Below, piece by piece: positions 1-64,000 of a DNA stretch of 64,000 nt. This DNA is from Pyrinomonadaceae bacterium (lineage in GTDB: Bacteria; Acidobacteriota; Blastocatellia; Pyrinomonadales; Pyrinomonadaceae). Each line of letters begins with the position of its first letter. Position 1 is the stretch's first letter. Location: positions 1 to 64,000 of the forward strand of contig JAVEDP010000004.1 in the NCBI GenBank assembly GCA_030841085.1, read 5' to 3'. The position numbers were made by a program, and so were the translations under genes. The notes beneath the pieces were generated by a model. It was not told the DNA's origin. It did no database searches and worked only from the letters and a program-made list of their open reading frames with translations.

Positions 1-777
1 GATTTATCGAATTCAGCCAGAGCCAGGAAGCCATTCTTCAGTTCGCCTGACGGTGGCGGTGGCTGAGGTGAAGCATTACCAAACAATTCTTTGCCGCTAT
101 CGATGAAGCCATTCCCATTACGATCCAGGACCAACCAGGCATCGTCAGAATTCATAGAAGTCCAGGACAGTCTTTGTGCCTGGCCGTCGCCGTCAAAATC
201 AAAGTTGACGCCCCCGGCAAGATCCGTCAGGTTAAATCCGTTCCCCAATACATCAATAACGATAGGAGTTTCACCGCAGACGCCGTTGTAGCAGACATTT
301 GGGAAGGTACACGCGGGAGAGCATCCGTCGCATTTACCATTCTCGTTACAGGTCCCCCCACAACAGTCGCCAGCTGCAATGCATGACTCACCGTTAAGGG
401 TACATGGCGTCGGCGTCGGATCTGGCACACAGCAAACGCCATCGCGATGATAAAACGGAGCGCAGCCCTTCTCGATTCCGGGTGGATTATTCCAAGTGCA
501 GTTATCGGCCGGAACACCGTCGGGACAGTACTCAGGAAGTGTTCTTGACAGGGAGTCGGCGTAGGCGTCGGGGTTGGGGTGGGAGTTGGTGTTGGTGCGC
601 AAGCATTGGCCGAGCAAGTACAAAACCTTCCGGTCACGTCGCAGGATGGCCCCAAGTCGCATGAAAGGTCGAACGTTGGCGAGGTGGCACAAAAAGGCGC
701 AGAATCGGGACTATCATAGCTACAATTTGTATGAGGGCACGGCGCTTGTAAAAGAAGCGCCGGGTAGCGTCGCATGA
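1..777 (-). pseudogene. Frameshifted Cys-rich, Pro-Thr repeat, EF-hand-like secreted protein (partial)
   Basis: Two minus-strand reading frames join into one sensible protein. From about 777 down to 540 one frame gives a Cys-rich stretch ([26 protein letters not shown]) followed by a run of Pro-Thr dipeptides ending in PTPCQEHF. From about 540 to the window edge a different frame continues with [14 protein letters not shown], more Cys pairs, PTPTPC, and then calcium-loop-like segments ([23 protein letters not shown]). Loss of one base near 535-545 would explain the jump. The start is unclear: ATG at 777 or 753 overlaps the upstream gene, and the whole may once have been the C-terminal half of that gene. 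The protein was probably secreted and Ca-binding. A sequencing error instead of a true mutation cannot be excluded. The 3' end lies outside the window. Confidence 0.7.
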
Positions 778-1469
778 TTCTGCAAAATATCATTATCACC
801 GGGTCCCTTCCACGGTTCACCCTGATCTCCAGGCTTCGGTCCACCCCAATAGTCGTTCCAACTTGTACCGTCTTCAAACTCGGCCTCAAATACTCTAACC
901 TGCAAAAGAAAATTCCCTTCCAAAGAGCCGTCTTTGACAAGGTACTTAACAGCCTGGGAAAACCTAACAAGGGGAGATTCCACTTTCCTGGAGGTTCCAG
1001 GTGCTGTGTATGCTTCAAACAGGCCCGTATAACCTGGGGGCGGAAGGACTTTGAAGCGATCCTCTCTGGTTGTAACGAACCACTTGAGTTGGACACCAAG
1101 GACCGTCTTCGATGAGTAATTCCTTAGGGTGACATGAGTCAGCTGCATATTTCTCATTTGTCTATCGCCCATCAAAGCGCTCGTTCCGACCACAACAACC
1201 GGCGAGGTAGACGAGTTGCGGCTTTGATCTGGAATAATTGAACCTGACCAATATCCTGTCGGCCCATTCTCCCTGAACGATAACCTTTCCTGGGGGGACT
1301 CCTTATCTGCAAGGAGTTTTCCATTTACTCTGCCATTTGTTCTGGTTGATTGAGCGACGCCCTTGGATCTGGCCGCCACCAAACCAATGACGATGCAGAG
1401 GGGAATCAGGACGAGGACCAAAAACCATTTTTTGCTTAGTGAAGATGATTGGTCTGATGAGGATTTCAT
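720..1469 (-). CDS. Secreted or membrane-anchored protein of unknown function
   Basis: A 249-residue protein. Residues 14-34 (WFLVLVLIPLCIVIGLVAA) form an N-terminal hydrophobic segment after a short basic start, so it is exported or anchored. The rest is a soluble domain with the features of a beta-sandwich (NMQLTHVTLRNYSSKTVLGV, then FEAEFEDGTSWNDYW). ATG at 1469 has a good ribosome site, GGGAGA, about seven bases upstream. It shares its plan (short anchor, then a domain about alternating strands and comparison to other secreted proteins) with the next gene at 1627-2310, so the two may be distant paralogues. The C-terminus (VPSYKL) overlaps in another frame the start of the Cys-rich gene below it, so this ORF could itself be the front part of a once longer protein cut by a frameshift. 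I do not recognise a named family. Confidence 0.7.
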   Translation of the reverse strand: MKSSSDQSSSLSKKWFLVLVLIPLCIVIGLVAARSKGVAQSTRTNGRVNGKLLADKESPQERLSFRENGPTGYWSGSIIPDQSRNSSTSPVVVVGTSALMGDRQMRNMQLTHVTLRNYSSKTVLGVQLKWFVTTREDRFKVLPPPGYTGLFEAYTAPGTSRKVESPLVRFSQAVKYLVKDGSLEGNFLLQVRVFEAEFEDGTSWNDYWGGPKPGDQGEPWKGPGDNDILQNHATLPGASFTSAVPSYKL

Positions 1470-1626
1470 AAAGGTATCTCCCGAGTTAAGAGCTGCTAAT
1501 TGCTGTTAATTGCGAAAACCGACTCCCTGCTGCACGATGTTGGAAGTGGACCCTGTATTGTCCATGGCGCGCAGCCGGTATCACCACATTTATTCTGAGG
1601 GCTAGAGAAGGCATGTGCTTGATAGC

Positions 1627-2310
1627 TTAGAGCGTTGTTTTCCCGTTTTGATTTTCGCTTATTTCTGGAGCGGTGAAGAGCGCTGTTATTTGAATTGTTT
1701 TTTTTAATTCTTGTGTGCTTGAACCTTCAAAGACCGATACTTTTCTTCCTCTGAGATCTCTCGGTTCTCCCACTTCGAAACCTGTTCCGTCGCCGAAGCT
1801 AATCACGGCGAATCTAAGCAAAAGATTTTTGTCCAGGTTCGGATACCTTTTATGTCTACCCTCAAAGTTCGTCCGGAACGGTTCGGGAATGGTAAACGCG
1901 TACACTTCTCCCGGCTCAATATGGGGATCCCCTGGCTCAGCTATTTGTATAATTTGTATGTTTTCTCGTTTTCCGAAAGTTAGGGGAATACCAACCTCTC
2001 CGTCTGCCACCTTGTCATCAGGAAATATCAAATACGCAAGTATGAAATAAATAGGCTTGTCGGAAATATTCTTAACCTCGATTTCGAGATCCTTGTGCCA
2101 CGTCTTCGATTGAAGGTTTTTGACTTTGACCGCCACCGGCATGTCTTTGAACTCTTTAACCTTAAACTTTCGTTCGTCGGACGGCTCATTCGACTGAGAT
2201 TGGCCGATAACATACATACCTTTGATCACGGAGATTGAAGCTGCGCCGAGGATGATTAAGAAAAGCAATCGCTTGGTGAACGATGCGATGGATTGTTGCT
2301 GAGGACTCAT
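1627..2310 (-). CDS. Secreted or membrane-anchored protein of unknown function
   Basis: A 227-residue protein with an N-terminal hydrophobic helix (LLFLIILGAASISVIKGMYVI, about residues 14-34) and a soluble domain outside the membrane. The pattern VKVKNLQSKTWHKDLEIEV followed by KNISDKPIYFILAYLIF suggests a beta-sandwich of the kind often found in secreted acidobacterial proteins. AGGAG sits seven bases before ATG at 2310, supporting this start. It lies 157 bp from the next minus-strand gene (start at 1469), which has the same architecture; both could be transcribed together. No catalytic motif was seen and no function is proposed. Confidence 0.7.
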   Translation of the reverse strand: MSPQQQSIASFTKRLLFLIILGAASISVIKGMYVIGQSQSNEPSDERKFKVKEFKDMPVAVKVKNLQSKTWHKDLEIEVKNISDKPIYFILAYLIFPDDKVADGEVGIPLTFGKRENIQIIQIAEPGDPHIEPGEVYAFTIPEPFRTNFEGRHKRYPNLDKNLLLRFAVISFGDGTGFEVGEPRDLRGRKVSVFEGSSTQELKKTIQITALFTAPEISENQNGKTTL

Positions 2311-2573
2311 AAGAATTCTCCTGAGGAAAGTTTGCAGAGGCTTACGACGAATGAGCTACCTATTCCTATATGCCGATGATGCTGCACAGTCAAGAGTTTC
2401 GCCGGCTTCCCAATCGCTTCCGACCCGGCATTCGGTAAATCCGAAGTGCTCGTGTAGCGAGGTGAGGGCGCTAGCGATTGAAGGCATGCGCCGGAGTTCA
2501 AGTAGTTCGAAGAGGGAGCTAGCAAGCCGCCTCCATGCTGCAAGACCCAAAAGTAGTTGCAAGAATTTCAGTA

Positions 2574-5500
2574 TCAGCGGCAAAGCAAGAGCGGGGGCAA
2601 GCCCGCCTTCCCAACCTCGAGCTGATCGGAGTCGAGGTTTTGGTTTTGTCCGCGATGAAACAACAGTTCTGCCAGCTCATCTCTCAACCAATCGTTATCT
2701 AAGTTCAACATTGACGAGTAGCTGCTGCTGCAACTGCATTGGCTGGCAGCCGTGGCGGTGTTGCGCGGCGTAACAGCGGCGGTCGCAAAGTCCGTCTGAT
2801 TATTGTTCACGTCCTGACAGCCGGATTGTTTGCGCTGCGTTGAGGTTGTGTTGGTGGCAGGGCCGGGGGCGTTATCGGCAGTGCTCGCGCCTTCGCGGCA
2901 ATTTGCAGTTGAGCCATAACCCACGAAGTCGATGATCGTCGGTCCCGACGGACAACCGGCAGCAGCCAGTGCCGTGATGCTGTTGACCAAAGCAACCTTG
3001 CCCGCGCCCGCGGCCATGACGATAGTCCCAGTGGCGTCGGGTGTGGGCAATGGAATTCCGGTAGCACCGCCGCTTGATTCCTGAATCAGGAAATACTGTC
3101 CCGGCTGCAGCAGCACATTGGGAAGCACAGTAACCGAATAGTTTCCGGTGGTTGAAGTGGCGGCGGCGTATTGCACCGACATCCCGTTCAAACTGACAGC
3201 GGTGTTGCCGCGATTGAAGATTTCGATGAAGTCGTTTGTATAGGTCGCGCTGGCATTCCCGCCACCACCGTAAACCTGGCTGATGACGAGTTTGGTTCCG
3301 TCATTATCGGTAATGCTGCCGATGCCTTGAGGATCGCTGATGGCGGCGTTAACGGGAGTAGTCAAATTTACAAAGAACGTTTCGCAGATTGCTTCGTTTG
3401 TTGTGTCACCATTGACGAGCACGTCGATCGTTTGCGTTGACTGGCCGGGAGTAAACGTCAACGTGCCACTCGTCGTTTGATAATCGGTGGGGGCTATCGC
3501 CGTGTTGTCGGCGGTCGCGTAGTTGACGATCACCGTTTGCGTGCTGGTCGGTGACAGCGTAACGGTAAACTGCGCCGTGGTGGTGCCACTGTCCGGCTCG
3601 ATCACGTTTACGTCATTGATCGTCAACTGCGGGCTGTCGTCGTTGAGAATCGTACCCAGTCCCTGCCCGTCGCTGACAGTCGCACCCGTAACGTTGGTGA
3701 CGTTCACAAAAAACGTTTCATCCGGCTCGATGTTCGAATCACAGTTAACGGTAACATCAAACCTAACTGATGAGTTTCCTGTCGCTATTGTCTGCGCAGT
3801 CACGCTGTGGGCGACGTAGTCGTTATCGGCGACGGTAGCAGTGTTGTCCTGTGTAGTGACGTCAAAAGTTACCGTCGATGGCGCTGGCGCCGACAGGCTA
3901 ACGGTGAAGGTGAAGGTCTTGGTTCCAGCGTTGCCTTCAGTCAAGCTCACGTCGTTGATAGAAAGCGCCGGCACATCGTCGTTTTGAATGGTGCCGACAC
4001 CTTGGCCATCGGTCACCGTCGCACCGCTCACATTCGTTACGTTAACAAAGAATGTTTCGTTGGGCTCGATCGTGACATCACCGTTAATCGTCACGCTGAA
4101 TGAATAGGTTGTTTGGCCCGCAGGAATAATTTGACTGGTCAGCGTCTTTGCAACGTAGTCGTTGTTGGCCACAGTCGCTGTGTTGTCCTGCGTCGCGATG
4201 TCGAAAGTGATATCGGTTGAAGGCGCAGGAGCCGATAGGCTGATCGTAAAGGTTGTTGTGGTGGTGCCGCTGTTTCCCTCGGCGACTGTCACATCGTTGA
4301 TCGTTAGATTAGGCGGCGTCCCGGCCGTGCAATTGTTTGTTGGCGAACTGCTGTTCCGCGGGAAGGGGCCGGCCACAAAGAAGTCGGCCGCATTGTCGTT
4401 AGTGTCCGTACAGCCGCCGGCTTTGCGGAAATCTGCGGTTGTGTTGCTCGGCGCGGGCGCGCGGCCTGAGCCTTCAAAGCAATCAGCAGTGGTTCCATAA
4501 CCGACGAAGTCTGCAACCGTGGAAAGCAATGGGCAGCCACTTCCGCGGAGCGACGTTGTGCCCGCAACCAGTGCAACTTTGCCGGCCGCTGCGGCCATGT
4601 TGATGCTGCCCGTCGCGTCGGGTGTTGGCAGTGCAACGCCGTTTGCTCCGCCGCTTGATAGCTGCACGAGGAAATACCGACCGGGAGCGATCGTTCCCGA
4701 AGTTAGATTGTTCGAGCCGAAGGTTGCCGTCGCTCCCGCGTATTGAACCGAATAGGGCGTGACTGCGAAGTTGACGGTGGTCGTTCCCCGATTGAAGATT
4801 TCGACAAAGTCGTTCGTATATTGCGCGCCGGCGTTGCCACCGCCGGCGTAGAGTTGGCTGATGACTAAAGTTGCTGTGTCGTCATTCTGAATAGTGCCCA
4901 CACCCTGGCCGTTGGTGACGGTCGCGCCGACAACATTCGTCACGTTGACGAAAAAGCTCTCATTTGGCTCAACGATCGTGTCGCCGTTAACCGTGACGTC
5001 AAACGTGTAAGTTGTTTGGCCCGCCGGTATGGTTTGCGCCGTCAGGCTGCGCGCGATGTAGTCATTGCTTGCGGCCACAGCCGTGTTGTCCTGAGTGGCG
5101 ATGTCAAAAGTTACGCCGCCGGCATTCGCGGGAGCGGATAGGCTAACAATAAAGCTGAATGTGGTGGGTCCGGCGTTACCTTCGTTCAACGCAACATCGT
5201 TGATGCTGAGTCCGGGCTGTGGCGCTTGCACTGCGGTTGTTGCGGAGGCGGAGTTGTTGCCGCTGTTTGCGTCCGCAGTAGCTGACGAAACAGTCGCGGT
5301 GTTGCTGATCGAGGAACCGGCGGCGCCGTTTGCAGTAGCGACGATTGTGATAATCGCTGACGAGCCGCTCGCGAGCGACGAAAATGTAATCGTGCGGTTA
5401 TTGCCCTCGCCGCTACACACGCCGCCGTTGTTTGCTGCACAAGATACAAAGCTGATCGAGGCCGGCAAGTTGTCCGTAACCACGACGGATTGCGCGTTGG

Positions 5501-8500
5501 CCGCGCCGTTGTTCGTAACGGTGATCGTGTAAGTAACATTTGAACCGGTAATCACCGGATCCGGAGAGTCGGATTTAGTGATTGAGAGATTCGCCGAAGT
5601 CAGGTCGAGACAACCCGAAGAAGCATTCTGCGGGTTGCTGCTCTCGGAATTCAAAATGAAATCAGCGGCATTGTTGTTGGTGTCCGTGCCGTTGCCGAAA
5701 GCGCCGCCGGGTTTTCGCTCATAACTTTGATTAACGTTGGCTGAAAGCGGCGCGAGGGGTGCGCCTTCTTTCAAGGCCGAGCCATGGCTCATTCCTACCG
5801 CGTCGATGATCGTTGTGGCATTCGATCGCGTGATGGCAATTCCGCCGTCGTCTGTAATCCCGGTGCCGTAGGTTTGATTGGCAGGAACCGGGCCGCTGTA
5901 ACCACCCGATGAACTATTCGCAATTAGATAATGGCAACCCGATCCGAGCGTTGTGCCTGCCGCTACGGTCACGCGATCGCTGATGGTGCCGCTGCCGTTC
6001 GAGGCGCGAATCTTTAGTCCGCCGATGACTTGCGTAGTAGTAGTCGGATTGTAAATCTCAACAAACTCGTCTGATGCTCCTGCCGGGCCGCGTGTGCGAA
6101 ATTCGCTGATCAGTAATTGGCCGGCTGAAGGTTCCACAGTCAACGTCGCCGGCAGACTGGCTACGGTCGTACTGCCGTTGGTGGCCGAGGCCCTAATCTG
6201 GGCGTAGCCGCTGGCGCGTCCGGTCACGTTTGCAGTCGCCGAACCGGTGCTGGACGTGGCGCCGACCGAATCAACGGTTGTAACGGTAGTGTTGTTTGAT
6301 GCAAAGGTGATCGTCACGCCGCCGATGTTTTGGCCAAACTGATCCTGCGCTTGCGCCGTGTAGAGTTGCGTTTCGCCCACACCGATGGTGGCGGTGGCCG
6401 GCGAAATAGTGACGCTCGTCATAACTGGCGGGGACTGAGCAACGGTGAGCGTGGCAGGAGCAGACGTGACTCCTCGTCCGGTGGCGCGAATTTCAGTACT
6501 GCCGGGACTGATCCCAGTTGCTAAACCATTTGGATCGACAGTCGCTACAGCCGTGTTGCTCGAGTTCCACGAGAAAATTACGCCGGTGATTTCATTGTTA
6601 CTCGCGTCAAATGCTTTGGCCGTGAATTGTTGCTGCTGACCCACGTTGATTGTTGCTGACGCCGGAGAAACCTCGACGCGCGCAACTGGGGACGTGCAGG
6701 AACTGAATGGCGCACCATTGACTTGTGTTCCCGGACTGAATGCTCGCGCACCGCCACTGGCCGCCAAATGCTGTGCAAAGTTTCCGGTGATGTCGGGCGA
6801 TCGTGTAAGAGATTGGTCGTTGTCGGCATTGAGTCCGCTTGAGCCGCCATAGTTGACCAGGTTAACAATCGTGCCGGCCGCATCCTGAACCGTGATCGAG
6901 CCGCCGCCATTAACCAGGGCCAGACCACCTGAAGACGTTTTTACAACCTGCGCGCCGCCGAACGCAGGATCGTTCGGATTGAAGTTGGCGTTTCCTCCAC
7001 CGAACAAGACGATGGCGCTGCACGAACGGAGAATCGTGCCGGCAGCGAACGTGTGGCGAAGTACATCGGAACCGGTGCCCCGCGTAAAAATCTTGTAACC
7101 ACTAATGTCGATGTCGTGGGTGGTGATGTTTACCAGCTCAACGAACTCATCCTGCGAAGCATCACGCGCGCCATCGCGATTTGCGTCGCCAACAGTTAGA
7201 TCGGTATCGCTTTGCGGTGGGTCGGCGAGAAACTCATTAATTAAAACGTCACGGTTTGCGACTCCAGTAAATTCAACGGTAACGGGATTACTGTCGCGCC
7301 CATCGGCCCGGATCAACAGATCAATTTTGCCGGCGCCGCGCAAATCCGCGGGCACGAGAACGTGAATTTCGTCCATGCCCGGCATATTCGGAGTTTTCGC
7401 TACCGACTCAACCGTCAGCGCCCGGCCACCTGCTGCCACCGAAACAGCGGCGGCATTACGGACGCCAGTCGAAAAAATAATTAACCGCAGATTGCCGCCG
7501 CTGGGATCGAATGGACCACGCTCGAGTGTGTCCGCGTTGAGAATGACGCCTTCGCCTAGTCCATCGCCGCTGAAAGTGAACACTCCCGGAGCCGCGCGGA
7601 GGGTCGCCACGCTTCCTTTACTCGGGAACCCGTCAGGATTAGTCACAACGACTTCAGCGGTGCCGATCTCGGTCGCGGCGAGCACATGAAAGTTAATTTG
7701 CGTGGGCGAAACAAAAAAGATTTGAGCGGCCCGGCCATTAACAGTGACGGTCGTGCCGTTCACGTTTGTGGGAAAACTGCCGTCCGTCTGGCGCTGGGTC
7801 TGCTGAGTTGTGTTTGCAAGGTTGTTGCCCAGCGCAACTGCGATGCTGTCGGGCGCGACGGCTTTGGTTGATGAAGGTTCGTGGCCAAACGACGCGCCGT
7901 TCAAAACAGTCAGGGTTCCGAAGGGCGGTCGCGCTGGAGTGCCGGTGACGTAAATCTCGGAATTGTTTGCGAAGTCGTCATTGGTCACCGCTCCCGAAAG
8001 TACGCGCGGGAAATTGAAAGCAATCACCGAACCGTCGTCACTCAGCGACGATACGACGTCGGCGGTAGCGCTTGATGAAGCCGCATCTGTAACCCGGCCA
8101 AACGTCGACGAAGGAATGTCGTAAGTATAAAGCTCGACGCTGCCGTCGGAATTACTGCCGGCGCCGGAAACTGTGCGGCGCGCTGCAAACGCGATGCGCT
8201 GGCCATCGCCGCTAATGGTTGGGTGGAGCGGAACTTCGGTGACACGTGACGACAGCGTTGTGATCTGCCGGGTGGTGTTGCCGCTGCGTCCGTCGAACAA
8301 GAAGACCTGGGTTGTGTTGGTTGCCGTCTGTGTCGACCAAACAATGCGCAAACCATCATCGCTTATCGCGCGTCCGTAAGTCAGCGCCAGCGCCGGTACG
8401 TTGGCTGCTACAACGCGAGCAGGAGTGAGTGGCGCTCGAATCTGCAACAACAAGTCCCGAGTGCCGTTGCTGGTCGCGTTAGGATCGCGAACGTAAGCAA

Positions 8501-9179
8501 CCGCGCTGCCATTGCCGCTAATTTTGGCATCGCTGAATCCGACGATGCCGGAAGAGTTAGTTAGTTGCGTGAAACTGAGCGCGACGCTGTCGAAGACAAA
8601 AATCTCAAGGTTCCCGTCCGCGTTCTGGTTTGAAAGATCACGATTTGAAGCGAAGGCAATGAAGCGGCCGTCATCAGAGATCGAAGGTTGGAAATTTCCG
8701 TTGACAATGCGATGCGCAAGATCGCCGGGCGAAGTATTCGTTACTTGAATTAGTTTCGCGCCGTCGTCAAGAAAAATCTCCGAGTTTCCATCACCGTTGG
8801 TTCCGAGCGGGTCATCTTTTGACGCGAACGTGATCCGCGAACCGTCCTGCGAAACACCCGGCGCGGGCGCGCGCGTAGCACCCATCTGCAGAAATGTAGG
8901 AGGGTCGACTCCAACGTTTGCGCGAATCGCGCGAAAGCTTTCCGCGCCGCCGGCGTGGGCGATGTCTTCAGTTGATTCGAAAGCGACAAATCTGCCGTCA
9001 CCACTGAGCGACGGATTCAGGCTGATCCCTTCTTCAGTTGTGTTTGTGATTCGGCGCAGAGGCGACTGCATCCGCGCGGTTTGCCACGCAAGCAGTCCCA
9101 GAGAGGCTACGATTAGGAAAATGAAAAGAGGGCGGCTGGGGCGAAGCACGAAAGTTGAATTCCTATGTCGTAAAAGCAA
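2574..9179 (-). CDS. Giant secreted multidomain surface protein (TolB-like, TIGR03437, lamin-tail, Ig-like, Calx-beta)
   Basis: A 2201-residue exported protein. Residues 15-35 are a signal anchor (PLFIFLIVASLGLLAW). Approximate domain order: 40-415, repeats with ISDDGRFIAFAS-like motifs typical of TolB/PD40 propellers; 420-640, a TIGR03437-like C-terminal region (VSPTQINFHV, VLNGASF); 643-820, lamin-tail (VLINEFLADPP, QDEFVELVN); 830-1018, two bacterial Ig-like domains (ATINVGQQQQFTA); 1020-1195, lamin-tail; 1197-1320, DUF11 (VTYTITVTNNG); 1321-1433, Calx-beta (LSINDVALNEGNAG); 1434-1618, lamin-tail; three more Calx-beta domains; and a last lamin-tail near the end. It is probably a cell-surface or matrix protein with Ca-binding modules. 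The start is TTG at 9179 or GTG at 9146. The last residues (KAGLPPLLLCR) are encoded by a dispersed repeat, so the C-terminus may be secondary. No sorting signal was seen. Confidence 0.85.
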   Translation of the reverse strand: MLLRHRNSTFVLRPSRPLFIFLIVASLGLLAWQTARMQSPLRRITNTTEEGISLNPSLSGDGRFVAFESTEDIAHAGGAESFRAIRANVGVDPPTFLQMGATRAPAPGVSQDGSRITFASKDDPLGTNGDGNSEIFLDDGAKLIQVTNTSPGDLAHRIVNGNFQPSISDDGRFIAFASNRDLSNQNADGNLEIFVFDSVALSFTQLTNSSGIVGFSDAKISGNGSAVAYVRDPNATSNGTRDLLLQIRAPLTPARVVAANVPALALTYGRAISDDGLRIVWSTQTATNTTQVFLFDGRSGNTTRQITTLSSRVTEVPLHPTISGDGQRIAFAARRTVSGAGSNSDGSVELYTYDIPSSTFGRVTDAASSSATADVVSSLSDDGSVIAFNFPRVLSGAVTNDDFANNSEIYVTGTPARPPFGTLTVLNGASFGHEPSSTKAVAPDSIAVALGNNLANTTQQTQRQTDGSFPTNVNGTTVTVNGRAAQIFFVSPTQINFHVLAATEIGTAEVVVTNPDGFPSKGSVATLRAAPGVFTFSGDGLGEGVILNADTLERGPFDPSGGNLRLIIFSTGVRNAAAVSVAAGGRALTVESVAKTPNMPGMDEIHVLVPADLRGAGKIDLLIRADGRDSNPVTVEFTGVANRDVLINEFLADPPQSDTDLTVGDANRDGARDASQDEFVELVNITTHDIDISGYKIFTRGTGSDVLRHTFAAGTILRSCSAIVLFGGGNANFNPNDPAFGGAQVVKTSSGGLALVNGGGSITVQDAAGTIVNLVNYGGSSGLNADNDQSLTRSPDITGNFAQHLAASGGARAFSPGTQVNGAPFSSCTSPVARVEVSPASATINVGQQQQFTAKAFDASNNEITGVIFSWNSSNTAVATVDPNGLATGISPGSTEIRATGRGVTSAPATLTVAQSPPVMTSVTISPATATIGVGETQLYTAQAQDQFGQNIGGVTITFASNNTTVTTVDSVGATSSTGSATANVTGRASGYAQIRASATNGSTTVASLPATLTVEPSAGQLLISEFRTRGPAGASDEFVEIYNPTTTTQVIGGLKIRASNGSGTISDRVTVAAGTTLGSGCHYLIANSSSGGYSGPVPANQTYGTGITDDGGIAITRSNATTIIDAVGMSHGSALKEGAPLAPLSANVNQSYERKPGGAFGNGTDTNNNAADFILNSESSNPQNASSGCLDLTSANLSITKSDSPDPVITGSNVTYTITVTNNGAANAQSVVVTDNLPASISFVSCAANNGGVCSGEGNNRTITFSSLASGSSAIITIVATANGAAGSSISNTATVSSATADANSGNNSASATTAVQAPQPGLSINDVALNEGNAGPTTFSFIVSLSAPANAGGVTFDIATQDNTAVAASNDYIARSLTAQTIPAGQTTYTFDVTVNGDTIVEPNESFFVNVTNVVGATVTNGQGVGTIQNDDTATLVISQLYAGGGNAGAQYTNDFVEIFNRGTTTVNFAVTPYSVQYAGATATFGSNNLTSGTIAPGRYFLVQLSSGGANGVALPTPDATGSINMAAAAGKVALVAGTTSLRGSGCPLLSTVADFVGYGTTADCFEGSGRAPAPSNTTADFRKAGGCTDTNDNAADFFVAGPFPRNSSSPTNNCTAGTPPNLTINDVTVAEGNSGTTTTTFTISLSAPAPSTDITFDIATQDNTATVANNDYVAKTLTSQIIPAGQTTYSFSVTINGDVTIEPNETFFVNVTNVSGATVTDGQGVGTIQNDDVPALSINDVSLTEGNAGTKTFTFTVSLSAPAPSTVTFDVTTQDNTATVADNDYVAHSVTAQTIATGNSSVRFDVTVNCDSNIEPDETFFVNVTNVTGATVSDGQGLGTILNDDSPQLTINDVNVIEPDSGTTTAQFTVTLSPTSTQTVIVNYATADNTAIAPTDYQTTSGTLTFTPGQSTQTIDVLVNGDTTNEAICETFFVNLTTPVNAAISDPQGIGSITDNDGTKLVISQVYGGGGNASATYTNDFIEIFNRGNTAVSLNGMSVQYAAATSTTGNYSVTVLPNVLLQPGQYFLIQESSGGATGIPLPTPDATGTIVMAAGAGKVALVNSITALAAAGCPSGPTIIDFVGYGSTANCREGASTADNAPGPATNTTSTQRKQSGCQDVNNNQTDFATAAVTPRNTATAASQCSCSSSYSSMLNLDNDWLRDELAELLFHRGQNQNLDSDQLEVGKAGLPPLLLCR
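2587..2617. repeat. Single arm of palindromic repeat family H
   Basis: GCGGGGGCAAGCCCGCCTTC resembles the arms of the inverted repeat at 19986-20081 (GGGGCAAGCCACCCTTCC). Here only one arm is present. It encodes the C-terminal residues of the giant surface protein just before its stop at 2574. The gap from 2617 back to that gene's conserved part is coding. Confidence 0.55.
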
Positions 9180-9546
9180 GCTCAGAAAATGGAGCCGGCG
9201 CAGTTCTGCTAAAATGAAAATATTGAGAGAAGCGGCTGGGTGAAAGAAGGCGCGACGATTCTACCGGTTTACGTTGGAAAGAAAAGACCCGGGCAAGGAA
9301 GCGGCATTGCAATCTCTTGCAAGAATTCTGGTAATGATTGGGTCGGTGAAACGCAAACTGTTCTGATCGAACGGGAGAAATACTTTCTTACCTCTGGGTC
9401 GCCCTTGTTTCCTCGGTGTCCCTTGGTCGCTGACGCGTGATTTGGAATCATAAAGGCACAAAGAACACAGAGGCCAGACAGCGAGAAATTGAATTTAGAA
9501 CATTGTCCGAAGAAGCGAAGCAGGATAGGTTGGGCCAATAGTACAA
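9180..9546. other. Intergenic region between divergent genes
   Basis: This 367-bp gap separates the minus-strand surface-protein gene from the plus-strand epimerase gene. It should hold both promoters. I could not pick a convincing -35/-10 pair and saw no repeat, RNA gene or conserved ORF. Confidence 0.6.
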
Positions 9547-10443
9547 ATGAAAATATTAATGAGCGGTTCACACGGTCTTGTCGGCACGGCTTTGATTTCA
9601 ACACTGATATCGCCCGACCACGAGGTCTATCGCCTGGTGCGGCATGCGCCGAATTTGGAAACTGAGATCGAATGGAGTCCCGATCGCTACAGCATCGCGC
9701 TGGCGCGGCTTGAAGGATTTGATGCAGTTGTTCACCTCGCGGGAGAAAGCATTGCGGAAGGCCGCTGGACGGATGAAAAGAAAAAACGGATTCGCGAAAG
9801 TCGAGTGAAGGGGACTCGGCTGCTTGGGGACGCGCTCGCTAATCTTTCCAATCCGCCTAAAACTTTTGTTTGCGCGTCAGCCATCGGCTACTACGGCGAT
9901 CGCGGCGATGAGTTGCTGACGGAAAGTAGTGAGCCGGGCAAGGATTTTCTTTCCGATGTTTGCGTGGAGTGGGAGAAGGCGACTGCGCTTGCGACCGAGA
10001 AGGGAATTCGCGTCGTTAACTGCCGTTTCGGAATTATCCTCGACGCGAAGGGCGGCGCGCTCGCAAAAATGTTGCCGCCTTTTCGGATGGGTGTAGGGGG
10101 AAAGATTGGCAGCGGCAGACAGTGGATGAGTTGGATTGCGCTCGATGATGTCATCAGCGGTATCAAGTTCGTATTAGCGAACGGCTCGATTAGGGGCCCG
10201 GTAAATTTCGTCGCGCCTGCGCCAGTGACGAACGCCGTCTTCACAAAAGCATTAGGCGAGGTCCTGTCACGCCCGACAATATTTCCGATTCCTGCTTTCG
10301 GCGTGCGCTTGCTGTTCGGCGAAATGGCGGATGCGCTGCTGCTGTCGAGCCAACGGGTTGAGTCTGCGGTTTTGCAGACGTCGGGTTACTTGTTCAAATT
10401 TGCGCGGCTAGAAGATGCGCTGCGGCACGTGCTGAAAGATTAA
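9547..10443 (+). CDS. TIGR01777 family NAD(P)-dependent epimerase/dehydratase-like protein
   Basis: A 298-residue extended short-chain dehydrogenase. The N-terminal Rossmann motif (GSHGLVGTAL) binds the dinucleotide, VVHLAGESI is the fourth-strand signature, and SAIGYYGDRGDE carries the YYG motif of the TIGR01777/YfcH/SDR39U1 group in place of the usual YxxxK arrangement. The C-terminus (PAFGVRLLFGEMADALLLSS) matches the DUF1731 tail of the family. The length is normal. The family's substrate is not known. The gene stands alone and is flanked downstream by palindromic repeats and a hairpin. No strong ribosome site precedes ATG at 9547. Confidence 0.88.
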   Translation: MKILMSGSHGLVGTALISTLISPDHEVYRLVRHAPNLETEIEWSPDRYSIALARLEGFDAVVHLAGESIAEGRWTDEKKKRIRESRVKGTRLLGDALANLSNPPKTFVCASAIGYYGDRGDELLTESSEPGKDFLSDVCVEWEKATALATEKGIRVVNCRFGIILDAKGGALAKMLPPFRMGVGGKIGSGRQWMSWIALDDVISGIKFVLANGSIRGPVNFVAPAPVTNAVFTKALGEVLSRPTIFPIPAFGVRLLFGEMADALLLSSQRVESAVLQTSGYLFKFARLEDALRHVLKD

Positions 10444-10453
10444 AAGAAGAATT

Positions 10454-10543
10454 GGCCGCGGATTTACGCGGACGCGCGGATCTGAAGGAACAGCCTTTGC
10501 TGAAATCTTGTCAGCTTCGCGTTTATCCGCGTGTATTCGCGGC
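10454..10543. repeat. Palindromic repeat family F
   Basis: Arms at about 10454-10485 and 10510-10543 are imperfect inverted repeats built on GCCGCGGATTTACGCGGA. The same arm sequence flanks the nested element at 37402-37770. Confidence 0.65.
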
Positions 10544-10551
10544 AAAAAAAG

Positions 10552-10581
10552 AAAGGGCCCGAGCATCTCGCCCGGGCCTTT
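10552..10581. terminator. Hairpin terminator between convergent genes
   Basis: AAAGGGCCCGAG and CCCGGGCCTTT form a G+C-rich stem with A and T tracts on its two sides. It lies between the ends of the plus-strand epimerase gene and the minus-strand beta-propeller gene, so it could serve both. Confidence 0.5.
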
Positions 10582-10638
10582 CGGTTTAGCACTCATCGAG
10601 CGTTTTTAAGGACGATCGATTAGTACTCTTGTTCTCCT

Positions 10639-10666
10639 GTTTACGGTTTACTGTTTACAGTTCACC
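10639..10666. repeat. Heptad (7-bp period) repeat, single arm
   Basis: Four consecutive heptamers of the form GTTTACN (last one GTTCACC) in strict 7-bp register. They end just before the stop codon of the beta-propeller gene at 10669. No complementary arm was found nearby. Confidence 0.7.
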
Positions 10667-10668
10667 GA

Positions 10669-12402
10669 TTAGTTTCCCACGACGTAAAGGTGTCCGTCGT
10701 TTTGTGAATAGAGCTTCCCGTCGCCGCCGATCGAAGCCGGCGTATAAGCCGCGCCAATCGCCAGTTGCTGGAAAATCTTCTTTTTCAAAGTTCCACCCTG
10801 ATTGATCGCAAACAGATTGCCGTCTTCGCTGTTAGCGTAGACGACACCAGCCGAGTCAATCGCCGGGGCGTTGACGCACCACTCAAAACTGAATGGGTGA
10901 TCGTCAACACAGGTCACTGAGCCATTTGGCTGGCGGGTGCAGCTCAGCGTGTTGGTGTTTTTGTATCTCCATTCCACGGTCAAAGCCGGACTGAGTTGAG
11001 TAATGAAGTATTCCTCAGGATAGCCGGGATTGGACGCAGTGCGATCTGGTGGACAGACAGTGTCGTCGTTGCAGTAAGAACCGACTCCGCCGTAGTGGTT
11101 GTCCTTGGTGACAACTGAGTAGGTGGCGCCATGACTATAGATAGCAGGCGTCACATCCCAGCCAAAAATGAACGAGTTGAGAAATGCGCCCGTCGAGCTG
11201 TAATGCAGCATGTGACCTTGCGCATAGTTATACCGAGTGTAAGAGCCGTAGAGCACGCTGCCATCCGGAGCGACGACTGGAGAAGAGCTGGCGTCGTCGA
11301 GTATGCGGCCGGAAGGCAGGCTGTTCGTGTCCGGAGCGACACCTGTAGTCGCTCCAGCCCTGCAACCACCGGGCGTTCCGTTGGGTGGTATCTGCACATT
11401 GCAGCCGTCGTTTAAGACGCCGTGCATTGTGGCGGTCCATTTTGGAGTTAGATCGGAGTTGACCGCTACCAGGTAGCCATAACGCGTAACGGCATGGTTG
11501 CGAGCGATCGTGTAGATAGTCCCGTCCGCCCCAACCGCGGGCGCTACGTTAATCCCGGGCCGCACCGTGTTGCATTTAATGGTCGGTGCAACGGATGTCG
11601 GCGTGGGGGGCCACGGTGGCGGCGTGCTAAAGCCGACTTCGCAATCGTCGTTCGGCCCCATCTCGCCGGTCATGATGTCTTTGAACTGAGCAAAGCTCAT
11701 CGTGCCGCCGGAAGTAATCTTGACGAGCCATGAGCCAATTACATCTTTGCCCCAGGGATCGCTCATATTGAGCTTGAGCGCGTTGTAATAGACATTGCCG
11801 GCGCTGTCCGCGGTGATTGGTCCGGTAAGAAATATATTGCTGTCGTCGCCCAGCGGACTGTAGTGCGCGACGACGGCGCCGTTGGACTTGTTTAGTTTGT
11901 AAACCGATCCATTGCCACCGGGAACATAGACAAAAGTGCCCGCCAGCGTGGCGTGGAATACAGGCTCCCAGGAGGGGCTACCGTATGGAACCGGCTTCCA
12001 GTCGCTCGCGAAATTCCATTGCGCAACCAGGTTGCTGCCGCTCCAACTGAGTTTCTTTTCGTTCCAGGTTTGAGATTCCCAGGTCGTGATTGAAGTGTAA
12101 GTTCCCGACTTGAACTCCATGAAAACGTCGTTACCGTCCACCAACGGAGTTTGGTAGTGAACGAGTAGATCGCCATCGCCATTGTCAGGAGCCTTCTCCT
12201 GTTCCACGAACGGATCGTAGACGATGTCGGCAAGAATTGTGTTGAGGTTTTGGCCGGCCGCGGTGGACGTGCCAGTGTGTTTTTGATCGTGGCCCCACTG
12301 GGGCCAGTTGTCAGCGAAGGCCTGGGTCAAGCCAAAAGTGATGGCCCCCAAGGCGATGAGAATGAGTAAGTTGAGCTTGGTAGCTCGCAGAATGGGATTC
12401 AT
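10669..12402 (-). CDS. Secreted PQQ-like beta-propeller protein
   Basis: A 577-residue exported protein. Residues 8-30 form a signal peptide ending at AFADN. The mature N-terminus DNWPQWGHDQKHTG is the usual opening of outer-membrane or extracellular PQQ-like (BamB-type) propellers, and blades follow with GTFVYVPGGNGSVYKLNKSN, GTIYTIARNH, GVVYANSEDGNLFAINQGG and GKLYSQNDGHLYVV. Four Cys-containing loops suggest disulfides, in line with life outside the cytoplasm. ATG at 12402 has AAAGGAG seven bases upstream. No enzymatic PQQ-dehydrogenase signature was seen, so it is more likely structural or binding than catalytic. Confidence 0.8.
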   Translation of the reverse strand: MNPILRATKLNLLILIALGAITFGLTQAFADNWPQWGHDQKHTGTSTAAGQNLNTILADIVYDPFVEQEKAPDNGDGDLLVHYQTPLVDGNDVFMEFKSGTYTSITTWESQTWNEKKLSWSGSNLVAQWNFASDWKPVPYGSPSWEPVFHATLAGTFVYVPGGNGSVYKLNKSNGAVVAHYSPLGDDSNIFLTGPITADSAGNVYYNALKLNMSDPWGKDVIGSWLVKITSGGTMSFAQFKDIMTGEMGPNDDCEVGFSTPPPWPPTPTSVAPTIKCNTVRPGINVAPAVGADGTIYTIARNHAVTRYGYLVAVNSDLTPKWTATMHGVLNDGCNVQIPPNGTPGGCRAGATTGVAPDTNSLPSGRILDDASSSPVVAPDGSVLYGSYTRYNYAQGHMLHYSSTGAFLNSFIFGWDVTPAIYSHGATYSVVTKDNHYGGVGSYCNDDTVCPPDRTASNPGYPEEYFITQLSPALTVEWRYKNTNTLSCTRQPNGSVTCVDDHPFSFEWCVNAPAIDSAGVVYANSEDGNLFAINQGGTLKKKIFQQLAIGAAYTPASIGGDGKLYSQNDGHLYVVGN

Positions 12403-12715
12403 CGAGGTCTCCTTTCAAGAGGGAAAGAAACAGAAAGAAAAATCTCCCTGCTTTTGACTCAATGCCAATCTGGACGTTTTAGGCAGTGAAGTTTTGGTTA
12501 ATGTATGAATGCTGCGCTGAAATCAGTTTCAAGCCGAATAGGAGGATTCGTCTCGAGCAGCTTTTGCCCCGTGGATACCCGCAGGTTATTCCTGTGGCGC
12601 GATCCTGTCAAGCTTTTCGAGAGTAAGTATAAAGGTAGGTGGCGGAACTTACGTGCGGTCCTTCCGCACTGTCCGGCTGCGAGCCGCAACCTAATTGCTC
12701 TACCCGCAGTGATCG
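12403..12715. other. Intergenic region
   Basis: This 313-bp gap lies upstream of the beta-propeller gene and downstream of the methionine-synthesis gene, both on the minus strand. It includes the ribosome site at 12409-12415. I saw no repeat arm, RNA gene or convincing ORF. Confidence 0.5.
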
Positions 12716-14629
12716 TTACGCATTAGGTGCTTTTTGTGCGAAGCCGGCTTCGTCTGTTTTAGCTGGCGCAAACTCTTCCAAGGCGCCAAACACTTCCAGC
12801 GCATACTTTACGTTTCCGAACGGCGCCGACACTTGTACGCCTTGAATCAGATCGCGTACTTCCAATAACGACTCGCGCGCGATCTTCAAACCTTCGTCGC
12901 GGCCGGCTTCTTTGCTCACGCTCGAAGCCGCGCGCATGCGTTCCATGATTGAAGGCGTGACGCGAACGCCCGGCACTTCGTTATGTAGAAACTCGGCGTT
13001 GCGATACGAGACGAGCGGCCAGATACCGGCGACAATTGGAATTCGCACGTGCTCGATCGTTTTAATGAAGTCGCGTAATTGAGCTGTGTCGAATACAGGT
13101 TGCGTAATCGCGTATTGCGCGCCCGCCTCCACTTTGTATTCAAAACGGCGAATCTCTTCGTCGAGATTAATCGCTCCCGGATTCACACCAACGCCGATGC
13201 AAAACGCGGTCGGCTGGCCAATTGCGTTATTCCCGATGTCCAAACCGTGATTCAGTTTGTTGACCATGTTGGTCAAACCAATCGCGTCGATGTCGAACAC
13301 CGCGGTCGCGTCCGGATACGGCCCCATTTTTGGCGGGTCGCCGGTAATCAAAAGGAGGTTGCGAATGCCGAGCGCGGCCGCGCCCAACAAATCAGACATC
13401 ATGCCCAGCAGATTTCGATCGCGACAGCAGTAATGCAGCACCGACTCGATGCCAATCTGTTGTTCGACCAGCACAGCCGTGGCCAACGCACTCATGCGCG
13501 ATTGCGCGCGCGCGCCGTCGGGAATATTGACGCCGTCAACGCCGGCATCTTTTAGCAGTCGGATCGAATCGAGCGTCTTAACGGCATCGACTCCCTTAGG
13601 TGGCAGGACTTCAACTGAAGTAACGAACTCGCCGTTTACGATTTTCCTCGACCACTGCGAACGTTCCGCAGCCGGAACAATCTTGAGGTCTGCAGGCGCC
13701 CCTTCGCTGATGTGGGCCAACGCCCCGGATGTCATCACAAACTTCTGCGCACGCGGCGATGCTGCCCGGACTGCGTCCGAAATCAGCTTGATGTGCGCCG
13801 GAGTGGTACCGCAACATCCGCCGATAAACTTGGCGCCCGCCTGGATGAACCGCTTGGCAAACTTGGACATGTACTCGGGCGAGCACATGTAAAACTGGCG
13901 GCCCTGGACGTCGCGCGGCAGGCCGGCGTTTGGCTGCGCCGCCAGTTTCTTTTTAGTGACAGCGCGCATCTTTTCCAGCGCACTCAAAATTATCGCCGGG
14001 CCAACGCCGCAGTTTAGTCCGATAACGTCGGCGCCCCATTCATCCAGTCGCGCTGTGAAAAGTTCCGGTGTCGTTCCGTACGAAGTGTTGCCGTCGGTGA
14101 GAATAGTCATCTGCGCGATGATTGGCAGATCGGAAAGTTCCCGAACGGCGCGGATGGCCTGGCGCATCGCCGAGACATCGGAAAATGTTTCCAACACAAA
14201 CAGGTCCACGCCGCCTTCAAGCAGGGCTTCGACCTGCGTCTTAAACATGTCCTTGGCTTCGTCAAACGAAGTTGGTCCATACGGTTCAATGCGCAAACCC
14301 AGCGGCCCAATCGCGCCGGCGACATAGGCGCGCTCGTCCGCCGCCGCGCGTGCGATGCGTGCCGCGTTGATATTTATTTCACGCAGGTTGTCCGCCAGCC
14401 CGTACTGATTGAGATTGTGCGCGGTCGCACCGAACGTGTTCGTCTCGATGATGTCGGCGCCGGCATGGACATACTCGGAATGGACTTCCTGGACGAGGTC
14501 CGGATTCGTCAGATTCAGTTCGTCGTAGCAGCGATTGATGTAGACGCCCTTGGCGTAGAGCATCGTCCCCATCGCGCCGTCGAAGACGTGAATGCGATCG
14601 GTTTCGAGTATGTCTCTGAAAGGTTCCAT
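12716..14629 (-). CDS. Bifunctional homocysteine S-methyltransferase / 5,10-methylenetetrahydrofolate reductase
   Basis: A 637-residue fusion. Residues 1-300 are a homocysteine methyltransferase domain (FDGAMGTMLY; zinc Cys in GLNCG near 205 and in GGCCGTTP near 269). Residues 335-610 are a MetF-like flavin barrel (TSVEVLPPKGVDAV, LLLITGDPPKMGPY, ITQPVFD). The same fusion is known as YitJ in Bacillus. It should make 5-methyl-THF and pass a methyl group to homocysteine for methionine synthesis. The cobalamin-binding and activation domains of MetH are absent, so either it uses another methyl donor or a separate protein supplies them. The ATG has a poor ribosome site, and a palindromic repeat begins four bases upstream. 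I looked for a SAM or cobalamin riboswitch in the leader and did not see one. Confidence 0.9.
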   Translation of the reverse strand: MEPFRDILETDRIHVFDGAMGTMLYAKGVYINRCYDELNLTNPDLVQEVHSEYVHAGADIIETNTFGATAHNLNQYGLADNLREININAARIARAAADERAYVAGAIGPLGLRIEPYGPTSFDEAKDMFKTQVEALLEGGVDLFVLETFSDVSAMRQAIRAVRELSDLPIIAQMTILTDGNTSYGTTPELFTARLDEWGADVIGLNCGVGPAIILSALEKMRAVTKKKLAAQPNAGLPRDVQGRQFYMCSPEYMSKFAKRFIQAGAKFIGGCCGTTPAHIKLISDAVRAASPRAQKFVMTSGALAHISEGAPADLKIVPAAERSQWSRKIVNGEFVTSVEVLPPKGVDAVKTLDSIRLLKDAGVDGVNIPDGARAQSRMSALATAVLVEQQIGIESVLHYCCRDRNLLGMMSDLLGAAALGIRNLLLITGDPPKMGPYPDATAVFDIDAIGLTNMVNKLNHGLDIGNNAIGQPTAFCIGVGVNPGAINLDEEIRRFEYKVEAGAQYAITQPVFDTAQLRDFIKTIEHVRIPIVAGIWPLVSYRNAEFLHNEVPGVRVTPSIMERMRAASSVSKEAGRDEGLKIARESLLEVRDLIQGVQVSAPFGNVKYALEVFGALEEFAPAKTDEAGFAQKAPNA

Positions 14630-14632
14630 GTT

Positions 14633-14714
14633 AGTAGGACAGACATTGCTGTCTGTTCAACGACAGATAGTAGTCTCCGTCCAAATCAGGGACAGGCAGG
14701 AATGCCTGTCCTAC
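14633..14714. repeat. Palindromic repeat family G, copy 1
   Basis: Arms GTAGGACAGACATTGCTGTC and GGCAGGAATGCCTGTCCTAC are self-complementary. The closely similar copy 2 is at 45587-45679. This copy occupies the leader of the methyltransferase/reductase gene. Confidence 0.75.
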
Positions 14715-14750
14715 AAATAGAAAAGTCCCGCGCTAAGCAACGCGGGACTT
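14713..14750 (-). terminator. Rho-independent terminator
   Basis: A perfect 10-bp stem, AAGTCCCGCG / CGCGGGACTT, around an 8-base loop at 14723-14750. On the minus strand it is followed by TTTTCTATTT. It would end the transcript of the small membrane protein gene at 14994-15278. Confidence 0.75.
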
Positions 14751-14993
14751 CGTGAATTCCAGAAGTTGTAGGTTCGTTCTCCGAACCAGTCCGAGCTGTT
14801 TAGCGGTTTTTTTGCGTGGCCGCAAGTCGCCTTAACTCACCACGTTTTCCATTCGTGCTTATACGCCGCGCGCAACTGAGGTGTCAAGGAGCGGCACCAG
14901 AACCCGGCAGTTTGTGCGCAGAAACGCCGCCCCACGAAGACCCCTCCGTCGCTGGCAGTTGCTGGAATTTTAAGAACGAACGAAGCGATGAAA
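14751..14993. other. Intergenic region with a small hairpin
   Basis: This 243-bp stretch holds a short hairpin, GGTTCG / CGAACC, near 14772-14788 and a T-run near 14807-14813. Nothing else could be recognised; a small RNA is possible but unsupported. Confidence 0.3.
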
Positions 14994-15278
14994 CTAGGTA
15001 CGTCGCGGAGCGCCTAAAAAGGCCACAGCGCCGGATAGGATTAGTGCTCCTCCGCCGGCCCCGACTATGGACGAAATTCCCGGCATGGGATCGCTGCCGG
15101 CCAGGGCGCCATGAACAAGGTAGCCACCCACGACGCCTCCAATGAGTCCGGCGATCAAGATCATGAAGTATCGAGCGTAAAGATCCGGCGGCGGATCAGG
15201 CAGCCAGATATGCATCATCAGCCAGGTAGCAAGGCCGCCGCCCGTGAGTGCCCAAAGAGCCATCAACGTTGAAGTCAT
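14994..15278 (-). CDS. Small Gly-rich membrane protein
   Basis: A 94-residue protein with three hydrophobic segments: residues 3-24 (LMALWALTGGGLATWLMMHI), 38-58 (FMILIAGLIGGVVGGYLVHG) and 67-88 (ISSIVGAGGGALILSGAVAF). The glycine spacing recalls small GlsB/YeaQ-type (transglycosylase-associated) membrane proteins, but the match is only by pattern. GAAGGAG lies seven bases before ATG at 15278, so the gene is well supported. It has its own terminator downstream. Confidence 0.75.
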   Translation of the reverse strand: MTSTLMALWALTGGGLATWLMMHIWLPDPPPDLYARYFMILIAGLIGGVVGGYLVHGALAGSDPMPGISSIVGAGGGALILSGAVAFLGAPRRT

Positions 15279-15539
15279 GGGTTTCTCCTTCAGAGGACAT
15301 AGGAAGTGAGAAGAACGGCAGCCTTATACACCCTGCACACTCAGGAAACAATAGTCAGCCGCGTTTGCACCCGCAAATGAACGGAGCCCAACCTTGACAG
15401 AACGCTGTACTTTTGGCTGAATGATCGCGTTCTTATAAGCGTTTCGTTCTACTTCCCGTTTCCCGTGCAGATCTCTCCCGTACTTTGCTTTCAGCAATCC
15501 CCATTCGGTTTCGCAAAACTTTGAATAAGGAAACATTTG

Positions 15540-17072
15540 ATGAGCACAGCGATTGACGGCACCGGCGGCACATTAACTTCCCCTGGAGACGATCGCGGTT
15601 TCTTTGGTCACCCGCGCGGACTATCCACCCTGTTCTTCACTGAGATGTGGGAGCGCTTCAGTTACTACGGTATGAAGGCGATCCTAACGCTCTATATGAC
15701 CAAGAGCCTGGTGGAAGGCGGTCTTGGCTTCGACGAAAAATATGCCAGCGTGATCTATGCGACTTATGTTTCGTCTGTCTGGTATCTGCCGCTTGTCGGA
15801 GGCTGGTTAGCGGATCGGATTTTGGGAGCGCGGCGGGCCGTTTTGATAGGTGGAATCATAATCGCTTGCGGACACTATTCGATGGCTGTCAATAGTCTGC
15901 CAAGCTTTTATGCCGGACTGGTTCTGATTGCTATCGGCACCGGATTGCTGAAGCCTAACATCAGCGCGATGGTCGGTCAGTTGTATTCGGACAAGGATGA
16001 GCGCCGCGATGCAGGCTTTTCGATTTTTTATATGGGCATCAATCTGGGGGCGTTCATTTCGCCGATCGTCGTAGGATTTCTCGCACAACATTTATGGTTT
16101 AGGAATTTTCTCACCTCGATGGGTTTCGACCCAAAGAGTAGTTGGCACTTTGGATTTGCCGCCGCCGGGGTGGGAATGACGCTCGGTTTGATTCAGTACG
16201 TCGTCGGTCGTAACCGGCTTAGAGGTGTTGGAGCAAAACCGGAAAAACGGAGCGCCGCAAGTTCGGAGAAATTCGATGTCGTTACCGGTGTGCTCGCGGT
16301 AGCTGGTGGCGTTATTGGCGCAGCACTCGGTCTCTACTTTGGTGATGCCGGAGCCATCTCCGCTTTGTTTCCAGCTGTCGTTTTCTTTTTTGCCGGCTAT
16401 TTATTGGGAACGCTTCGGATGCTTGCCGGTAATGAACTTAAGAATGTGCTGGTCATCTTCATCCTGTTTTTATTTTCCATTGTATTTTGGATGACGTTTG
16501 AGCAGTCAGGCTCGAGCTTGACTCTCTTCGCTGACCGTCTAACCCAAACAACAGTTTTTGGCTGGGCTTATCCTTCGAGCTGGTTTCAGTCAGTCCAACC
16601 CATATTTGTAATTCTGCTGGCGCCGGCATTCGCCTGGCTTTGGCAAAGAATGGGCGAACGCCAGCCTTCCAGTCCAGGCAAGTTTTTCTATGGACTGCTC
16701 TTCGCAGGTATCGCCTTCGTCGTCGTGACAGTTGCTTCTGCGCTCACCGGGGGTGGCCGCGTCAGTCCGCTTTGGTTGATTGTCGTTTACCTTTTGCAGA
16801 GCATCGGGGAACTCTGCTTGAGTCCGGTCGGCTTGAGCACGGTGACGAAGTTGGCGCCGGCACGCATGGTTGGCTTGATGATGGGCGTGTGGTTTCTTTC
16901 GATCTCGATAGGCAGCTATATCGCAGGGTTAACGACGCGGTTCTTTGCCGGAAACGATCCCGCCGTGCTGACCCGCGCTTTTGGAATTTTTGCTGCCATC
17001 ACTTTGATCGCCGCGTTTGTGCTGGCGCTGCTGACACCGCTGATTAAGAAAATGACACCGCGAGCGGCCTAG
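15540..17072 (+). CDS. POT/PTR2 family proton-coupled di-/tripeptide transporter
   Basis: A 510-residue inner-membrane transporter of the major facilitator superfamily. The family motif for proton coupling is present near the N-terminus (FFTEMWERFSYYGM, ExxER), as are GGWLADRILGARRAV and the second POT motif (FSIFYMGINLGAFISPIV). Twelve or more hydrophobic helices can be traced. ATG at 15540 with AAGGA eight bases upstream is preferred over the TTG one codon earlier. A perfect TTGACA lies at 15394-15399, but the -10 at 17 bp (CTGAAT) is weak. The next gene is a dipeptidyl peptidase 60 bp downstream, so secreted peptide cleavage and dipeptide uptake are probably coupled. Confidence 0.92.
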   Translation: MSTAIDGTGGTLTSPGDDRGFFGHPRGLSTLFFTEMWERFSYYGMKAILTLYMTKSLVEGGLGFDEKYASVIYATYVSSVWYLPLVGGWLADRILGARRAVLIGGIIIACGHYSMAVNSLPSFYAGLVLIAIGTGLLKPNISAMVGQLYSDKDERRDAGFSIFYMGINLGAFISPIVVGFLAQHLWFRNFLTSMGFDPKSSWHFGFAAAGVGMTLGLIQYVVGRNRLRGVGAKPEKRSAASSEKFDVVTGVLAVAGGVIGAALGLYFGDAGAISALFPAVVFFFAGYLLGTLRMLAGNELKNVLVIFILFLFSIVFWMTFEQSGSSLTLFADRLTQTTVFGWAYPSSWFQSVQPIFVILLAPAFAWLWQRMGERQPSSPGKFFYGLLFAGIAFVVVTVASALTGGGRVSPLWLIVVYLLQSIGELCLSPVGLSTVTKLAPARMVGLMMGVWFLSISIGSYIAGLTTRFFAGNDPAVLTRAFGIFAAITLIAAFVLALLTPLIKKMTPRAA

Positions 17073-17132
17073 TCACCTGGCGAAGGTTGGTAACTTGCCA
17101 TCCTTCTCAAGTCCCTGAGGAGAACACTATTT

Positions 17133-19343
17133 TTGAAGAAGCCGGCAAGAAATTTGTTTGCGGTCCTCTTTCTGATTTCTATTTCGGTTTCCGCGCTCGG
17201 TCAACAAAGACTTCTCACCATCGATGACATTTTCGATCCGGCGAAGCGCGTCAACTTCAGCGGCACCGTTCCCAACATTCGCTGGCTAAAAGATGGCACG
17301 CATTATTTATTGAGCAATGATGCGTCTAGGAATGACGTTCCGCGCCTGCAAAGAGTCGATGCGGTGACTGGCGAGGCAGTGCCGTTCCTTGACGCTGCGA
17401 AAATGGAAGCGGCATTCGCCGCGATTCCTGGTATCAGCGCGAAGGATGCGAAACAGATCGCCAATCGCGGTTCTTATCAAATGAACAACGCGGAAACGGC
17501 GGCGCTGATAAATTTCGCAAACGATCTTTATTACTACGAATTCGGCAGCGACAAGGCAGTCCGAGTCACAAACAATTCGGGAGATGAAGAAGTTGGCGAG
17601 ACGTTTAGTCCCGACGATCGCCTGATCGGGTTTGTGCGCACGAACGATATGTTCGTTTTCGACCTCGCGCGAGGAACTGAGCGGCGCTTGACCACCGGCG
17701 GTGGTCCAAAGATTTTGAATGGCCGTTTGGACTGGGTCTACCAGGAGGAGCTTTACGGGCGTGGCAATTTCGAAGCGTACTGGTGGAGTCCTGATTCAAA
17801 GATGCTCGCCTACCTCAGGCTGGATGAAAATCCCGTTCATGAATTCGCCGTCGTCGATCACATTCCTTACCACCAAACAATCGAAGAGACTCCATACCCG
17901 CAGGCCGGCGATCCAAATCCGCTGGTCCAACTGGGCGTGGTCAACGCCGATGGCGGCGCAACGCGTTGGATCGACAACTCGAAATACACGCTGGCAGATT
18001 TCCTGATTGTGCGCGTTAGTTGGAGTCCGGACAGCAGCCGCGTGGTTTATCAGGCACAGAATCGCGAGCAAACATTTTTGGATTTGAACTTCGCTGATCC
18101 GGGAACTGGAAAAGTGAACGCCGGATTTCGCGAAACTTCCAAAACGTGGGTCGAGGCTATCGACAACCCAAGCTGGCTAAAGGACGGATCGTTTTTGTGG
18201 CAAAGCGCGCGCAACGGCTGGCGTCATCTTTATCATTACGATCGCGATGGCAAGCTTCTACGCCAGGTTACCGACGGCAAGTGGGAAGTGCGTTCAATTG
18301 ACAGCGTCGACGAAGCGAAGGGCGTCATTTATTTCAGCGGCACCGAACACAGTCACGTAGCGTCGCAAACTTATCGAATCAAAGTGGATGGTACCGGCTT
18401 GCAGCGGCTGACGACGACTGAAGGTTCGCACAAGGCAACGTTCGGCCCGGGGTCGAAGCTGTTCATCGACAACTGGAGCGACGTCAACTCGCCGACGCAG
18501 ACGCGACTTTACGATGCGGACGGAAAGTTAGTACGCGTCATTGAAGAAAACAAAGTCGACGCGCTTAAGGGATACAAGCTCGGCACGGCGGAGCTATTAC
18601 AAGTTAAGACGCGCGACGGCTTTCCAATGGAAGCCATGATGATCAAGCCACCGGATTTCGATCCAACGAAGAAATACCCGGTGCTCGAGTTCACCTATAG
18701 CGGACCGCACGCGCCGCAGGTTCGCAACGGCTGGGGCAGCACGACCTACATGTGGCACCAACTGATGGCCCAGCAGGGTTACATCATTTGGATTTGTGAC
18801 AACCGCACGGGCAGCGGCAAAGGCGCGGAATCGGAATGGCCTGTCTATCAGAATTTCGGCGAGCTGGAGATGCGCGATCTGGAGGACGGCCTGACGTGGT
18901 TGAAGAGCCAAGCGTATGTCGACGGTGAACGCATCGGCATTTGGGGCTGGAGCTATGGCGGCTATATGACGAGCTACGCGCTGACCCACAGCGAAAGCTA
19001 CAAGATGGGAATTGCCGGCGGCACGGTGGCTGACTGGCGCGACTACGATTCAATTTACACCGAGCGCTACATGCGTACGCCGCAAAATAATCCCGAAGGT
19101 TACAAAAAGAGTTCGCCGGTTAATGCGGCAAAAGACCTGCACGGCAAGTTGCTCTTGATTCACGGCGCCATTGACGACAACGTACACATTCAAAATACGG
19201 TGCAGTTTGTTTATGAACTACAGAAGGCCGGCAAACAATTTCAGCTAATGGTCTATCCAAAGTCGCGTCATGGTGTTACTGATCCGTTGTTGGTGAAGCA
19301 CATGCGTCAGATGATGACTGATTTTGTCCTGAGTAATTTGTAG
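17133..19343 (+). CDS. Dipeptidyl peptidase IV (peptidase family S9B), secreted
   Basis: A 736-residue serine peptidase. A signal peptide covers residues 1-23 (LFAVLFLISISVSALG). An eight-bladed DPP IV propeller follows (LLTIDDIFDPAKRVNF; DWVYQEELYGRGNFEAYWWS carries the substrate-amine-binding Glu pair), then the alpha/beta hydrolase domain from about residue 490. The catalytic triad is visible: Ser in GWSYGGY near 608, Asp in DDNVHIQN near 680, His in SRHGVTD near 713. It removes N-terminal X-Pro or X-Ala dipeptides, likely in the periplasm. The start is TTG at 17133, chosen because TGAGGAGA lies nine bases upstream and the signal peptide begins there. It probably forms an operon with the peptide transporter before it. 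Confidence 0.93.
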   Translation: MKKPARNLFAVLFLISISVSALGQQRLLTIDDIFDPAKRVNFSGTVPNIRWLKDGTHYLLSNDASRNDVPRLQRVDAVTGEAVPFLDAAKMEAAFAAIPGISAKDAKQIANRGSYQMNNAETAALINFANDLYYYEFGSDKAVRVTNNSGDEEVGETFSPDDRLIGFVRTNDMFVFDLARGTERRLTTGGGPKILNGRLDWVYQEELYGRGNFEAYWWSPDSKMLAYLRLDENPVHEFAVVDHIPYHQTIEETPYPQAGDPNPLVQLGVVNADGGATRWIDNSKYTLADFLIVRVSWSPDSSRVVYQAQNREQTFLDLNFADPGTGKVNAGFRETSKTWVEAIDNPSWLKDGSFLWQSARNGWRHLYHYDRDGKLLRQVTDGKWEVRSIDSVDEAKGVIYFSGTEHSHVASQTYRIKVDGTGLQRLTTTEGSHKATFGPGSKLFIDNWSDVNSPTQTRLYDADGKLVRVIEENKVDALKGYKLGTAELLQVKTRDGFPMEAMMIKPPDFDPTKKYPVLEFTYSGPHAPQVRNGWGSTTYMWHQLMAQQGYIIWICDNRTGSGKGAESEWPVYQNFGELEMRDLEDGLTWLKSQAYVDGERIGIWGWSYGGYMTSYALTHSESYKMGIAGGTVADWRDYDSIYTERYMRTPQNNPEGYKKSSPVNAAKDLHGKLLLIHGAIDDNVHIQNTVQFVYELQKAGKQFQLMVYPKSRHGVTDPLLVKHMRQMMTDFVLSNL

Positions 19344-19350
19344 CTGGGAG

Positions 19351-19557
19351 TTAGAGATCGCTTTCCTTTAGACCCGCGACCTTCAGAAAGTGACGAAGTA
19401 AACCTATCTTGAGGGCTTCCTTGCCATGAATGGGAACTGAAATCCGAACGTCCACCCCCGCCCTCCCGTAAATGTGATGGCTGCCGTTGACTCGCAAGAG
19501 AGACCAGCCGTGCTTCTCAAGCAGTCTTGCAAAGTCTTTTCCTGAAATTGACCTCAT
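19351..19557 (-). CDS. hicA: HicA-type toxin (mRNA interferase)
   Basis: A 68-residue protein of the YcfA/HicA family with a small dsRBD-like fold. KDFARLLEKHGWSLLRVNGS and HHIY hold the conserved His (GSHHIY, about residues 25-30). The family cuts mRNA during translation. It sits 77 bp downstream of the HicB gene and converges on the peptidase gene, with stops 7 bp apart. The order antitoxin-then-toxin is the reverse of the classical hicA-hicB order but is also known. Confidence 0.85.
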   Translation of the reverse strand: MRSISGKDFARLLEKHGWSLLRVNGSHHIYGRAGVDVRISVPIHGKEALKIGLLRHFLKVAGLKESDL

Positions 19558-19634
19558 ATCGGGAGACTAGCACGAACAAAAATAAGGCTGGAAAGAGGGT
19601 GGGACCGGAAGCATTAAGGAGATTGTTATGATCG

Positions 19635-19838
19635 TTAAACGGCAATTTCCAATACCCGATCATCTCCATTGAGCTGGGTAGGCGAAACGTCGACCGACAA
19701 GCATCCCTCAACTGCCTCGTAGAGATTATGAAGCAGGTCCTCAAAGGTCTCGCCTTGGGTTGCACAACCGGGAATCGCTGGAACCTCGGCCCAGTAACCA
19801 CCTTCTTCCGCTTCGTGCACTACGACTTTGATTTTCAT
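19635..19838 (-). CDS. hicB: HicB-type antitoxin
   Basis: A 67-residue protein (MKIKVVVHEAEEGGYWAEVP, then IPGCATQGET) with the partly degraded RNase H-like fold of HicB. It should bind and block HicA. It ends after this domain and shows no C-terminal ribbon-helix-helix or HTH, so autoregulation by DNA binding is uncertain. I chose ATG at 19838 over the in-frame start five codons upstream because the family begins with MKI/MKY-type sequence and because a TATAAT box overlaps the longer version. Confidence 0.85.
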   Translation of the reverse strand: MKIKVVVHEAEEGGYWAEVPAIPGCATQGETFEDLLHNLYEAVEGCLSVDVSPTQLNGDDRVLEIAV

Positions 19839-19844
19839 GGCTCG

Positions 19845-19850
19845 ATTATA
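19845..19850 (-). promoter_or_regulatory. Candidate -10 box of hicBA (possibly leaderless)
   Basis: A perfect TATAAT on the minus strand ends seven bases before the hicB ATG. Initiation at the usual distance would put the 5' end at or next to the start codon, hence a leaderless or nearly leaderless mRNA. No clear -35 was found. Confidence 0.4.
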
Positions 19851-19985
19851 CAAGTGCGAACACGTAGGACGCGAGTATCAAACGCGTGATATAGCGCCAC
19901 ACTTAAGCGCGTCGGTAGCGACCAGATGCTCAGCTAAACCTAATTGATTGGTTTCGTGGCGGCTAATCTCTAGCGCAAGTTAGGC

Positions 19986-20081
19986 CGGGGCAAGCCACCC
20001 TTCCCGACCTGAGAGGTTGTTTAGGTTGGAGAATCAGGCCAGCTGAGCAAATTTTCAGGTTAGGAAGGGTGGCTTGCCCCT
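19986..20081. repeat. Palindromic repeat family H
   Basis: An inverted repeat with arms of about 26 bp (GGGGCAAGCCACCCTTCC and its complement) and two or three mismatches, around a loop of about 45 bp. It lies in the gap between hicB and mutM. A single related arm occurs at 2587-2617. Confidence 0.75.
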
Positions 20082-20103
20082 GCTCTTTTGCTGACAGCCA
20101 CAT

Positions 20104-20934
20104 TCAACTCCGCTGGCACTTCGGACAGAAGTAAGTTGAGCGGCCACCCTGAACCGCACGGCGGATTTTCGTTCCGCAGTTGACGCACGGTTCACCGGCG
20201 CGCTCATACACTCGCCAAAAGCGCTCGTCACTTCCAAAGTAGCTGCCATTTCGATCATCCAGATCGATCTTCAGCGTCGAGCCCGCGTCAATCGCGGTAC
20301 GCAACACTTCACGAATCGCCTCGTAGAGGACCAACGCGCGTTTGCGAGACAACGTATCAGCGCTTTTGAACGGGCTGATGCGCGCGAGGAAGAGCGCTTC
20401 GCTCGCATAGATGTTTCCCAAACCTAGAATCTTTGTTTGGTCCAGCAGCAATTGTTTCAGGCTGCGCCGCGACTTCTTCAGAGTCGTAAATAAATATTCC
20501 GGTGTAAAGTCCTCCAGCAGAGGCTCCGGCGCAAGTGCCGTGATTTGCGCCAACTCCTTCAGTGCTTTCGACGACAATAAACGCATGCGGCCAAACTGCC
20601 GCATGTCTGAAAACACCAGGCGGCGATCGTTGTCGAGATGAAAAATTACGTGCGGATACCGAGGCAGGGAGCTGTCAAGCCCAACTGAAATGAACTTGCC
20701 GGTCATGCGCAGATGGACCACCAGCACCTGGTCATTGTCGAGCGCGACAAGGATATATTTGCCGCGCCGGCTGATGCCGGTGATCAATGCGCCGCGAAGT
20801 TTTCGTTTGAAGACGGCGACAGACGGCGCGGCCAACAGCCGCGGCAGGTTTAGTTCTACGGCTAAAATGCTCCGGCCAGAAACAGCACGGCGCAGAGCGC
20901 GCACGACATGTTCAACCTCGGGTAGTTCAGGCAT
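20104..20934 (-). CDS. mutM: Formamidopyrimidine-DNA glycosylase
   Basis: A 276-residue base-excision repair enzyme that removes 8-oxoguanine and ring-opened purines and nicks the strand. The N-terminus PELPEVE provides the catalytic Pro2 and Glu3. The helix-two-turn-helix region includes LLDQTKILGLGNIYASEALF, with the conserved Asn. The C-terminal zinc finger is complete: CVNCG then FCPKC, about residues 252-274. The length is normal. The gene is alone on its transcript between two palindromic repeats. Confidence 0.96.
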   Translation of the reverse strand: MPELPEVEHVVRALRRAVSGRSILAVELNLPRLLAAPSVAVFKRKLRGALITGISRRGKYILVALDNDQVLVVHLRMTGKFISVGLDSSLPRYPHVIFHLDNDRRLVFSDMRQFGRMRLLSSKALKELAQITALAPEPLLEDFTPEYLFTTLKKSRRSLKQLLLDQTKILGLGNIYASEALFLARISPFKSADTLSRKRALVLYEAIREVLRTAIDAGSTLKIDLDDRNGSYFGSDERFWRVYERAGEPCVNCGTKIRRAVQGGRSTYFCPKCQRS

Positions 20935-20946
20935 TCGTGCGCGACT

Positions 20947-21024
20947 GTAGCACAGACTTCAGTCTGTGATTGTCGGCTAGGCGAGTGGTTTGGTAGCGAG
21001 CTCCGACTAAAGTCCGAGCTACTA
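20947..21024. repeat. Palindromic repeat family B, copy 1
   Basis: GTAGCACAGACTTCAGTCTG and CCGACTAAAGTCCGAGCTAC are inverted with respect to each other. The right end touches the stop codon of the 50-residue DUF3309 gene at 21025. Other copies: 34067-34220, 46696-46827, 53313-53397. Confidence 0.7.
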
Positions 21025-21177
21025 CTAGATCACCCGCAATAGCAACAGGATCAAAACGATCACCAGGATCAAGCCAATGCCGCCGCTTGGTCCATAGCCC
21101 CAGTTTCGGCTGTGCGGCCAGGCCGGCACAGCGCCGAGCAGCAAAAGAATTAAAATGATCAGGATGATTAAACCCAT
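21025..21177 (-). CDS. DUF3309-like micro-protein
   Basis: A 50-residue ORF. Two hydrophobic stretches (MGLIILIILILLLLGAVPAW and GIGLILVIVLILLLL) enclose a polar, aromatic loop (PHSRNWGYGPSGG). This is the DUF3309 layout of small bacterial membrane proteins of unknown role. An excellent ribosome site, GGAGGT, lies seven bases before the ATG, which makes this a real gene despite its size. Confidence 0.85.
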   Translation of the reverse strand: MGLIILIILILLLLGAVPAWPHSRNWGYGPSGGIGLILVIVLILLLLRVI

Positions 21178-21317
21178 CGCAGCTACCTCCGTCTGACGAA
21201 GCGTTGTTGAATGGGGGGTTGACTACTATTGCGGGGAATTCGGGGTAGCTAAAAATAATCAGTTTTGGACCAACAGTCAATAGATTCCTGATTCGGTTTC
21301 ACTCATCACGCTGCATG

Positions 21318-21493
21318 AGGTCCGAAGGACCAGCAGTCAGTAGCCCCGTCCGTGAGGGCGGGGAGTCGTACAAGAGAACTCAAAGGCCCGAAGGGCCGAC
21401 ACAAATCCTGTCGCACCTTCGGCGCTCAGAAACAATTCTGGAACCGACCCCGCCCTCACGGACGGGGCTACTAACTGGCGGTCCTTCGGACCT
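21318..21493. repeat. Large palindromic repeat family D, copy 1
   Basis: A 176-bp element bounded by AGGTCCGAAGGACC and GGTCCTTCGGACCT. Inside are further complementary blocks (GCCCCGTCCGTGAGGGCGGGG with its complement, and GGCCCGAAGGGCC). It is closely similar to the copy at 29095-29279. It fills most of the 380-bp gap between the DUF3309 gene and the phosphohexomutase gene; the rest of the gap shows nothing recognisable. Confidence 0.8.
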
Positions 21494-21558
21494 AAGAAAT
21501 TAGACTGAAACCATACTCTGGTTGCGAATTGTTTGCTAAAAGGTTCCGGCCGAGAAGT

Positions 21559-22974
21559 TCATTTACCTAGAGCGAGCGCTTCACCGGCTTCCAGCAAAGC
21601 CCGCATCCTCGGAACGTCTGCCGCTTCGGCATAAATTCGGAGCATGGGCTCAGTGCCCGACTGGCGAAACAAAATCCACGAGTCATCAGGGAACAGCAAT
21701 TTTGTGCCGTCAGTTGTTTCGACGCTCGCCACCGAAAGACCGGCGAAGTTCGCAGGCGGCGAATCTCTAAGAGATTCAAGCAGGCGCTGGCCCACTTCCA
21801 TTTCCACGTGCAGGTCGGTACGTCCGAAGTGAAACTCGCCAAACTCGCGATGGAGCTCACGCAGCATTTCAGTTGGCTTCTTGCCGGCGGTAATTATTGC
21901 TTCGAGGAAGAGCAGAGAATTCAGAATACCATCGCGTTCGGGAATGTGACCCTTAACGCCAATGCCGCCGGATTCTTCGGCGCCGATCAGGATATCGTCG
22001 TTCAGCATTAGGTCGGCCACGTACTTGAACCCGATGGCCGTTTCAAACAGTTTGAGACCAAGCGCCGCAGCCATTCGTTTGAGCAGGACCGACTGCGAGA
22101 AGGTGCGTACAACGCCGCCAGTCATTTTTCGTTCGCGAACCAAGTGCAAAAGAATTAGCGGCACGACGTCATGCATCGTCATCGTTTCGCCGAGCTCATT
22201 AACGGCGCCGACGCGATCGGCGTCGCCATCAGTCGCGAGCCCTACCAATGCCTTGCTCTCGCGCACGCGTTGCTTTAACGCGGCCAGGTTCTTATCGATT
22301 GGTTCAGGATTTACGCCGCCAAAGAGCGGATCCCGATAGCCGCGAATCGTTTCAACTTTCAGTGCGCCGCCGTGCAGAAAACTCTCAACCCAGGTCCCGC
22401 CCGACCCGTGCATTGGATCGACCACGACCGTCATGTTGGTTCTTCGCAGCCGATCCAAATCGATGTAGGAAGCAATCTGCGCTCGATAACTATCGATCGC
22501 CGGCGTCAGCAATTCACTCTGTGTATTCGCCAACTCCTTGCGTTTCGGCTTTTGCGCATCGACGAGTTTCTCAACCGCAGCGGTGGTTGCGGGTGCGGCG
22601 CTGCCGCCCCACGGCGCTTTGATTTTGAAGCCGTTGAAGTCCGGCGGATTGTGCGAAGCGGTAATGACGACGCCGCCCTGCGCGTTGAGTTCTTTTACGG
22701 CCCAGGAAATTAACGGCGTGGGTGCGGCTTCATTGAAAACCGACACGGGCAACCCGTTTCCCGCGAGCACCTCAGCCGCCCGCTGCGCGAATTGTTCGGA
22801 AAGGAAGCGACGATCGTAACCAACTATAACCAGCCGCTCGGAGTCGGTTTCTTTCAAAAGGTAATCCGCGTATGCCTGCGCCACGCGTTCGACATTTTCG
22901 AACGTATAGTCGCGAGCAATGACCGCTCGCCAACCATCTGTGCCAAATTTGATTGAAGTGAGCGGCGGAGTCAC
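21559..22974 (-). CDS. Phosphohexomutase (phosphoglucomutase/phosphomannomutase family)
   Basis: A 471-residue alpha-D-phosphohexomutase that interconverts sugar 1- and 6-phosphates. The four family motifs are in order: phosphoserine loop TASHNPP near residue 104, metal loop DGDADRVG near 248, sugar-specificity loop GAEESGGIG near 335, and phosphate-binding RQSGTEPMLR near 432. The specificity loop contains EESGG, closer to phosphoglucomutases than to GlmM, so glucose is a plausible substrate, but mannose cannot be ruled out. Its start overlaps the stop of the upstream nucleotidyltransferase by four bases, indicating translational coupling in a two-gene operon for NDP-sugar supply. Confidence 0.9.
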   Translation of the reverse strand: MTPPLTSIKFGTDGWRAVIARDYTFENVERVAQAYADYLLKETDSERLVIVGYDRRFLSEQFAQRAAEVLAGNGLPVSVFNEAAPTPLISWAVKELNAQGGVVITASHNPPDFNGFKIKAPWGGSAAPATTAAVEKLVDAQKPKRKELANTQSELLTPAIDSYRAQIASYIDLDRLRRTNMTVVVDPMHGSGGTWVESFLHGGALKVETIRGYRDPLFGGVNPEPIDKNLAALKQRVRESKALVGLATDGDADRVGAVNELGETMTMHDVVPLILLHLVRERKMTGGVVRTFSQSVLLKRMAAALGLKLFETAIGFKYVADLMLNDDILIGAEESGGIGVKGHIPERDGILNSLLFLEAIITAGKKPTEMLRELHREFGEFHFGRTDLHVEMEVGQRLLESLRDSPPANFAGLSVASVETTDGTKLLFPDDSWILFRQSGTEPMLRIYAEAADVPRMRALLEAGEALALGK

Positions 22975-24020
22975 CCGTGAATGTCTCCAGTGAGCGTGTA
23001 ATCGGTGAGTGAGGTTTTATCGCCGAGCACTGAGCCTGGTCCAACCACGGCGGAGCGCCCGATGTGACAGCCGCGCCCGACAATTGCGCCGGTTACTTCG
23101 GCGGCCGTGCCTATGCGCGTGTGCGGCCAGATGACGGAATTCTCAATGCGCGCGCGCTCCTCGACGAAACAACCCTGACCGAGAACGGAATTGATAATTT
23201 GAGCGCCCGGCTTGATCTGGCATTCGTTGCCAATCATTGAAAGGTCGTCGATCTCAGCCGCAGTGGCTGAGTCGAAATCTCCGCGGCGTTCCTTGATGTG
23301 AATGCGCGCCACGCGATTCCCAAGCAGATCGTGATGTGCTTGCAGGTATCTTTCCGGAGTGCCGATATCAATCCAGTAAGTTCGCTGCGGAACATGCGCG
23401 AAAAAAGTCTCTTTGCGTTTGAGCAGCTCGGGAAACAGGCCGTACTCAAACGAATGATTTTCGCCCGCAGGAATAAGATCCAGAACTCCCGGCTCAAGAA
23501 TATATGTGCCGGCGTTAATAGTATTACAGGTGATTTCCTCCGCTTTTGGCTTTTCCAGAAAGCGGCGAATGCGGCCATCGCTTTCCGTTTCCACCAGACC
23601 ATAAGATGAAGGGTTTTCGACTGGGGTTAAGACGATGGTTGCGGCGGCCGCGTGTTCGGTGTGTTCGCGGATCACTGTCTTAAGATCGAGGTCCGTAAGA
23701 ATATCGCCATTGAAAACGACTGTCGGTTCGCGAATGAGATCTTCGGCAAACTTATAAGCGCCCGCTGTGCCCATCGGCTGCGGCTCGACGGTGTATCCAA
23801 GGTTCACGCCGTAATCAGAGCCGTCGCCGAGCAACTGTTCGATCTTGTTTGGTTGGTAGGAAAGCGAGAGCGTGATGTCGGTAATGCCGGCACGTCGCAG
23901 CGTATCGATCTGATAAAGCAGAAACGGCCGATTGCAAATTGGCACAATCGGTTTCGGCGTATAGACGGTCAGGGGCCGTAGCCGCGTGCCCTTTCCGCCG
24001 GCAAGTATTAAGGCCTGCAT
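22971..24020 (-). CDS. Sugar-1-phosphate nucleotidyltransferase (mannose-1-P guanylyltransferase-like)
   Basis: A 349-residue enzyme. The N-terminal Rossmann-like domain has the nucleotidyl-transfer signature LAGGKGTRLRPLT, followed by KPIVPICNRP and the metal site in VFNGDILTD. The C-terminus is a left-handed beta-helix of hexapeptide repeats (about 240-349; CFVEERARIENSVIWPHTRI). This layout is that of GDP-mannose pyrophosphorylases of the GMPPB type, though dTDP- or UDP-glucose use is possible. It is the first gene of an operon with the phosphohexomutase, and the two together would turn hexose-6-P into an activated sugar for glycan synthesis. Confidence 0.88.
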   Translation of the reverse strand: MQALILAGGKGTRLRPLTVYTPKPIVPICNRPFLLYQIDTLRRAGITDITLSLSYQPNKIEQLLGDGSDYGVNLGYTVEPQPMGTAGAYKFAEDLIREPTVVFNGDILTDLDLKTVIREHTEHAAAATIVLTPVENPSSYGLVETESDGRIRRFLEKPKAEEITCNTINAGTYILEPGVLDLIPAGENHSFEYGLFPELLKRKETFFAHVPQRTYWIDIGTPERYLQAHHDLLGNRVARIHIKERRGDFDSATAAEIDDLSMIGNECQIKPGAQIINSVLGQGCFVEERARIENSVIWPHTRIGTAAEVTGAIVGRGCHIGRSAVVGPGSVLGDKTSLTDYTLTGDIHG

Positions 24021-24105
24021 GTTTGATTATTGAATTGATGTTGAAACGTTTGAATAGCAAAGCGAGCATAACATTCGCGCGCGCGGTTGTTCAATTCGCC
24101 TATGT

Positions 24106-24192
24106 TGTAAAGCAAACTGTTAGTTTGCGGTGATTGGTTAACATTCAAGTTGAGCGATAACCTGCCACCGCAAACTAACAGTTTGCTTTACA
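24106..24192. repeat. Palindromic repeat family A, copy 1
   Basis: TGTAAAGCAAACTGTTAG and CTAACAGTTTGCTTTACA are perfect complements at the ends of an 87-bp element. It lies between the divergent nucleotidyltransferase and thiolase genes. Copies 2 and 3 are at 26531-26615 and 31443-31526. Confidence 0.85.
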
Positions 24193-24257
24193 TCGCTTGC
24201 TTGACACGTCATGGTCTAAATAGTAATCCTACAAGCAATCAATCTTCAGGAGTATTA

Positions 24258-25448
24258 ATGAGCGAAACCAGACAAGCAGTGATCATTAGCGCTGCGCGAA
24301 CACCCGTGGGAAAGTTTCTCGGTTCACTAAAAGGATTTTCCGCAACCGAACTTGGCGCGATTGTTGTCCGCGAAAGCGTGCGGCGCGCAGGCGTGGCGCC
24401 CGAGGATGTTGACGAAGTAATCATGGGTTGCGTTATCCAGGCCGGCCTGGGCCAAAACCCGGCGCGCCAGGCAGCGTTACGCGGCGGCTTGTTGCCGGCT
24501 GTGTCCGCGGTGACGGTGAACAAAGTCTGCGGCTCGGGTCTAAAAGCCGTGATGATGGCGGCGCAGGGCATTCAACTCGGCGATACCGATATCGTCGTGG
24601 CTGGCGGCATGGAGTCGATGTCCAACGCGCCTTATCTGCTCCCCAAAGCGCGCGAAGGTTATCGTTTGGGAAATGGCGTGCTGGTTGACGCGATGATTAA
24701 TGACGGCCTGTGGGACGTTTACAACGATTACCACATGGGCTGCACCGGCGAAGTTGTTTCGGAAAAATTCGACGTCAGCCGCGAAGCACAGGACGAGTAC
24801 GCGCTCAACTCTCATCGCAAGGCGGCCGCGGCAATCAAGGCAGGAAGATTCAAAGATGAGATTGTGCCGGTCGAGATTCCGCAGAAGAAAGGTGCGGCGG
24901 TGATCTTTGACACGGACGAGACTGTTCGCGAGGACACATCGATCGAGGCGCTCGGTAAGTTAAAGCCGGCATTCAAAAAAGAAGGCGGAACGGTAACTGC
25001 CGGAAACGCGCCGGGCGTGAATGACGGCGCGTCGGCAGTAGTTGTGACTTCGCTGGAGAAAGCGAAATCGCTTGGGGTTGAGCCAATGGCGCGGATAGTG
25101 GCGCAGGCAACGTCGGGTGTCGAACCGGCAATGGTGATGATGGCTCCAGTCGAAGCCATTAAGAAAGTTTTGAAAAAGGCCGGCTGGTCAAATGGTGACG
25201 TTGATCTGTTTGAGTTGAACGAAGCATTTTCGGTGCAGGCGGTCGCGATTACAAAAGAGTTGGGTCTTGATCCTGCACGCTTGAATGTAAATGGCGGCGC
25301 AGTTGCGCTTGGTCACGCGATTGGCCAATCGGGTTCGCGTCTGTTGACGACGATGCTTTATGAATTGAAACGTCGGGACGCGCATCGCGGTGTTATCTCG
25401 CTTTGCCTCGGCGGCGGCAATGCCGTTGCTTTGGCTGTAGAACGGTAG
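24258..25448 (+). CDS. Acetyl-CoA acetyltransferase (thiolase)
   Basis: A 396-residue thiolase. The acyl-accepting Cys is in [11 protein letters not shown] near residue 88, and the catalytic His and second Cys are in [14 protein letters not shown] near 350 and CLGGGNA near 382. The [14 protein letters not shown] motif is also typical. ATG at 24258 has AGGAG six bases upstream; an upstream in-frame extension reads through repeat A and is rejected. With 3-hydroxybutyryl-CoA dehydrogenase next and the electron-transfer flavoprotein genes farther on, it may act in short-chain acyl-CoA synthesis or beta-oxidation. Confidence 0.95.
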
Positions 25449-25480
25449 AGCGTCACACCAGGCTTGGTTAGTGAAGACGA

Positions 25481-25650
25481 TTTTCCATTTACCATTTACC
25501 ATTCGTCATTTTTCATTTGAGCTAGTAACCGCAGAGTCTCGGTTGGGAGGTTGGACACGGCTGACTTAATGATGATTAGGAGCAGCGTCCAGCCGGGAGT
25601 GAAATGGAAAATGGCAAATGGAAAATGGAAAATGGTAAATGGAAAATCTT
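25481..25650. repeat. Heptad palindrome (CATTTAC / AATGGAA type)
   Basis: The left arm 25486-25520 is five heptamers of the CATTTAC type. The right arm 25603-25650 is six to seven heptamers of the AATGGAA type. Both keep strict 7-bp register and are complementary to each other across an 80-bp middle that shows no heptads. The element fills the gap between thiolase and hydroxybutyryl-CoA dehydrogenase. Confidence 0.85.
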
Positions 25651-25685
25651 CCACAGCACTGGAGCCGGACTGAAGCACTGTAATC

Positions 25686-26534
25686 ATGACTCAGATAATA
25701 GGCATCGTCGGATCAGGAACAATGGGCAACGGCATCGCGCAGGTGGCCGCGCGCGCGGGCTATGACGTCGTGATGCGTGATGTGTCGGTTGAGTTTCTTG
25801 AAAGAGGAATGAAGGCCATCGATCGCAACCTGCAGCGCGACGTCGATAAAGAGCGACTGAGCAGTGACGAAAAGCAAGTAGTCATGGGCCGCATCAAGAT
25901 TACGACCGAACTCGCTGCGTTCAGTGATGCCGCGTTTGTAATCGAGGCGGTGACGGAAAATCTCGAAGTTAAAACTGAAGTCTTCAAAGCGCTCGACCGC
26001 GTTACGCCGGCGAACGCGATTCTGGCTTCGAACACGTCTTCAATTTCGATCACAAAATTAGGCGCAGTAACAAAACGGCCGGACAAGGTTATCGGCATGC
26101 ACTTCATGAATCCGGTTCCGGTTATGAAGTTGGTCGAAGTAATTCGCGGGCTGGCAACGTCCGATGAAACCTACGAGCGTGTTCGAGAACTTTCAGAAAA
26201 ACTTGGCAAGACCGCGCTTGACTGTCACGATTCGCCGGGCTTCGTCTCAAACCGCGTCCTGATGCCGATGATCAACGAAGCGATCTTCACTCTTCATGAG
26301 GGTGTCGCGACGCGGGAGAGCATCGACGGGATAATGAAGCTGGGGATGAATCACCCGATGGGACCGCTGACGCTGGCCGACTTTATCGGACTGGATGTCT
26401 GTCTTGCCATTTTGAATGTTTTGTACGAAGGTTTTGGCGATCCGAAGTATCGCGCCTGCCCGTTGCTCAGGCAGTATGTCGATGCCGGCTGGCTGGGTAA
26501 GAAAACGGGCCGCGGGTTTTATGAATACTCGTAA
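25686..26534 (+). CDS. 3-hydroxybutyryl-CoA dehydrogenase
   Basis: A 282-residue NAD(P)-dependent enzyme. The Rossmann loop is GSGTMGNGIA (residues 9-18). The active-site region contains NTSSISI and GMHFMNPVPVM with the catalytic His, and the C-terminal dimer domain has NHPMGPLTLADFIGLD. The length is that of stand-alone Hbd/PaaH and not of the multifunctional FadB. It reduces acetoacetyl-CoA made by the thiolase before it, or works in reverse. The stop codon TAA at 26532-26534 lies inside the first bases of palindromic repeat A. Confidence 0.95.
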   Translation: MTQIIGIVGSGTMGNGIAQVAARAGYDVVMRDVSVEFLERGMKAIDRNLQRDVDKERLSSDEKQVVMGRIKITTELAAFSDAAFVIEAVTENLEVKTEVFKALDRVTPANAILASNTSSISITKLGAVTKRPDKVIGMHFMNPVPVMKLVEVIRGLATSDETYERVRELSEKLGKTALDCHDSPGFVSNRVLMPMINEAIFTLHEGVATRESIDGIMKLGMNHPMGPLTLADFIGLDVCLAILNVLYEGFGDPKYRACPLLRQYVDAGWLGKKTGRGFYEYS

Positions 26535-26615
26535 AGCAAACTCTTAGTTTGCGTTGATGCGGTAGACTCGTCCTTGAATTGAGTGAACGATCCGCAAACT
26601 AACAGTTTGCTTTAC
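26531..26615. repeat. Palindromic repeat family A, copy 2
   Basis: GTAAAGCAAACTCTTAGTTT and its complement CTAACAGTTTGCTTTAC bound this copy. It begins in the stop codon of the dehydrogenase gene and ends 11 bp before the next start codon. Confidence 0.85.
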
Positions 26616-26626
26616 ATTAATCCCAA

Positions 26627-26884
26627 ATGTCTTCCGTATCTCATTATTGCCAAAAATGCCTGTCCGCGAATCCGCTGGGCCAGGAGTTCTGCGCGCGCTG
26701 CAGCACGAGGCTGATGATTATCGTCGAACCGCTGGGCGCGCGTTACGATGCCGCAGACTTAACCGCCTCGAGTGAAGAGGACTTGCTGGAAAGAATTTCG
26801 GCGCTGGAAAATCGGCTGGAACGGTTGACTGAGAAAGTTGAGCGGGCGCTCGATCCTCCGGATTCCCCTGCGAAGGCTGAATAG
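26627..26884 (+). CDS. Zinc-ribbon and coiled-coil protein of unknown function
   Basis: An 85-residue protein. The N-terminus has two Cys pairs, HYCQKCLSANPLG and FCARC, forming a rubredoxin-like zinc ribbon at residues 6-25. The C-terminal part (residues 49-75) is a short predicted coiled coil (LLERISALENRLERLTEKVE). No strong ribosome site is visible because repeat A ends just upstream. Such ribbons are common in small adaptor proteins; nothing here indicates a particular partner. Confidence 0.7.
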   Translation: MSSVSHYCQKCLSANPLGQEFCARCSTRLMIIVEPLGARYDAADLTASSEEDLLERISALENRLERLTEKVERALDPPDSPAKAE

Positions 26885-26929
26885 GCGTATGGGCCGGGTT
26901 TGCGTTAGAAGTCACGAGCTACGAAAGTG

Positions 26930-27125
26930 TGGGCTTTGCCCCCGGATGTGCGGCGGTGGCTATGCCCCGCCGTAGAAGTGCCTTTCATGTTTTGGGCTAC
27001 ACCCTCAATGCGACCGCGTCTCAGCCAATCCGGACCAAGGACAGACCAGGGCATAGCCCGGCGGCTAATAACCTGGCTTCTTTCGGCGGGGCACAGCCAC
27101 CGCCGCACATCAGGCGGCATAGCCG
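26930..27125. repeat. Large palindromic repeat family E, copy 1
   Basis: Roughly 195 bp with complementary ends (GATGTGCGGCGGTGGCTATG against CACAGCCACCGCCGCACATC). A second copy is nested at 37489-37683. It fills most of the 350-bp gap before the DUF177 gene; 27126-27234 holds the presumed promoter, which I could not define. Confidence 0.8.
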
Positions 27126-27234
27126 TACCACTCGCTTGACTGTTTACGCCTCGTTGACACCCGAGCCTCCGCAGTTATAATGGCCTTTTGCTCGCGAAGC
27201 CCCAAATTACGATATTCGCGACAGTGTGGTGGTA

Positions 27235-27759
27235 ATGCAAATCGAAGTTGCCAGTCTGGCCGAGTCCGGGAAGGATTTCGATCATCAGTATCAGCCGGGC
27301 GAATTAAGTCTTGAGGACGAACGTGTCCACTTGCTCGATCCTCAGCCTTATGTGCGCGGCCGAATCAGGATGGACCGAGGTCGCGTGAAAGTTGCCGGCA
27401 AAATTACCGGCCATTTGCAACTTGAGTGCGACCGCTGTTTGAAACCGGTCGAGTCAGCAGTCGCCGCAAAATTCAGCCGCGAATATGCGACTGGCGCGGA
27501 TTATCAAGCGCAGCACGCCGTTGAGCTTTCTGAAGACGACCTGAATCTTTCAGTGTTCGATGGCGCAGTTATCGACATTGATTTATTGGTAAGAGAAGAA
27601 CTGCTGCTGGCCGCGCCCGATCAAGTTCTTTGTCAGCAAGCCTGTCAGGGGATTTGTCCAACTTGCGGTGCGGACCGCAACGCGGCTGTTTGTGATTGCG
27701 AAACTGCAGACGCGGATCCACGCTGGGCGGGACTGAAAGAGCTGGTGAATGGTAAATAG
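27235..27759 (+). CDS. DUF177 (YceD) family protein
   Basis: A 174-residue protein of the YceD/DUF177 family, which in many bacteria precedes rpmF and in plants affects 23S rRNA accumulation. Typical parts are ECDRCLKPVESAV and, near the end, the Cys cluster CPTCGADRNAAVCDCE. ATG at 27235 is preferred; GTG at 27226 is possible. It opens the classical DUF177-rpmF-plsX-fab operon. The last codons (LVNGK) and the stop TAG fall inside the left arm of a heptad repeat. Confidence 0.88.
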   Translation: MQIEVASLAESGKDFDHQYQPGELSLEDERVHLLDPQPYVRGRIRMDRGRVKVAGKITGHLQLECDRCLKPVESAVAAKFSREYATGADYQAQHAVELSEDDLNLSVFDGAVIDIDLLVREELLLAAPDQVLCQQACQGICPTCGADRNAAVCDCETADADPRWAGLKELVNGK

Positions 27760-27823
27760 TGAATGGTAAATGGACGTCGAATGGGCGTCGGACCATTCAC
27801 CATTCACGATTCACCATTTACCA
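27745..27823. repeat. Heptad palindrome (GTGAATG/GTAAATG type)
   Basis: The left arm 27745-27772 has four heptamers (GTGAATG, GTAAATA alternating) and contains the end of the DUF177 gene. The right arm 27793-27823 has four of the complementary type (CCATTCA) and stops about 12 bp before the rpmF start. The arms are separated by only 20 bp. Confidence 0.85.
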
Positions 27824-27834
27824 ACGGAGTAATT

Positions 27835-28017
27835 ATGCCAAATCCAAAACGAAGACATTCCAAGGCTCGACGCGGCAAGCGACGTGCGCATGACGCGCTG
27901 ACACCGCCGCAAACGACCCTCTGTCCAAACTGCCAGGAACCCCGGCTGCAACACCGCGTCTGCCCAAAGTGTGGACACTATAAGGGCCGGCAAGTTGTGC
28001 AGGTACAAGAATCCTAA
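27835..28017 (+). CDS. rpmF: 50S ribosomal protein L32
   Basis: A 60-residue ribosomal protein. The N-terminus [20 protein letters not shown] is the L32 signature. A complete zinc-binding form is present: CPNC and CPKC at residues 30-51. CGGAG stands before the ATG. It lies between DUF177 and plsX as in many bacteria, linking ribosome and membrane-lipid synthesis. Confidence 0.97.
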
Positions 28018-28034
28018 CTCGATAAAAATCGTCT

Positions 28035-29117
28035 GTGCGAACTCAGTCGAAGGATGAATCTCGCTTAACGGGAAAAGTCGTTCTCGACGCGATGGGCAGC
28101 GACCACGCGCCGCATGCCGAGATCGATGGTGCCCTCGCGGCCGCGCGCGACCTGGGCCTTACCGTCATCCTGGTCGGTCAGCCGGAGAAGCTGGTGCCTG
28201 AGTTGCGGCGCTGCGGTTGGCGCGGCGACGGCGATCGCGGAATTGAGTTAGTCGAAGCCGCCGAAGTGATTGGAATGGGCGAGCCGGTTGCAACTTCGGT
28301 GCGGCGAAAAAAGAAAAGCTCTTTGCGCGTAGGATCGAGATTGGTTACCGATGGGTATGCCGACGGTTTTGTTTCCGCCGGCAATACCGGCGCGGCAATG
28401 GCCACGGCGAAAATGGTGATTGGCATGCTGCCCGGAGTCGATCGCCCGGCCCTGGCCGCACTGATTCCCACCCGGTCACCGAAACCCACTCTGTTACTCG
28501 ACGTCGGTGCCAATGCTGAATGCAAAGCGGAGCATCTGGTCCAGTTCGCAATCATGGGTGATGCCTATTCTCGCGCGGTGCTGGGAACCAAGAGTCCGGT
28601 GGTTGGTCTGATGAGCATCGGCGAAGAGGAAGCGAAAGGCAACGACCTCACCAAGGAAGCGTTTCCGCTGCTGCGCAAAATGAGTAGTTTGAATTTCATG
28701 GGCAACGTTGAAGGTCGCGATGTGTTTTCCGGAGCCGTTGATGTAATCGTTACCGATGGCTTTACCGGCAACGTGATGCTGAAACTTTCCGAGGGGCTGA
28801 CGGATGCGATGCTCTGGATGATCAAGCGCGAACTGACTGCATCCGCCGTCACCAAGGCGGGAGCAATGCTTGCTAAGCCCGCCTTTCGCAACATCAAGAA
28901 ACAACTCGACTACTCGGAACACGGCGGCGCGCCGCTGCTCGGCGTTCGCAAAATTGTTGTGATCGGGCACGGCAGCTCCAACGCGCGCGCGATTAGAAAT
29001 GCAATTAGGGCCGTGAAGGAATTTTCCGAGAATCGCGCCAGCGAACGCATTGAAAAGGGAATTGCGGAAACGAACGCACTGCAGGGCGTCGCTCAGGTCC
29101 GAAGGACCGGCAATTAA
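28035..29117 (+). CDS. plsX: Phosphate acyltransferase PlsX
   Basis: A 360-residue peripheral membrane enzyme that makes acyl-phosphate from acyl-ACP for phospholipid synthesis. The signature VVLDAMGSDHAPHAEIDGA opens the domain, GFVSAGNTGA and VTDGFTGNVMLKLSEG follow. The start is GTG at 28035, 17 bp after the rpmF stop; no in-frame ATG lies nearby. The final residues (QVRRTGN) and the stop are encoded by the first bases of palindromic repeat D, so the native C-terminus has been replaced or extended by the element. Confidence 0.95.
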   Translation: MRTQSKDESRLTGKVVLDAMGSDHAPHAEIDGALAAARDLGLTVILVGQPEKLVPELRRCGWRGDGDRGIELVEAAEVIGMGEPVATSVRRKKKSSLRVGSRLVTDGYADGFVSAGNTGAAMATAKMVIGMLPGVDRPALAALIPTRSPKPTLLLDVGANAECKAEHLVQFAIMGDAYSRAVLGTKSPVVGLMSIGEEEAKGNDLTKEAFPLLRKMSSLNFMGNVEGRDVFSGAVDVIVTDGFTGNVMLKLSEGLTDAMLWMIKRELTASAVTKAGAMLAKPAFRNIKKQLDYSEHGGAPLLGVRKIVVIGHGSSNARAIRNAIRAVKEFSENRASERIEKGIAETNALQGVAQVRRTGN

Positions 29118-29279
29118 TAGCGGTCCGGCGCTACGCGGAGGGCGGGGAAGTGAGCCCCTGAATCTTCTAAGGCCCGAAGGGCCGGCAGAAATCGTGGCGC
29201 ACCTTCGGCGCTCGGGTCTAACTGTCGTGCTACCCCGCCCTTACGGACGGGGCTACTAACTGCCGGTCCTTCGGACCTA
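29095..29279. repeat. Large palindromic repeat family D, copy 2
   Basis: Bounded by AGGTCCGAAGGACC and GGTCCTTCGGACCT, with the same internal complementary blocks as the copy at 21318-21493. The first 23 bp overlap the 3' end of plsX. It occupies most of the 260-bp gap before fabH. Confidence 0.85.
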
Positions 29280-29377
29280 TCGTTTCAAAATGAAACCAGT
29301 TTCGAAGTCTGAGCAGCTTGGCTTTTTTATCAGCTAGTGGATAGTATTACGCACCAACCACAAAGACAGAGGAATTA

Positions 29378-30364
29378 ATGGCAGATATTCGCGCCGGCAT
29401 ACTTGGAACCGGCCATTCATATCCGGAAGGAATCCTGACGAACGCCGATCTGGAAAAGATGGTGGAGACGTCAGACGACTGGATTACGTCACGAACCGGA
29501 ATCAAGCAACGGCGAAAAGCGGCGCCCGGAGAGTACACATCGCTCTTTGCAGTGAAAGCTGCGCGCCAGGCAATCGAGCGCGCCGGTCTCGAACCAGCAG
29601 ACATCGATTTAATCCTGTGCGCTACCGTCACGCCGGATCAGATTCTTCCTTCAACGGGTTGCATCATCCAGGCTGAGCTGGGCGCGAACAAAGCTGCGGC
29701 AATGGATTTGGTGGCCGCTTGCTCGGGGTTTTTGTATGGGTTGACCGTGGCGGACACGATGATTCAAACGGGGAAATCAAAACACGCGCTCGTCATTGGG
29801 GCTGAGATTCTGACGCAGTACGTCGACTATACTGACCGGCAAACGTGCATTTTGTTTGGCGACGGCGCAGGCGCAGCGGTTTTGGGAGCAGTTGAAAACA
29901 GTCACGGAATTTTGGCTTCGCGCATTCGATCCGACGGCAGATACGAAGAACAGCTCTTTTCGCCGGGCGGCGGCACGCGCAGACCGGCGAGCGCTGAAAC
30001 TCTCGCTGCGGGCGATCATTTCTTTAAGATGAAGGGTAACGAGCTGTTCAAAGTTGCCGTGCGGTCGATGGCCGAAATCTCTCGCGAGGTTTTGGAAGAG
30101 GCAGGCCTGACCGCGGATGACGTTAAGCTCTTCATTCCGCACCAGGCAAACCAGCGAATCACGGATGCAGTTGCGAGTAAATTGAACGTCGACACGGAGC
30201 GCGTCTATTCGAACATCGCGATGCATGGCAATACGTCATCAGCATCCATTCCGATTGGCCTGGACGAATGCGTCGAAGCGGGCAAGATTCAAAAGGACGA
30301 CATCGTGCTGCTCGCGTCGTTCGGCGGCGGCGTGACCTGGGGCGCGGTATTGATTCGCTGGTGA
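29378..30364 (+). CDS. fabH: 3-oxoacyl-[acyl-carrier-protein] synthase III
   Basis: A 328-residue condensing enzyme that starts fatty acid synthesis from acetyl-CoA and malonyl-ACP. The Cys-His-Asn triad is visible: AACSGFLYG near 113, PHQANQR near 255, and HGNTSSASIP near 285. AGAGGA precedes ATG at 29378. It is the third enzyme gene of the rpmF-plsX-fab operon. Its stop lies five bases before a heptad palindrome. Confidence 0.95.
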   Translation: MADIRAGILGTGHSYPEGILTNADLEKMVETSDDWITSRTGIKQRRKAAPGEYTSLFAVKAARQAIERAGLEPADIDLILCATVTPDQILPSTGCIIQAELGANKAAAMDLVAACSGFLYGLTVADTMIQTGKSKHALVIGAEILTQYVDYTDRQTCILFGDGAGAAVLGAVENSHGILASRIRSDGRYEEQLFSPGGGTRRPASAETLAAGDHFFKMKGNELFKVAVRSMAEISREVLEEAGLTADDVKLFIPHQANQRITDAVASKLNVDTERVYSNIAMHGNTSSASIPIGLDECVEAGKIQKDDIVLLASFGGGVTWGAVLIRW

Positions 30365-30368
30365 GAGC

Positions 30369-30498
30369 ATTGCCGAATTCCAATTGCCGATTGCCGATTG
30401 GTTTGGTGTTAATGTGAGTATTGGGAATCGGATCGAGCCGGAAGAAACATTAACAGGTTTGCAAATCGGAAATTGGCAATCGACAATCGGCAATGACC
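30369..30498. repeat. Heptad palindrome (ATTGCCG / AATCGGC type)
   Basis: The left arm 30369-30400 has four heptamers of the ATTGCCG type. The right arm 30464-30498 has five of the complementary AATCGGC type. A second pair of complementary blocks (TGTTAATGT and ACATTAACA) lies inside. The ATG of fabD is part of the right arm. Confidence 0.85.
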
Positions 30499-31431
30499 AT
30501 CGCTTACATCTTTCCGGGACAGGGTTCGCAATATCCCGGAATGGGCAAGAACCTGGTAGAAAACTTTGCGGTCGCCAGGCGGATCTTTGAAGAGGCGGAC
30601 GATGCGCTTCATTTTTCGATTTCGCGATTGTGCTTCGAAGGCTCAGTCGAGGAGTTGCAACTAACCGAGAATACGCAGCCGGCAATTCTTGCAGTTTCAG
30701 TTGCAGTTCTTGGCGTAATCGAGTCGGAAGGATTTCCGAAACCGAAATATGTTGCCGGCCACAGTCTTGGCGAATATTCGGCTTTGGTCGCAGCAAAATC
30801 GTTATCACTTAGCGCAGCGATTCAGACCGTGCGCAGGCGCGGCCGTTACATGCAGGAAGCTGTGCCGCCCGGCGTTGGCGCGATGGCAGCAGTCATGGGT
30901 TTGGAACTGAAAGCCATCGAGACTGCGTGTGAAGAAGCGCAACAGGGCGAGGTTTGCGCGCCGGCGAACATCAACTCGCCGAACCAGGTTGTAATCGCCG
31001 GCAACGCTGAAGCAGTTGAACGGGCCGTCGAATTGCTGAAGAATGCTGGCGCGAAACGCGTTGTAAAGTTGAATGTAAGCGCGCCTTTTCATTGCGCGTT
31101 AATGTTGCCGGCCCAGGAACGTTTGGCTTTTGACCTGGAAAGCGTTAGTTTTCAGGACCTATCAATACCGCTGGTGACAAACGTTGATGCCGCAACCAAC
31201 AAGGCAGCCAATGCGGCTCGCGATGCGGTGGTTCGTCAGGTTTCGGCGCCGGTGCGCTGGCTCGAGTCAATGCAATTATTGATTGAGCAAGGTGTTGAAA
31301 ACTTCGTTGAAGTCGGCCCGGGAAAGGTATTGTCTGGTTTGATGCGGCAGATAAGCCGCGAAGTGAAGTGTTTCAATGTCGAGGACGCGGCGAGTTTGAA
31401 AGCAGCGAGCGCCGGCCTCGGCGTTTCTTAA
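30493..31431 (+). CDS. fabD: Malonyl-CoA:ACP transacylase
   Basis: A 312-residue enzyme that loads malonate onto ACP. IFPGQGSQYPGMGKNL opens the domain, the nucleophile Ser is in GHSLGEYSAL near residue 92, and the His is in SAPFHCALM near 200. The start ATG lies within a heptad repeat arm and no Shine-Dalgarno sequence is visible, so translation may rely on coupling or a leaderless-like mode. The next gene is acpP; the fabG gene that usually intervenes is absent. Confidence 0.95.
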   Translation: MTIAYIFPGQGSQYPGMGKNLVENFAVARRIFEEADDALHFSISRLCFEGSVEELQLTENTQPAILAVSVAVLGVIESEGFPKPKYVAGHSLGEYSALVAAKSLSLSAAIQTVRRRGRYMQEAVPPGVGAMAAVMGLELKAIETACEEAQQGEVCAPANINSPNQVVIAGNAEAVERAVELLKNAGAKRVVKLNVSAPFHCALMLPAQERLAFDLESVSFQDLSIPLVTNVDAATNKAANAARDAVVRQVSAPVRWLESMQLLIEQGVENFVEVGPGKVLSGLMRQISREVKCFNVEDAASLKAASAGLGVS

Positions 31432-31442
31432 ATGGCTGAGAC

Positions 31443-31526
31443 GTAAAGCAAACTGTTAGTTTGCGGTGGTTCATAAGCACGAAAGTTGAAGGCTGCAGCA
31501 CCACCGCAAACTAACAGTTTGCTTAA
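31443..31526. repeat. Palindromic repeat family A, copy 3
   Basis: GTAAAGCAAACTGTTAGTTT and CTAACAGTTTGCTTAAC bound this copy. It stands where fabG would be expected, between fabD and acpP. Confidence 0.85.
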
Positions 31527-31567
31527 CTAATTGGAATTAGATATTTCATCACAAGAGGAGCAAAACG

Positions 31568-31810
31568 ATGCCCGATCAAGAGATCGAGAATAAGGTCAAA
31601 CAAATTATCGTCGACGAATTAGGCGTTGATGAGAACGAAGTAACGCCGAATGCCCGCTTTATCGATGACCTGGGGGCGGACTCGTTGGATACAGTGGAAC
31701 TGGTGATGCGCTTTGAAGAAGAGTTCGGCATCGAAATCCCTGATGAAGACGCGGAGAAGATTCAAAGTGTGCGCGACGCGTATAACTACATCGACCAGCA
31801 CAAAAAATAG
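31568..31810 (+). CDS. acpP: Acyl carrier protein
   Basis: An 80-residue acidic protein. The phosphopantetheine Ser is in the invariant [10 protein letters not shown] motif (near residue 39). AGAGGAG is placed eight bases before ATG. It carries growing acyl chains for FabH, FabD and FabF encoded around it. Confidence 0.98.
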
Positions 31811-31862
31811 TTGAGAAATTATTGGTGGAGGGTCGAGCGTCTAAGACCAACTGGTCTTACCT

Positions 31863-31890
31863 CATCACTCATCACTCAGTACTCATCACT
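31863..31890. repeat. Heptad repeat, single arm (CATCACT type)
   Basis: Four heptamers, three CATCACT and one CAGTACT, in 7-bp register. The array lies between acpP and fabF, just before the fabF ribosome site. No complementary arm was found. Confidence 0.75.
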
Positions 31891-31911
31891 ATTTCTTCAA
31901 GGAGTCTTGAT

Positions 31912-33171
31912 TTGGCACGTCGTGTAGTCGTTACCGGGCTGGGTCTGATAACGCCGGTTGGCAATTCAGTTGAATCAACGTGGTCCGCGCTGATGAACGG
32001 TCAGAGCGGCGTGGACTACATCAAAAAATTCGACACCGAAAAGTTTTCGGTTAAGTTTGCCGCGGAAGTTAAAGACTTCGATCCACTCAAATTCATAGCA
32101 AAGAAAGAGGCGCGCAAGATGGGCGCCTTTATTCATTACGCCATTGCCGCGGCGGTGGAAGCCATGGCCGATAGCGGTCTGGCCCTGAACGAAGCGGGCC
32201 GGTTTCCCGACGGTGTTGCGGAACAGGCCGGGACGTACATCAGCAGCGGCATTGGTGACTTTTGGGCCATCGAGCGTGAGCATTCAAAGCTGCTGAACGA
32301 GGGGCCCGATCGTGTTTCTCCATTCTTTATCGTTTCCGCGATCGTCAATTTGGCGGCCGGCCAGGTTTCCATTCGCTACGGCGCAAAGGGTCCAAACTCC
32401 GCCACCGCAACCGCATGTGCCGCCGGGGCGCATGCAATTGGCGACAGCTTCAAAATAATCCAACGAGGCGACGCGGACGTCATGATCTGCGGCGGCGCCG
32501 AATCGGCCATCACGCCGATGAGTGTCGCTGGTTTTGCATCAATGCGCGCGCTCTCGACGCGCAACGACGATCCGCTGCATGCGTCGCGGCCGTTCGAGCG
32601 CGACCGCGATGGTTTCGTTATCGGCGAAGGCGCCGGACTTATGATTTTGGAGGAATTGGAATTCGCGAAACGACGCGGCGCTCGCATCTACGCAGAGTTG
32701 GTCGGTTACGGCATGACGGCGGACGCGTTTCACTTAACGATGCCTGATGAAACCGGTTCAGGTGCGATTCGCGTCATGACGAAAACGATGAAGGACGCCG
32801 GCATCGCACCGGAGCAAGTCGGGTACATCAATGCCCACGGCACCTCGACGCCTTACAACGACAAGTTTGAAACGTTGGCAATCCGGAAGACGTTTGGCGA
32901 CCATGCGTACAAGCTTGCGGTCAGTTCGACAAAGTCGATGACGGGCCATTTGCTGGGCGCGGCTGGCGGGATTGAGGGCGTGTTTTCAGTTTTGGCATTG
33001 CATCGCAAGGTGTTGCCGCCGACGATAAATTACGTCAATCCGGATCCCGATTGCGATCTCGACTATGTGCCGAATGTTCCACGCGAGGCGGAAGTCGAGT
33101 ACGCGCTGTCCAATAGTTTTGGGTTTGGCGGCACGAATGCGGCACTTTTGTTTAAGAGATATGAAGCGTAG
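31912..33171 (+). CDS. fabF: 3-oxoacyl-[acyl-carrier-protein] synthase II
   Basis: A 419-residue elongating condensing enzyme. RRVVVTGLGLITPVGNS opens the protein, the nucleophile Cys is in ATACAAGAHAIGD near 166, and the His residues are in NAHGTSTPYND and TGHLLGAAGG. The start is TTG at 31912, chosen because AAGGAG lies seven to eight bases upstream and the protein then starts at the family's usual position; the longer ORF reads through the heptad repeat. The stop TAG at 33169-33171 shares its last base with the next heptad palindrome. Confidence 0.95.
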   Translation: MARRVVVTGLGLITPVGNSVESTWSALMNGQSGVDYIKKFDTEKFSVKFAAEVKDFDPLKFIAKKEARKMGAFIHYAIAAAVEAMADSGLALNEAGRFPDGVAEQAGTYISSGIGDFWAIEREHSKLLNEGPDRVSPFFIVSAIVNLAAGQVSIRYGAKGPNSATATACAAGAHAIGDSFKIIQRGDADVMICGGAESAITPMSVAGFASMRALSTRNDDPLHASRPFERDRDGFVIGEGAGLMILEELEFAKRRGARIYAELVGYGMTADAFHLTMPDETGSGAIRVMTKTMKDAGIAPEQVGYINAHGTSTPYNDKFETLAIRKTFGDHAYKLAVSSTKSMTGHLLGAAGGIEGVFSVLALHRKVLPPTINYVNPDPDCDLDYVPNVPREAEVEYALSNSFGFGGTNAALLFKRYEA

Positions 33172-33275
33172 GTCTTGGGACTTAGGTCTTTGGTCTTTGC
33201 GAGAAAACCTCTAAAGGTTTGCGCTGTCTTTTCAAAGACCAAAGACCAAAGACCGAAGGCCAAAAAGCAAAGTCG
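33171..33275. repeat. Heptad palindrome (GGTCTTT / AAAGACC type)
   Basis: The left arm 33171-33198 has four heptamers of the GGTCTTT type. The right arm 33234-33275 has five to six of the complementary AAAGACC type. It begins in the fabF stop codon and ends 20 bp before etfB. The heptamer closely resembles the one at 58664-58757. Confidence 0.85.
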
Positions 33276-33295
33276 AGGATGTGTAAGATTCAACA

Positions 33296-34069
33296 ATGAA
33301 AATCTTAGTAATGATGAAACAGGTCGCGAACAAAGACGCGATTCTGCGAATCAACAAAGAAAACACCTGGATCGAAGAAGGCGATCTGTCTTTCGAGGTG
33401 AGTGAATCCGACGGCTACGCTTTGGAAGAAGCGTTGCGCGTCAAGGAAAAGCTCGGCGGCGAGGTGGTTGTTTGTTCCATGGGACCGCAGCGCGTGAAGA
33501 GTGTGATCAAAGACGCACTGGCGCGCGGCGCCGACCGGGCGATTCATGTGGCCGGGGACAACCTGGGCCAACTCTCGCCTTATGCAACGGCAAGCGTTTT
33601 GGTCGCCGCCATCCGCGATGAAAACCCTGACTTGGTCCTGACCGGTTTGCAATCAGACGATTATGGCTACGGACAAACGGGCGTAATCATGGCCGAGCTA
33701 CTGGGAATGCCGCATGCGACCATTGCAATTGAAGTTGACGCTTCCGGTGACAAGCTTCGCGTCAAGCGTGAACTTGAAAGTGGTTGGTATCAATGGTACT
33801 CGATGCCGCTGCCCGCGTTGTTGACGATTCAGTCGGGCATCAGCCAGATTCGCTACGCCACACTCAAGGGCATCATGGCCGCCAAGAAGAAAGAGATTAA
33901 GGAAGTCACGCCAGCCGCCGAGATCGTAAATCGTCCAACGCATCAGCGCATCGAAAAGATTTATCTGCCTCAGAAAACGAAGCAGACGCAGTTGCTCGGC
34001 AACGGAGATGCGAAAGCAGGCGCGGTTGCGTTGGCTGAGAAACTTCACAACGAAGCGCGCGTATTTTAG
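33296..34069 (+). CDS. etfB: Electron transfer flavoprotein beta subunit
   Basis: A 257-residue subunit of the heterodimeric flavoprotein that takes electrons from acyl-CoA dehydrogenases. MKILVMMKQVANKD opens it and VLTGLQSDDYGYGQTG is the AMP-binding region; the recognition-loop region is ESGWYQWYSMPLPALLTIQS. It pairs with etfA 158 bp downstream; the gap is filled by a repeat. It follows the fatty acid operon and the beta-oxidation-like genes upstream, which fits a role in acyl-CoA metabolism. Confidence 0.95.
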   Translation: MKILVMMKQVANKDAILRINKENTWIEEGDLSFEVSESDGYALEEALRVKEKLGGEVVVCSMGPQRVKSVIKDALARGADRAIHVAGDNLGQLSPYATASVLVAAIRDENPDLVLTGLQSDDYGYGQTGVIMAELLGMPHATIAIEVDASGDKLRVKRELESGWYQWYSMPLPALLTIQSGISQIRYATLKGIMAAKKKEIKEVTPAAEIVNRPTHQRIEKIYLPQKTKQTQLLGNGDAKAGAVALAEKLHNEARVF

Positions 34070-34220
34070 GTGGCATAGGCTTTAGCCTGTGTCTTGACGG
34101 AGAAGCACAGAAGTAAATCTATCTACAAGGTTCTTTTGGCGCATCAGCACAGACTAAAGTCTATGCCACCCGCACAGACTAAAGTCTATGCCACCAGCAC
34201 AGACTAAAGTCTATGCCACA
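34067..34220. repeat. Palindromic repeat family B, copy 2, with triplicated right arm
   Basis: The left arm begins in the etfB stop codon (GTGGCATAGGCTTTAGCCTG). The right arm is present three times in direct tandem at 34147-34170, 34172-34195 and 34197-34220, each with GCACAGACTAAAGTCTATGC and a 25-bp period. The element ends six bases before the etfA start. Confidence 0.9.
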
Positions 34221-34226
34221 TAATTT

Positions 34227-35210
34227 ATGAGTAACGGAATCTTAGTATTCATCGAGCACCGCGACGGCGCTCTGAACAGGACTTCGCTTGAAGCCGTGGC
34301 CGCGGCGCAGAGTCTTGCTGCTCAAATGGATCAGCCGGTGACTGCCGTAATTGCCGGCGCGGACGTTTCGGCGCTGGCCCAGGAAATCGCAGCTTACGAT
34401 CTGGCCAAGGTCATCCAGGCAAAGAACGAAAAGTTGGCCCAGTACACGCCCGACGGTTACACCGACGCGATCGAAAGTGTCGTGCGGCAACTCGATCCGC
34501 AGCTCGTCGTTTTTCCCCATACATATTTGGTGCGCGACTTCGCTCCGAAACTTGCGGCGCGTTTCGAAAAGGCCTTGATCAGCGACTGTATTCGCGCCCA
34601 GGCGGCGGGCACGACGCTCCGGTTCACGCGCCGCATCTTCCTCGGCAAGCTTGACGCTGATGTCGTTTCCGACGGCGCGGCGCCGGTTTTTGCAACCTTT
34701 CAATCGGGATCTTACAGACCGGACCAGGCGCGGAAGGGAAGCGCCCCGATAGAGGAAATGCAGGTTGAGGTGGCAAACATTCGCATGACGCCGGAAGCCC
34801 CGTTTCAGGAAGTCAAACAAGCAGTTGACTTGAGCAAGGCCGACATCATCGTTGCCGTGGGCCGTGGCATCAAGAGCAAAGATAATTTGGCGCTCGCAGA
34901 AAAACTTGCGGAAGCGCTCGGTGGAGACCTGGCAGCGTCCCGGCCAATCTGTGACGCGGAATGGTTACCAATCGATCGCCAAATTGGATCGTCAGGACAA
35001 ACCGTAGCGCCTAAGCTTTATATCGCGCTGGGAATCTCCGGCGCGATTCAGCATCTCGTCGGCATGAAGAATTCAGGCACCATCGTGGCCATCAACAAAG
35101 ATCCCGAAGCGCCGATTTTCGACATCGCGGATTACGGCATCGTTGGCGATCTGTTTGAAGCGGTGCCGGTGCTGACTGAAGAAATCAAGAAGATCAAAGG
35201 CGCGGCCTAA
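34227..35210 (+). CDS. etfA: Electron transfer flavoprotein alpha subunit
   Basis: A 327-residue subunit. The C-terminal FAD domain has the family signature LYIALGISGAIQHLVGMKNS followed by IVAINKDPEAPIFDIADYG. The N-terminal domain pairs with EtfB. A triplicated repeat lies directly upstream, so no ordinary ribosome site is visible before the ATG; co-transcription with etfB is likely. Confidence 0.95.
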   Translation: MSNGILVFIEHRDGALNRTSLEAVAAAQSLAAQMDQPVTAVIAGADVSALAQEIAAYDLAKVIQAKNEKLAQYTPDGYTDAIESVVRQLDPQLVVFPHTYLVRDFAPKLAARFEKALISDCIRAQAAGTTLRFTRRIFLGKLDADVVSDGAAPVFATFQSGSYRPDQARKGSAPIEEMQVEVANIRMTPEAPFQEVKQAVDLSKADIIVAVGRGIKSKDNLALAEKLAEALGGDLAASRPICDAEWLPIDRQIGSSGQTVAPKLYIALGISGAIQHLVGMKNSGTIVAINKDPEAPIFDIADYGIVGDLFEAVPVLTEEIKKIKGAA

Positions 35211-35306
35211 GCAGTCCTGGCCGAACGCAGCCAGCCCGCGGGAATCTATCGTAAGACCCCTTTTTTTTACACCCCTTTTCAGCGACTTAATCCGGAGGAC
35301 CCTATC

Positions 35307-37394
35307 ATGCGTAAGCTCTTAACAACATTTGCTATCGCGGCAGCGTTGGTCTGTTCGCTCGCTTTCGCAAATCGATCAAGCGAAGCAGCTCATCTCAAAA
35401 CGACCTCGGCTTCTGTGCCGACAATCGAAGCGGGAAAACTTCCTGGTTTTGATGTTGGCAATATGGACACGAGCGTTTCCGCCTGCGCAAACTTTTTTCA
35501 ATATGCGAATGGTGGTTGGATCGCGAAGAATCAAATTCCGGCGGCGTTTTCGCGTTGGGGTCGATTCGAAGTTCTGGACGAACAAAACATCGCGGTGCTG
35601 CATGGAATTCTCGATGGACTGCTGGCGAAGAAATCCTTGAAAGCCGGAACCAACGAACAAAAGATCGCCGACTATTACCGCAGTTGCATGGACGAGCCAG
35701 GTATCGAGGGCCAGGGAGTGACACCGCTCCAACCCGAATTTGATCGCATTGCAGCCATCAATGATGTCGCTGGTTTGCAGGCTGAAATCGCGCGGTTTCA
35801 TGCTTATCGCATTCCCGCAGTTTTTGGTTTCGGCGGCGCACAGGATTTCAAGAACTCGCAAGCGGTGATCGCGCAGGCGGTGCAGGGCGGCCTGGGTTTG
35901 CCGGACCGCGATTACTATACAAAGGATGATCAGAAGTCGCGGCAGACCCGCGAGGAATATCAAAAGCACGTGGCCCGAATGTTCGAGTTATTGGGAGACC
36001 CCGCCGATCGCTCGACCGCAGAATCTCAAACAGTACTTGCGATCGAGACGAAGCTCGCTGAAAACTCGACAACGCGCGTGCAGCGACGCGACCCGGAAGC
36101 GAATTACCATCCGATGAATCGCACCGAGTTGAGCGCGTTGACACCGCACTTCGATTGGCGCAACTATTTTGACGGGGTGGGCCTTCCGACGATCGACAAG
36201 ATAAATGTGGGCCAGCCTGACTTCTTCAAAGCGGCCGACAAACTCCTGACCTCTATCTCATTGGATGATTGGAAGTCGTATCTTCGGTGGCACCTGCTCA
36301 ATTCGACGGCCGGGACGCTCTCAGCAAAGTTCGTTGAGGAAGATTTTAATTTCTCGGGCAAGTATTTGCAGGGCACGAAGGAAATGCAGCCACGCTGGCG
36401 TCGTTGCATTGTCAGCACCGATCGCTCGCTCGGCGAGGCGCTGGGCCAACTCTACATTCAAAAGACGTTCACGCCGGCTGCTCGCCTGCGCGCTCAGGAG
36501 ATGGTGAAGAATTTAGTCGAAGCGCTGCGGTCTGACCTGACAACCTTGAATTGGATGAGCGACGACACGCGCAAGAAAGCAATTTCAAAACTCGACGCCT
36601 TCATACGCAAGATTGGCTATCCCGACAAGTGGCGCAGTTACGAAGCATTGCAAGTCAGCCCCGGGCCTTTCTATAACAACACCATCTCGGCGCGCCAGTT
36701 TGAAGTCAAACGAAACCTCGGCAAAATCGGCAAGCCAGTCGATAAGACCGAATGGGGCATGTCGCCGCCGACCGTTAACGCTTACTACAACCCGAGCATC
36801 AACGAGATCGTTTTTCCGGCTGGCATTCTGCAACCGCCTTTCTACGATCCGAAAGCAGACGACGCGTTCAACTACGGCGGCATCGGCGTTGTTATCGGCC
36901 ACGAGATGACGCACGGGTTCGATGATACGGGCGCGCGGTTCGACGCTAACGGCAATCTCGCCATGTGGTGGACGCCGGACGACTTTAAGAAGTTCAAAGA
37001 ACGGACCGACTGCGTGGTGAAACAGTTTGATGGCTACGAAGTCGAGCCTGGTCTGAATCAAAACGGCAAGCTGGTTGTCGGTGAGTCGGTTGCCGATCTT
37101 GGTGGGCTGGCGGTTGCTTATGCTGCTTATCAAAAATCACTCAACGGAAAACCGGGAAGAGTAATTGCCGGCTTCACACCAGAGCAGCGTTTCTTTTTAG
37201 GCTACGCGCAGATTTGGGCGCAGAACATTCGTCCCGAAGCGGCAAGGCTGCGAGTGGCGACCGACCCGCATCCGCTCGGTCGCTTCCGCGTGAATGGACC
37301 ACTGTCGAATATGGAACTATTTGCGACGGCGTTCCAATGCAAAGCGGGCGATCAGATGGTGCGACCGGCGGATAAACGTTGCCAGATTTGGTAA
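35307..37394 (+). CDS. Secreted M13 family metallopeptidase (neprilysin/PepO-like)
   Basis: A 695-residue zinc endopeptidase. Residues 1-28 are a signal peptide (LLTTFAIAAALVCSLAFA). The M13 N-terminal domain begins near residue 45 (ACANFFQYANGGWIAKNQIP). Zinc ligands are in VIGHEMTHGFDD near 530 and in GESVADLGGLAVAY near 593. NAYYNPSINEIVFPAGILQP precedes them as usual. The C-terminus CQIW resembles the CxVW ending of the family. It cleaves peptides outside the cytoplasm and may feed the peptide uptake systems in this window. The ribosome site GGAGGA lies upstream. Confidence 0.95.
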   Translation: MRKLLTTFAIAAALVCSLAFANRSSEAAHLKTTSASVPTIEAGKLPGFDVGNMDTSVSACANFFQYANGGWIAKNQIPAAFSRWGRFEVLDEQNIAVLHGILDGLLAKKSLKAGTNEQKIADYYRSCMDEPGIEGQGVTPLQPEFDRIAAINDVAGLQAEIARFHAYRIPAVFGFGGAQDFKNSQAVIAQAVQGGLGLPDRDYYTKDDQKSRQTREEYQKHVARMFELLGDPADRSTAESQTVLAIETKLAENSTTRVQRRDPEANYHPMNRTELSALTPHFDWRNYFDGVGLPTIDKINVGQPDFFKAADKLLTSISLDDWKSYLRWHLLNSTAGTLSAKFVEEDFNFSGKYLQGTKEMQPRWRRCIVSTDRSLGEALGQLYIQKTFTPAARLRAQEMVKNLVEALRSDLTTLNWMSDDTRKKAISKLDAFIRKIGYPDKWRSYEALQVSPGPFYNNTISARQFEVKRNLGKIGKPVDKTEWGMSPPTVNAYYNPSINEIVFPAGILQPPFYDPKADDAFNYGGIGVVIGHEMTHGFDDTGARFDANGNLAMWWTPDDFKKFKERTDCVVKQFDGYEVEPGLNQNGKLVVGESVADLGGLAVAYAAYQKSLNGKPGRVIAGFTPEQRFFLGYAQIWAQNIRPEAARLRVATDPHPLGRFRVNGPLSNMELFATAFQCKAGDQMVRPADKRCQIW

Positions 37395-37401
37395 AGAGTT
37401 T

Positions 37402-37770
37402 TTAGCCGCGGATTTTCGCGGATGAGCGCGGATCAGAAAGAACTAAAAGGGTAATTCCGCTTAGCTCTAGAATTAGGTCATTGGCGCAGCTACGGCTATG
37501 CCGCCTGATGTGCGGCGGCGGCTTTGCCCCGCCGAAAAGCTGGCTTCTTAATTCTGGGCTATGCCATGGGTTGGGCCAACAAATCTTAGGGCTAAGCCCG
37601 AACCAAGGGCGTAGCCCGGGAATAACTTGGCTGCTCTCGGCGGGGCAAAGCCGCCGCCGCACATCAGACGGCATAGCCGAACCTGAAGCGGCCCATTACA
37701 TTTAAGGGAAAGCTATCTTACCGTTTAGTCTTTTCTGACCTGCGCTCATCCGCGTTCATCCGCGGCTATT
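37402..37770. repeat. Palindromic family F arms enclosing a family E element
   Basis: The outer arms 37402-37447 and 37723-37770 are about 45-bp inverted repeats built on TAGCCGCGGAT and CGCGGATGAGCGC. They enclose the 195-bp family E element at 37489-37683. The nested order suggests that E entered F. The right arm contains the stop codon of the SCO1 gene. It fills the whole 371-bp gap. Confidence 0.85.
37489..37683. repeat. Large palindromic repeat family E, copy 2 (nested)
   Basis: CTACGGCTATGCCGCCTGAT and its counterpart ATCAGACGGCATAGCCG bound this copy. It is closely related to 26930-27125 in arms and differs in the middle. Confidence 0.85.
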
Positions 37771-38674
37771 TCTTCGTTTGGGTTGCCTCGCGCAGGTCGT
37801 TCACAATTTCATCCGGCTTCCACTCATTGCCACGATAAACCTGGATCACTTTGCTGTCGGGACCGACGACTGCGGTCCTGAGCGAATGAATAACCTGCTG
37901 ATTTCCTGTTTCTGAATCCAGGTAATAGCGCATTCCGAAATACTGCGCTATCCCTTTTACCTCGTCCGTGCTGCCGGATGCGAATTCCCAATGTGCGAAA
38001 GTCTCATCGGAATATCTGCCGGTGAAAGCCGCTCCGTAACTGCGCAGCACCTTCGGAGTATCGTATTCCGGATCGAAACTGACGCTGAGCAGATGCGTCT
38101 TCGCGTAAAGTTCCGGCTGTTTTTGCAGTTCCTGATCGATGGCCGCAAAATTGTTACTCATCAACGTGCACTGGTCCGGGTCCGGGCAACGTGTGTAGAT
38201 GAACGTCAGAACCAGCGCCTTGCCTCGGTAGTCGTGCAGGCGAATAGCTTTTCCATCCTGGTTGATAAGACGGTAGTCGGGAATTTCGTCGCCCAGCTTC
38301 GGACCGATGCCTTCGCCGCTCACCGGCGCTGCGTTATCAGAAGCCTCCTTGGCGATCACTACGTCCTCGAGCCATGCCTTGGCGCCGTCGACGACCAGGG
38401 TGGCATTGACATGATCGCCCGGCATGAGCGGCACTTCAAAAATCCACCACCAGTCTTCGCCGACCGTAAACGGCATCGTCATCGCCGGCATGTAGTCCTT
38501 GATGTCCTCATGAGCGATGGTCACCAGATGCTGGTCCTTCTCAACCAGCACGACCTTGCCCTTCAACTCGTAATGCTTTTCCGTCGCCGAACGCGTGCGC
38601 TGATGCCGACAACCGGGAACCACGACCAGCGCAATGAAGCAAAGCGAAAGAATGACCGTTCGAAACGTTTTCAT
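37766..38674 (-). CDS. SCO1/SenC copper chaperone with N-terminal CusF-like domain, lipoprotein
   Basis: A 302-residue lipoprotein; the lipobox is VVVPGC, with Cys at residue 22. Residues 35-110 are a CusF-like copper-binding domain (DYMPAMTMPFTV gives the Met pair). Residues 125-298 are a thioredoxin-fold SCO domain with copper ligands in TRCPDPDQC near 160 and the conserved His in VIHSLRTAVV near 260. The Cys pair is spaced by five residues where classical SCO has three (CPxxC). The protein probably delivers copper to cytochrome oxidase or repairs its disulfide. The gene's TAG stop lies in a repeat arm. Confidence 0.88.
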   Translation of the reverse strand: MKTFRTVILSLCFIALVVVPGCRHQRTRSATEKHYELKGKVVLVEKDQHLVTIAHEDIKDYMPAMTMPFTVGEDWWWIFEVPLMPGDHVNATLVVDGAKAWLEDVVIAKEASDNAAPVSGEGIGPKLGDEIPDYRLINQDGKAIRLHDYRGKALVLTFIYTRCPDPDQCTLMSNNFAAIDQELQKQPELYAKTHLLSVSFDPEYDTPKVLRSYGAAFTGRYSDETFAHWEFASGSTDEVKGIAQYFGMRYYLDSETGNQQVIHSLRTAVVGPDSKVIQVYRGNEWKPDEIVNDLREATQTKK

Positions 38675-38769
38675 AAATATTTGTTAGTTCACGCTAACTA
38701 ATAAAAGCAATCTCGGTGTAACCTAGCACGAAAGCTCGACGCTTGTTAAAAGGACCATGACTGTTGTCG

Positions 38770-38796
38770 CGGCGCTGCGACAAGCTAAAGCTTATC
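38770..38796. repeat. Family C repeat, single arm
   Basis: GACAAGCTAAAGCTTATC matches the core of the palindromes at 40537-40597 and 47845-47922 (GCAAGCTAAAGCTTG). Only one arm is present. It precedes the folD start. Confidence 0.5.
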
Positions 38797-38800
38797 GGAC

Positions 38801-39781
38801 ATGAAACTGAACATGGCGACACAGACGTTCACAAACACTAATCCTTCTCGTCATGCGGAATTGCTCGCGGGCGCCGCCGTCGCTGCGCAGATCAAACTGG
38901 AAGCCGCCGGCGAGGTCGAGCGTTTATGGAAAGATCATCGGGTCAAGGTTTGTCTCGCGGCAGTTCTCGTGGGCGATGATCCAGCCTCAGCGGTCTACGT
39001 CAGGAACAAGATAAATGCCTGCGAAGAAGTTGGCATCAAGTCGGAACATCACGCGCTCCGGGCAAGCACAAACGCTGTTGAGCTTTTGGAACTGATTGCT
39101 TCGCTTAACAAGCGTGACGACGTCGACGGTATCCTGATCCAGCTGCCGCTGCCCGCCGAAATCGACGCAGACCAAATCATCGAAGCAGTAAATCCGCAGA
39201 AGGATGTTGATGGCTTCCATCCTTTGAACGTTGGACGATTGGCGCTTGGCAGGCCGGCTTTCGCACCGTGCACGCCTGCGGGCGTAATTGAATTGCTGGA
39301 TCGATCAGGAATACCAATCGCCGGGACGAACGCCTGCGTAGTTGGCCGCAGTCAGATTGTGGGCCGGCCGATGGCGCAACTGTTGTTGCAGCGGGACGCC
39401 ACAGTCACCGTCTGTCATTCGCGTACCCGCGACCTGGCGGCCGTAACGCGCGAAGCCGATCTGCTCGTAGTCGCTATCGGGCGGCCCGGTTTTATTGGCC
39501 GCGAGCACATCAAACCGGGGGCGACCGTTATCGATGTCGGCATGAACAATGTCACTGATGAAGCCACGGCAAGAAAACTGTTCGGCGCTGACGCCGACAG
39601 GCGAATCGAAACTATTTCAAAGCGCGGGTACACGCTCGTGGGCGATGTGAATCCGGCCGAAGCGGACGCAGTTGCCGGCCGGCGCACACCGGTGCCGGGC
39701 GGCGTTGGCCTGCTGACTGTAGCGATGTTGATGCGAAACACTGTGAAGGCGGCGAAGCTGCGGAGGGGAATAATTAAGTAA
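38801..39781 (+). CDS. folD: Bifunctional methylene-THF dehydrogenase / methenyl-THF cyclohydrolase
   Basis: A 326-residue cytosolic enzyme of one-carbon metabolism. Signatures: YVRNKINACEEVGI with the catalytic Lys, GILIQLPLPAEIDADQI, and CVVGRSQIVGRPMAQLLLQR for NADP binding, then PVPGGVGLLTVAMLM near the end. The N-terminus is about 30 residues longer than usual; ATG at 38813 is an alternative and no ribosome site distinguishes the two. It supplies the methylene-THF used by the methionine gene at 12716-14629. Confidence 0.94.
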   Translation: MKLNMATQTFTNTNPSRHAELLAGAAVAAQIKLEAAGEVERLWKDHRVKVCLAAVLVGDDPASAVYVRNKINACEEVGIKSEHHALRASTNAVELLELIASLNKRDDVDGILIQLPLPAEIDADQIIEAVNPQKDVDGFHPLNVGRLALGRPAFAPCTPAGVIELLDRSGIPIAGTNACVVGRSQIVGRPMAQLLLQRDATVTVCHSRTRDLAAVTREADLLVVAIGRPGFIGREHIKPGATVIDVGMNNVTDEATARKLFGADADRRIETISKRGYTLVGDVNPAEADAVAGRRTPVPGGVGLLTVAMLMRNTVKAAKLRRGIIK

Positions 39782-39788
39782 ATCGAAA

Positions 39789-39905
39789 ACAGCAAACAGT
39801 CAACAGCCAGAAATTGGCTGGGCACGATTTCGACTTGCATCTCCTGGTTGCAAAGTCTCTAAACCAAATCTGGCTGTTTGCTGTTTGCTGTCTGCTGTTT
39901 ACTTT
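39789..39905. repeat. Heptad palindrome (ACAGCAA / TTGCTGT type)
   Basis: The left arm 39789-39809 has three heptamers of the ACAGCAA type. The right arm 39871-39905 has four to five of the complementary TTGCTGT type. Inner blocks CCAGAAATTGG and CCAAATCTGG also pair. It fills the folD-coaE gap. Confidence 0.85.
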
Positions 39906-39911
39906 TCAAAA

Positions 39912-40532
39912 ATGTTGCGCGTCGGACTAACAGGATCGATTGGCGTCGGCAAATCATTTGTAGCCGGCGTGCTCGCTGAACTTGGCTGTCACGTGCTCGA
40001 CGCTGACCTGACAGCGCGTGAAGTAGTTGAACCAAATTCCGTCGCGCTTGAGAGAGTAGTCGCCGAATTTGGCCCTGAAGTCTTGCAGTCCGACGGTACG
40101 CTTGATCGAACAAGGCTCGGCGCGATGGTGTTCGGTGACGCGCAAAGACGCAGCATGCTTAACTCAATCCTGCATCCGTACATTATCGCGCGTCAGGATG
40201 AACTGCTGCGCGAATGGGAAGCTGTCGACCCGGACGGTATCGCAGTGGTTGATGCCGCTTTGATGATCGAATCAGGCGGTTACAAACGTTTCGATAAGCT
40301 GATTGTTGTTCACTGCCGCCCGGAAGTTCAGTTGCAGCGCTTGATGTTGCGAAATAGTTTGAGTCGCGAAGAAGCAGAGAGGAGAATTAGCGCGCAGATG
40401 GGCCAGCAAGAAAAGAAACAGTTTGCCGACTACCTGATTGATACGTCAGAAGGTTTTGACGACACGCGCCGGCAAACCGAAAAAGTATACGCAGCGCTGA
40501 CCGCGGATTTTGGATCCAGGACAACGCAATAG
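39912..40532 (+). CDS. coaE: Dephospho-CoA kinase
   Basis: A 206-residue kinase for the last step of coenzyme A synthesis. The P-loop is GSIGVGKS at residues 8-15, followed by LGCHVLDADLTAREVVEPNS with the catalytic Asp and LNSILHPYI in the substrate lid. ATG at 39912 is chosen because the family starts with M-x-x-GLTG; the longer ORF begins in a heptad repeat. Confidence 0.95.
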   Translation: MLRVGLTGSIGVGKSFVAGVLAELGCHVLDADLTAREVVEPNSVALERVVAEFGPEVLQSDGTLDRTRLGAMVFGDAQRRSMLNSILHPYIIARQDELLREWEAVDPDGIAVVDAALMIESGGYKRFDKLIVVHCRPEVQLQRLMLRNSLSREEAERRISAQMGQQEKKQFADYLIDTSEGFDDTRRQTEKVYAALTADFGSRTTQ

Positions 40533-40536
40533 AAGT

Positions 40537-40597
40537 TCAAGAGTCCAGCCTTTAGGCTGCTGATTTCCGACCGCAAGCTAAAGCTTGTACTCTAAAC
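40537..40597. repeat. Palindromic repeat family C, copy 2
   Basis: CAAGAGTCCAGCCTTTAGGC and GCAAGCTAAAGCTTGTACTC form an imperfect inverted repeat. It starts five bases after the coaE stop. Confidence 0.7.
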
Positions 40598-40646
40598 CAC
40601 ATCCGCCAGCGCAACGGCATTGGACAGGCGGCCGCGATTCACATTG

Positions 40647-42431
40647 ATGCCTTTAATCAGAAACATTCTCCCCACAAAACCGAGCATGCGCGCGGCTGTG
40701 GCAACCACTTTGCTTTTCGCTTTGGCGTTGAGTCATGCCGGTTGTTTCCTGAACGAGGCCGTCGAGCCTTATTACGGACGTGTGGTCGTACCCAGCGGTC
40801 AGCAGTTTAGGTGGAGCGATGGCGGCTTGCCGCAGACTTTCGATCCAGCCTTTGCCGCTGCGCCTCCCGACACCGATTTGGTGCGCGCAATCTTTGAAGG
40901 GCTAACCGATTACGACCCGCAGACGTTAATGCCGGTGCCGGCAGTCGCCACCAAATGGGAAGCGTCAAACGGCGGGCGCACGTGGACTTTCTATTTGCGT
41001 GACGACGCAAGGTGGTCCAACGGGGCGGTGGTGACGGCGGAAGATTTTGTGCGTTCATGGCAGCGAACAGTGAAGCTGGGTGAGTTGGCTCCGCACACGG
41101 ATTTACTTGCGAACATTGAAGGCGCGGAAAAGAAACCGTCCGTGTCTCCGGCCCAGGCAGCAGCGCAATCATCTCCGCCGTTGCATTCAACCGCCTCAAC
41201 CCTGGCAGCCGCTCGGGAATCGGAACCCGCGTTTGGTGCTGAAGCGCTCTCGGACCGCGTGTTGCGCGTCCGCCTGCGGCGACCTGACATGAACTTTCCC
41301 GCGCTGGTGGCCCATCCCGTTTTTCGTCCGGTGAAACTTAGCGTCGATGCGCCGGCTGGTAAGTTGTCCGCCAGCGGTTTACTTTCCAACGGCGCTTTCT
41401 CAGTTGCAGAAACCGATAACGAGCGGGTACTGCTCGCGCGCGCGGAAAATTATTGGGACAAGCGACAGGTAACATTGCAAAGCGTTGAATTTGTCGGCGC
41501 GCGCGACACCGAATCGGCGCTGGCGTCGTATCGCTCTGGCGGAGTCGATGCCGTAACGAATGCGGCGCTTGAACCCTTAGCCATAAAACTGCTTGCACCG
41601 TACGCCGATTTTCGCCGGACCACTTTTGGTGCGTTAACCTATTACACTTTCAACACCGCGCGTGCGCCCTTTGACGATGTTCGCGTGCGTGAAGCTCTCG
41701 CGATTGCTATCGATCGCGATCGCATCAGCGCAGATGAAACTGGGGGCGCGACCGAGCCGGCAAAACGATTCTTGCCGCAGATTCCGACTGAAGCGCCGAA
41801 AACTGTAGTCGGTAAATCCGACCTGTTGGAGAAGGACGACGAGCGCGCCAGACAGTTGCTCGCCGAAGCAGGTTTTCCGAACGGCAAAAACTTTCCGATC
41901 GTCCGCCTGCTGGTCAATCGCAATGAACAGCAGCGGCTTGTGGCGCAGGCGATTGCGGTGATGTGGCGCAACGTATTGAATATTCAAACGGAGCTGGTAA
42001 CTAAAAATTGGGACGACTATGAGGCGGCAATTCGGAGCGGGGATTTTGATGTCGTGCGGCGCGGGATTGTGATGCAGACGACTGATGAACTTACGAATAT
42101 TCATACGTTGTTCGGCGAAAATTATCCTGGCACGGCCGCCGCGAATGAGACGGAACGGTTGAACAAGCCTGGCACTGGGCTGTCGGAGAGAAGTAAGTCA
42201 ATCGTCACGGCCGACAGGTCTGCGACCACGCTGCCTGCGATTGATACTGAAGCGCAAGCGTTAAATAACCTGAGTGCGATGCCAATTTATTTCGCTTCTT
42301 CGTACGCGCTGGTGAAACCGTACGTCAACGGATTTGATGCCAACATCCTCGACGCACCCTCGTTAAAAAAAGTCCGAATAGATGGAAATTGGAAGCCGGC
42401 CGCGTCTCCAACAGGAAGCAACGCTCGTTAA
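40647..42431 (+). CDS. Oligopeptide ABC transporter substrate-binding lipoprotein (first copy)
   Basis: A 594-residue family 5 solute-binding protein (OppA/DppA type). The lipobox is ALSHAGC near residue 33. The binding domain starts with PQTFDPAFA, and family landmarks WTFYLRDDARWSNG and VREALAIAIDRDRI are present. A low-complexity Ala/Ser/Pro insertion lies at about residues 165-195. ATG at 40647 was chosen because it starts the signal peptide well; TTG at 40620 is the only longer option. It captures peptides outside the membrane for the permease encoded downstream. Confidence 0.88.
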   Translation: MPLIRNILPTKPSMRAAVATTLLFALALSHAGCFLNEAVEPYYGRVVVPSGQQFRWSDGGLPQTFDPAFAAAPPDTDLVRAIFEGLTDYDPQTLMPVPAVATKWEASNGGRTWTFYLRDDARWSNGAVVTAEDFVRSWQRTVKLGELAPHTDLLANIEGAEKKPSVSPAQAAAQSSPPLHSTASTLAAARESEPAFGAEALSDRVLRVRLRRPDMNFPALVAHPVFRPVKLSVDAPAGKLSASGLLSNGAFSVAETDNERVLLARAENYWDKRQVTLQSVEFVGARDTESALASYRSGGVDAVTNAALEPLAIKLLAPYADFRRTTFGALTYYTFNTARAPFDDVRVREALAIAIDRDRISADETGGATEPAKRFLPQIPTEAPKTVVGKSDLLEKDDERARQLLAEAGFPNGKNFPIVRLLVNRNEQQRLVAQAIAVMWRNVLNIQTELVTKNWDDYEAAIRSGDFDVVRRGIVMQTTDELTNIHTLFGENYPGTAAANETERLNKPGTGLSERSKSIVTADRSATTLPAIDTEAQALNNLSAMPIYFASSYALVKPYVNGFDANILDAPSLKKVRIDGNWKPAASPTGSNAR

Positions 42432-42527
42432 TCCAAGCGGCGCCGTACACAAGATTCTTGATAATGCGTTTTTTGCGTGTTAACTTCCGTCTGACATTCC
42501 CTTCAAAATTTGTTGCCGCGGAAAACG

Positions 42528-44510
42528 ATGGCTAGTCTTTACTACAGACAACTGCTCGCAGGCCTGGTGCTGGTATCGCTGGCGCTGGGATCGATTTCCT
42601 GTCGCGCCATGGCGACCAATCCGGCGTTCTTTGGCAGCACTACACCCCCAGCCACAAATATTCTGCGATACATAAATGGCGATGAGCCTGAGTCGCTCGA
42701 TCCGGCGGTCAGTTCGGGCCAACCGGAAGCGCGCATCTACATGGCCTTGTATCAGGGCCTGGTGGAGTACGATCCAAAAACGTTGGCCGCCATTCCGGCG
42801 TTGGCTGAGAGCTGGGACATCAACGACGATTCTTCCGAGTTTGTTTTTCATTTGCGATATACGGCGAGGTGGTCCAACGGTGATCCGATTAACGCGCAGG
42901 ACTTCCTTTACAGCATTCGCCGGTCTCTTTCGCCGGAAATAGCATCGAAGAATGCTTACCTGGCTTACACCATAAGATACTCGCAAGCCTTTAATGAGGG
43001 CGCCGTGTTTGTGCGCGACTCGGCGACGAATCAATACTTGCTCGAAAAGGATTTTGCCGAGGAAGGCACAGTACAAACTGAGCCGCTAAGTCAGAAACCG
43101 ATCAATCCGGACAGCCCGGAAATCAAGCCAACAGAGAAGGGGACCGCGCCTGCGCCAGACACGCCTTTTCACCAGTTCATGCATTCCCCGCCCCGGCTCA
43201 CTTTGCCCGGCAGCGAAAAAGCGCGCGCGAAATTATTGTCCGGCAATCCCAAACTTCAGGCAGCAGTTGCCGGCAAAGAATTCGTCAAAATAAAAGCCGA
43301 AGACATCGGGGTCGAAGCCGTAGACGACCATACGGTTCGAATTTCACTGTCGCAACCCGCACCTTATTTCAGCGGGCTTGCGGCGCATCAACTCTTCCGG
43401 CTGGTGCCCAGAAAGATCATCGAAAAATATGGTGACAGTTGGACCGACCCCGCAAATATCGTTACCTGTGGTCCATTCAAAGTTAAAGCGTGGAAACATT
43501 ACGACGAGCTGATAGTAGAACGTGATCCGGTTTACTGGGACGCAGCGAATGTGGGTCTCGACGAAATCCATTTTATGGTTTCGTCGGACAATCCCACCGC
43601 TATGAATCTGTACAAGGTCGGCGAGGTCGACGCGGTTAACAATCACGTTGTACCCAACGGCTGGCTGGACGTGGTGCGGCCCAAGAAGGATTACATGGAC
43701 GGCGCCGAGGCAGCGATCGTTTACATTTTGATGAACGTCACCAAACCGCCTTTGAATGACATCCGGGTGCGGCGCGCCTTTAACATGGCGATTGACAAGA
43801 TCAATTACGCCAAGTCAAGACGCATCACAAAAGCACTATCGGCGTTCACCCCCGAAGGAATTTTTGTAGGCTATCCCCAGCCAAAAGGAGACGGCTTTGA
43901 TCCTGAGCAGGCGCGCAAGTTAATGGGTGAAGCTGGTTTCCCGATCACCAAAAAAGGAGATGGCAGTTACGAGTGCAAAAGCTTTCCGGTGGCCCAGGTT
44001 GATTTCTCGTTCAACACGCAAAGCTCGAACAAGACGATGGCGGAATTCATGCAGGCCCAGTGGAAGCAGAATTTAGGCATCACCGTGCAGTTGAAGAGCA
44101 TGGAATTCAAGACGTTCATGAGCGTCCGCTCCAAGCTCGAGTACAAAGGGTTTGCAATAGGAATTTGGGGCGCGGACTACATGGATCCGTTTACCTTCCT
44201 AAATCTTTTTTCGACGCCGGGCGGTGATAACGGCAGCGGCTGGTGGGACAAAAAGTACGTCGATTTGTTAGAGGAGGCCAATCGTTCGCTTGATAAGCAA
44301 AAACGTTATGAGCTGATGGCAAAGGCCGAGAAGTACCTGCTCGATGCGCAGCCAGTAATTCCTATCGAGACTTCATCGGTGAATTTTGTAAAGAAGCCTT
44401 ACGTAAAGGGTTTATATCCGAATGCGCAATCGGTTTACGCATGGAAGTTTGTTTACATTGAGCGCGATCCGGCGAAGTGGGACTATGGTCCGCCGAGTTT
44501 GAGTGACTAG
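42528..44510 (+). CDS. Oligopeptide ABC transporter substrate-binding lipoprotein (second copy)
   Basis: A 660-residue OppA-type protein with lipobox LGSISC near residue 25. Family landmarks: GDEPESLDPAVSSG, FVFHLRYTARWSNGDPINAQ and VRRAFNMAIDKINY. A Pro/Thr/Glu-rich insertion (PTEKGTAPAPD) lies near residues 200-215. ATG at 42528 is preferred over the TTG six codons upstream. It differs clearly from the first copy, so the two probably bind different peptides for one permease. Confidence 0.9.
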   Translation: MASLYYRQLLAGLVLVSLALGSISCRAMATNPAFFGSTTPPATNILRYINGDEPESLDPAVSSGQPEARIYMALYQGLVEYDPKTLAAIPALAESWDINDDSSEFVFHLRYTARWSNGDPINAQDFLYSIRRSLSPEIASKNAYLAYTIRYSQAFNEGAVFVRDSATNQYLLEKDFAEEGTVQTEPLSQKPINPDSPEIKPTEKGTAPAPDTPFHQFMHSPPRLTLPGSEKARAKLLSGNPKLQAAVAGKEFVKIKAEDIGVEAVDDHTVRISLSQPAPYFSGLAAHQLFRLVPRKIIEKYGDSWTDPANIVTCGPFKVKAWKHYDELIVERDPVYWDAANVGLDEIHFMVSSDNPTAMNLYKVGEVDAVNNHVVPNGWLDVVRPKKDYMDGAEAAIVYILMNVTKPPLNDIRVRRAFNMAIDKINYAKSRRITKALSAFTPEGIFVGYPQPKGDGFDPEQARKLMGEAGFPITKKGDGSYECKSFPVAQVDFSFNTQSSNKTMAEFMQAQWKQNLGITVQLKSMEFKTFMSVRSKLEYKGFAIGIWGADYMDPFTFLNLFSTPGGDNGSGWWDKKYVDLLEEANRSLDKQKRYELMAKAEKYLLDAQPVIPIETSSVNFVKKPYVKGLYPNAQSVYAWKFVYIERDPAKWDYGPPSLSD

Positions 44511-44547
44511 TCATCTCCGTTTTTCATATGGTTACAAGTTTGACGAA

Positions 44548-44645
44548 GATTTACCATTTGCCATTTCACATTTAACATTTTTCATTTGAAGCCATGGCTC
44601 GATGCTTTTTCAATGGCAAATGAGAAATGGAAAATGGTAAATCAG
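44548..44645. repeat. Heptad palindrome (ATTTACC / AATGGTA type)
   Basis: The left arm 44548-44589 has six heptamers of the ATTTNNC type. The right arm 44611-44645 has five of the AATGGTA type. The loop is about 20 bp. The heptamers are close to those at 25481-25650. It lies between the binding-protein and permease genes. Confidence 0.85.
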
Positions 44646-44664
44646 TCCTGAGTCGCACCTAACT

Positions 44665-45585
44665 ATGCTTCGCTTTGTCCTTAGACGTCTGCTCATTACC
44701 ATCCCGACGATTCTCGTCGTCATCACCCTGACCTGGGGTTTGATCAGGCTCGCGCCCGGCAACTTTTACTCAGGCGAAAAGCCGATTCCGAAAGCAATTG
44801 AAAACAACATTCGCGAAAAGTACGGACTTAACAAACCGTGGTACGTGCAGTACGGCAAGATGATGGGCCACGTGCTGCTGCTCGACTTTGGCACCTCCCT
44901 CAAATACGAAGGACAATCAGTTAACGGAATCATTGCCCGCTCATTGCCGGTGTCGGCGGCCATCGGTTTGTCAGCCTACCTGCTGGCATTGCTGGTCGGC
45001 ATTACCCTCGGATCGTTTGCGGCACTAAAGCAAAACTCAAAACTCGATTACGCGTCGATGGCGCTGGCGATGGTGGGCATCTCTGTGCCGAATTTTGTCC
45101 TCGGTCCGATACTGGTTTTGATTTTCTCGTTAACGCTCTACTGGCTTCCGCCGGCGCGCTGGTACGGCTTTCCCAGTCGTGGCATGGTGCTGCCCGTTCT
45201 TACCTTGTCCGGGATCTATATGGCCTATATTGCGCGCTTGACGCGTGCCGGAATGTTGGAAGTGTTGCGCTCGGATTACATTCGCACCGCGCGATCGAAA
45301 GGCTTGAGTGAGCGACAAGTCGTGATGCGTCATGCGCTGCGTGGCGGGCTGATGCCGGTCGTTTCGTTTACTGGACCAGCGCTGGCTTTTCTGTTGACGG
45401 GAACGGTCGTGGTCGAACGTCTGTTCACGCTGCCGGGGTTGGGGAACTATTTTATTCAGGCATCCTTGAATCGCGACGAGCCCTTGATTATCGGCATCGT
45501 TTCTTTTATCGCGATCACGCTGCTGCTGATGAACCTGGTCGTGGACATCGCGTACGCGTATCTCGACCCACGCATTCGCTACTGA
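44665..45585 (+). CDS. Oligopeptide ABC transporter permease OppB-like
   Basis: A 306-residue inner-membrane subunit with six hydrophobic helices. The OppB/DppB start is LRRLLITIPTILVVITLTWG then IRLAPGNFY. The cytoplasmic loop that contacts the ATPases includes YIRTARSKGLSERQVVMRHA, and LFTLPGLGNYFIQA is a family landmark. It pairs with the OppC-like gene. Confidence 0.94.
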   Translation: MLRFVLRRLLITIPTILVVITLTWGLIRLAPGNFYSGEKPIPKAIENNIREKYGLNKPWYVQYGKMMGHVLLLDFGTSLKYEGQSVNGIIARSLPVSAAIGLSAYLLALLVGITLGSFAALKQNSKLDYASMALAMVGISVPNFVLGPILVLIFSLTLYWLPPARWYGFPSRGMVLPVLTLSGIYMAYIARLTRAGMLEVLRSDYIRTARSKGLSERQVVMRHALRGGLMPVVSFTGPALAFLLTGTVVVERLFTLPGLGNYFIQASLNRDEPLIIGIVSFIAITLLLMNLVVDIAYAYLDPRIRY

Positions 45586-45586
45586 A

Positions 45587-45679
45587 AGTAGGACAGACAT
45601 TCCTGTCTGTCCCGCTCGAGATAAGAGGACAGGCAGGAATGCCTGTCCTACACCGACAGGCAGGAATGCCTGTCCTACT
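45587..45679. repeat. Palindromic repeat family G, copy 2
   Basis: GTAGGACAGACATTCCTGTC at the left end, and GGCAGGAATGCCTGTCCTAC twice to the right (about 45629-45652 and 45656-45679). It begins just after the oppB stop and ends two bases before the oppC start. Confidence 0.85.
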
Positions 45680-45681
45680 TT

Positions 45682-46695
45682 ATGAACGAAGACAAAAGAG
45701 TTTCTGAGCCAGAAGTAATCCACACGCCGCCTGAGTTTGTTGTGGCTGAGGAAGAACTTCATACGCCCCCCGGCGAAGAAATTGTTGCTGGGACGTCCCT
45801 CTGGAGAGACGCCTGGCGCCGATTATTGAAAAATCGCCTGGCCGTCTTTGGAATGATCGTTGTAATTCTGGTGGCAGTCGCCTCGCTGGTTGGTCCGGAG
45901 ATTATCAAACGTGTTAATGGCTTTGGTCCTGACTACATTCCTTCAGACTCGCGGCTAATAAAATCGTTTGCTCCGTTTAGAGCGCCCGACGGTTCGTTTT
46001 CATGGACGCACCCGATGGGCACCGACAATCAAGGCCGCGACATCATGGCGCGCGTGCTGCAAGGCGGTCAGATTTCGTTGATGGTCGGCATCATCGCTAC
46101 GATTGTTTCGTTGCTGATTGGTGTCGCCTATGGCGCAGTGGCGGGCTACCTGGGCGGGCGCATCGACAACCTGATGATGCGATTCGTCGATATTTTATAT
46201 TCGTTGCCGTACATCATTTTGGTGATTGTGTTGTTGGCGATGTTTCGCAGCAGCACCGCGGTCGGGCAGTTGGTCCTTTTGTTTATCGCGCTCGGTTCGG
46301 TTTCGTGGCTCACCATGGCGCGAATCGTTCGTGGCCAGGTGCTTTCGTTGAAGAACCAGGAATTCGTGCTGGCGGCGCGCGCAACCGGAGTCTCCACCAC
46401 GCGCATTATCTTTCGCCACATCGTGCCGAATACGTTGGGACCAGTCATCGTTTACGCAACGCTGACCATCCCGACCGTGATGCTCAGCGAAGCTTTTTTG
46501 TCGTATCTGGGTTTTGGAGTGCAGCCGCCATTGGCTTCGTGGGGCAGCCTGGCGTCTGACGGAATTCAGAATATTGCGATTTTCCCGTGGCAACTGATTT
46601 TCCCGGGGCTGACGATGGCGCTGACTTTGTTTTCGCTAAATTTTCTGGGTGATGGATTGCGCGATGCGCTCGATCCGCAGATGCGCAAGGTCTAG
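45682..46695 (+). CDS. Oligopeptide ABC transporter permease OppC-like
   Basis: A 337-residue permease. The cytoplasmic N-terminus ends in SLWRDAWRRLLKNRLAVFGM, the OppC N-terminal domain, followed by six helices. HPMGTDNQGRDIMARVLQGG and VLAARATGVSTTRIIFRHIV are the usual periplasmic and ATPase-facing motifs. No ribosome site is visible because repeat G ends immediately upstream. Confidence 0.94.
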   Translation: MNEDKRVSEPEVIHTPPEFVVAEEELHTPPGEEIVAGTSLWRDAWRRLLKNRLAVFGMIVVILVAVASLVGPEIIKRVNGFGPDYIPSDSRLIKSFAPFRAPDGSFSWTHPMGTDNQGRDIMARVLQGGQISLMVGIIATIVSLLIGVAYGAVAGYLGGRIDNLMMRFVDILYSLPYIILVIVLLAMFRSSTAVGQLVLLFIALGSVSWLTMARIVRGQVLSLKNQEFVLAARATGVSTTRIIFRHIVPNTLGPVIVYATLTIPTVMLSEAFLSYLGFGVQPPLASWGSLASDGIQNIAIFPWQLIFPGLTMALTLFSLNFLGDGLRDALDPQMRKV

Positions 46696-46827
46696 TAGCA
46701 CAGACTTTAGTCGGTGTTGGCTAGCGAAGAAAGTAGCTGAAGCCAACAGGCCTAAAGCGTGTGCATTCTGGGGACCCTAAGTTCGGATTGTGTGAGGCAA
46801 CCGCACAGGCTAAAGCCTATGCTACCG
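46696..46827. repeat. Palindromic repeat family B, copy 3
   Basis: GTAGCACAGACTTTAGTCGG on the left and CGCACAGGCTAAAGCCTATG on the right, with a further complementary pair (GTTGGCT, AGCCAAC) within. It begins at the oppC stop. Confidence 0.7.
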
Positions 46828-46833
46828 ATTGAG

Positions 46834-47865
46834 ATGACGAATAACGGAAACCTGCTGGAAGTCACTGACCTGCGCACCTACTTCGACACCGAAGATGGGA
46901 TCGTCAAGGCTGTTGACGGCATCTCGTTTCAACTGAAGCGCGGCGAGACGCTGGGCATCGTCGGCGAATCAGGCTCGGGCAAGTCAGTCACAAACCTTTC
47001 CATCCTTCGCCTGGTGCCGACGCCGCCCGGCAAGATTGTTTCCGGCGAAGTCATCTTCGACGGACAAGACCTTCTGACGCTGAACAACGAAGCCGTGCGC
47101 CACATTCGCGGCCGTCGCATCGCCATGATTTTTCAGGATCCAATGACCTCGTTGAATCCATTCATGAAGGTGTCGCGGCAATTGATGGAGATGACGCGAC
47201 TGCACCTGGGTCATACGAAACAACAGGCCTACGAGCATGCCGTCAAAATGTTGGAGACGGTCGGGATTCCCGATGCGCGAGCTCGCGCTGATAATTACCC
47301 GCACGAATTCTCGGGCGGCATGCGACAGCGCGTGATGATTGCCATGGCACTCTCATGCGAACCCGAGTTGTTAATCGCCGACGAACCGACGACCGCCCTT
47401 GACGTTACCATTCAGGCGCAAATTCTGGAGTTGATAAAGAGACTCAAGCAAGCGACCGGCACCAGCGTGATTTTGATTACGCATGACCTGGGCATCGTCG
47501 CCGGCATGACCGACCATTTGCTCGTCATGTACGCGGGAAAGATTTTTGAGCAAGCACCGACAAAAGAGTTGTTTGCCACGCCCGGAAATCCTTACACGAA
47601 AGGTTTGCTTCGGTCAGTGCCGGATCCGACCGCGGAACAGGGCGAGCTGTATCAGATTCCCGGCCTGCCTCCGGACGTCGCACACTTGCCGCCGGGTTGT
47701 CCCTTTGCCGCGCGTTGCGATCGCGTGCAGGAGATTTGTCATCGCGAGTTTCCGCCGTTCGTGCAGTTAACCGCGGATCATTGCTCGCTGTGCCATTTTG
47801 CGCATGAGGTTTATGAAGAGTCACGAGCTGAGACAGCCGGGCGTAGTTCAGAGTCCAAGCTTTAG
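46834..47865 (+). CDS. Oligopeptide ABC transporter ATP-binding protein OppD-like
   Basis: A 343-residue ATPase. Walker A is GESGSGKS, the signature is FSGGMRQRV, and Walker B is [12 protein letters not shown]. The C-terminal oligopeptide-specific region has [16 protein letters not shown], an Fe-S-like Cys motif. ATG at 46834 is preferred, since the longer ORF starts in repeat B. The last residues (SSESKL) and the stop are encoded by repeat C. Confidence 0.94.
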
Positions 47866-47922
47866 CTTGCGTTTTCGTTTGCTGCCACTAACGAGCAAGC
47901 TAAAGCTTGTACTCTGAACTGC
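47845..47922. repeat. Palindromic repeat family C, copy 3
   Basis: GTTCAGAGTCCAAGCTTTAG and CTAAAGCTTGTACTCTGAAC are complementary ends. The left arm encodes the end of the OppD-like protein. Confidence 0.8.
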
Positions 47923-47945
47923 ACTGTTGAAGCCACGAACCAAAC

Positions 47946-49055
47946 ATGAGCACCCAGGAAACAAATCTCGAAACAAAGCTCGACGGCGTTGCCAAAATGC
48001 CGCCGCCAATCGAAAGCGGTCATGGCGATCCGTTGATCGCTATCCGGGATTTGAAGGTTTACTTTCCGATAGCGGGCGACGGCAATGTAAAAGCAGTTGA
48101 CGGAGTGACCATCGACATTTATGCCGGCGAGACGCTGGGCTTGGTTGGTGAATCCGGTTGTGGCAAGTCAACGCTTGGCCGCGCGATTTTGCGGTTGGTC
48201 GAACCGACATCCGGGCAAGTGCTCTTTCGCAATTACGATCTGGCACACCTTTCAACCCGCGAACTGCGCAAGCACCGCCGCCATCTTCAGATCATTTTCC
48301 AGGATCCTTATGCCTCGCTTAATCCGCGCATGACAGTCGGCCAAATCGTAGGCGAGCCGTTGGATACGTTTCGCATCGCGCGCGGCAAGGAAGCAGAAAA
48401 GCGAGTGCAGGAGTTGTTGGAAACCGTCGGTTTGAGCAAACGTTTTATCAAACGTTATCCGCACGAGTTTTCAGGGGGGCAGCGCCAACGCATCGGCATC
48501 GCGCGAGCATTGGCAGTCGATCCTGATTTCATTGTCGCTGATGAACCGATATCGGCCCTCGACGTTTCCATTCAGGCGCAGATAATGAATCTGCTTGAGA
48601 AGTTACAACGCCAAAAGAACCTCACGTACCTTTTCATTTCGCACGACCTGCGTGCAATTCGTCATGTGTCAGATCGGGTCGCGGTTATGTATCTCGGCAA
48701 GCTCGTTGAGATAGCAGCCGCCAAAGCCATCTATGCTGATCCTTTGATGCCCTACACCAGGGCGCTCATTTCAGCCGTGCCGGTGCCGGACCCGGTCGTG
48801 GAAGCAACACGCCAGCGAATCGTGCTCGAGGGCGATGTGCCATCTCCAATCAATCCACCAGCCGGATGCCGCTTTCACACGCGCTGCCCTTACATGATCG
48901 AGACCTGCAAACAAGTTGTGCCGCCGCTGGTGGAAATCAAGCCAAACCACTTTGCCGCCTGTATTCGCATCAGTCCTGAGCAGCCCGACATTGAAAAGGT
49001 CGCGCCCGGCGCCGCACCCGGCCTGGAGGCAGCGGCGCGAGTCATTAGCCAATAG
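47946..49055 (+). CDS. Oligopeptide ABC transporter ATP-binding protein OppF-like
   Basis: A 369-residue ATPase that pairs with the OppD-like subunit. Walker A is GESGCGKST, the signature [15 protein letters not shown], Walker [13 protein letters not shown], and the C-terminal Cys motif [14 protein letters not shown]. The N-terminal 25 residues are an extension beyond the usual start. It ends the transporter operon. Confidence 0.94.
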
Positions 49056-49205
49056 GCCTCAATTTCCTCGCAAAACTCCGTAATGTTCACCCGTAAACGC
49101 ATGAAAAGCGTTTGCCATTAGTCGTTTACCAATAGGGCAAGTTGTTCTGTTGAGCAGGATGCGGGCCGTACTGTGCGGACAGCTAGTTCTGATTGGGCCT
49201 CTTAT

Positions 49206-49233
49206 TTGATAACGCAATTCGGAAACTTATACT
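49206..49233 (+). promoter_or_regulatory. Candidate sigma-70 promoter of the signalling operon
   Basis: TTGATA at 49206-49211 and TATACT at 49228-49233 are separated by 16 bp. A start near 49240 would leave a leader of about 40 bases before ATG at 49282. Confidence 0.55.
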
Positions 49234-49281
49234 GAAACCGCGAATTGAACAGGTACCTTGCGGACTTTGGAAATTAATCGA

Positions 49282-51063
49282 ATGCCACCTCGCAAACAAG
49301 AGTCTCGCCCAAAACGAGCGGTAGCCAAAGCGCTAAGGTCCGCGCCTCAACAATCACCCGAGATTGTTCAGGAACATCCCGAGGACGCGCCTGCCGGATG
49401 GCTCGAGGTGCAGGACAAACTGGCGAGCTCGCATGGGCTGTCGCTGTTGCTGGTCGACGGGCGACAACCGCCGGCCATCGCGATCTCAAACAATAATTCG
49501 ATCTGTCGCGCCTTTCAAACATCGCCCGAGCATGTTCGTCTTTGCGATCCATATTGCGGCGACGCACACCGACGCGCGCTGAGCGCCGGTTCAGTGGTCC
49601 GTTACAAATGTCACGCCGGACTGGAGTGTTTCACCATGCCGGTTCAGATTGCCGGCGAACCAAGTCTTGCAGTTATCGGCGGGCGCGCGTTTGTAAGCGG
49701 CGCCGACTATCGTTCGCTTGCCGAGCGCTTTCGCGAAGGCGAGTTGAATGAATTACTCGATAGCGCGCCGTTTGAAAACGTGATCTTTTCTGAACCACAG
49801 CGCCTGACGCAACTGTCTGCCCGGGTGGAAAAAGCCGCGCAAGGGTTTTCAACTTCGCGCGCCTCGGAAACGAATAAACCGGTCAGAGAACCAAAGAAGC
49901 AACCATCAATCCAACCGGAAACGCCACTGGTTGCTGCGGTAACTCAAACCGATATTTTGCCCCCGGCCGAAACGCAACCAGACCTGCAAGGTGAAGTGGA
50001 ACGCCTGCGAGGTGAACTGCAACATCGCACTGACCTTGCCGAATCGTTAAAACACTTTCTCGAGCGCATCAGCTCGAACGAACCGGAACAGACCTACGTG
50101 GCCATCTTGACGCACGCGAAAAGACTGCTCGGCACGGAACGCGCTTCGCTGATGGTGCTTGACGAAGACGCAAATGAACTTGTGCTGAAAGCGGCGATTG
50201 GATTGCCGGTTCCTAGAGAGCAGGTCGATCGCGCGCGGATTGGCGAGGGGATCGCCGGACAGGTAATCGAATCCGGGCAAGCGATGGTAGTCGCAAATGC
50301 TGCGAGCGGCGTGTTCCCGGCCGCTGAGAAACGTGATTACAAAACGGAATCGTTCATCAGTTATCCCATCAGCATGCGCGGCCGCAAAATTGGCGTGTTG
50401 AATCTGACCGATAAGGCGACTGGCAAAGCGTTTGATGACGTCGACTTGAGTTTGCTCGATCTGGTTAGCCCGCAGATCGCGATTGCGCTCGAACGCGCGG
50501 AATGGCAGGACCGTGCTACTCAGTTCCAATTGATGTCGATTACCGACCCCCTCACCGGATTGCTCAACCGCCGTTATCTCGAAGAGCGTTTGACTGAAGA
50601 ACTCAACCGTTCGGTGCGCTACAACTATTCAATGAGCTGTTTGATGATCGACATCGACGACTTCAAGAAATACAACGATCTAAACGGCCATCAAGCCGGC
50701 GACGCAGCTTTGAAGATTACGGCCCACTGCCTGAAGGCTGCGCTTCGTTCCGCCGACGTCGCTTGCCGTTATGGTGGCGAAGAATTTTGCATTCTGCTGC
50801 CGCAAACGTCGCTTACCGAGGCCGGCGCAATCGCCGAACGCATGCGCCAACGAGTCGCCGAAACAGTTTTCCCGTACGGCAAGTCGCAACCTCTGGGCGT
50901 GGTGAGTATCAGCGTCGGCATCTCGACGTTTGCTCGCGACATCGATACGGCCGAGAAAGTGATCGCGACTGCGGACCGCGCTCTCTACCGCGCCAAGCAT
51001 GGGGGAAAGAACCGAGTTGAGTATTACGTCGAGAACTTGAACAGCGCACCGGCGAACAAATGA
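49282..51063 (+). CDS. PocR-GAF-GGDEF diguanylate cyclase
   Basis: A 593-residue soluble protein. Residues 38-180 are a PocR sensor domain (NSICRAFQTSPEHVRLCDPY and the Cys in YKCHAGLECFTMPV). Residues 255-410 are a GAF domain after a short coiled coil. Residues 419-590 are a GGDEF domain with active site RYGGEEF near 498 and a complete product-inhibition site RSAD five residues before it. It should make c-di-GMP in response to a small ligand. The stop overlaps the start of the next gene by four bases. ATG at 49282 is preferred to TTG at 49258. It begins an operon that ends with a c-di-GMP phosphodiesterase. Confidence 0.9.
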   Translation: MPPRKQESRPKRAVAKALRSAPQQSPEIVQEHPEDAPAGWLEVQDKLASSHGLSLLLVDGRQPPAIAISNNNSICRAFQTSPEHVRLCDPYCGDAHRRALSAGSVVRYKCHAGLECFTMPVQIAGEPSLAVIGGRAFVSGADYRSLAERFREGELNELLDSAPFENVIFSEPQRLTQLSARVEKAAQGFSTSRASETNKPVREPKKQPSIQPETPLVAAVTQTDILPPAETQPDLQGEVERLRGELQHRTDLAESLKHFLERISSNEPEQTYVAILTHAKRLLGTERASLMVLDEDANELVLKAAIGLPVPREQVDRARIGEGIAGQVIESGQAMVVANAASGVFPAAEKRDYKTESFISYPISMRGRKIGVLNLTDKATGKAFDDVDLSLLDLVSPQIAIALERAEWQDRATQFQLMSITDPLTGLLNRRYLEERLTEELNRSVRYNYSMSCLMIDIDDFKKYNDLNGHQAGDAALKITAHCLKAALRSADVACRYGGEEFCILLPQTSLTEAGAIAERMRQRVAETVFPYGKSQPLGVVSISVGISTFARDIDTAEKVIATADRALYRAKHGGKNRVEYYVENLNSAPANK

Positions 51064-53312
51064 GTCCCAGACCACAGCCACCCGGATCTCAGCCAGCGCG
51101 GCGCATTCTTGGCCGCGTTAAGCGAGCAGAGTTTGTTGGCAGGAGTGCCGAACTCGATCGCCTTATCGCGCACGCAGGTTCTGCGCGCGACGCCGGTGGA
51201 CTGCTGATTCTGCTGGCGCCGCTCGCGGGAGTTTCCGAGTTGATGCGTCAGGCATACGATCAGTTGTTCAATGCTCAGGGCGACGCAGTTCCCATTTACT
51301 TTTCCCTGCCGGCAAGCGACACCACTGCCGTCAGCGCCGCCATTGAATTTCTCAACGCGTTTCTGGCGCAGTACATTGCCTTTCGCCGCAACGAAGCTTC
51401 GCTCGCGCAAGCATCGTTGACCATGAATGACTTGGTCCAACTGGCGCCGGCCGCCGACCTCCACTGGATTGAGGAACTGGTTAGCGCGTACAACAAACAA
51501 CGGTTCAGCAGCGACGAACGCGAATTGGTTCGCTTCTGTTTTAATGCGCCGCGACGAGTGCCGTCTGGAAATCCCAAGCCTTACATACTGTTCGACGCTG
51601 TCAAACTTGCAAACTACGACAACGAGCAAGTTCCAGTTGCCGGCGAGATAATCAAGGCATTAGCAGGTTCGCGGCCTTTCGTCCTGGCGGGTTTGCGTCG
51701 AGAGATCATTCGCGAAGTTGAGCGAGCAGGCGTAGATTACGGCGCGCTCGAGAAAGTTCGCCTCGAACCTCTTGCAGAAGCAGACGCATGCAAACTGGTT
51801 GCGTCAATCGCTCGCCGCGAAGGCGTATCGCTAAGCGATGAATGTCGCGATTTGCTCGCGCAGCAGTTCGAAGGCAGCCCATTTCTGATTAATGCGATGC
51901 TGCTGTCGGCTCGCGAGAAACATCTGGCGCTCAATTCTTATTTCGATTGCGAGCGCTTGTATGTTGATGAGCTGCTGGGCGGGCGGCTGAATCATTACTT
52001 CACGTCGGTGCTTGAGAAGGTGGCGCCGGACCCGATTGATCGGAGCGCACTGATTCGCTTGCTTTCCGAAAGTCTGGGAGCGGGACAGCGCACCGCGTCG
52101 TTTGCAGCATGGGCCGGGCGTCTCAATCTGGAGGCGGCGGATGTCGAAAATATTTTGCGAAGTTTGCACGTCCAGGAAATCATCAACTGGGACGGCGAGA
52201 CGGTAGACACTCAACGCGGCTCGCGCGCGTGGCGAGATTTCGTTCGCAGCCGCTTTCGGCTCGACGCGCTGCGTGAACCAAGAGCGTTAGTTGTAGCGGA
52301 CCTTATGTCGGCCGCATTGCAGCGCGCGCCGCAAACCGTCGCCCGCCATTACCGGCGTCTCGCGAGCCTGCCATTGCGAGATGTGCTGCAGGCATTCAAC
52401 TATCAACGCGTTCCGAAAGTTCTGTTCGACTACGCCGCTTTTGCTGCCGACTACAAAGGCGCACCAGCGGAAGAGATTGCGGCGCGGCTGGAAATCGATC
52501 CGCAAGTCATGAAGCTGCCGCAGGTATTTCACACCGCGCACGGTGTTGCCTTCAGCGGCGAACTCAAAGAATTTGACGAAGAGAGCTGCGTTGTTGCGCA
52601 CGCTTTTGCCGGCCCAGGTTACACAACTGAAAATGAGATCGTCTGGCTGGCAGCAAAGATTGATAGCAAACTTGAAGCGGACGCGGATGCGGTTGAGGAA
52701 TGGTGCAATCGTCTGGACAAGCTGGCCCAGCGCTCCGGTTTCGCGCACGTTCAATTGTGGCTGATAGCTAATGAAGGTTTCTCAGTTGAAGCCAGCGAAA
52801 AGCTGCGGCAGCGCGGCGCGTACGCCTCGAGCCGCACGCAATTTGAGTTGCTCTCGGCGCAACTTTCCGAAGGCCTAAACAAATCACCGGCGGCTGCTAA
52901 CAACGAATACGTTTTCATCCTGCCAATGGGCGCCGATAACGAGCTGCTGGCAGCCGCAACCGCTGAGCAGATTGCCCGTCGTCTCAACTTCCGTCCCGAG
53001 GCAATCAATCAGATAAAGACGGCCATCGTCGAAGCATGCATCAATGCCTCAGAACATAGCCTGAGTCCTGAGCAAAAAATTTATCAACGTTTTCAAGTCG
53101 AAGATGATAAATTGGTGATTACTATTTCGAGTCGCGGCGTCTTGCCGGCTAAAGTTGTAGCGAAAGACAGCGCAGCGAACGACACGGCGGGCGTTTTGGA
53201 GCAGCGGCGGGGCTGGGGCCTTAAATTGATTGAGACACTGATGGACGAAGTTGAGTTCGAACGCGTTGATGAAGGCACCAGCTTGCGCATGGTGAAATAT
53301 TTGCGGTCGTAA
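51060..53312 (+). CDS. Degenerate AAA/STAND-like ATPase fused to RsbW-type anti-sigma kinase
   Basis: A 750-residue protein. Residues 23-300 look like an orphan AAA/STAND ATPase (FVGRSAELDRLI), but where Walker A should be the sequence is LLAPLAGVSELM, with no Lys-Ser/Thr, and Walker B (PYILFDAVKL) is also altered. Residues 300-600 are helical and unassigned. Residues 638-750 are a HATPase_c_2 domain of the RsbW/SpoIIAB type, with N-box IVEACINASEHS and G-box RGWGLKLIETLMDEVEF. It probably binds and phosphorylates the STAS protein encoded next, and may sequester a sigma factor. The order sensor, kinase, STAS matches partner-switching loci. The fusion is unusual. Confidence 0.8.
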   Translation: MSPRPQPPGSQPARRILGRVKRAEFVGRSAELDRLIAHAGSARDAGGLLILLAPLAGVSELMRQAYDQLFNAQGDAVPIYFSLPASDTTAVSAAIEFLNAFLAQYIAFRRNEASLAQASLTMNDLVQLAPAADLHWIEELVSAYNKQRFSSDERELVRFCFNAPRRVPSGNPKPYILFDAVKLANYDNEQVPVAGEIIKALAGSRPFVLAGLRREIIREVERAGVDYGALEKVRLEPLAEADACKLVASIARREGVSLSDECRDLLAQQFEGSPFLINAMLLSAREKHLALNSYFDCERLYVDELLGGRLNHYFTSVLEKVAPDPIDRSALIRLLSESLGAGQRTASFAAWAGRLNLEAADVENILRSLHVQEIINWDGETVDTQRGSRAWRDFVRSRFRLDALREPRALVVADLMSAALQRAPQTVARHYRRLASLPLRDVLQAFNYQRVPKVLFDYAAFAADYKGAPAEEIAARLEIDPQVMKLPQVFHTAHGVAFSGELKEFDEESCVVAHAFAGPGYTTENEIVWLAAKIDSKLEADADAVEEWCNRLDKLAQRSGFAHVQLWLIANEGFSVEASEKLRQRGAYASSRTQFELLSAQLSEGLNKSPAAANNEYVFILPMGADNELLAAATAEQIARRLNFRPEAINQIKTAIVEACINASEHSLSPEQKIYQRFQVEDDKLVITISSRGVLPAKVVAKDSAANDTAGVLEQRRGWGLKLIETLMDEVEFERVDEGTSLRMVKYLRS

Positions 53313-53397
53313 GTGGCACGGACTTTAGTCTGTGTCTCTCAAGGAACCACAGACTAAACTCTATGCCACAGCTGCACAGACTAAAGTCTATGCTACT
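53313..53397. repeat. Palindromic repeat family B, copy 4
   Basis: GTGGCACGGACTTTAGTCTG on the left and two right-type arms with CAGACTAAAGTCTATGC-like cores. It begins right after the RsbW-fusion stop. It makes a false N-terminal extension of the STAS ORF. Confidence 0.8.
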
Positions 53398-53409
53398 AAA
53401 GAGGAACCA

Positions 53410-53784
53410 TTGGCAGATTTGAAATCAAACGTTCGCTCGCACACCGTCGGCACTACTGCCGTCGTGTACGCCAGCGACTATCTGAATAAGCTTACGGGCG
53501 AACGCATTGAGCGCGAATGCAAGAAGCAGCTTGATTCAGGCGCGCGTGCGCTGGTGATCGATTTCAGCGATACGGAGCTCGTCAACAGCATCGGCATTTC
53601 GATCCTGCTCGGTATTATCGACATCGCGGAAAAGAACGGCGCGCTGGTTGTATTCTCGGACGTAAACAACGAGACCGTGCAGTTGTTCGAAATGCTTGGA
53701 CTAACCCGGCATGTCGTGCTCGCCAAAGACGAAGAGGAAGCACTCACCAACCTCTCCACCAGCAGCAAAGCAATGGGACATTGA
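53410..53784 (+). CDS. STAS-domain anti-anti-sigma factor (RsbV-like)
   Basis: A 124-residue STAS protein. The phosphorylation loop is DTELVNSIGISILLG, where the Ser aligns with the phosphoserine of SpoIIAA/RsbV. The start is TTG at 53410 after AGAGGA; a longer in-frame reading comes from repeat B and is rejected. It should be the substrate of the RsbW-like domain upstream: unphosphorylated, it would release the bound sigma factor or effector. Confidence 0.88.
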   Translation: MADLKSNVRSHTVGTTAVVYASDYLNKLTGERIERECKKQLDSGARALVIDFSDTELVNSIGISILLGIIDIAEKNGALVVFSDVNNETVQLFEMLGLTRHVVLAKDEEEALTNLSTSSKAMGH

Positions 53785-53785
53785 T

Positions 53786-53926
53786 GGCAGGAGACAGAAT
53801 TCAGAAGTCAGAATACAGAATACAGAATTCAGAAGACAGGGATCGGAATGTGGGAACTGACTGGTTCTGAATTCCTAGGTTCAACGTGTTATTCTGTCTT
53901 CTGTCTTCTGTATTCTGACTCCTGCT
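53786..53926. repeat. Heptad palindrome (TACAGAA / TTCTGTC type)
   Basis: The left arm 53793-53841 has seven heptamers of the NNCAGAA type. The right arm 53892-53926 has five of the complementary TTCTGTC type. An inner pair (CTGGTTCTGAATTCC) adds to the symmetry. It fills the gap between the STAS and HD-GYP genes. Confidence 0.85.
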
Positions 53927-53930
53927 CTTT

Positions 53931-55298
53931 ATGGAACCAAACACCCAAAAACTTATTCACTCGTTCGGCGCGCTTGCCGACCTGGGCCAGGAGGTTGCTG
54001 ACACCGGCGACTTCATGGAGATGGTCCGGACGTCGCTGCACCTGCTGCTCGGGACGCTTGCGATCCGCCGCGGCGCCATCATTGAGTGTCCAACGCATCA
54101 TCTGCCCGAGGACAAGAGCACGAACCTGCTGGCGGTGTGGGGAGTCGGTGAGGACTATCAACCGAAATTTGACGTTGAAGACGCAGACCGCGATCTGTTT
54201 CTCAAGGCACCCGATGGCGCGCTGCTTGTTTCGGCGTTAGTCCAAAGTCCAAAGTCCAAAGTCCAAAGTCAAAACGGAACCGGAAGCGGTAGCGACCGGG
54301 TCGAAGACGTGGCCACGACTGCACCAGCGTCCTCGCTGATCTTTTTCGATCGCTACGCGTCCCAACTACAGCAGCAGGGCTTCGACCTGATCATCCCGAT
54401 GGTCGTGCGCGGCGAGCTAACAGGTTTAGTTTTACTCGGCGGCAAAGCCAGCGGCGATCCCTTCACCGCCGACGATCTCGAAGTCATCAAATCAATGGTC
54501 CGGCACATCGGTGTCGGCATCCACACGCACCGCTTGCTCGGGGAAGTGAAGCAGCAGGTCGTGGAGAACCGGCGGCTTTACGAAGACCTGCGCGCCATCT
54601 ATCGCGACACCGTGCGCGCCTTTGCCGCCGCCATCGACATCAAGGACAAATACACGCAGGGACATTCCGAACGCGTCGGCAAGTACAGCGAAATCATTGC
54701 GCGCGAACTGGGTTTTGGTGAAGAAGAAATCGAAGGCATGGCCATCGCCGGTTATCTGCACGACGTCGGCAAGCTGGTCGTCGAACGCGACATTATCAAC
54801 GCGCCTTATCGCATCGATGCCAAGCAATCAAGCGAACTCAATCGCCACCCGGCCGCCGGCTATGAAATTCTATCGCCCATTCATCATCCTTATGCCGACA
54901 TTCCGCTGATGGCGAAGTATCACCACGAACGCATGGACGGTCGCGGCTATCCGGATGGTTTGACGGACGAACAAATTCCGCTCGGCGCAAAGATCGTCAC
55001 GCTTGCCGATTCGTTTGACGCGATGACGACCGATCGTCCTTACAAGACGCGCCGCACTTTTGACGAAGTGATTCTCGACTTGCGCCGTAACACCGGCTCG
55101 CAATTCGACCCGATCGTTGTCATCGCGTTTTGCCGTGCACTAATGAAGGAACTAACCGGTGAGACTAAGAAACGCCGCTTCGCGAAGATGCTCGGCAAGA
55201 ACTACCTCGACGCCACCAAAGACATCCCGCTCCTGACCCAACTCCTCGCCGAGCTCGATCCTAATACCCAAACCGCCGCTGTTGGAAGCGGAAGCTAA
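53931..55298 (+). CDS. GAF-HD-GYP cyclic-di-GMP phosphodiesterase
   Basis: A 455-residue protein. Residues 10-200 are a GAF-like sensor domain. Residues 225-420 are an HD-GYP domain with the metal-binding HDVGKL near 277, HHERMDGRGYPDGL near 334-347 and KIVTLADSFDAM. It should hydrolyse c-di-GMP, opposing the cyclase at the front of the operon. Residues about 103-115 (VQSPKSKVQSQ) are encoded by five heptamers of a repeat inserted within the GAF region, kept in frame. The start ATG is supported by conservation of the first residues only. Confidence 0.92.
   Translation: MEPNTQKLIHSFGALADLGQEVADTGDFMEMVRTSLHLLLGTLAIRRGAIIECPTHHLPEDKSTNLLAVWGVGEDYQPKFDVEDADRDLFLKAPDGALLVSALVQSPKSKVQSQNGTGSGSDRVEDVATTAPASSLIFFDRYASQLQQQGFDLIIPMVVRGELTGLVLLGGKASGDPFTADDLEVIKSMVRHIGVGIHTHRLLGEVKQQVVENRRLYEDLRAIYRDTVRAFAAAIDIKDKYTQGHSERVGKYSEIIARELGFGEEEIEGMAIAGYLHDVGKLVVERDIINAPYRIDAKQSSELNRHPAAGYEILSPIHHPYADIPLMAKYHHERMDGRGYPDGLTDEQIPLGAKIVTLADSFDAMTTDRPYKTRRTFDEVILDLRRNTGSQFDPIVVIAFCRALMKELTGETKKRRFAKMLGKNYLDATKDIPLLTQLLAELDPNTQTAAVGSGS
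54239..54273. repeat. Heptad repeat inside a coding sequence
   Basis: Four AGTCCAA heptamers and one AGTCAAA in 7-bp register lie inside the HD-GYP gene. They give a hydrophilic linker in the protein and do not break the frame. Confidence 0.85.
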
Positions 55299-55315
55299 CG
55301 AAAGTTTTTAAACAG

Positions 55316-57661
55316 TTAAGCAGAAGCTGCCCTGAGCTTGGTCGTGTGCTCCTTGAAGTAAACGATATAGTTTAGGTATATGCTTGCCATCCAAGGTGCC
55401 GACTTCAACATCATTTCTCTTTCTTCCAAAGTGGGCGCTGCTGCATGCGCCCGCTCATTGCGCTCCAGTCTGAGGAAATTCAAAATGGTTTTCTCAGACA
55501 CTATCCCTTTGCTTTCTATCCACTGGATCATGTTGTTCAGCTTGGCATAATTTCCGGGACCTACCGGGTATTTCTTTGTTTTCTCAACAGTAATCATGAA
55601 ATCTCTTAAAGTGCCTTCGAATAGCCTTCCAAGCAAGAACAATCCATTGTCAACCTCAGTCAAAGTTAGCTTTGCTACCGCTTTTGAAGCTTCATCACCT
55701 TTCGTGCTGTCGAGCATTCTTAGTTTCTCTAACTGCGGAAAGCTTGCGGTCTTCTTTCCTTTAAGTCGACAAATCCTAACGCCCGACTCGGGCAGGTCGA
55801 TCTTCTCAATGAAATCCATTCGCGAGATATATTGGTACGCGGTCTTGTTTAGAAACGAGTGTTTTGAGACAAGCTCCTCAACCAATTTGGCGAGTTCAAT
55901 TTGGTTGCTGGATTCTGACTGAAGCATATCTCTCACGACAGTTTCGGCCAGTCCAAGCTTGGTTTTGGTTTTCCTCGATATCGGAGACTTATATGCGGCA
56001 AGTTTCTTTTTGTAGTCTGTCTGAAACACCGCACAAATCTTAAACGGTCGCTGTTCTCTTCGGCTTATAATCACCGGATTTACTTTAAGCATCCCCATCG
56101 CCTGATGAGTATTGACGCTAGCCGCATACGCAAGCGCCTTTCTTACTATTCTGAATTCAAGCTCCCTTGCATTTCGCTCTTTGAAGAGGTTCGCGACAAA
56201 CTCTGCTACTTGCTCCATCGACCACGTAAGGGCGTCTTGCGTTTCAGCCCAAGATGCCAATCCCCATCTTTGCCGATCCGCCTTTTTGAAGATCTCCTTC
56301 GATGCCAGATACATCTTGATAGATTGTTTGCTAACCGGTCGCCGCTTAGCTACGTAGTTCGCGATTTCCACCTCTGTCGCAGGTCGATTCAGTGAAATCA
56401 AACATCTTTCCATCAATTCAAGGATGCTTCCGGTTTCTAAGTCCGTCCAACTCTTTAGACCCCTTTGTCCGCTACTACCGACGGCTACAAACCGTCCGTC
56501 CGCCGACATGATGTTCGCAATGTTAAGGACTTGGATTTTCTTCATGCCTCTACTTGCTAATCGGTTATTAATTTCCCGTGCGATATCGTCGACATGCAGT
56601 GGTTTACCGGCCTCGGTCAACACACGCTCGGCTTGGGCGCCGCGTGTGAGAAACTCAAACCTTCCCTGGTACAAACCGTCCTCACGCCTTTCAATCGCCG
56701 CACAGAGTTCTAGAAACTTATGTAGCTTTAGCGTATCGAGTTTTTGAACCTTCGAAAGTCTGCTATTCATCAATACAAGGATGTCAAATTCATCCAATGG
56801 TCCCGTATGCGTCTTTGTCAGAAGCTCCTCCAGAAGATTGAGCGCTTTTGCTAAAAGCTTCCGTTGCCTAGTATCCCCGTATTCCCAAATCGACATGGCT
56901 TGTTGAGTTTCAACGTGACTTAAGCCGAATATATGAAACAACAAGAACAATGTGGAGTAATGCTTAACGGACACGTTCCCACCGAACACGCTTTCAGCTT
57001 TGTGCATTAACTGCCCTTCTAAAACAAATCCCTGTGAGTTGGCAGCGATTACCTCAAACAGACTCTTGGTCATTTCTAAAACGTCTGGATGTACGTGGTA
57101 GCCACGTCCTATGTACCTATTCTCAACTAATACTTCTCGGAGTTCGGCCATCGCGGTTGCTTCAATCTGCCTGATCCTTTCCCGCGAGATATTGAAGGCA
57201 GTTCCGATCTCGTCAAGGGTCATTCTTCGAGTCCCTTGCAAACCGAATCGTCGTTCAATTGTGCGCCAGCGTTTACCCGTCGGATCTTTGAAGGAAAGAA
57301 TCGCTTTGAGCAGCGCCGGCAGACTCGAAAGGTGTTCTGGTGGAGTTTCACTCTCGTGATTTGTTGGCAAGACTATGACGTTAAGACTTCGCCAAAACTT
57401 AAACCAATCTACCTGCCCATTTGGATCGATCGATCTTGACAAGTAGGTAATCACGCGCAATACGTCGGTCACAGCTGTTGCGCTTACATTCCGCACGCCT
57501 TGGAAATTATTAGCAATCAGACTTGTTAATTGACCTACCGCGGTCACACCACGTTCGCTTAGCACTTTGAAGGAACGTGGCTTCAAGTGCAATTGAGCTA
57601 ATGAAAGTGTTGATACAGTTTCAGGCAGCGATGTGAAAGATGTGAAAGAGGAAAAACTCAT
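55316..57661 (-). CDS. Sigma-region-4 / HARE-HTH / HEPN-like fusion protein
   Basis: A 781-residue protein I cannot place in a named family. Residues 18-72 resemble the RNA polymerase alpha C-terminal helix-hairpin-helix (LHLKPRSFKVLSERGVTAVG). Residues 145-176 match sigma region 4 (MTLDEIGTAFNISRERIRQI). Residues 341-405 resemble a HARE winged helix (VLTEAGKPLHVDDIA, GRFVAVG). A second winged helix is at 411-472 and a third is likely at 571-636. Residues 670-775 are helical and carry RNERAH at 734-739, the R-N-xxx-H motif of HEPN ribonucleases. It may be a DNA-bound switch that unleashes an RNase. Base and codon use is more AT-rich than in its neighbours, suggesting transfer. It lies between two signalling clusters. 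Confidence 0.75.
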   Translation of the reverse strand: MSFSSFTSFTSLPETVSTLSLAQLHLKPRSFKVLSERGVTAVGQLTSLIANNFQGVRNVSATAVTDVLRVITYLSRSIDPNGQVDWFKFWRSLNVIVLPTNHESETPPEHLSSLPALLKAILSFKDPTGKRWRTIERRFGLQGTRRMTLDEIGTAFNISRERIRQIEATAMAELREVLVENRYIGRGYHVHPDVLEMTKSLFEVIAANSQGFVLEGQLMHKAESVFGGNVSVKHYSTLFLLFHIFGLSHVETQQAMSIWEYGDTRQRKLLAKALNLLEELLTKTHTGPLDEFDILVLMNSRLSKVQKLDTLKLHKFLELCAAIERREDGLYQGRFEFLTRGAQAERVLTEAGKPLHVDDIAREINNRLASRGMKKIQVLNIANIMSADGRFVAVGSSGQRGLKSWTDLETGSILELMERCLISLNRPATEVEIANYVAKRRPVSKQSIKMYLASKEIFKKADRQRWGLASWAETQDALTWSMEQVAEFVANLFKERNARELEFRIVRKALAYAASVNTHQAMGMLKVNPVIISRREQRPFKICAVFQTDYKKKLAAYKSPISRKTKTKLGLAETVVRDMLQSESSNQIELAKLVEELVSKHSFLNKTAYQYISRMDFIEKIDLPESGVRICRLKGKKTASFPQLEKLRMLDSTKGDEASKAVAKLTLTEVDNGLFLLGRLFEGTLRDFMITVEKTKKYPVGPGNYAKLNNMIQWIESKGIVSEKTILNFLRLERNERAHAAAPTLEEREMMLKSAPWMASIYLNYIVYFKEHTTKLRAASA

Positions 57662-57744
57662 TGTGTATCTTTCGAACCCTTAAATTGGCAGTCATGCGAG
57701 GTGGAGACGACTTTCCACCGGACCTCGTTCGCCTCGGCTGAGAG

Positions 57745-58629
57745 TTACCTTGGCTGAATGCGGATGATGAAGTTGCAGATGGCGATCTTTTGATCCGGCA
57801 TAACTTCGGTGCGCTCTTCGCGGGGTAGATCCTTACCGGCAACGGTCGTGGGGTTGCGGCCTTTCGAAACGAGCCAGTAGCGGCCATCGTTTTCGCGCGT
57901 GAGGATTGCATGCACTCGACTGACTTCGGGGTCGCCTTTCAAAGGCAGGTCGACAGTAATCGTTCGTGAGCCGCGGCCGATTGTTACTTCAGGTTTTGTA
58001 ACCGGCACGACTGATTCGCGCACGCCGTCTTTCCAAATCTCGACGGTGTAGAGTTCCTTGATGCGCGGGCGCACTACGGTTTGCTCGCTTTGTTCACCCG
58101 CCTCAGTTTCCGTTGAGCTACCGTCGGCGCGTTCACGCACGGTGTCGCCCAGGTTCACGCTCGCGGATGCGGCGGGCTGCTGAGCAGAAACACGTGGCGT
58201 TACCTGCGTGTGACCACTCTCGGTTTCATCCCAAACGCCCTGGACACGGAACTGACCTTTTTCCAAAGTGCCATCAACTCGCAACTCCACCGCAAATGAT
58301 TTCGCGGCCAGGGCTGTGTGACCGCTCAACTCGCGCGCGCGTTCGGAGAGCACATGAAACAAGCCCTGTTCGAGGCCGCGACGCTTGTCGCCCTGCCAGT
58401 CTTTGTCGTCGTCGTTGCTGAGATAGACAATGTACTCGCGCGGAATGTAGGTTGGGCCACCCGGCGGCGTGAACATTTCGCGCTGCATGACGGCTTCAAC
58501 TTCGCGCGCGATCTTTACGAGGAATTCTTCCCAGATGCGGCGCGGTTTGGCGTGTTCATCGGCAGACTCGACCAGGTCTTCGCCAGTCTCACCGTCGATC
58601 CATTTTCTGATTGATTCTATTAAACCCAT
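57745..58629 (-). CDS. FHA-domain protein with DUF3662-like N-terminus (FhaA-like)
   Basis: A 294-residue protein. Residues 1-120 resemble the DUF3662 domain of actinobacterial FhaA (REYIVYLSNDD region). A variable linker follows. Residues 208-292 are an FHA phosphothreonine-binding domain (VTIGRGSRTI, then DPEVSRVHAILTRENDGRYW). It is the last gene of the cluster and probably recognises proteins phosphorylated by the kinase encoded next to it, near the cell-wall machinery. Confidence 0.85.
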   Translation of the reverse strand: MGLIESIRKWIDGETGEDLVESADEHAKPRRIWEEFLVKIAREVEAVMQREMFTPPGGPTYIPREYIVYLSNDDDKDWQGDKRRGLEQGLFHVLSERARELSGHTALAAKSFAVELRVDGTLEKGQFRVQGVWDETESGHTQVTPRVSAQQPAASASVNLGDTVRERADGSSTETEAGEQSEQTVVRPRIKELYTVEIWKDGVRESVVPVTKPEVTIGRGSRTITVDLPLKGDPEVSRVHAILTRENDGRYWLVSKGRNPTTVAGKDLPREERTEVMPDQKIAICNFIIRIQPR

Positions 58630-58663
58630 GGTTGGTGAATGGTGATAGTAAACTTAGCTGTTT

Positions 58664-58757
58664 TTGGTCTTAGGTCTTTGGACTTTGGTCTTTGATAGGA
58701 TTGTCGTTAATCGAACGCTTCTTTTTTACAAAGACCAAAGGCCCAAGACCAAAAACC
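58664..58757. repeat. Heptad palindrome (TTGGTCT / CAAAGAC type)
   Basis: The left arm 58664-58698 has five heptamers of the TTGGTCT type. The right arm 58729-58757 has four of the complementary CAAAGAC type. It is nearly the same heptamer as at 33171-33275. It lies between the kinase and FHA genes. Confidence 0.85.
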
Positions 58758-58763
58758 GTTTGA

Positions 58764-60302
58764 TTAATCAAACCTAACAAACCTCTTATTTATCCAGCCG
58801 CGGTCGGAGGTGAAGGGACTGGCCTTTGGCCTGCCGTGTTGCAGCACCTGCACCTCATACCAATTGTCCGTCGTGGACAGAATTTTAACGCGTGAACCGT
58901 TTTCTGCAACTCCCACCGGCGGATTTGCCATGCTCGCATCTGACCGCAAATTTACATCCGTTGTTGTAACACCTTCGCGGCCAATTACAAAAAGCTCACC
59001 CATCGCCGGCAAATTAACGAATGGATTCCAATGCGAGGTAACGTATTTGTGCGTCGCCAAAAGCATGATTGTGAAAGCCGCGATCAAGACTGCGGCAACG
59101 ATGTACGCGCGCTTGCGCTGGGTCGCCACCGGCCGGCGTGCAGACGCCGCCTTCCTCATTTTTGAAGACTGCGCTCCAGAATCTATTACACCCTGGTCGC
59201 GACTGCCGAGTTTCTTCTTCGACTGCGCTTCGGCGACCGGCACGACAATCTTTGGGCGCCGCTGAGCTTCTGCAAAAGCCAACGCCGCAGGCGAAGTCAC
59301 CGGAACAAAATGAGCTTGCGGCGCGGCCTTGGGAAATTCATCAGGCTCAACGGCAAGATCGACGCTCGGTTTGCGTCGCGGTTCAGCCTTAAGGTCGTTC
59401 AACGCTTTCGTTGGCGGCAGAGCTGCTTCGGCAAACTCATCCCAAAACTCTTGCACGGTCTGATAGCGCTCGCGGGGCCGCGTCTGCGTTGCTTTCTCAA
59501 GCACGCGGCGCACGGAGCTTGACCAGTAGTGATTGTTGATCGACTCCGGCAGCTCACGAATCGCATGTTGCGCAAAGCGGCGCGGCGATTGTCCCGCCAA
59601 CAGCGTGTAGGTGGTTTTGGCCAACGAGTAAATATCGGCAGCGGGCGTCAAATGTTCTTTGTTGATGAGCAGCGCGCCGGTATCCAGTTGGCCCGTCTGG
59701 ACCAGCGGATTGTGTTCGGGCGCTGAATAGATATTTGTGCCAACGCGCGTGATAGCGCCTTCGGTAGCTTCGAGACGCGCGACGCCAAAGTCCGCAATCT
59801 TCACAACATGCCGGTCGCCAGTCAGCAACAAATTCTGCGGCTTGATATCGCGATGGATAACGCCGCACTTATGCGCGTGCGCCAAACCGGAACAAACCTG
59901 CTCGAGATAGAACAGCGCCTTATCGATCGTCAACGCCTGCTGACGCGCCAGCGCCGACATGTCTCCACCCGACAGGTATTCGAGCACGATGTAATGGAAA
60001 GTCGTGCCGGTAAGGTCGATGGCCGTGCCGTGGCCCAGGCGGCTGATGATGTTTGGATGGCGCACGCGATCCAGCGCCACCGCTTCGTTTTGAAAATTTG
60101 AAATCAGCGTGTGTTCGAGATCGGCATCAGGCGTGTCCTGCAGAAACATGTTCAGGGCCTTGATGACGACTGTGGTGGGCGCGCCCTCAGGCGCAGCATT
60201 GTCGTGGGCCACATAGATCTCGGCATAGCTGCCCCGGCCCAGGCATTCAATGATGTCGTAACGACCATCGAGCCTGCTTTGTTGTAGCTTCAGTTCTGCC
60301 AT
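58764..60302 (-). CDS. Membrane-anchored Ser/Thr protein kinase with extracytoplasmic SH3-like domain
   Basis: A 512-residue kinase. The catalytic domain is residues 14-275: Gly loop GRGSYAEIYV, VVIKAL with the Lys, HRDIKPQNLLL near 151, and ADFGVARLE near 171. A basic linker and one membrane helix (YIVAAVLIAAFTIMLLATH, about 397-416) follow. The outer part, residues 440-512, resembles a bacterial SH3 domain (DVNLRSDASM, WINKRFVRF). It has no PASTA repeats, unlike PknB. It should phosphorylate the FHA partner and cell-wall proteins. Confidence 0.93.
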   Translation of the reverse strand: MAELKLQQSRLDGRYDIIECLGRGSYAEIYVAHDNAAPEGAPTTVVIKALNMFLQDTPDADLEHTLISNFQNEAVALDRVRHPNIISRLGHGTAIDLTGTTFHYIVLEYLSGGDMSALARQQALTIDKALFYLEQVCSGLAHAHKCGVIHRDIKPQNLLLTGDRHVVKIADFGVARLEATEGAITRVGTNIYSAPEHNPLVQTGQLDTGALLINKEHLTPAADIYSLAKTTYTLLAGQSPRRFAQHAIRELPESINNHYWSSSVRRVLEKATQTRPRERYQTVQEFWDEFAEAALPPTKALNDLKAEPRRKPSVDLAVEPDEFPKAAPQAHFVPVTSPAALAFAEAQRRPKIVVPVAEAQSKKKLGSRDQGVIDSGAQSSKMRKAASARRPVATQRKRAYIVAAVLIAAFTIMLLATHKYVTSHWNPFVNLPAMGELFVIGREGVTTTDVNLRSDASMANPPVGVAENGSRVKILSTTDNWYEVQVLQHGRPKASPFTSDRGWINKRFVRFD

Positions 60303-60353
60303 CGTGCGCGCTTCTGTTCGCCTTGTCTTTGATGCTGCGAGGGGAAATGAGGG

Positions 60354-61904
60354 CTAAGGGGTAGGCTGCGAAACTGCCGGAGAACCGGTTGCCGCGGGCT
60401 TAGGAATGATCTCGTCAAGATGCGTTTGCGCTGCTGGCCTGTCTTTATCTGACTTTAACGCTGCCGCCGCAAGCCCGAGCGTCGCCTCTTTGCGCAGCGT
60501 CATATTCTCTGGCGACGGGTCGCCATTCGCTTTGACGATAGTCGCTTCGAAGGCCCTCACTGCTTCGTCAGTATTGCCGTTCAGGAGTGACGCGCGTCCG
60601 TAAAGATACAAAAATTCCGGTTGGGTGGAATCGAGTGCGTTTTGAATTCCTTGTTGGCCCATCTCCTGGTGGGCTGTCGCTGCCAGCCAGGTGGCCGGAT
60701 CGCGATCGACATCGCGCCGTTCAGTTTCAAAATTCGAGTACGGCGGTGGTGTCGCTGCGGTTGCTTCGGGTGAAGCTTGTGCCGCGATTTGATTGTCGGG
60801 ATCGACGTAGGGAATAGGCCCCTTGTATTTCCTGCCGCCGTAAAAAGCCGCGCCGATTGCGCCTAGTACCAATAGAAACAGAATGAAGCGGCCGAAGAAA
60901 CCACCGCCGCGACGTTGACCAACGTCGTTGACAGGGGCGCTTTCGATTGTTCGTTCGAGGTTGACGGTTTCTGCGCTTCGAGTTCCGCCGGCAGGAAACG
61001 CTTTGCGCGATGCGGGCACGAAGTCTGCCGGCGCAGTTTCGAGCGTGTCCATTTTATGCGAAGCAGAAACGGTCGGAACCACGTTTGCTTCGGGTGTCAG
61101 CGTCTCGTCCATCTCAGCGCTGCGCGTCGCGGCTGAGATCGAAGTGCCGACCCGCACAACGACGGCGGTCAGGTTATCTTCGGCGCCACGTTCGTAGCAG
61201 CGCTCTTTAAGCGCGGCGCAGAGCGTAGGCAGATCGTCGTTCAGAATCATTAACTGGCGCAGCTCGTAATCAGGAATGTGTCGGGTAATGCCGTCGGTGC
61301 AAAGAAGAAATTGAGTGCCGTCTTCTACTTCGATTACCTTCATGTCGACTTCAACGCCGTCCTCGGCGCCGAGCGCGCGACTAATGATGTTCTTGCTGGG
61401 ATGATTGGCAGCCTGTTCCGCGGTCATGCGTCCGGCGCGTACTTCTTCTTCAACGACGGAATGATCTTCCGTTTCGCGCATCAGATGGCCGTCGGGGGTA
61501 AGACGATACAGACGCGAATCGCCAACGTGTCCGATCGTGGCGATGTTGTTTTTGATATGCAGCGCCACGATGGTAGTCGCCATCATGGCAAACTTGGCGT
61601 GCTCCTGGGCCATCTTGTGAATCGACGCATTGGCGCGTTGAATCGCAAGCTCCATTAGGTCTTCAACGTCGGCGTTTTCTTCCTTATGGCGAAACGCTTC
61701 GTCGAGCACCTCAATTGCAGTTTGCGATGCGACTTCGCCGGCTTCCGCTCCGCCTACGCCATCGGCAACGGAAAAGATGCCGCGCTCCGCGTCGGCCAAA
61801 AATGAATCTTCGTTAAGAGGGCGCTTCTCGCTAAGTCCGCGATCGGTTACGGCCGAGGATTTTACTGTCAGCTCCGGCGCTGGATGATTGATGGGTTGGC
61901 TCAT
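60354..61904 (-). CDS. PP2C-family protein phosphatase with membrane anchor and TPR-like tail
   Basis: A 516-residue protein. Residues 15-255 are the PP2C domain with metal ligands in RPLNEDSFL, FSVADGVGGAEAGE and CTDGITRHI. The membrane helix is about residues 335-355 (FGRFILFLLVLGAIGAAFYG). The outer part (410-505) has helices like TPR repeats (LYGRASLLNGNTDEAVRAFE). It opposes the kinase. It is coupled to the rodA-like gene by a four-base overlap. Confidence 0.93.
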   Translation of the reverse strand: MSQPINHPAPELTVKSSAVTDRGLSEKRPLNEDSFLADAERGIFSVADGVGGAEAGEVASQTAIEVLDEAFRHKEENADVEDLMELAIQRANASIHKMAQEHAKFAMMATTIVALHIKNNIATIGHVGDSRLYRLTPDGHLMRETEDHSVVEEEVRAGRMTAEQAANHPSKNIISRALGAEDGVEVDMKVIEVEDGTQFLLCTDGITRHIPDYELRQLMILNDDLPTLCAALKERCYERGAEDNLTAVVVRVGTSISAATRSAEMDETLTPEANVVPTVSASHKMDTLETAPADFVPASRKAFPAGGTRSAETVNLERTIESAPVNDVGQRRGGGFFGRFILFLLVLGAIGAAFYGGRKYKGPIPYVDPDNQIAAQASPEATAATPPPYSNFETERRDVDRDPATWLAATAHQEMGQQGIQNALDSTQPEFLYLYGRASLLNGNTDEAVRAFEATIVKANGDPSPENMTLRKEATLGLAAAALKSDKDRPAAQTHLDEIIPKPAATGSPAVSQPTP

Positions 61905-63592
61905 TCAACCGCCTCCAAATTTAGTGGCGACGCAGGCACGCCGGGCGAGGGCTTGGCGAGCAGTTGGTCGCGCGCGTTTCGATGGGAAAAAGCCATCAGC
62001 ATGCCTAACATCGCAAAGCTGGTGACCAGGCTGAATCCTCCATGACTAACGAACGGCAGCGTAATTCCGGTCATCGGCAAAGCGCGCAAGATGCCGCCGA
62101 TATTAACCAGTGCCTGGAAACCTATGAAAGCTGTCAGGCCGGCCGCGCAAAGCTTGGTAAACATATCACGCGCGTCGAGCGAAGTACGAACTCCGGCCAC
62201 CACCAAAATAATCACGGCCAGCAGCACGATCGCGCCGCCAGTCAAACCCAGCTCCTCGCCAATTGCGGCGTAAACGTAATCCGAATCGGCGATTGGTATA
62301 ACTTCCGGAAAACCAAGTCCCAGCCCGCGTCCAGTGCTCTTGCCTGAAGCAATCCCAAAAATCGCCTGGGCCGGTTGGAAAGCCAGCTTATCAAACCAGA
62401 CATCGACGTTAACAATATTTTGCATCGCCGGACTCTGTTCCGAAAGTTGCTTGAGTTCAGCATCACCGTTGACCGCCTCCTGGTAATCTTTTTTCCACCA
62501 GGAAACTTCCGGCGACGGCGGATCGAAACCGTCGAGCCACAAATGGAAGCGCTGTTGAATGCGCGACGGCAGCATCGTCTGAACCGGACGAGCGATGGTC
62601 GGCAGCAGCGGCACCTTCTCCTGCACGTCTCGCGGCAACGCGCCCACAACGAGAATCCCTATGACCAGCAGCAGCGAACCGACGAACAAGAGCAACTGCG
62701 GCCAACGTCTGACGGCGACGAGATAAAGCGTCGTGTAAGCGCCGCTGAAGATCAACATCTGCCCAAAGTCTTTCAGCGCGAAGAAGGGAACGAACGGCAA
62801 CATCCCCATCACGACCAGAGGGACCACATCGCGCGCGCGCGGAATGCCCCAATACGTTTCAGCCAGATCTTTGTAACGTGCCGTTAAGATTCCGGCGAAG
62901 CCGAGCAGGAAGGGAATCTTCGACGGTTCCCACGGCGTCATGTTTCCCAGCGCTTTGCCGGCGCTGGACGTGACCACGGCCGCCGCCAATGGCAGCAGCG
63001 TCAAAAGCACGACGACGAAACTGTTCCGTTGCAGCCAAAGCAGAAAGCCATCGCGAACACAAAACATGTAGGCCACACCAAAGGCAAGAAACGAGAAGAT
63101 AGGAATCCAGGTATAGCTTGAGGTCAAGGCGTCGCCGATGGAATAGTTTGCTTCACGCCGCGGCAACTGATTGATATCGATGGACGAAGCAGGCGTGGCC
63201 GGCAACCCCATCATCTGTTTCTTGGCCGCGTCGTAGTTCTCGATGATGTAGCGTGTGCGCAGCGCTTCCATCTTTTGCGCGCGCGCGGCCGATTTGTTGC
63301 GGGCGTTGTATTCAGGATCGCTGTAGAGCCGGTATTGGACCAGCATGCCGATTGAGAAGAGAAGGACGGCGGTCGTAAACAGAATCCACTGGCCACTGTA
63401 ATTATTCACGCGCGACAGCCAGACGACCATCGCTAACAGCGGCACAAACATCAGCAGGTCCCGGACGGCGCCGATGGTGGACGTTTCATAACCACGCAGC
63501 AAACCACTGCGGTGAATGGCCCAATAACCCGCAATCTCAAAAAGGAAGATCAGCAGGATTATTAGGAGATGTGATGATGCGCGATTCTTCAT
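61901..63592 (-). CDS. FtsW/RodA/SpoVE family peptidoglycan polymerase
   Basis: A 563-residue membrane protein with at least ten hydrophobic helices. The SEDS landmarks are IFGIASGKSTGRGLGLGFP, AAIGEELGLTGG and, near the end, LPFVSHGGFSLVTSFAMLG. It is longer than usual owing to a large loop (about residues 100-150 and 330-400). It polymerises glycan strands together with the transpeptidase encoded upstream. No ribosome site is visible; a heptad array precedes the ATG. Confidence 0.92.
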   Translation of the reverse strand: MKNRASSHLLIILLIFLFEIAGYWAIHRSGLLRGYETSTIGAVRDLLMFVPLLAMVVWLSRVNNYSGQWILFTTAVLLFSIGMLVQYRLYSDPEYNARNKSAARAQKMEALRTRYIIENYDAAKKQMMGLPATPASSIDINQLPRREANYSIGDALTSSYTWIPIFSFLAFGVAYMFCVRDGFLLWLQRNSFVVVLLTLLPLAAAVVTSSAGKALGNMTPWEPSKIPFLLGFAGILTARYKDLAETYWGIPRARDVVPLVVMGMLPFVPFFALKDFGQMLIFSGAYTTLYLVAVRRWPQLLLFVGSLLLVIGILVVGALPRDVQEKVPLLPTIARPVQTMLPSRIQQRFHLWLDGFDPPSPEVSWWKKDYQEAVNGDAELKQLSEQSPAMQNIVNVDVWFDKLAFQPAQAIFGIASGKSTGRGLGLGFPEVIPIADSDYVYAAIGEELGLTGGAIVLLAVIILVVAGVRTSLDARDMFTKLCAAGLTAFIGFQALVNIGGILRALPMTGITLPFVSHGGFSLVTSFAMLGMLMAFSHRNARDQLLAKPSPGVPASPLNLEAVE

Positions 63593-63593
63593 A

Positions 63594-63628
63594 GACCAGA
63601 GATCAGAAGTCAGAAGTCAGAAGTCAGA
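63594..63628. repeat. Heptad repeat, single arm (AGTCAGA type)
   Basis: Five heptamers, from GACCAGA through GATCAGA to three AGTCAGA, run in 7-bp register. They lie between the transpeptidase stop and the rodA-like start. No complementary arm was found. Confidence 0.8.
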
Positions 63629-63662
63629 AAAACATATTCTCCATTCGAACGTTGATGCTATT

Positions 63663-64000
63663 TCAAGGGATCGGTGTCGCTGCCGGTCGCGGCCGTTGTT
63701 GCGTCGGCGCTTGTCGTTGACCTGGGGGCGGATTAACCGGCTGACTTCTTACGCCATTGAAATAGCCAAGGTCCTTCGCTTTCAAAACCAAAGCCGCCGC
63801 TATCGGCGCAGCGGATTTTGAGCCGTAACCACCGCCTTCTACGATGACGGCAATTGCGAGCTGCGGCCGCTCGAGCGGGGCAATGCACAGGAACCAGGCG
63901 TCAACGCGTGGGTTTTCCTCATCCATGATCGTCTCTTCGTATTCACGAATGATGTTGCCCTTGTTGTCCTTTTCAACGCGGTGGCGGGTTTTAGGCTCTC
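63663..64000 (-). CDS. Penicillin-binding protein, C-terminal part (partial)
   Basis: The visible 111 residues are the end of a class B PBP transpeptidase. DAWFLCIAPLERPQLAIAVI and YGSKSAAPIAAALVL match the last strands and helix of that fold. A Pro/Gln-rich tail follows (PPPGQRQAPTQQ). Its 5' end lies outside the window. It heads the minus-strand cluster with RodA, phosphatase, kinase and FHA protein, as in actinobacteria. Confidence 0.85.
   Translation of the reverse strand, partial: EPKTRHRVEKDNKGNIIREYEETIMDEENPRVDAWFLCIAPLERPQLAIAVIVEGGGYGSKSAAPIAAALVLKAKDLGYFNGVRSQPVNPPPGQRQAPTQQRPRPAATPIP

Follow-up and report, generated by a model that had tools for sequence, protein, structure and literature searches.

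The 64,000-nucleotide stretch of DNA from a Pyrinomonadaceae bacterium analysed here (the window) harbors a gene encoding P0001, a protein that combines modules resembling parts of RNA polymerase with a C-terminal domain carrying the motif RNERAH. The locus raises the question of whether this protein is a single-gene defence factor, a transcription-coupled regulator or a toxin-like selfish gene, and where the gene came from.

Domain organization of P0001

P0001 is encoded by an ORF on the minus strand (55316–57661, 781 aa; stop codon at 55316–55318). An earlier note, made from the sequence letters, had described a protein of fused modules, and this was borne out: sigma-70 region 4 was matched at E 4e-10 and HARE exceeded its Pfam cut-off, accompanied by a sub-threshold helix-hairpin-helix (HhH), further winged-helix-like stretches and RNERAH. 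The features are listed below; P0005 is a relative from Cobetia amphilecti N-80.

55316–57661, minus strand: whole ORF, in the order HhH, sigma region 4, tandem HARE, further winged-helix-like stretches, HEPN-like domain
57455–57607, minus strand: RNA polymerase alpha-CTD-like HhH, residues 19–69; Pfam RNA_pol_A_CTD, E 0.003, below cut-off
57134–57262, minus strand: sigma-70 region 4 HTH, residues 134–176; Pfam Sigma70_r4, E 4.4e-10; PDB matches are RpoD/RpoS region 4
56474–56635, minus strand: HARE-HTH 1, residues 343–396; Pfam, over cut-off
56246–56443, minus strand: HARE-HTH 2, residues ~407–472; alignment with a P0005 stretch that is a Pfam HARE match
55757–56230, minus strand: one or two further winged-helix-like stretches, residues ~478–635; alignment only
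55319–55672, minus strand: HEPN-like C-terminal domain, residues 664–781; similar to the P0005 domain
55604–55618, minus strand: EGTLR, residues 682–686, the E-x3-[KR] motif of HEPN domains; E682, R686 and D687 invariant in P0001 and P0005
55445–55462, minus strand: RNERAH, residues 734–739, predicted catalytic Rx4H motif; RNNRAH in P0005

The HARE-HTH match (PF05066) of P0001 had an E-value of 1e-5 and 26.3 bits, the gathering cut-off being 25.9, and the NCBIfam model of the RNA polymerase delta subunit matched residues 344–409 below its cut-off. The HARE pair of P0001 aligned with that of P0005 at Z 33 against shuffles. Residues ~478–635 were also alignable with P0005 (Z 7.7) and weakly with P0002, an acidobacterial relative described below (Z 4); the N-terminal HhH was not alignable with the P0005 N-terminus. 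Three N-terminal modules of P0001 resemble RNA polymerase parts, namely, alpha-CTD, sigma region 4 and delta/HARE. The possibility of a complete sigma factor was considered and rejected: P0001 has region 4 only, no sigma region 2 or 3 having been found, and therefore cannot be a complete sigma factor.

The C-terminal domain and its HEPN signatures

The C-terminal domains of P0001 and P0005 showed 31% identity, with a Z of 23.6 against shuffles. Conservation within the domain was highest in a block of 13 columns, which reads LNFLRLERNERAH in P0001 and LNTLREERNNRAH in P0005 and contains the motif from which the earlier note had proposed a HEPN domain. HEPN RNases are marked by two signatures, Rx4–6H with a polar residue after the Arg and E-x3-[KR] (PMC3710099). 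Both were present in the pair, the former as RNERAH and RNNRAH and the latter, upstream, as FEGTLRD in P0001 and FENSLRD in P0005. The motif was thus retained, in the most conserved block and together with E-x3-R, in the one domain-bearing homologue in which it was tested, and its conservation refers to two sequences, P0001 and P0005. Among 200,000 shuffles of the columns of the P0001/P0005 alignment, 198 contained a conserved RNxxxH and 11 contained both motifs; this test was chosen after the motif had been seen and measures arrangement only.

No Pfam HEPN family matched P0001 up to an E-value of 10. HEPN families are very divergent (PMC3710099), and therefore the absence of a profile match does not exclude membership. 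Alignment by hhalign with seven Acidobacteriota HEPN_RiboL-PSP proteins placed RNERAH on their RNxxxH, but not significantly, as one of 60 shuffles scored higher and a sigma-4 control scored about equal. AlphaFold without an alignment gave a pLDDT of 34 for the whole protein and 42 for residues 650–781, which is not usable; at this pLDDT of 42, the C-terminal model consisted of helices only, one of which ends in the motif, as in HEPN domains. Foldseek with this weak model found nothing significant (best row, the toxin-antitoxin entry 7bxo, E 6.8), a second structural comparison aligned 11 chains with a best Z of 3.9 to an unrelated POU domain, and a PDB sequence search with the domain returned nothing useful. 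Those weak C-terminal matches in relatives that could be inspected did not contain the motif. Taken together, the C-terminal domain of P0001 is very probably a HEPN domain.

Relatives of P0001 and exchange of the effector

One clear relative was found among 396 Acidobacteriota genomes, the 696-aa P0002 of genome G060 (L032/L126). It shares the sigma-4/HARE core of P0001 (26% identity over 388 aa, E 1e-16; Pfam HARE, 27.9 bits), whereas its C-terminus is a Schlafen AlbA_2 domain (SLFN_AlbA_2, E 1.9e-15) where the HEPN domain would be. The GC content of its gene is 49% as compared to 64% in the surroundings. By their predicted domains, P0002 and P0001 are related by an effector swap, with Schlafen AlbA_2 replacing the HEPN-like domain, consistent with a sensor whose effector can be exchanged. 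A weak second acidobacterial relative, the 725-aa P0003 (genome G429, L072:7–2184, on a 3.6-kb contig), showed an HhH/sigma-4/tandem HARE-like order below the Pfam cut-offs and no recognised effector; its HARE stretch aligned with that of P0001 at Z 13. Such proteins are very rare, as relatives were present in one or two of the 395 Acidobacteriota genomes other than that of the window.

A first scan of genome contigs with a single protein detected no relatives. Similarly, nothing beyond sigma region 4 was found in viral contigs (four scans), plasmids or phages, and plasmid searches with P0002 and P0003 yielded, apart from SLFN_AlbA_2 proteins, a single HARE-like protein. A 653-aa protein of a Segatella copri plasmid (L094:6438–8399) carries a C-terminal tandem HARE-like stretch and adjoins DprA, phosphoribosyltransferase and HAD genes; it may be a related sensor.

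The only full-length, co-linear relative found was P0005 (784 aa), which belongs to another phylum. It was detected by scanning 84,980 species genomes with a pattern built from the P0001/P0002 core; more relatives may exist, because the pattern scan is insensitive. Residues 111–770 of P0001 align with P0005 at 26% identity (E 8e-46). P0005 contains two Pfam HARE stretches (29.2 bits) and a sub-threshold match to Pfam HEPN_RiboL-PSP (PF18735; residues 679–771, E 2.5). Its gene has a GC content of 36.7%, that of the neighbours being 61–65%. Among 151 sampled genomes of the family and 398 of the phylum, no further copy of this type was present besides that in the Cobetia genome itself.

Genomic context and insertion sites

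The P0001 gene lies between convergent genes, with an FHA gene 83 bp upstream on the same (minus) strand and an HD-GYP gene convergent with it across a 17-bp gap. The minus-strand row upstream (57748–63592 of the window) comprises FHA, Ser/Thr kinase, PP2C and FtsW/RodA-like genes. The GC content of the P0001 gene is 46.5% as against 52–58% in adjacent genes, and its GC3 is 50% as against 59–69%. The earlier note had called it an AT-richer gene standing alone. The AT-richness holds and the gene stands alone by origin; given its closeness to the FHA gene, however, transcripts of the PP2C-kinase-FHA cluster may extend into it. A search around the gene for inverted repeats, promoters and terminators gave nothing beyond chance expectation; no defence genes adjoin it in the window.

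No full-length copy of P0001 was detected in 58 relatives, including 15 congeners, some of them incomplete; the matches in them covered sigma region 4 only. In three genomes (G015, G003, and G007), the FHA and HD-GYP genes that flank the P0001 gene are immediate neighbours. In others, the corresponding junction (window 55298–57748) holds an IS200-like transposase ORF identified by eye (G011), two unrelated hypothetical ORFs, neither matching any defence model (G014), or a short gap resembling a remnant (G005). On the FHA side, the nucleotide sequence is again similar to that of the congeners from the stop codon onward; on the HD-GYP side, the similarity tails off at, or slightly ahead of, the stop of that gene. 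As judged from these sequence comparisons, the P0001 gene belongs to the accessory genes and occupies an insertion site flanked by convergent genes. Horizontal transfer, which the earlier note had thought likely, is supported by the foreign composition, by the absence in congeners and by the foreign GC content of the relatives' genes.

The site of P0005 in Cobetia, between a sigma-54 regulator and a 377-aa gene, has other contents in three other Cobetia genomes. In G518, it is occupied by a 1176-aa SIR2 protein matching DSR2 (PADLOC, E 4e-135); in G491, by LmuA, which carries a Cap4 nuclease domain, and by LmuB (E 8e-104 and 8e-95, respectively), the LmuB frame being interrupted by a stop; and in G506, by an IS3-type transposase identified by eye. 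Depending on the species, these swap-site loci (L138:1472–4999, L136:1654–4499, and L137:1853–2758) thus hold a DSR2-like gene, Lamassu or an IS element. The GC content of the DSR2 and Lamassu genes is 34–35%. The earlier note had suggested looking for homologues near defence genes, and for P0005 this search was positive, the site holding DSR2 or Lamassu in two sister species. Therefore, P0005 sits where anti-phage systems are taken up; P0001 itself has no such neighbour and is linked to defence through its homology to P0005. A location of this kind is indirect evidence, given that insertion sites can also acquire non-defence genes.

These observations bear on two other explanations. P0001 could be a regulator or stress switch coupled to transcription and without an immune role: it would bind RNA polymerase or promoters and, under stress, break down nascent or stable RNA with its HEPN-like domain, its gene perhaps being read through from the PP2C-kinase-FHA cluster. 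The likeness of the three N-terminal modules to polymerase parts and the placement 83 bp downstream of the signalling cluster on its strand are in favor of such a role; however, the gene is missing in congeners that retain the cluster, its composition is foreign, its relatives are located in unrelated places and the effector is swapped in P0002, and we regard this explanation as unlikely. Alternatively, a selfish toxin-like gene, i.e., an addiction gene or toxin-antitoxin remnant with no immune role, could have been kept by transfer. HEPN domains are common as toxins (PMC3710099), and the gene is strongly foreign and sporadic. Against this, no small antitoxin or nucleotidyltransferase partner was recognised beside the P0001 or P0005 genes and the large sensor part is kept across phyla, which makes a selfish toxin quite unlikely.

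Comparison with known systems

Fusion of a DUF4145-type HEPN domain to a SIGMA-HTH has been recorded (Anantharaman et al., 2013, PMC3710099, Table 1). P0001 shares with the HEPN superfamily Rx4H with a polar residue after the Arg, E-x3-[KR] and, in principle, the fusion to a sigma-type HTH. It differs from the DUF4145-type proteins in that it has no DUF4145 match and additionally contains tandem HARE and winged-helix-like stretches; PMC3710099 makes no mention of HARE. HARE-HTH domains joined to restriction endonucleases have been described from defence loci (PMC10853773, PMC12839542), and HARE domains have been proposed as readers of modified bases (PMC10853773), with cytosine modification thought to be the more likely target (PMC11037411). 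Like these fusions, P0001 combines HARE, a proposed modification-discriminating sensor, with a nuclease effector, but the effector is a putative RNase rather than a restriction endonuclease, a sigma-4 module is present and the gene stands alone. P0002 has the sigma-4 and HARE core in common with P0001 and differs in its C-terminus. In passages of papers naming both HARE-HTH and HEPN, located by a term search whose scope did not extend to the founding HARE paper (PMC3272235), which may list sigma-4/HARE proteins, the sigma-4/tandem HARE/HEPN combination was not found. Because HEPN fused to a sigma-type HTH has already been recorded, the order predicted for P0001 is regarded as a variant of such fusions and not as wholly new.

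DSR2, a single-protein abortive-infection system (PMC11087589), and Lamassu share the chromosomal site in Cobetia species with P0005 and are unrelated in sequence. The sigma region 4 of P0001 scored best, in both NCBIfam and PADLOC, against the C-terminal part of MzaA of the MZA anti-phage system (NF041931); membership was rejected, as the match scored 55 bits, the cut-off being 800, and was confined to region 4. It is highly unlikely that P0001 is an MzaA-like sigma factor or transcription regulator of a distant defence locus, with a non-catalytic helical dimerisation domain at its C-terminus: MzaA is the best model for the sigma-4 part, but sigma regions 2 and 3 are lacking, no MZA partner genes were seen near the P0001 gene and both catalytic motifs are conserved in P0001 and P0005.

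Proposed function

We consider P0001 to be probably a horizontally acquired, single-protein defence factor, in which a DNA- or RNA polymerase-bound sensor is joined to a predicted HEPN RNase effector. The suggestion of a single-gene defence, raised in the earlier note, gains support from the motif kept in P0005 and from DSR2 and Lamassu at the P0005 site in sister species. The HEPN fold, the RNase activity, the dimer, the trigger and the protection against phages are features that we infer for P0001. The N-terminal part, with its alpha-CTD-like HhH, sigma region 4 and tandem HARE, would dock the protein on DNA, promoters or RNA polymerase, and the sensor would hold the HEPN RNase in check and free it upon infection. 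The infection signal could be, e.g., modified phage DNA or the takeover of the polymerase by the phage. The latter is suggested because three modules resemble polymerase parts, and sensing of modified DNA by the HARE domains is one among several possible triggers. The signal would travel via the winged helices to the C-terminal HEPN domains, which would act as a dimeric, metal-independent RNase, cutting RNA and stopping growth or phage production in the manner of abortive infection.

More tentatively, P0001 and its relatives might represent a so far undescribed family of single-protein immune sensors built of modules associated with RNA polymerase (alpha-CTD, sigma 4, and delta-like HARE), which would watch the transcription machinery or modified promoter DNA and fire an exchangeable effector, either a HEPN RNase or Schlafen AlbA_2, upon phage takeover. 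P0005 provides a second, independent gene for testing, beside the DSR2 and Lamassu of the same site. If this proposal is true, P0001 would be a one-gene defence candidate whose sensor resembles RNA polymerase parts and whose effector is exchangeable, and it would become testable whether bacteria detect phages by directly watching transcription or modified DNA.
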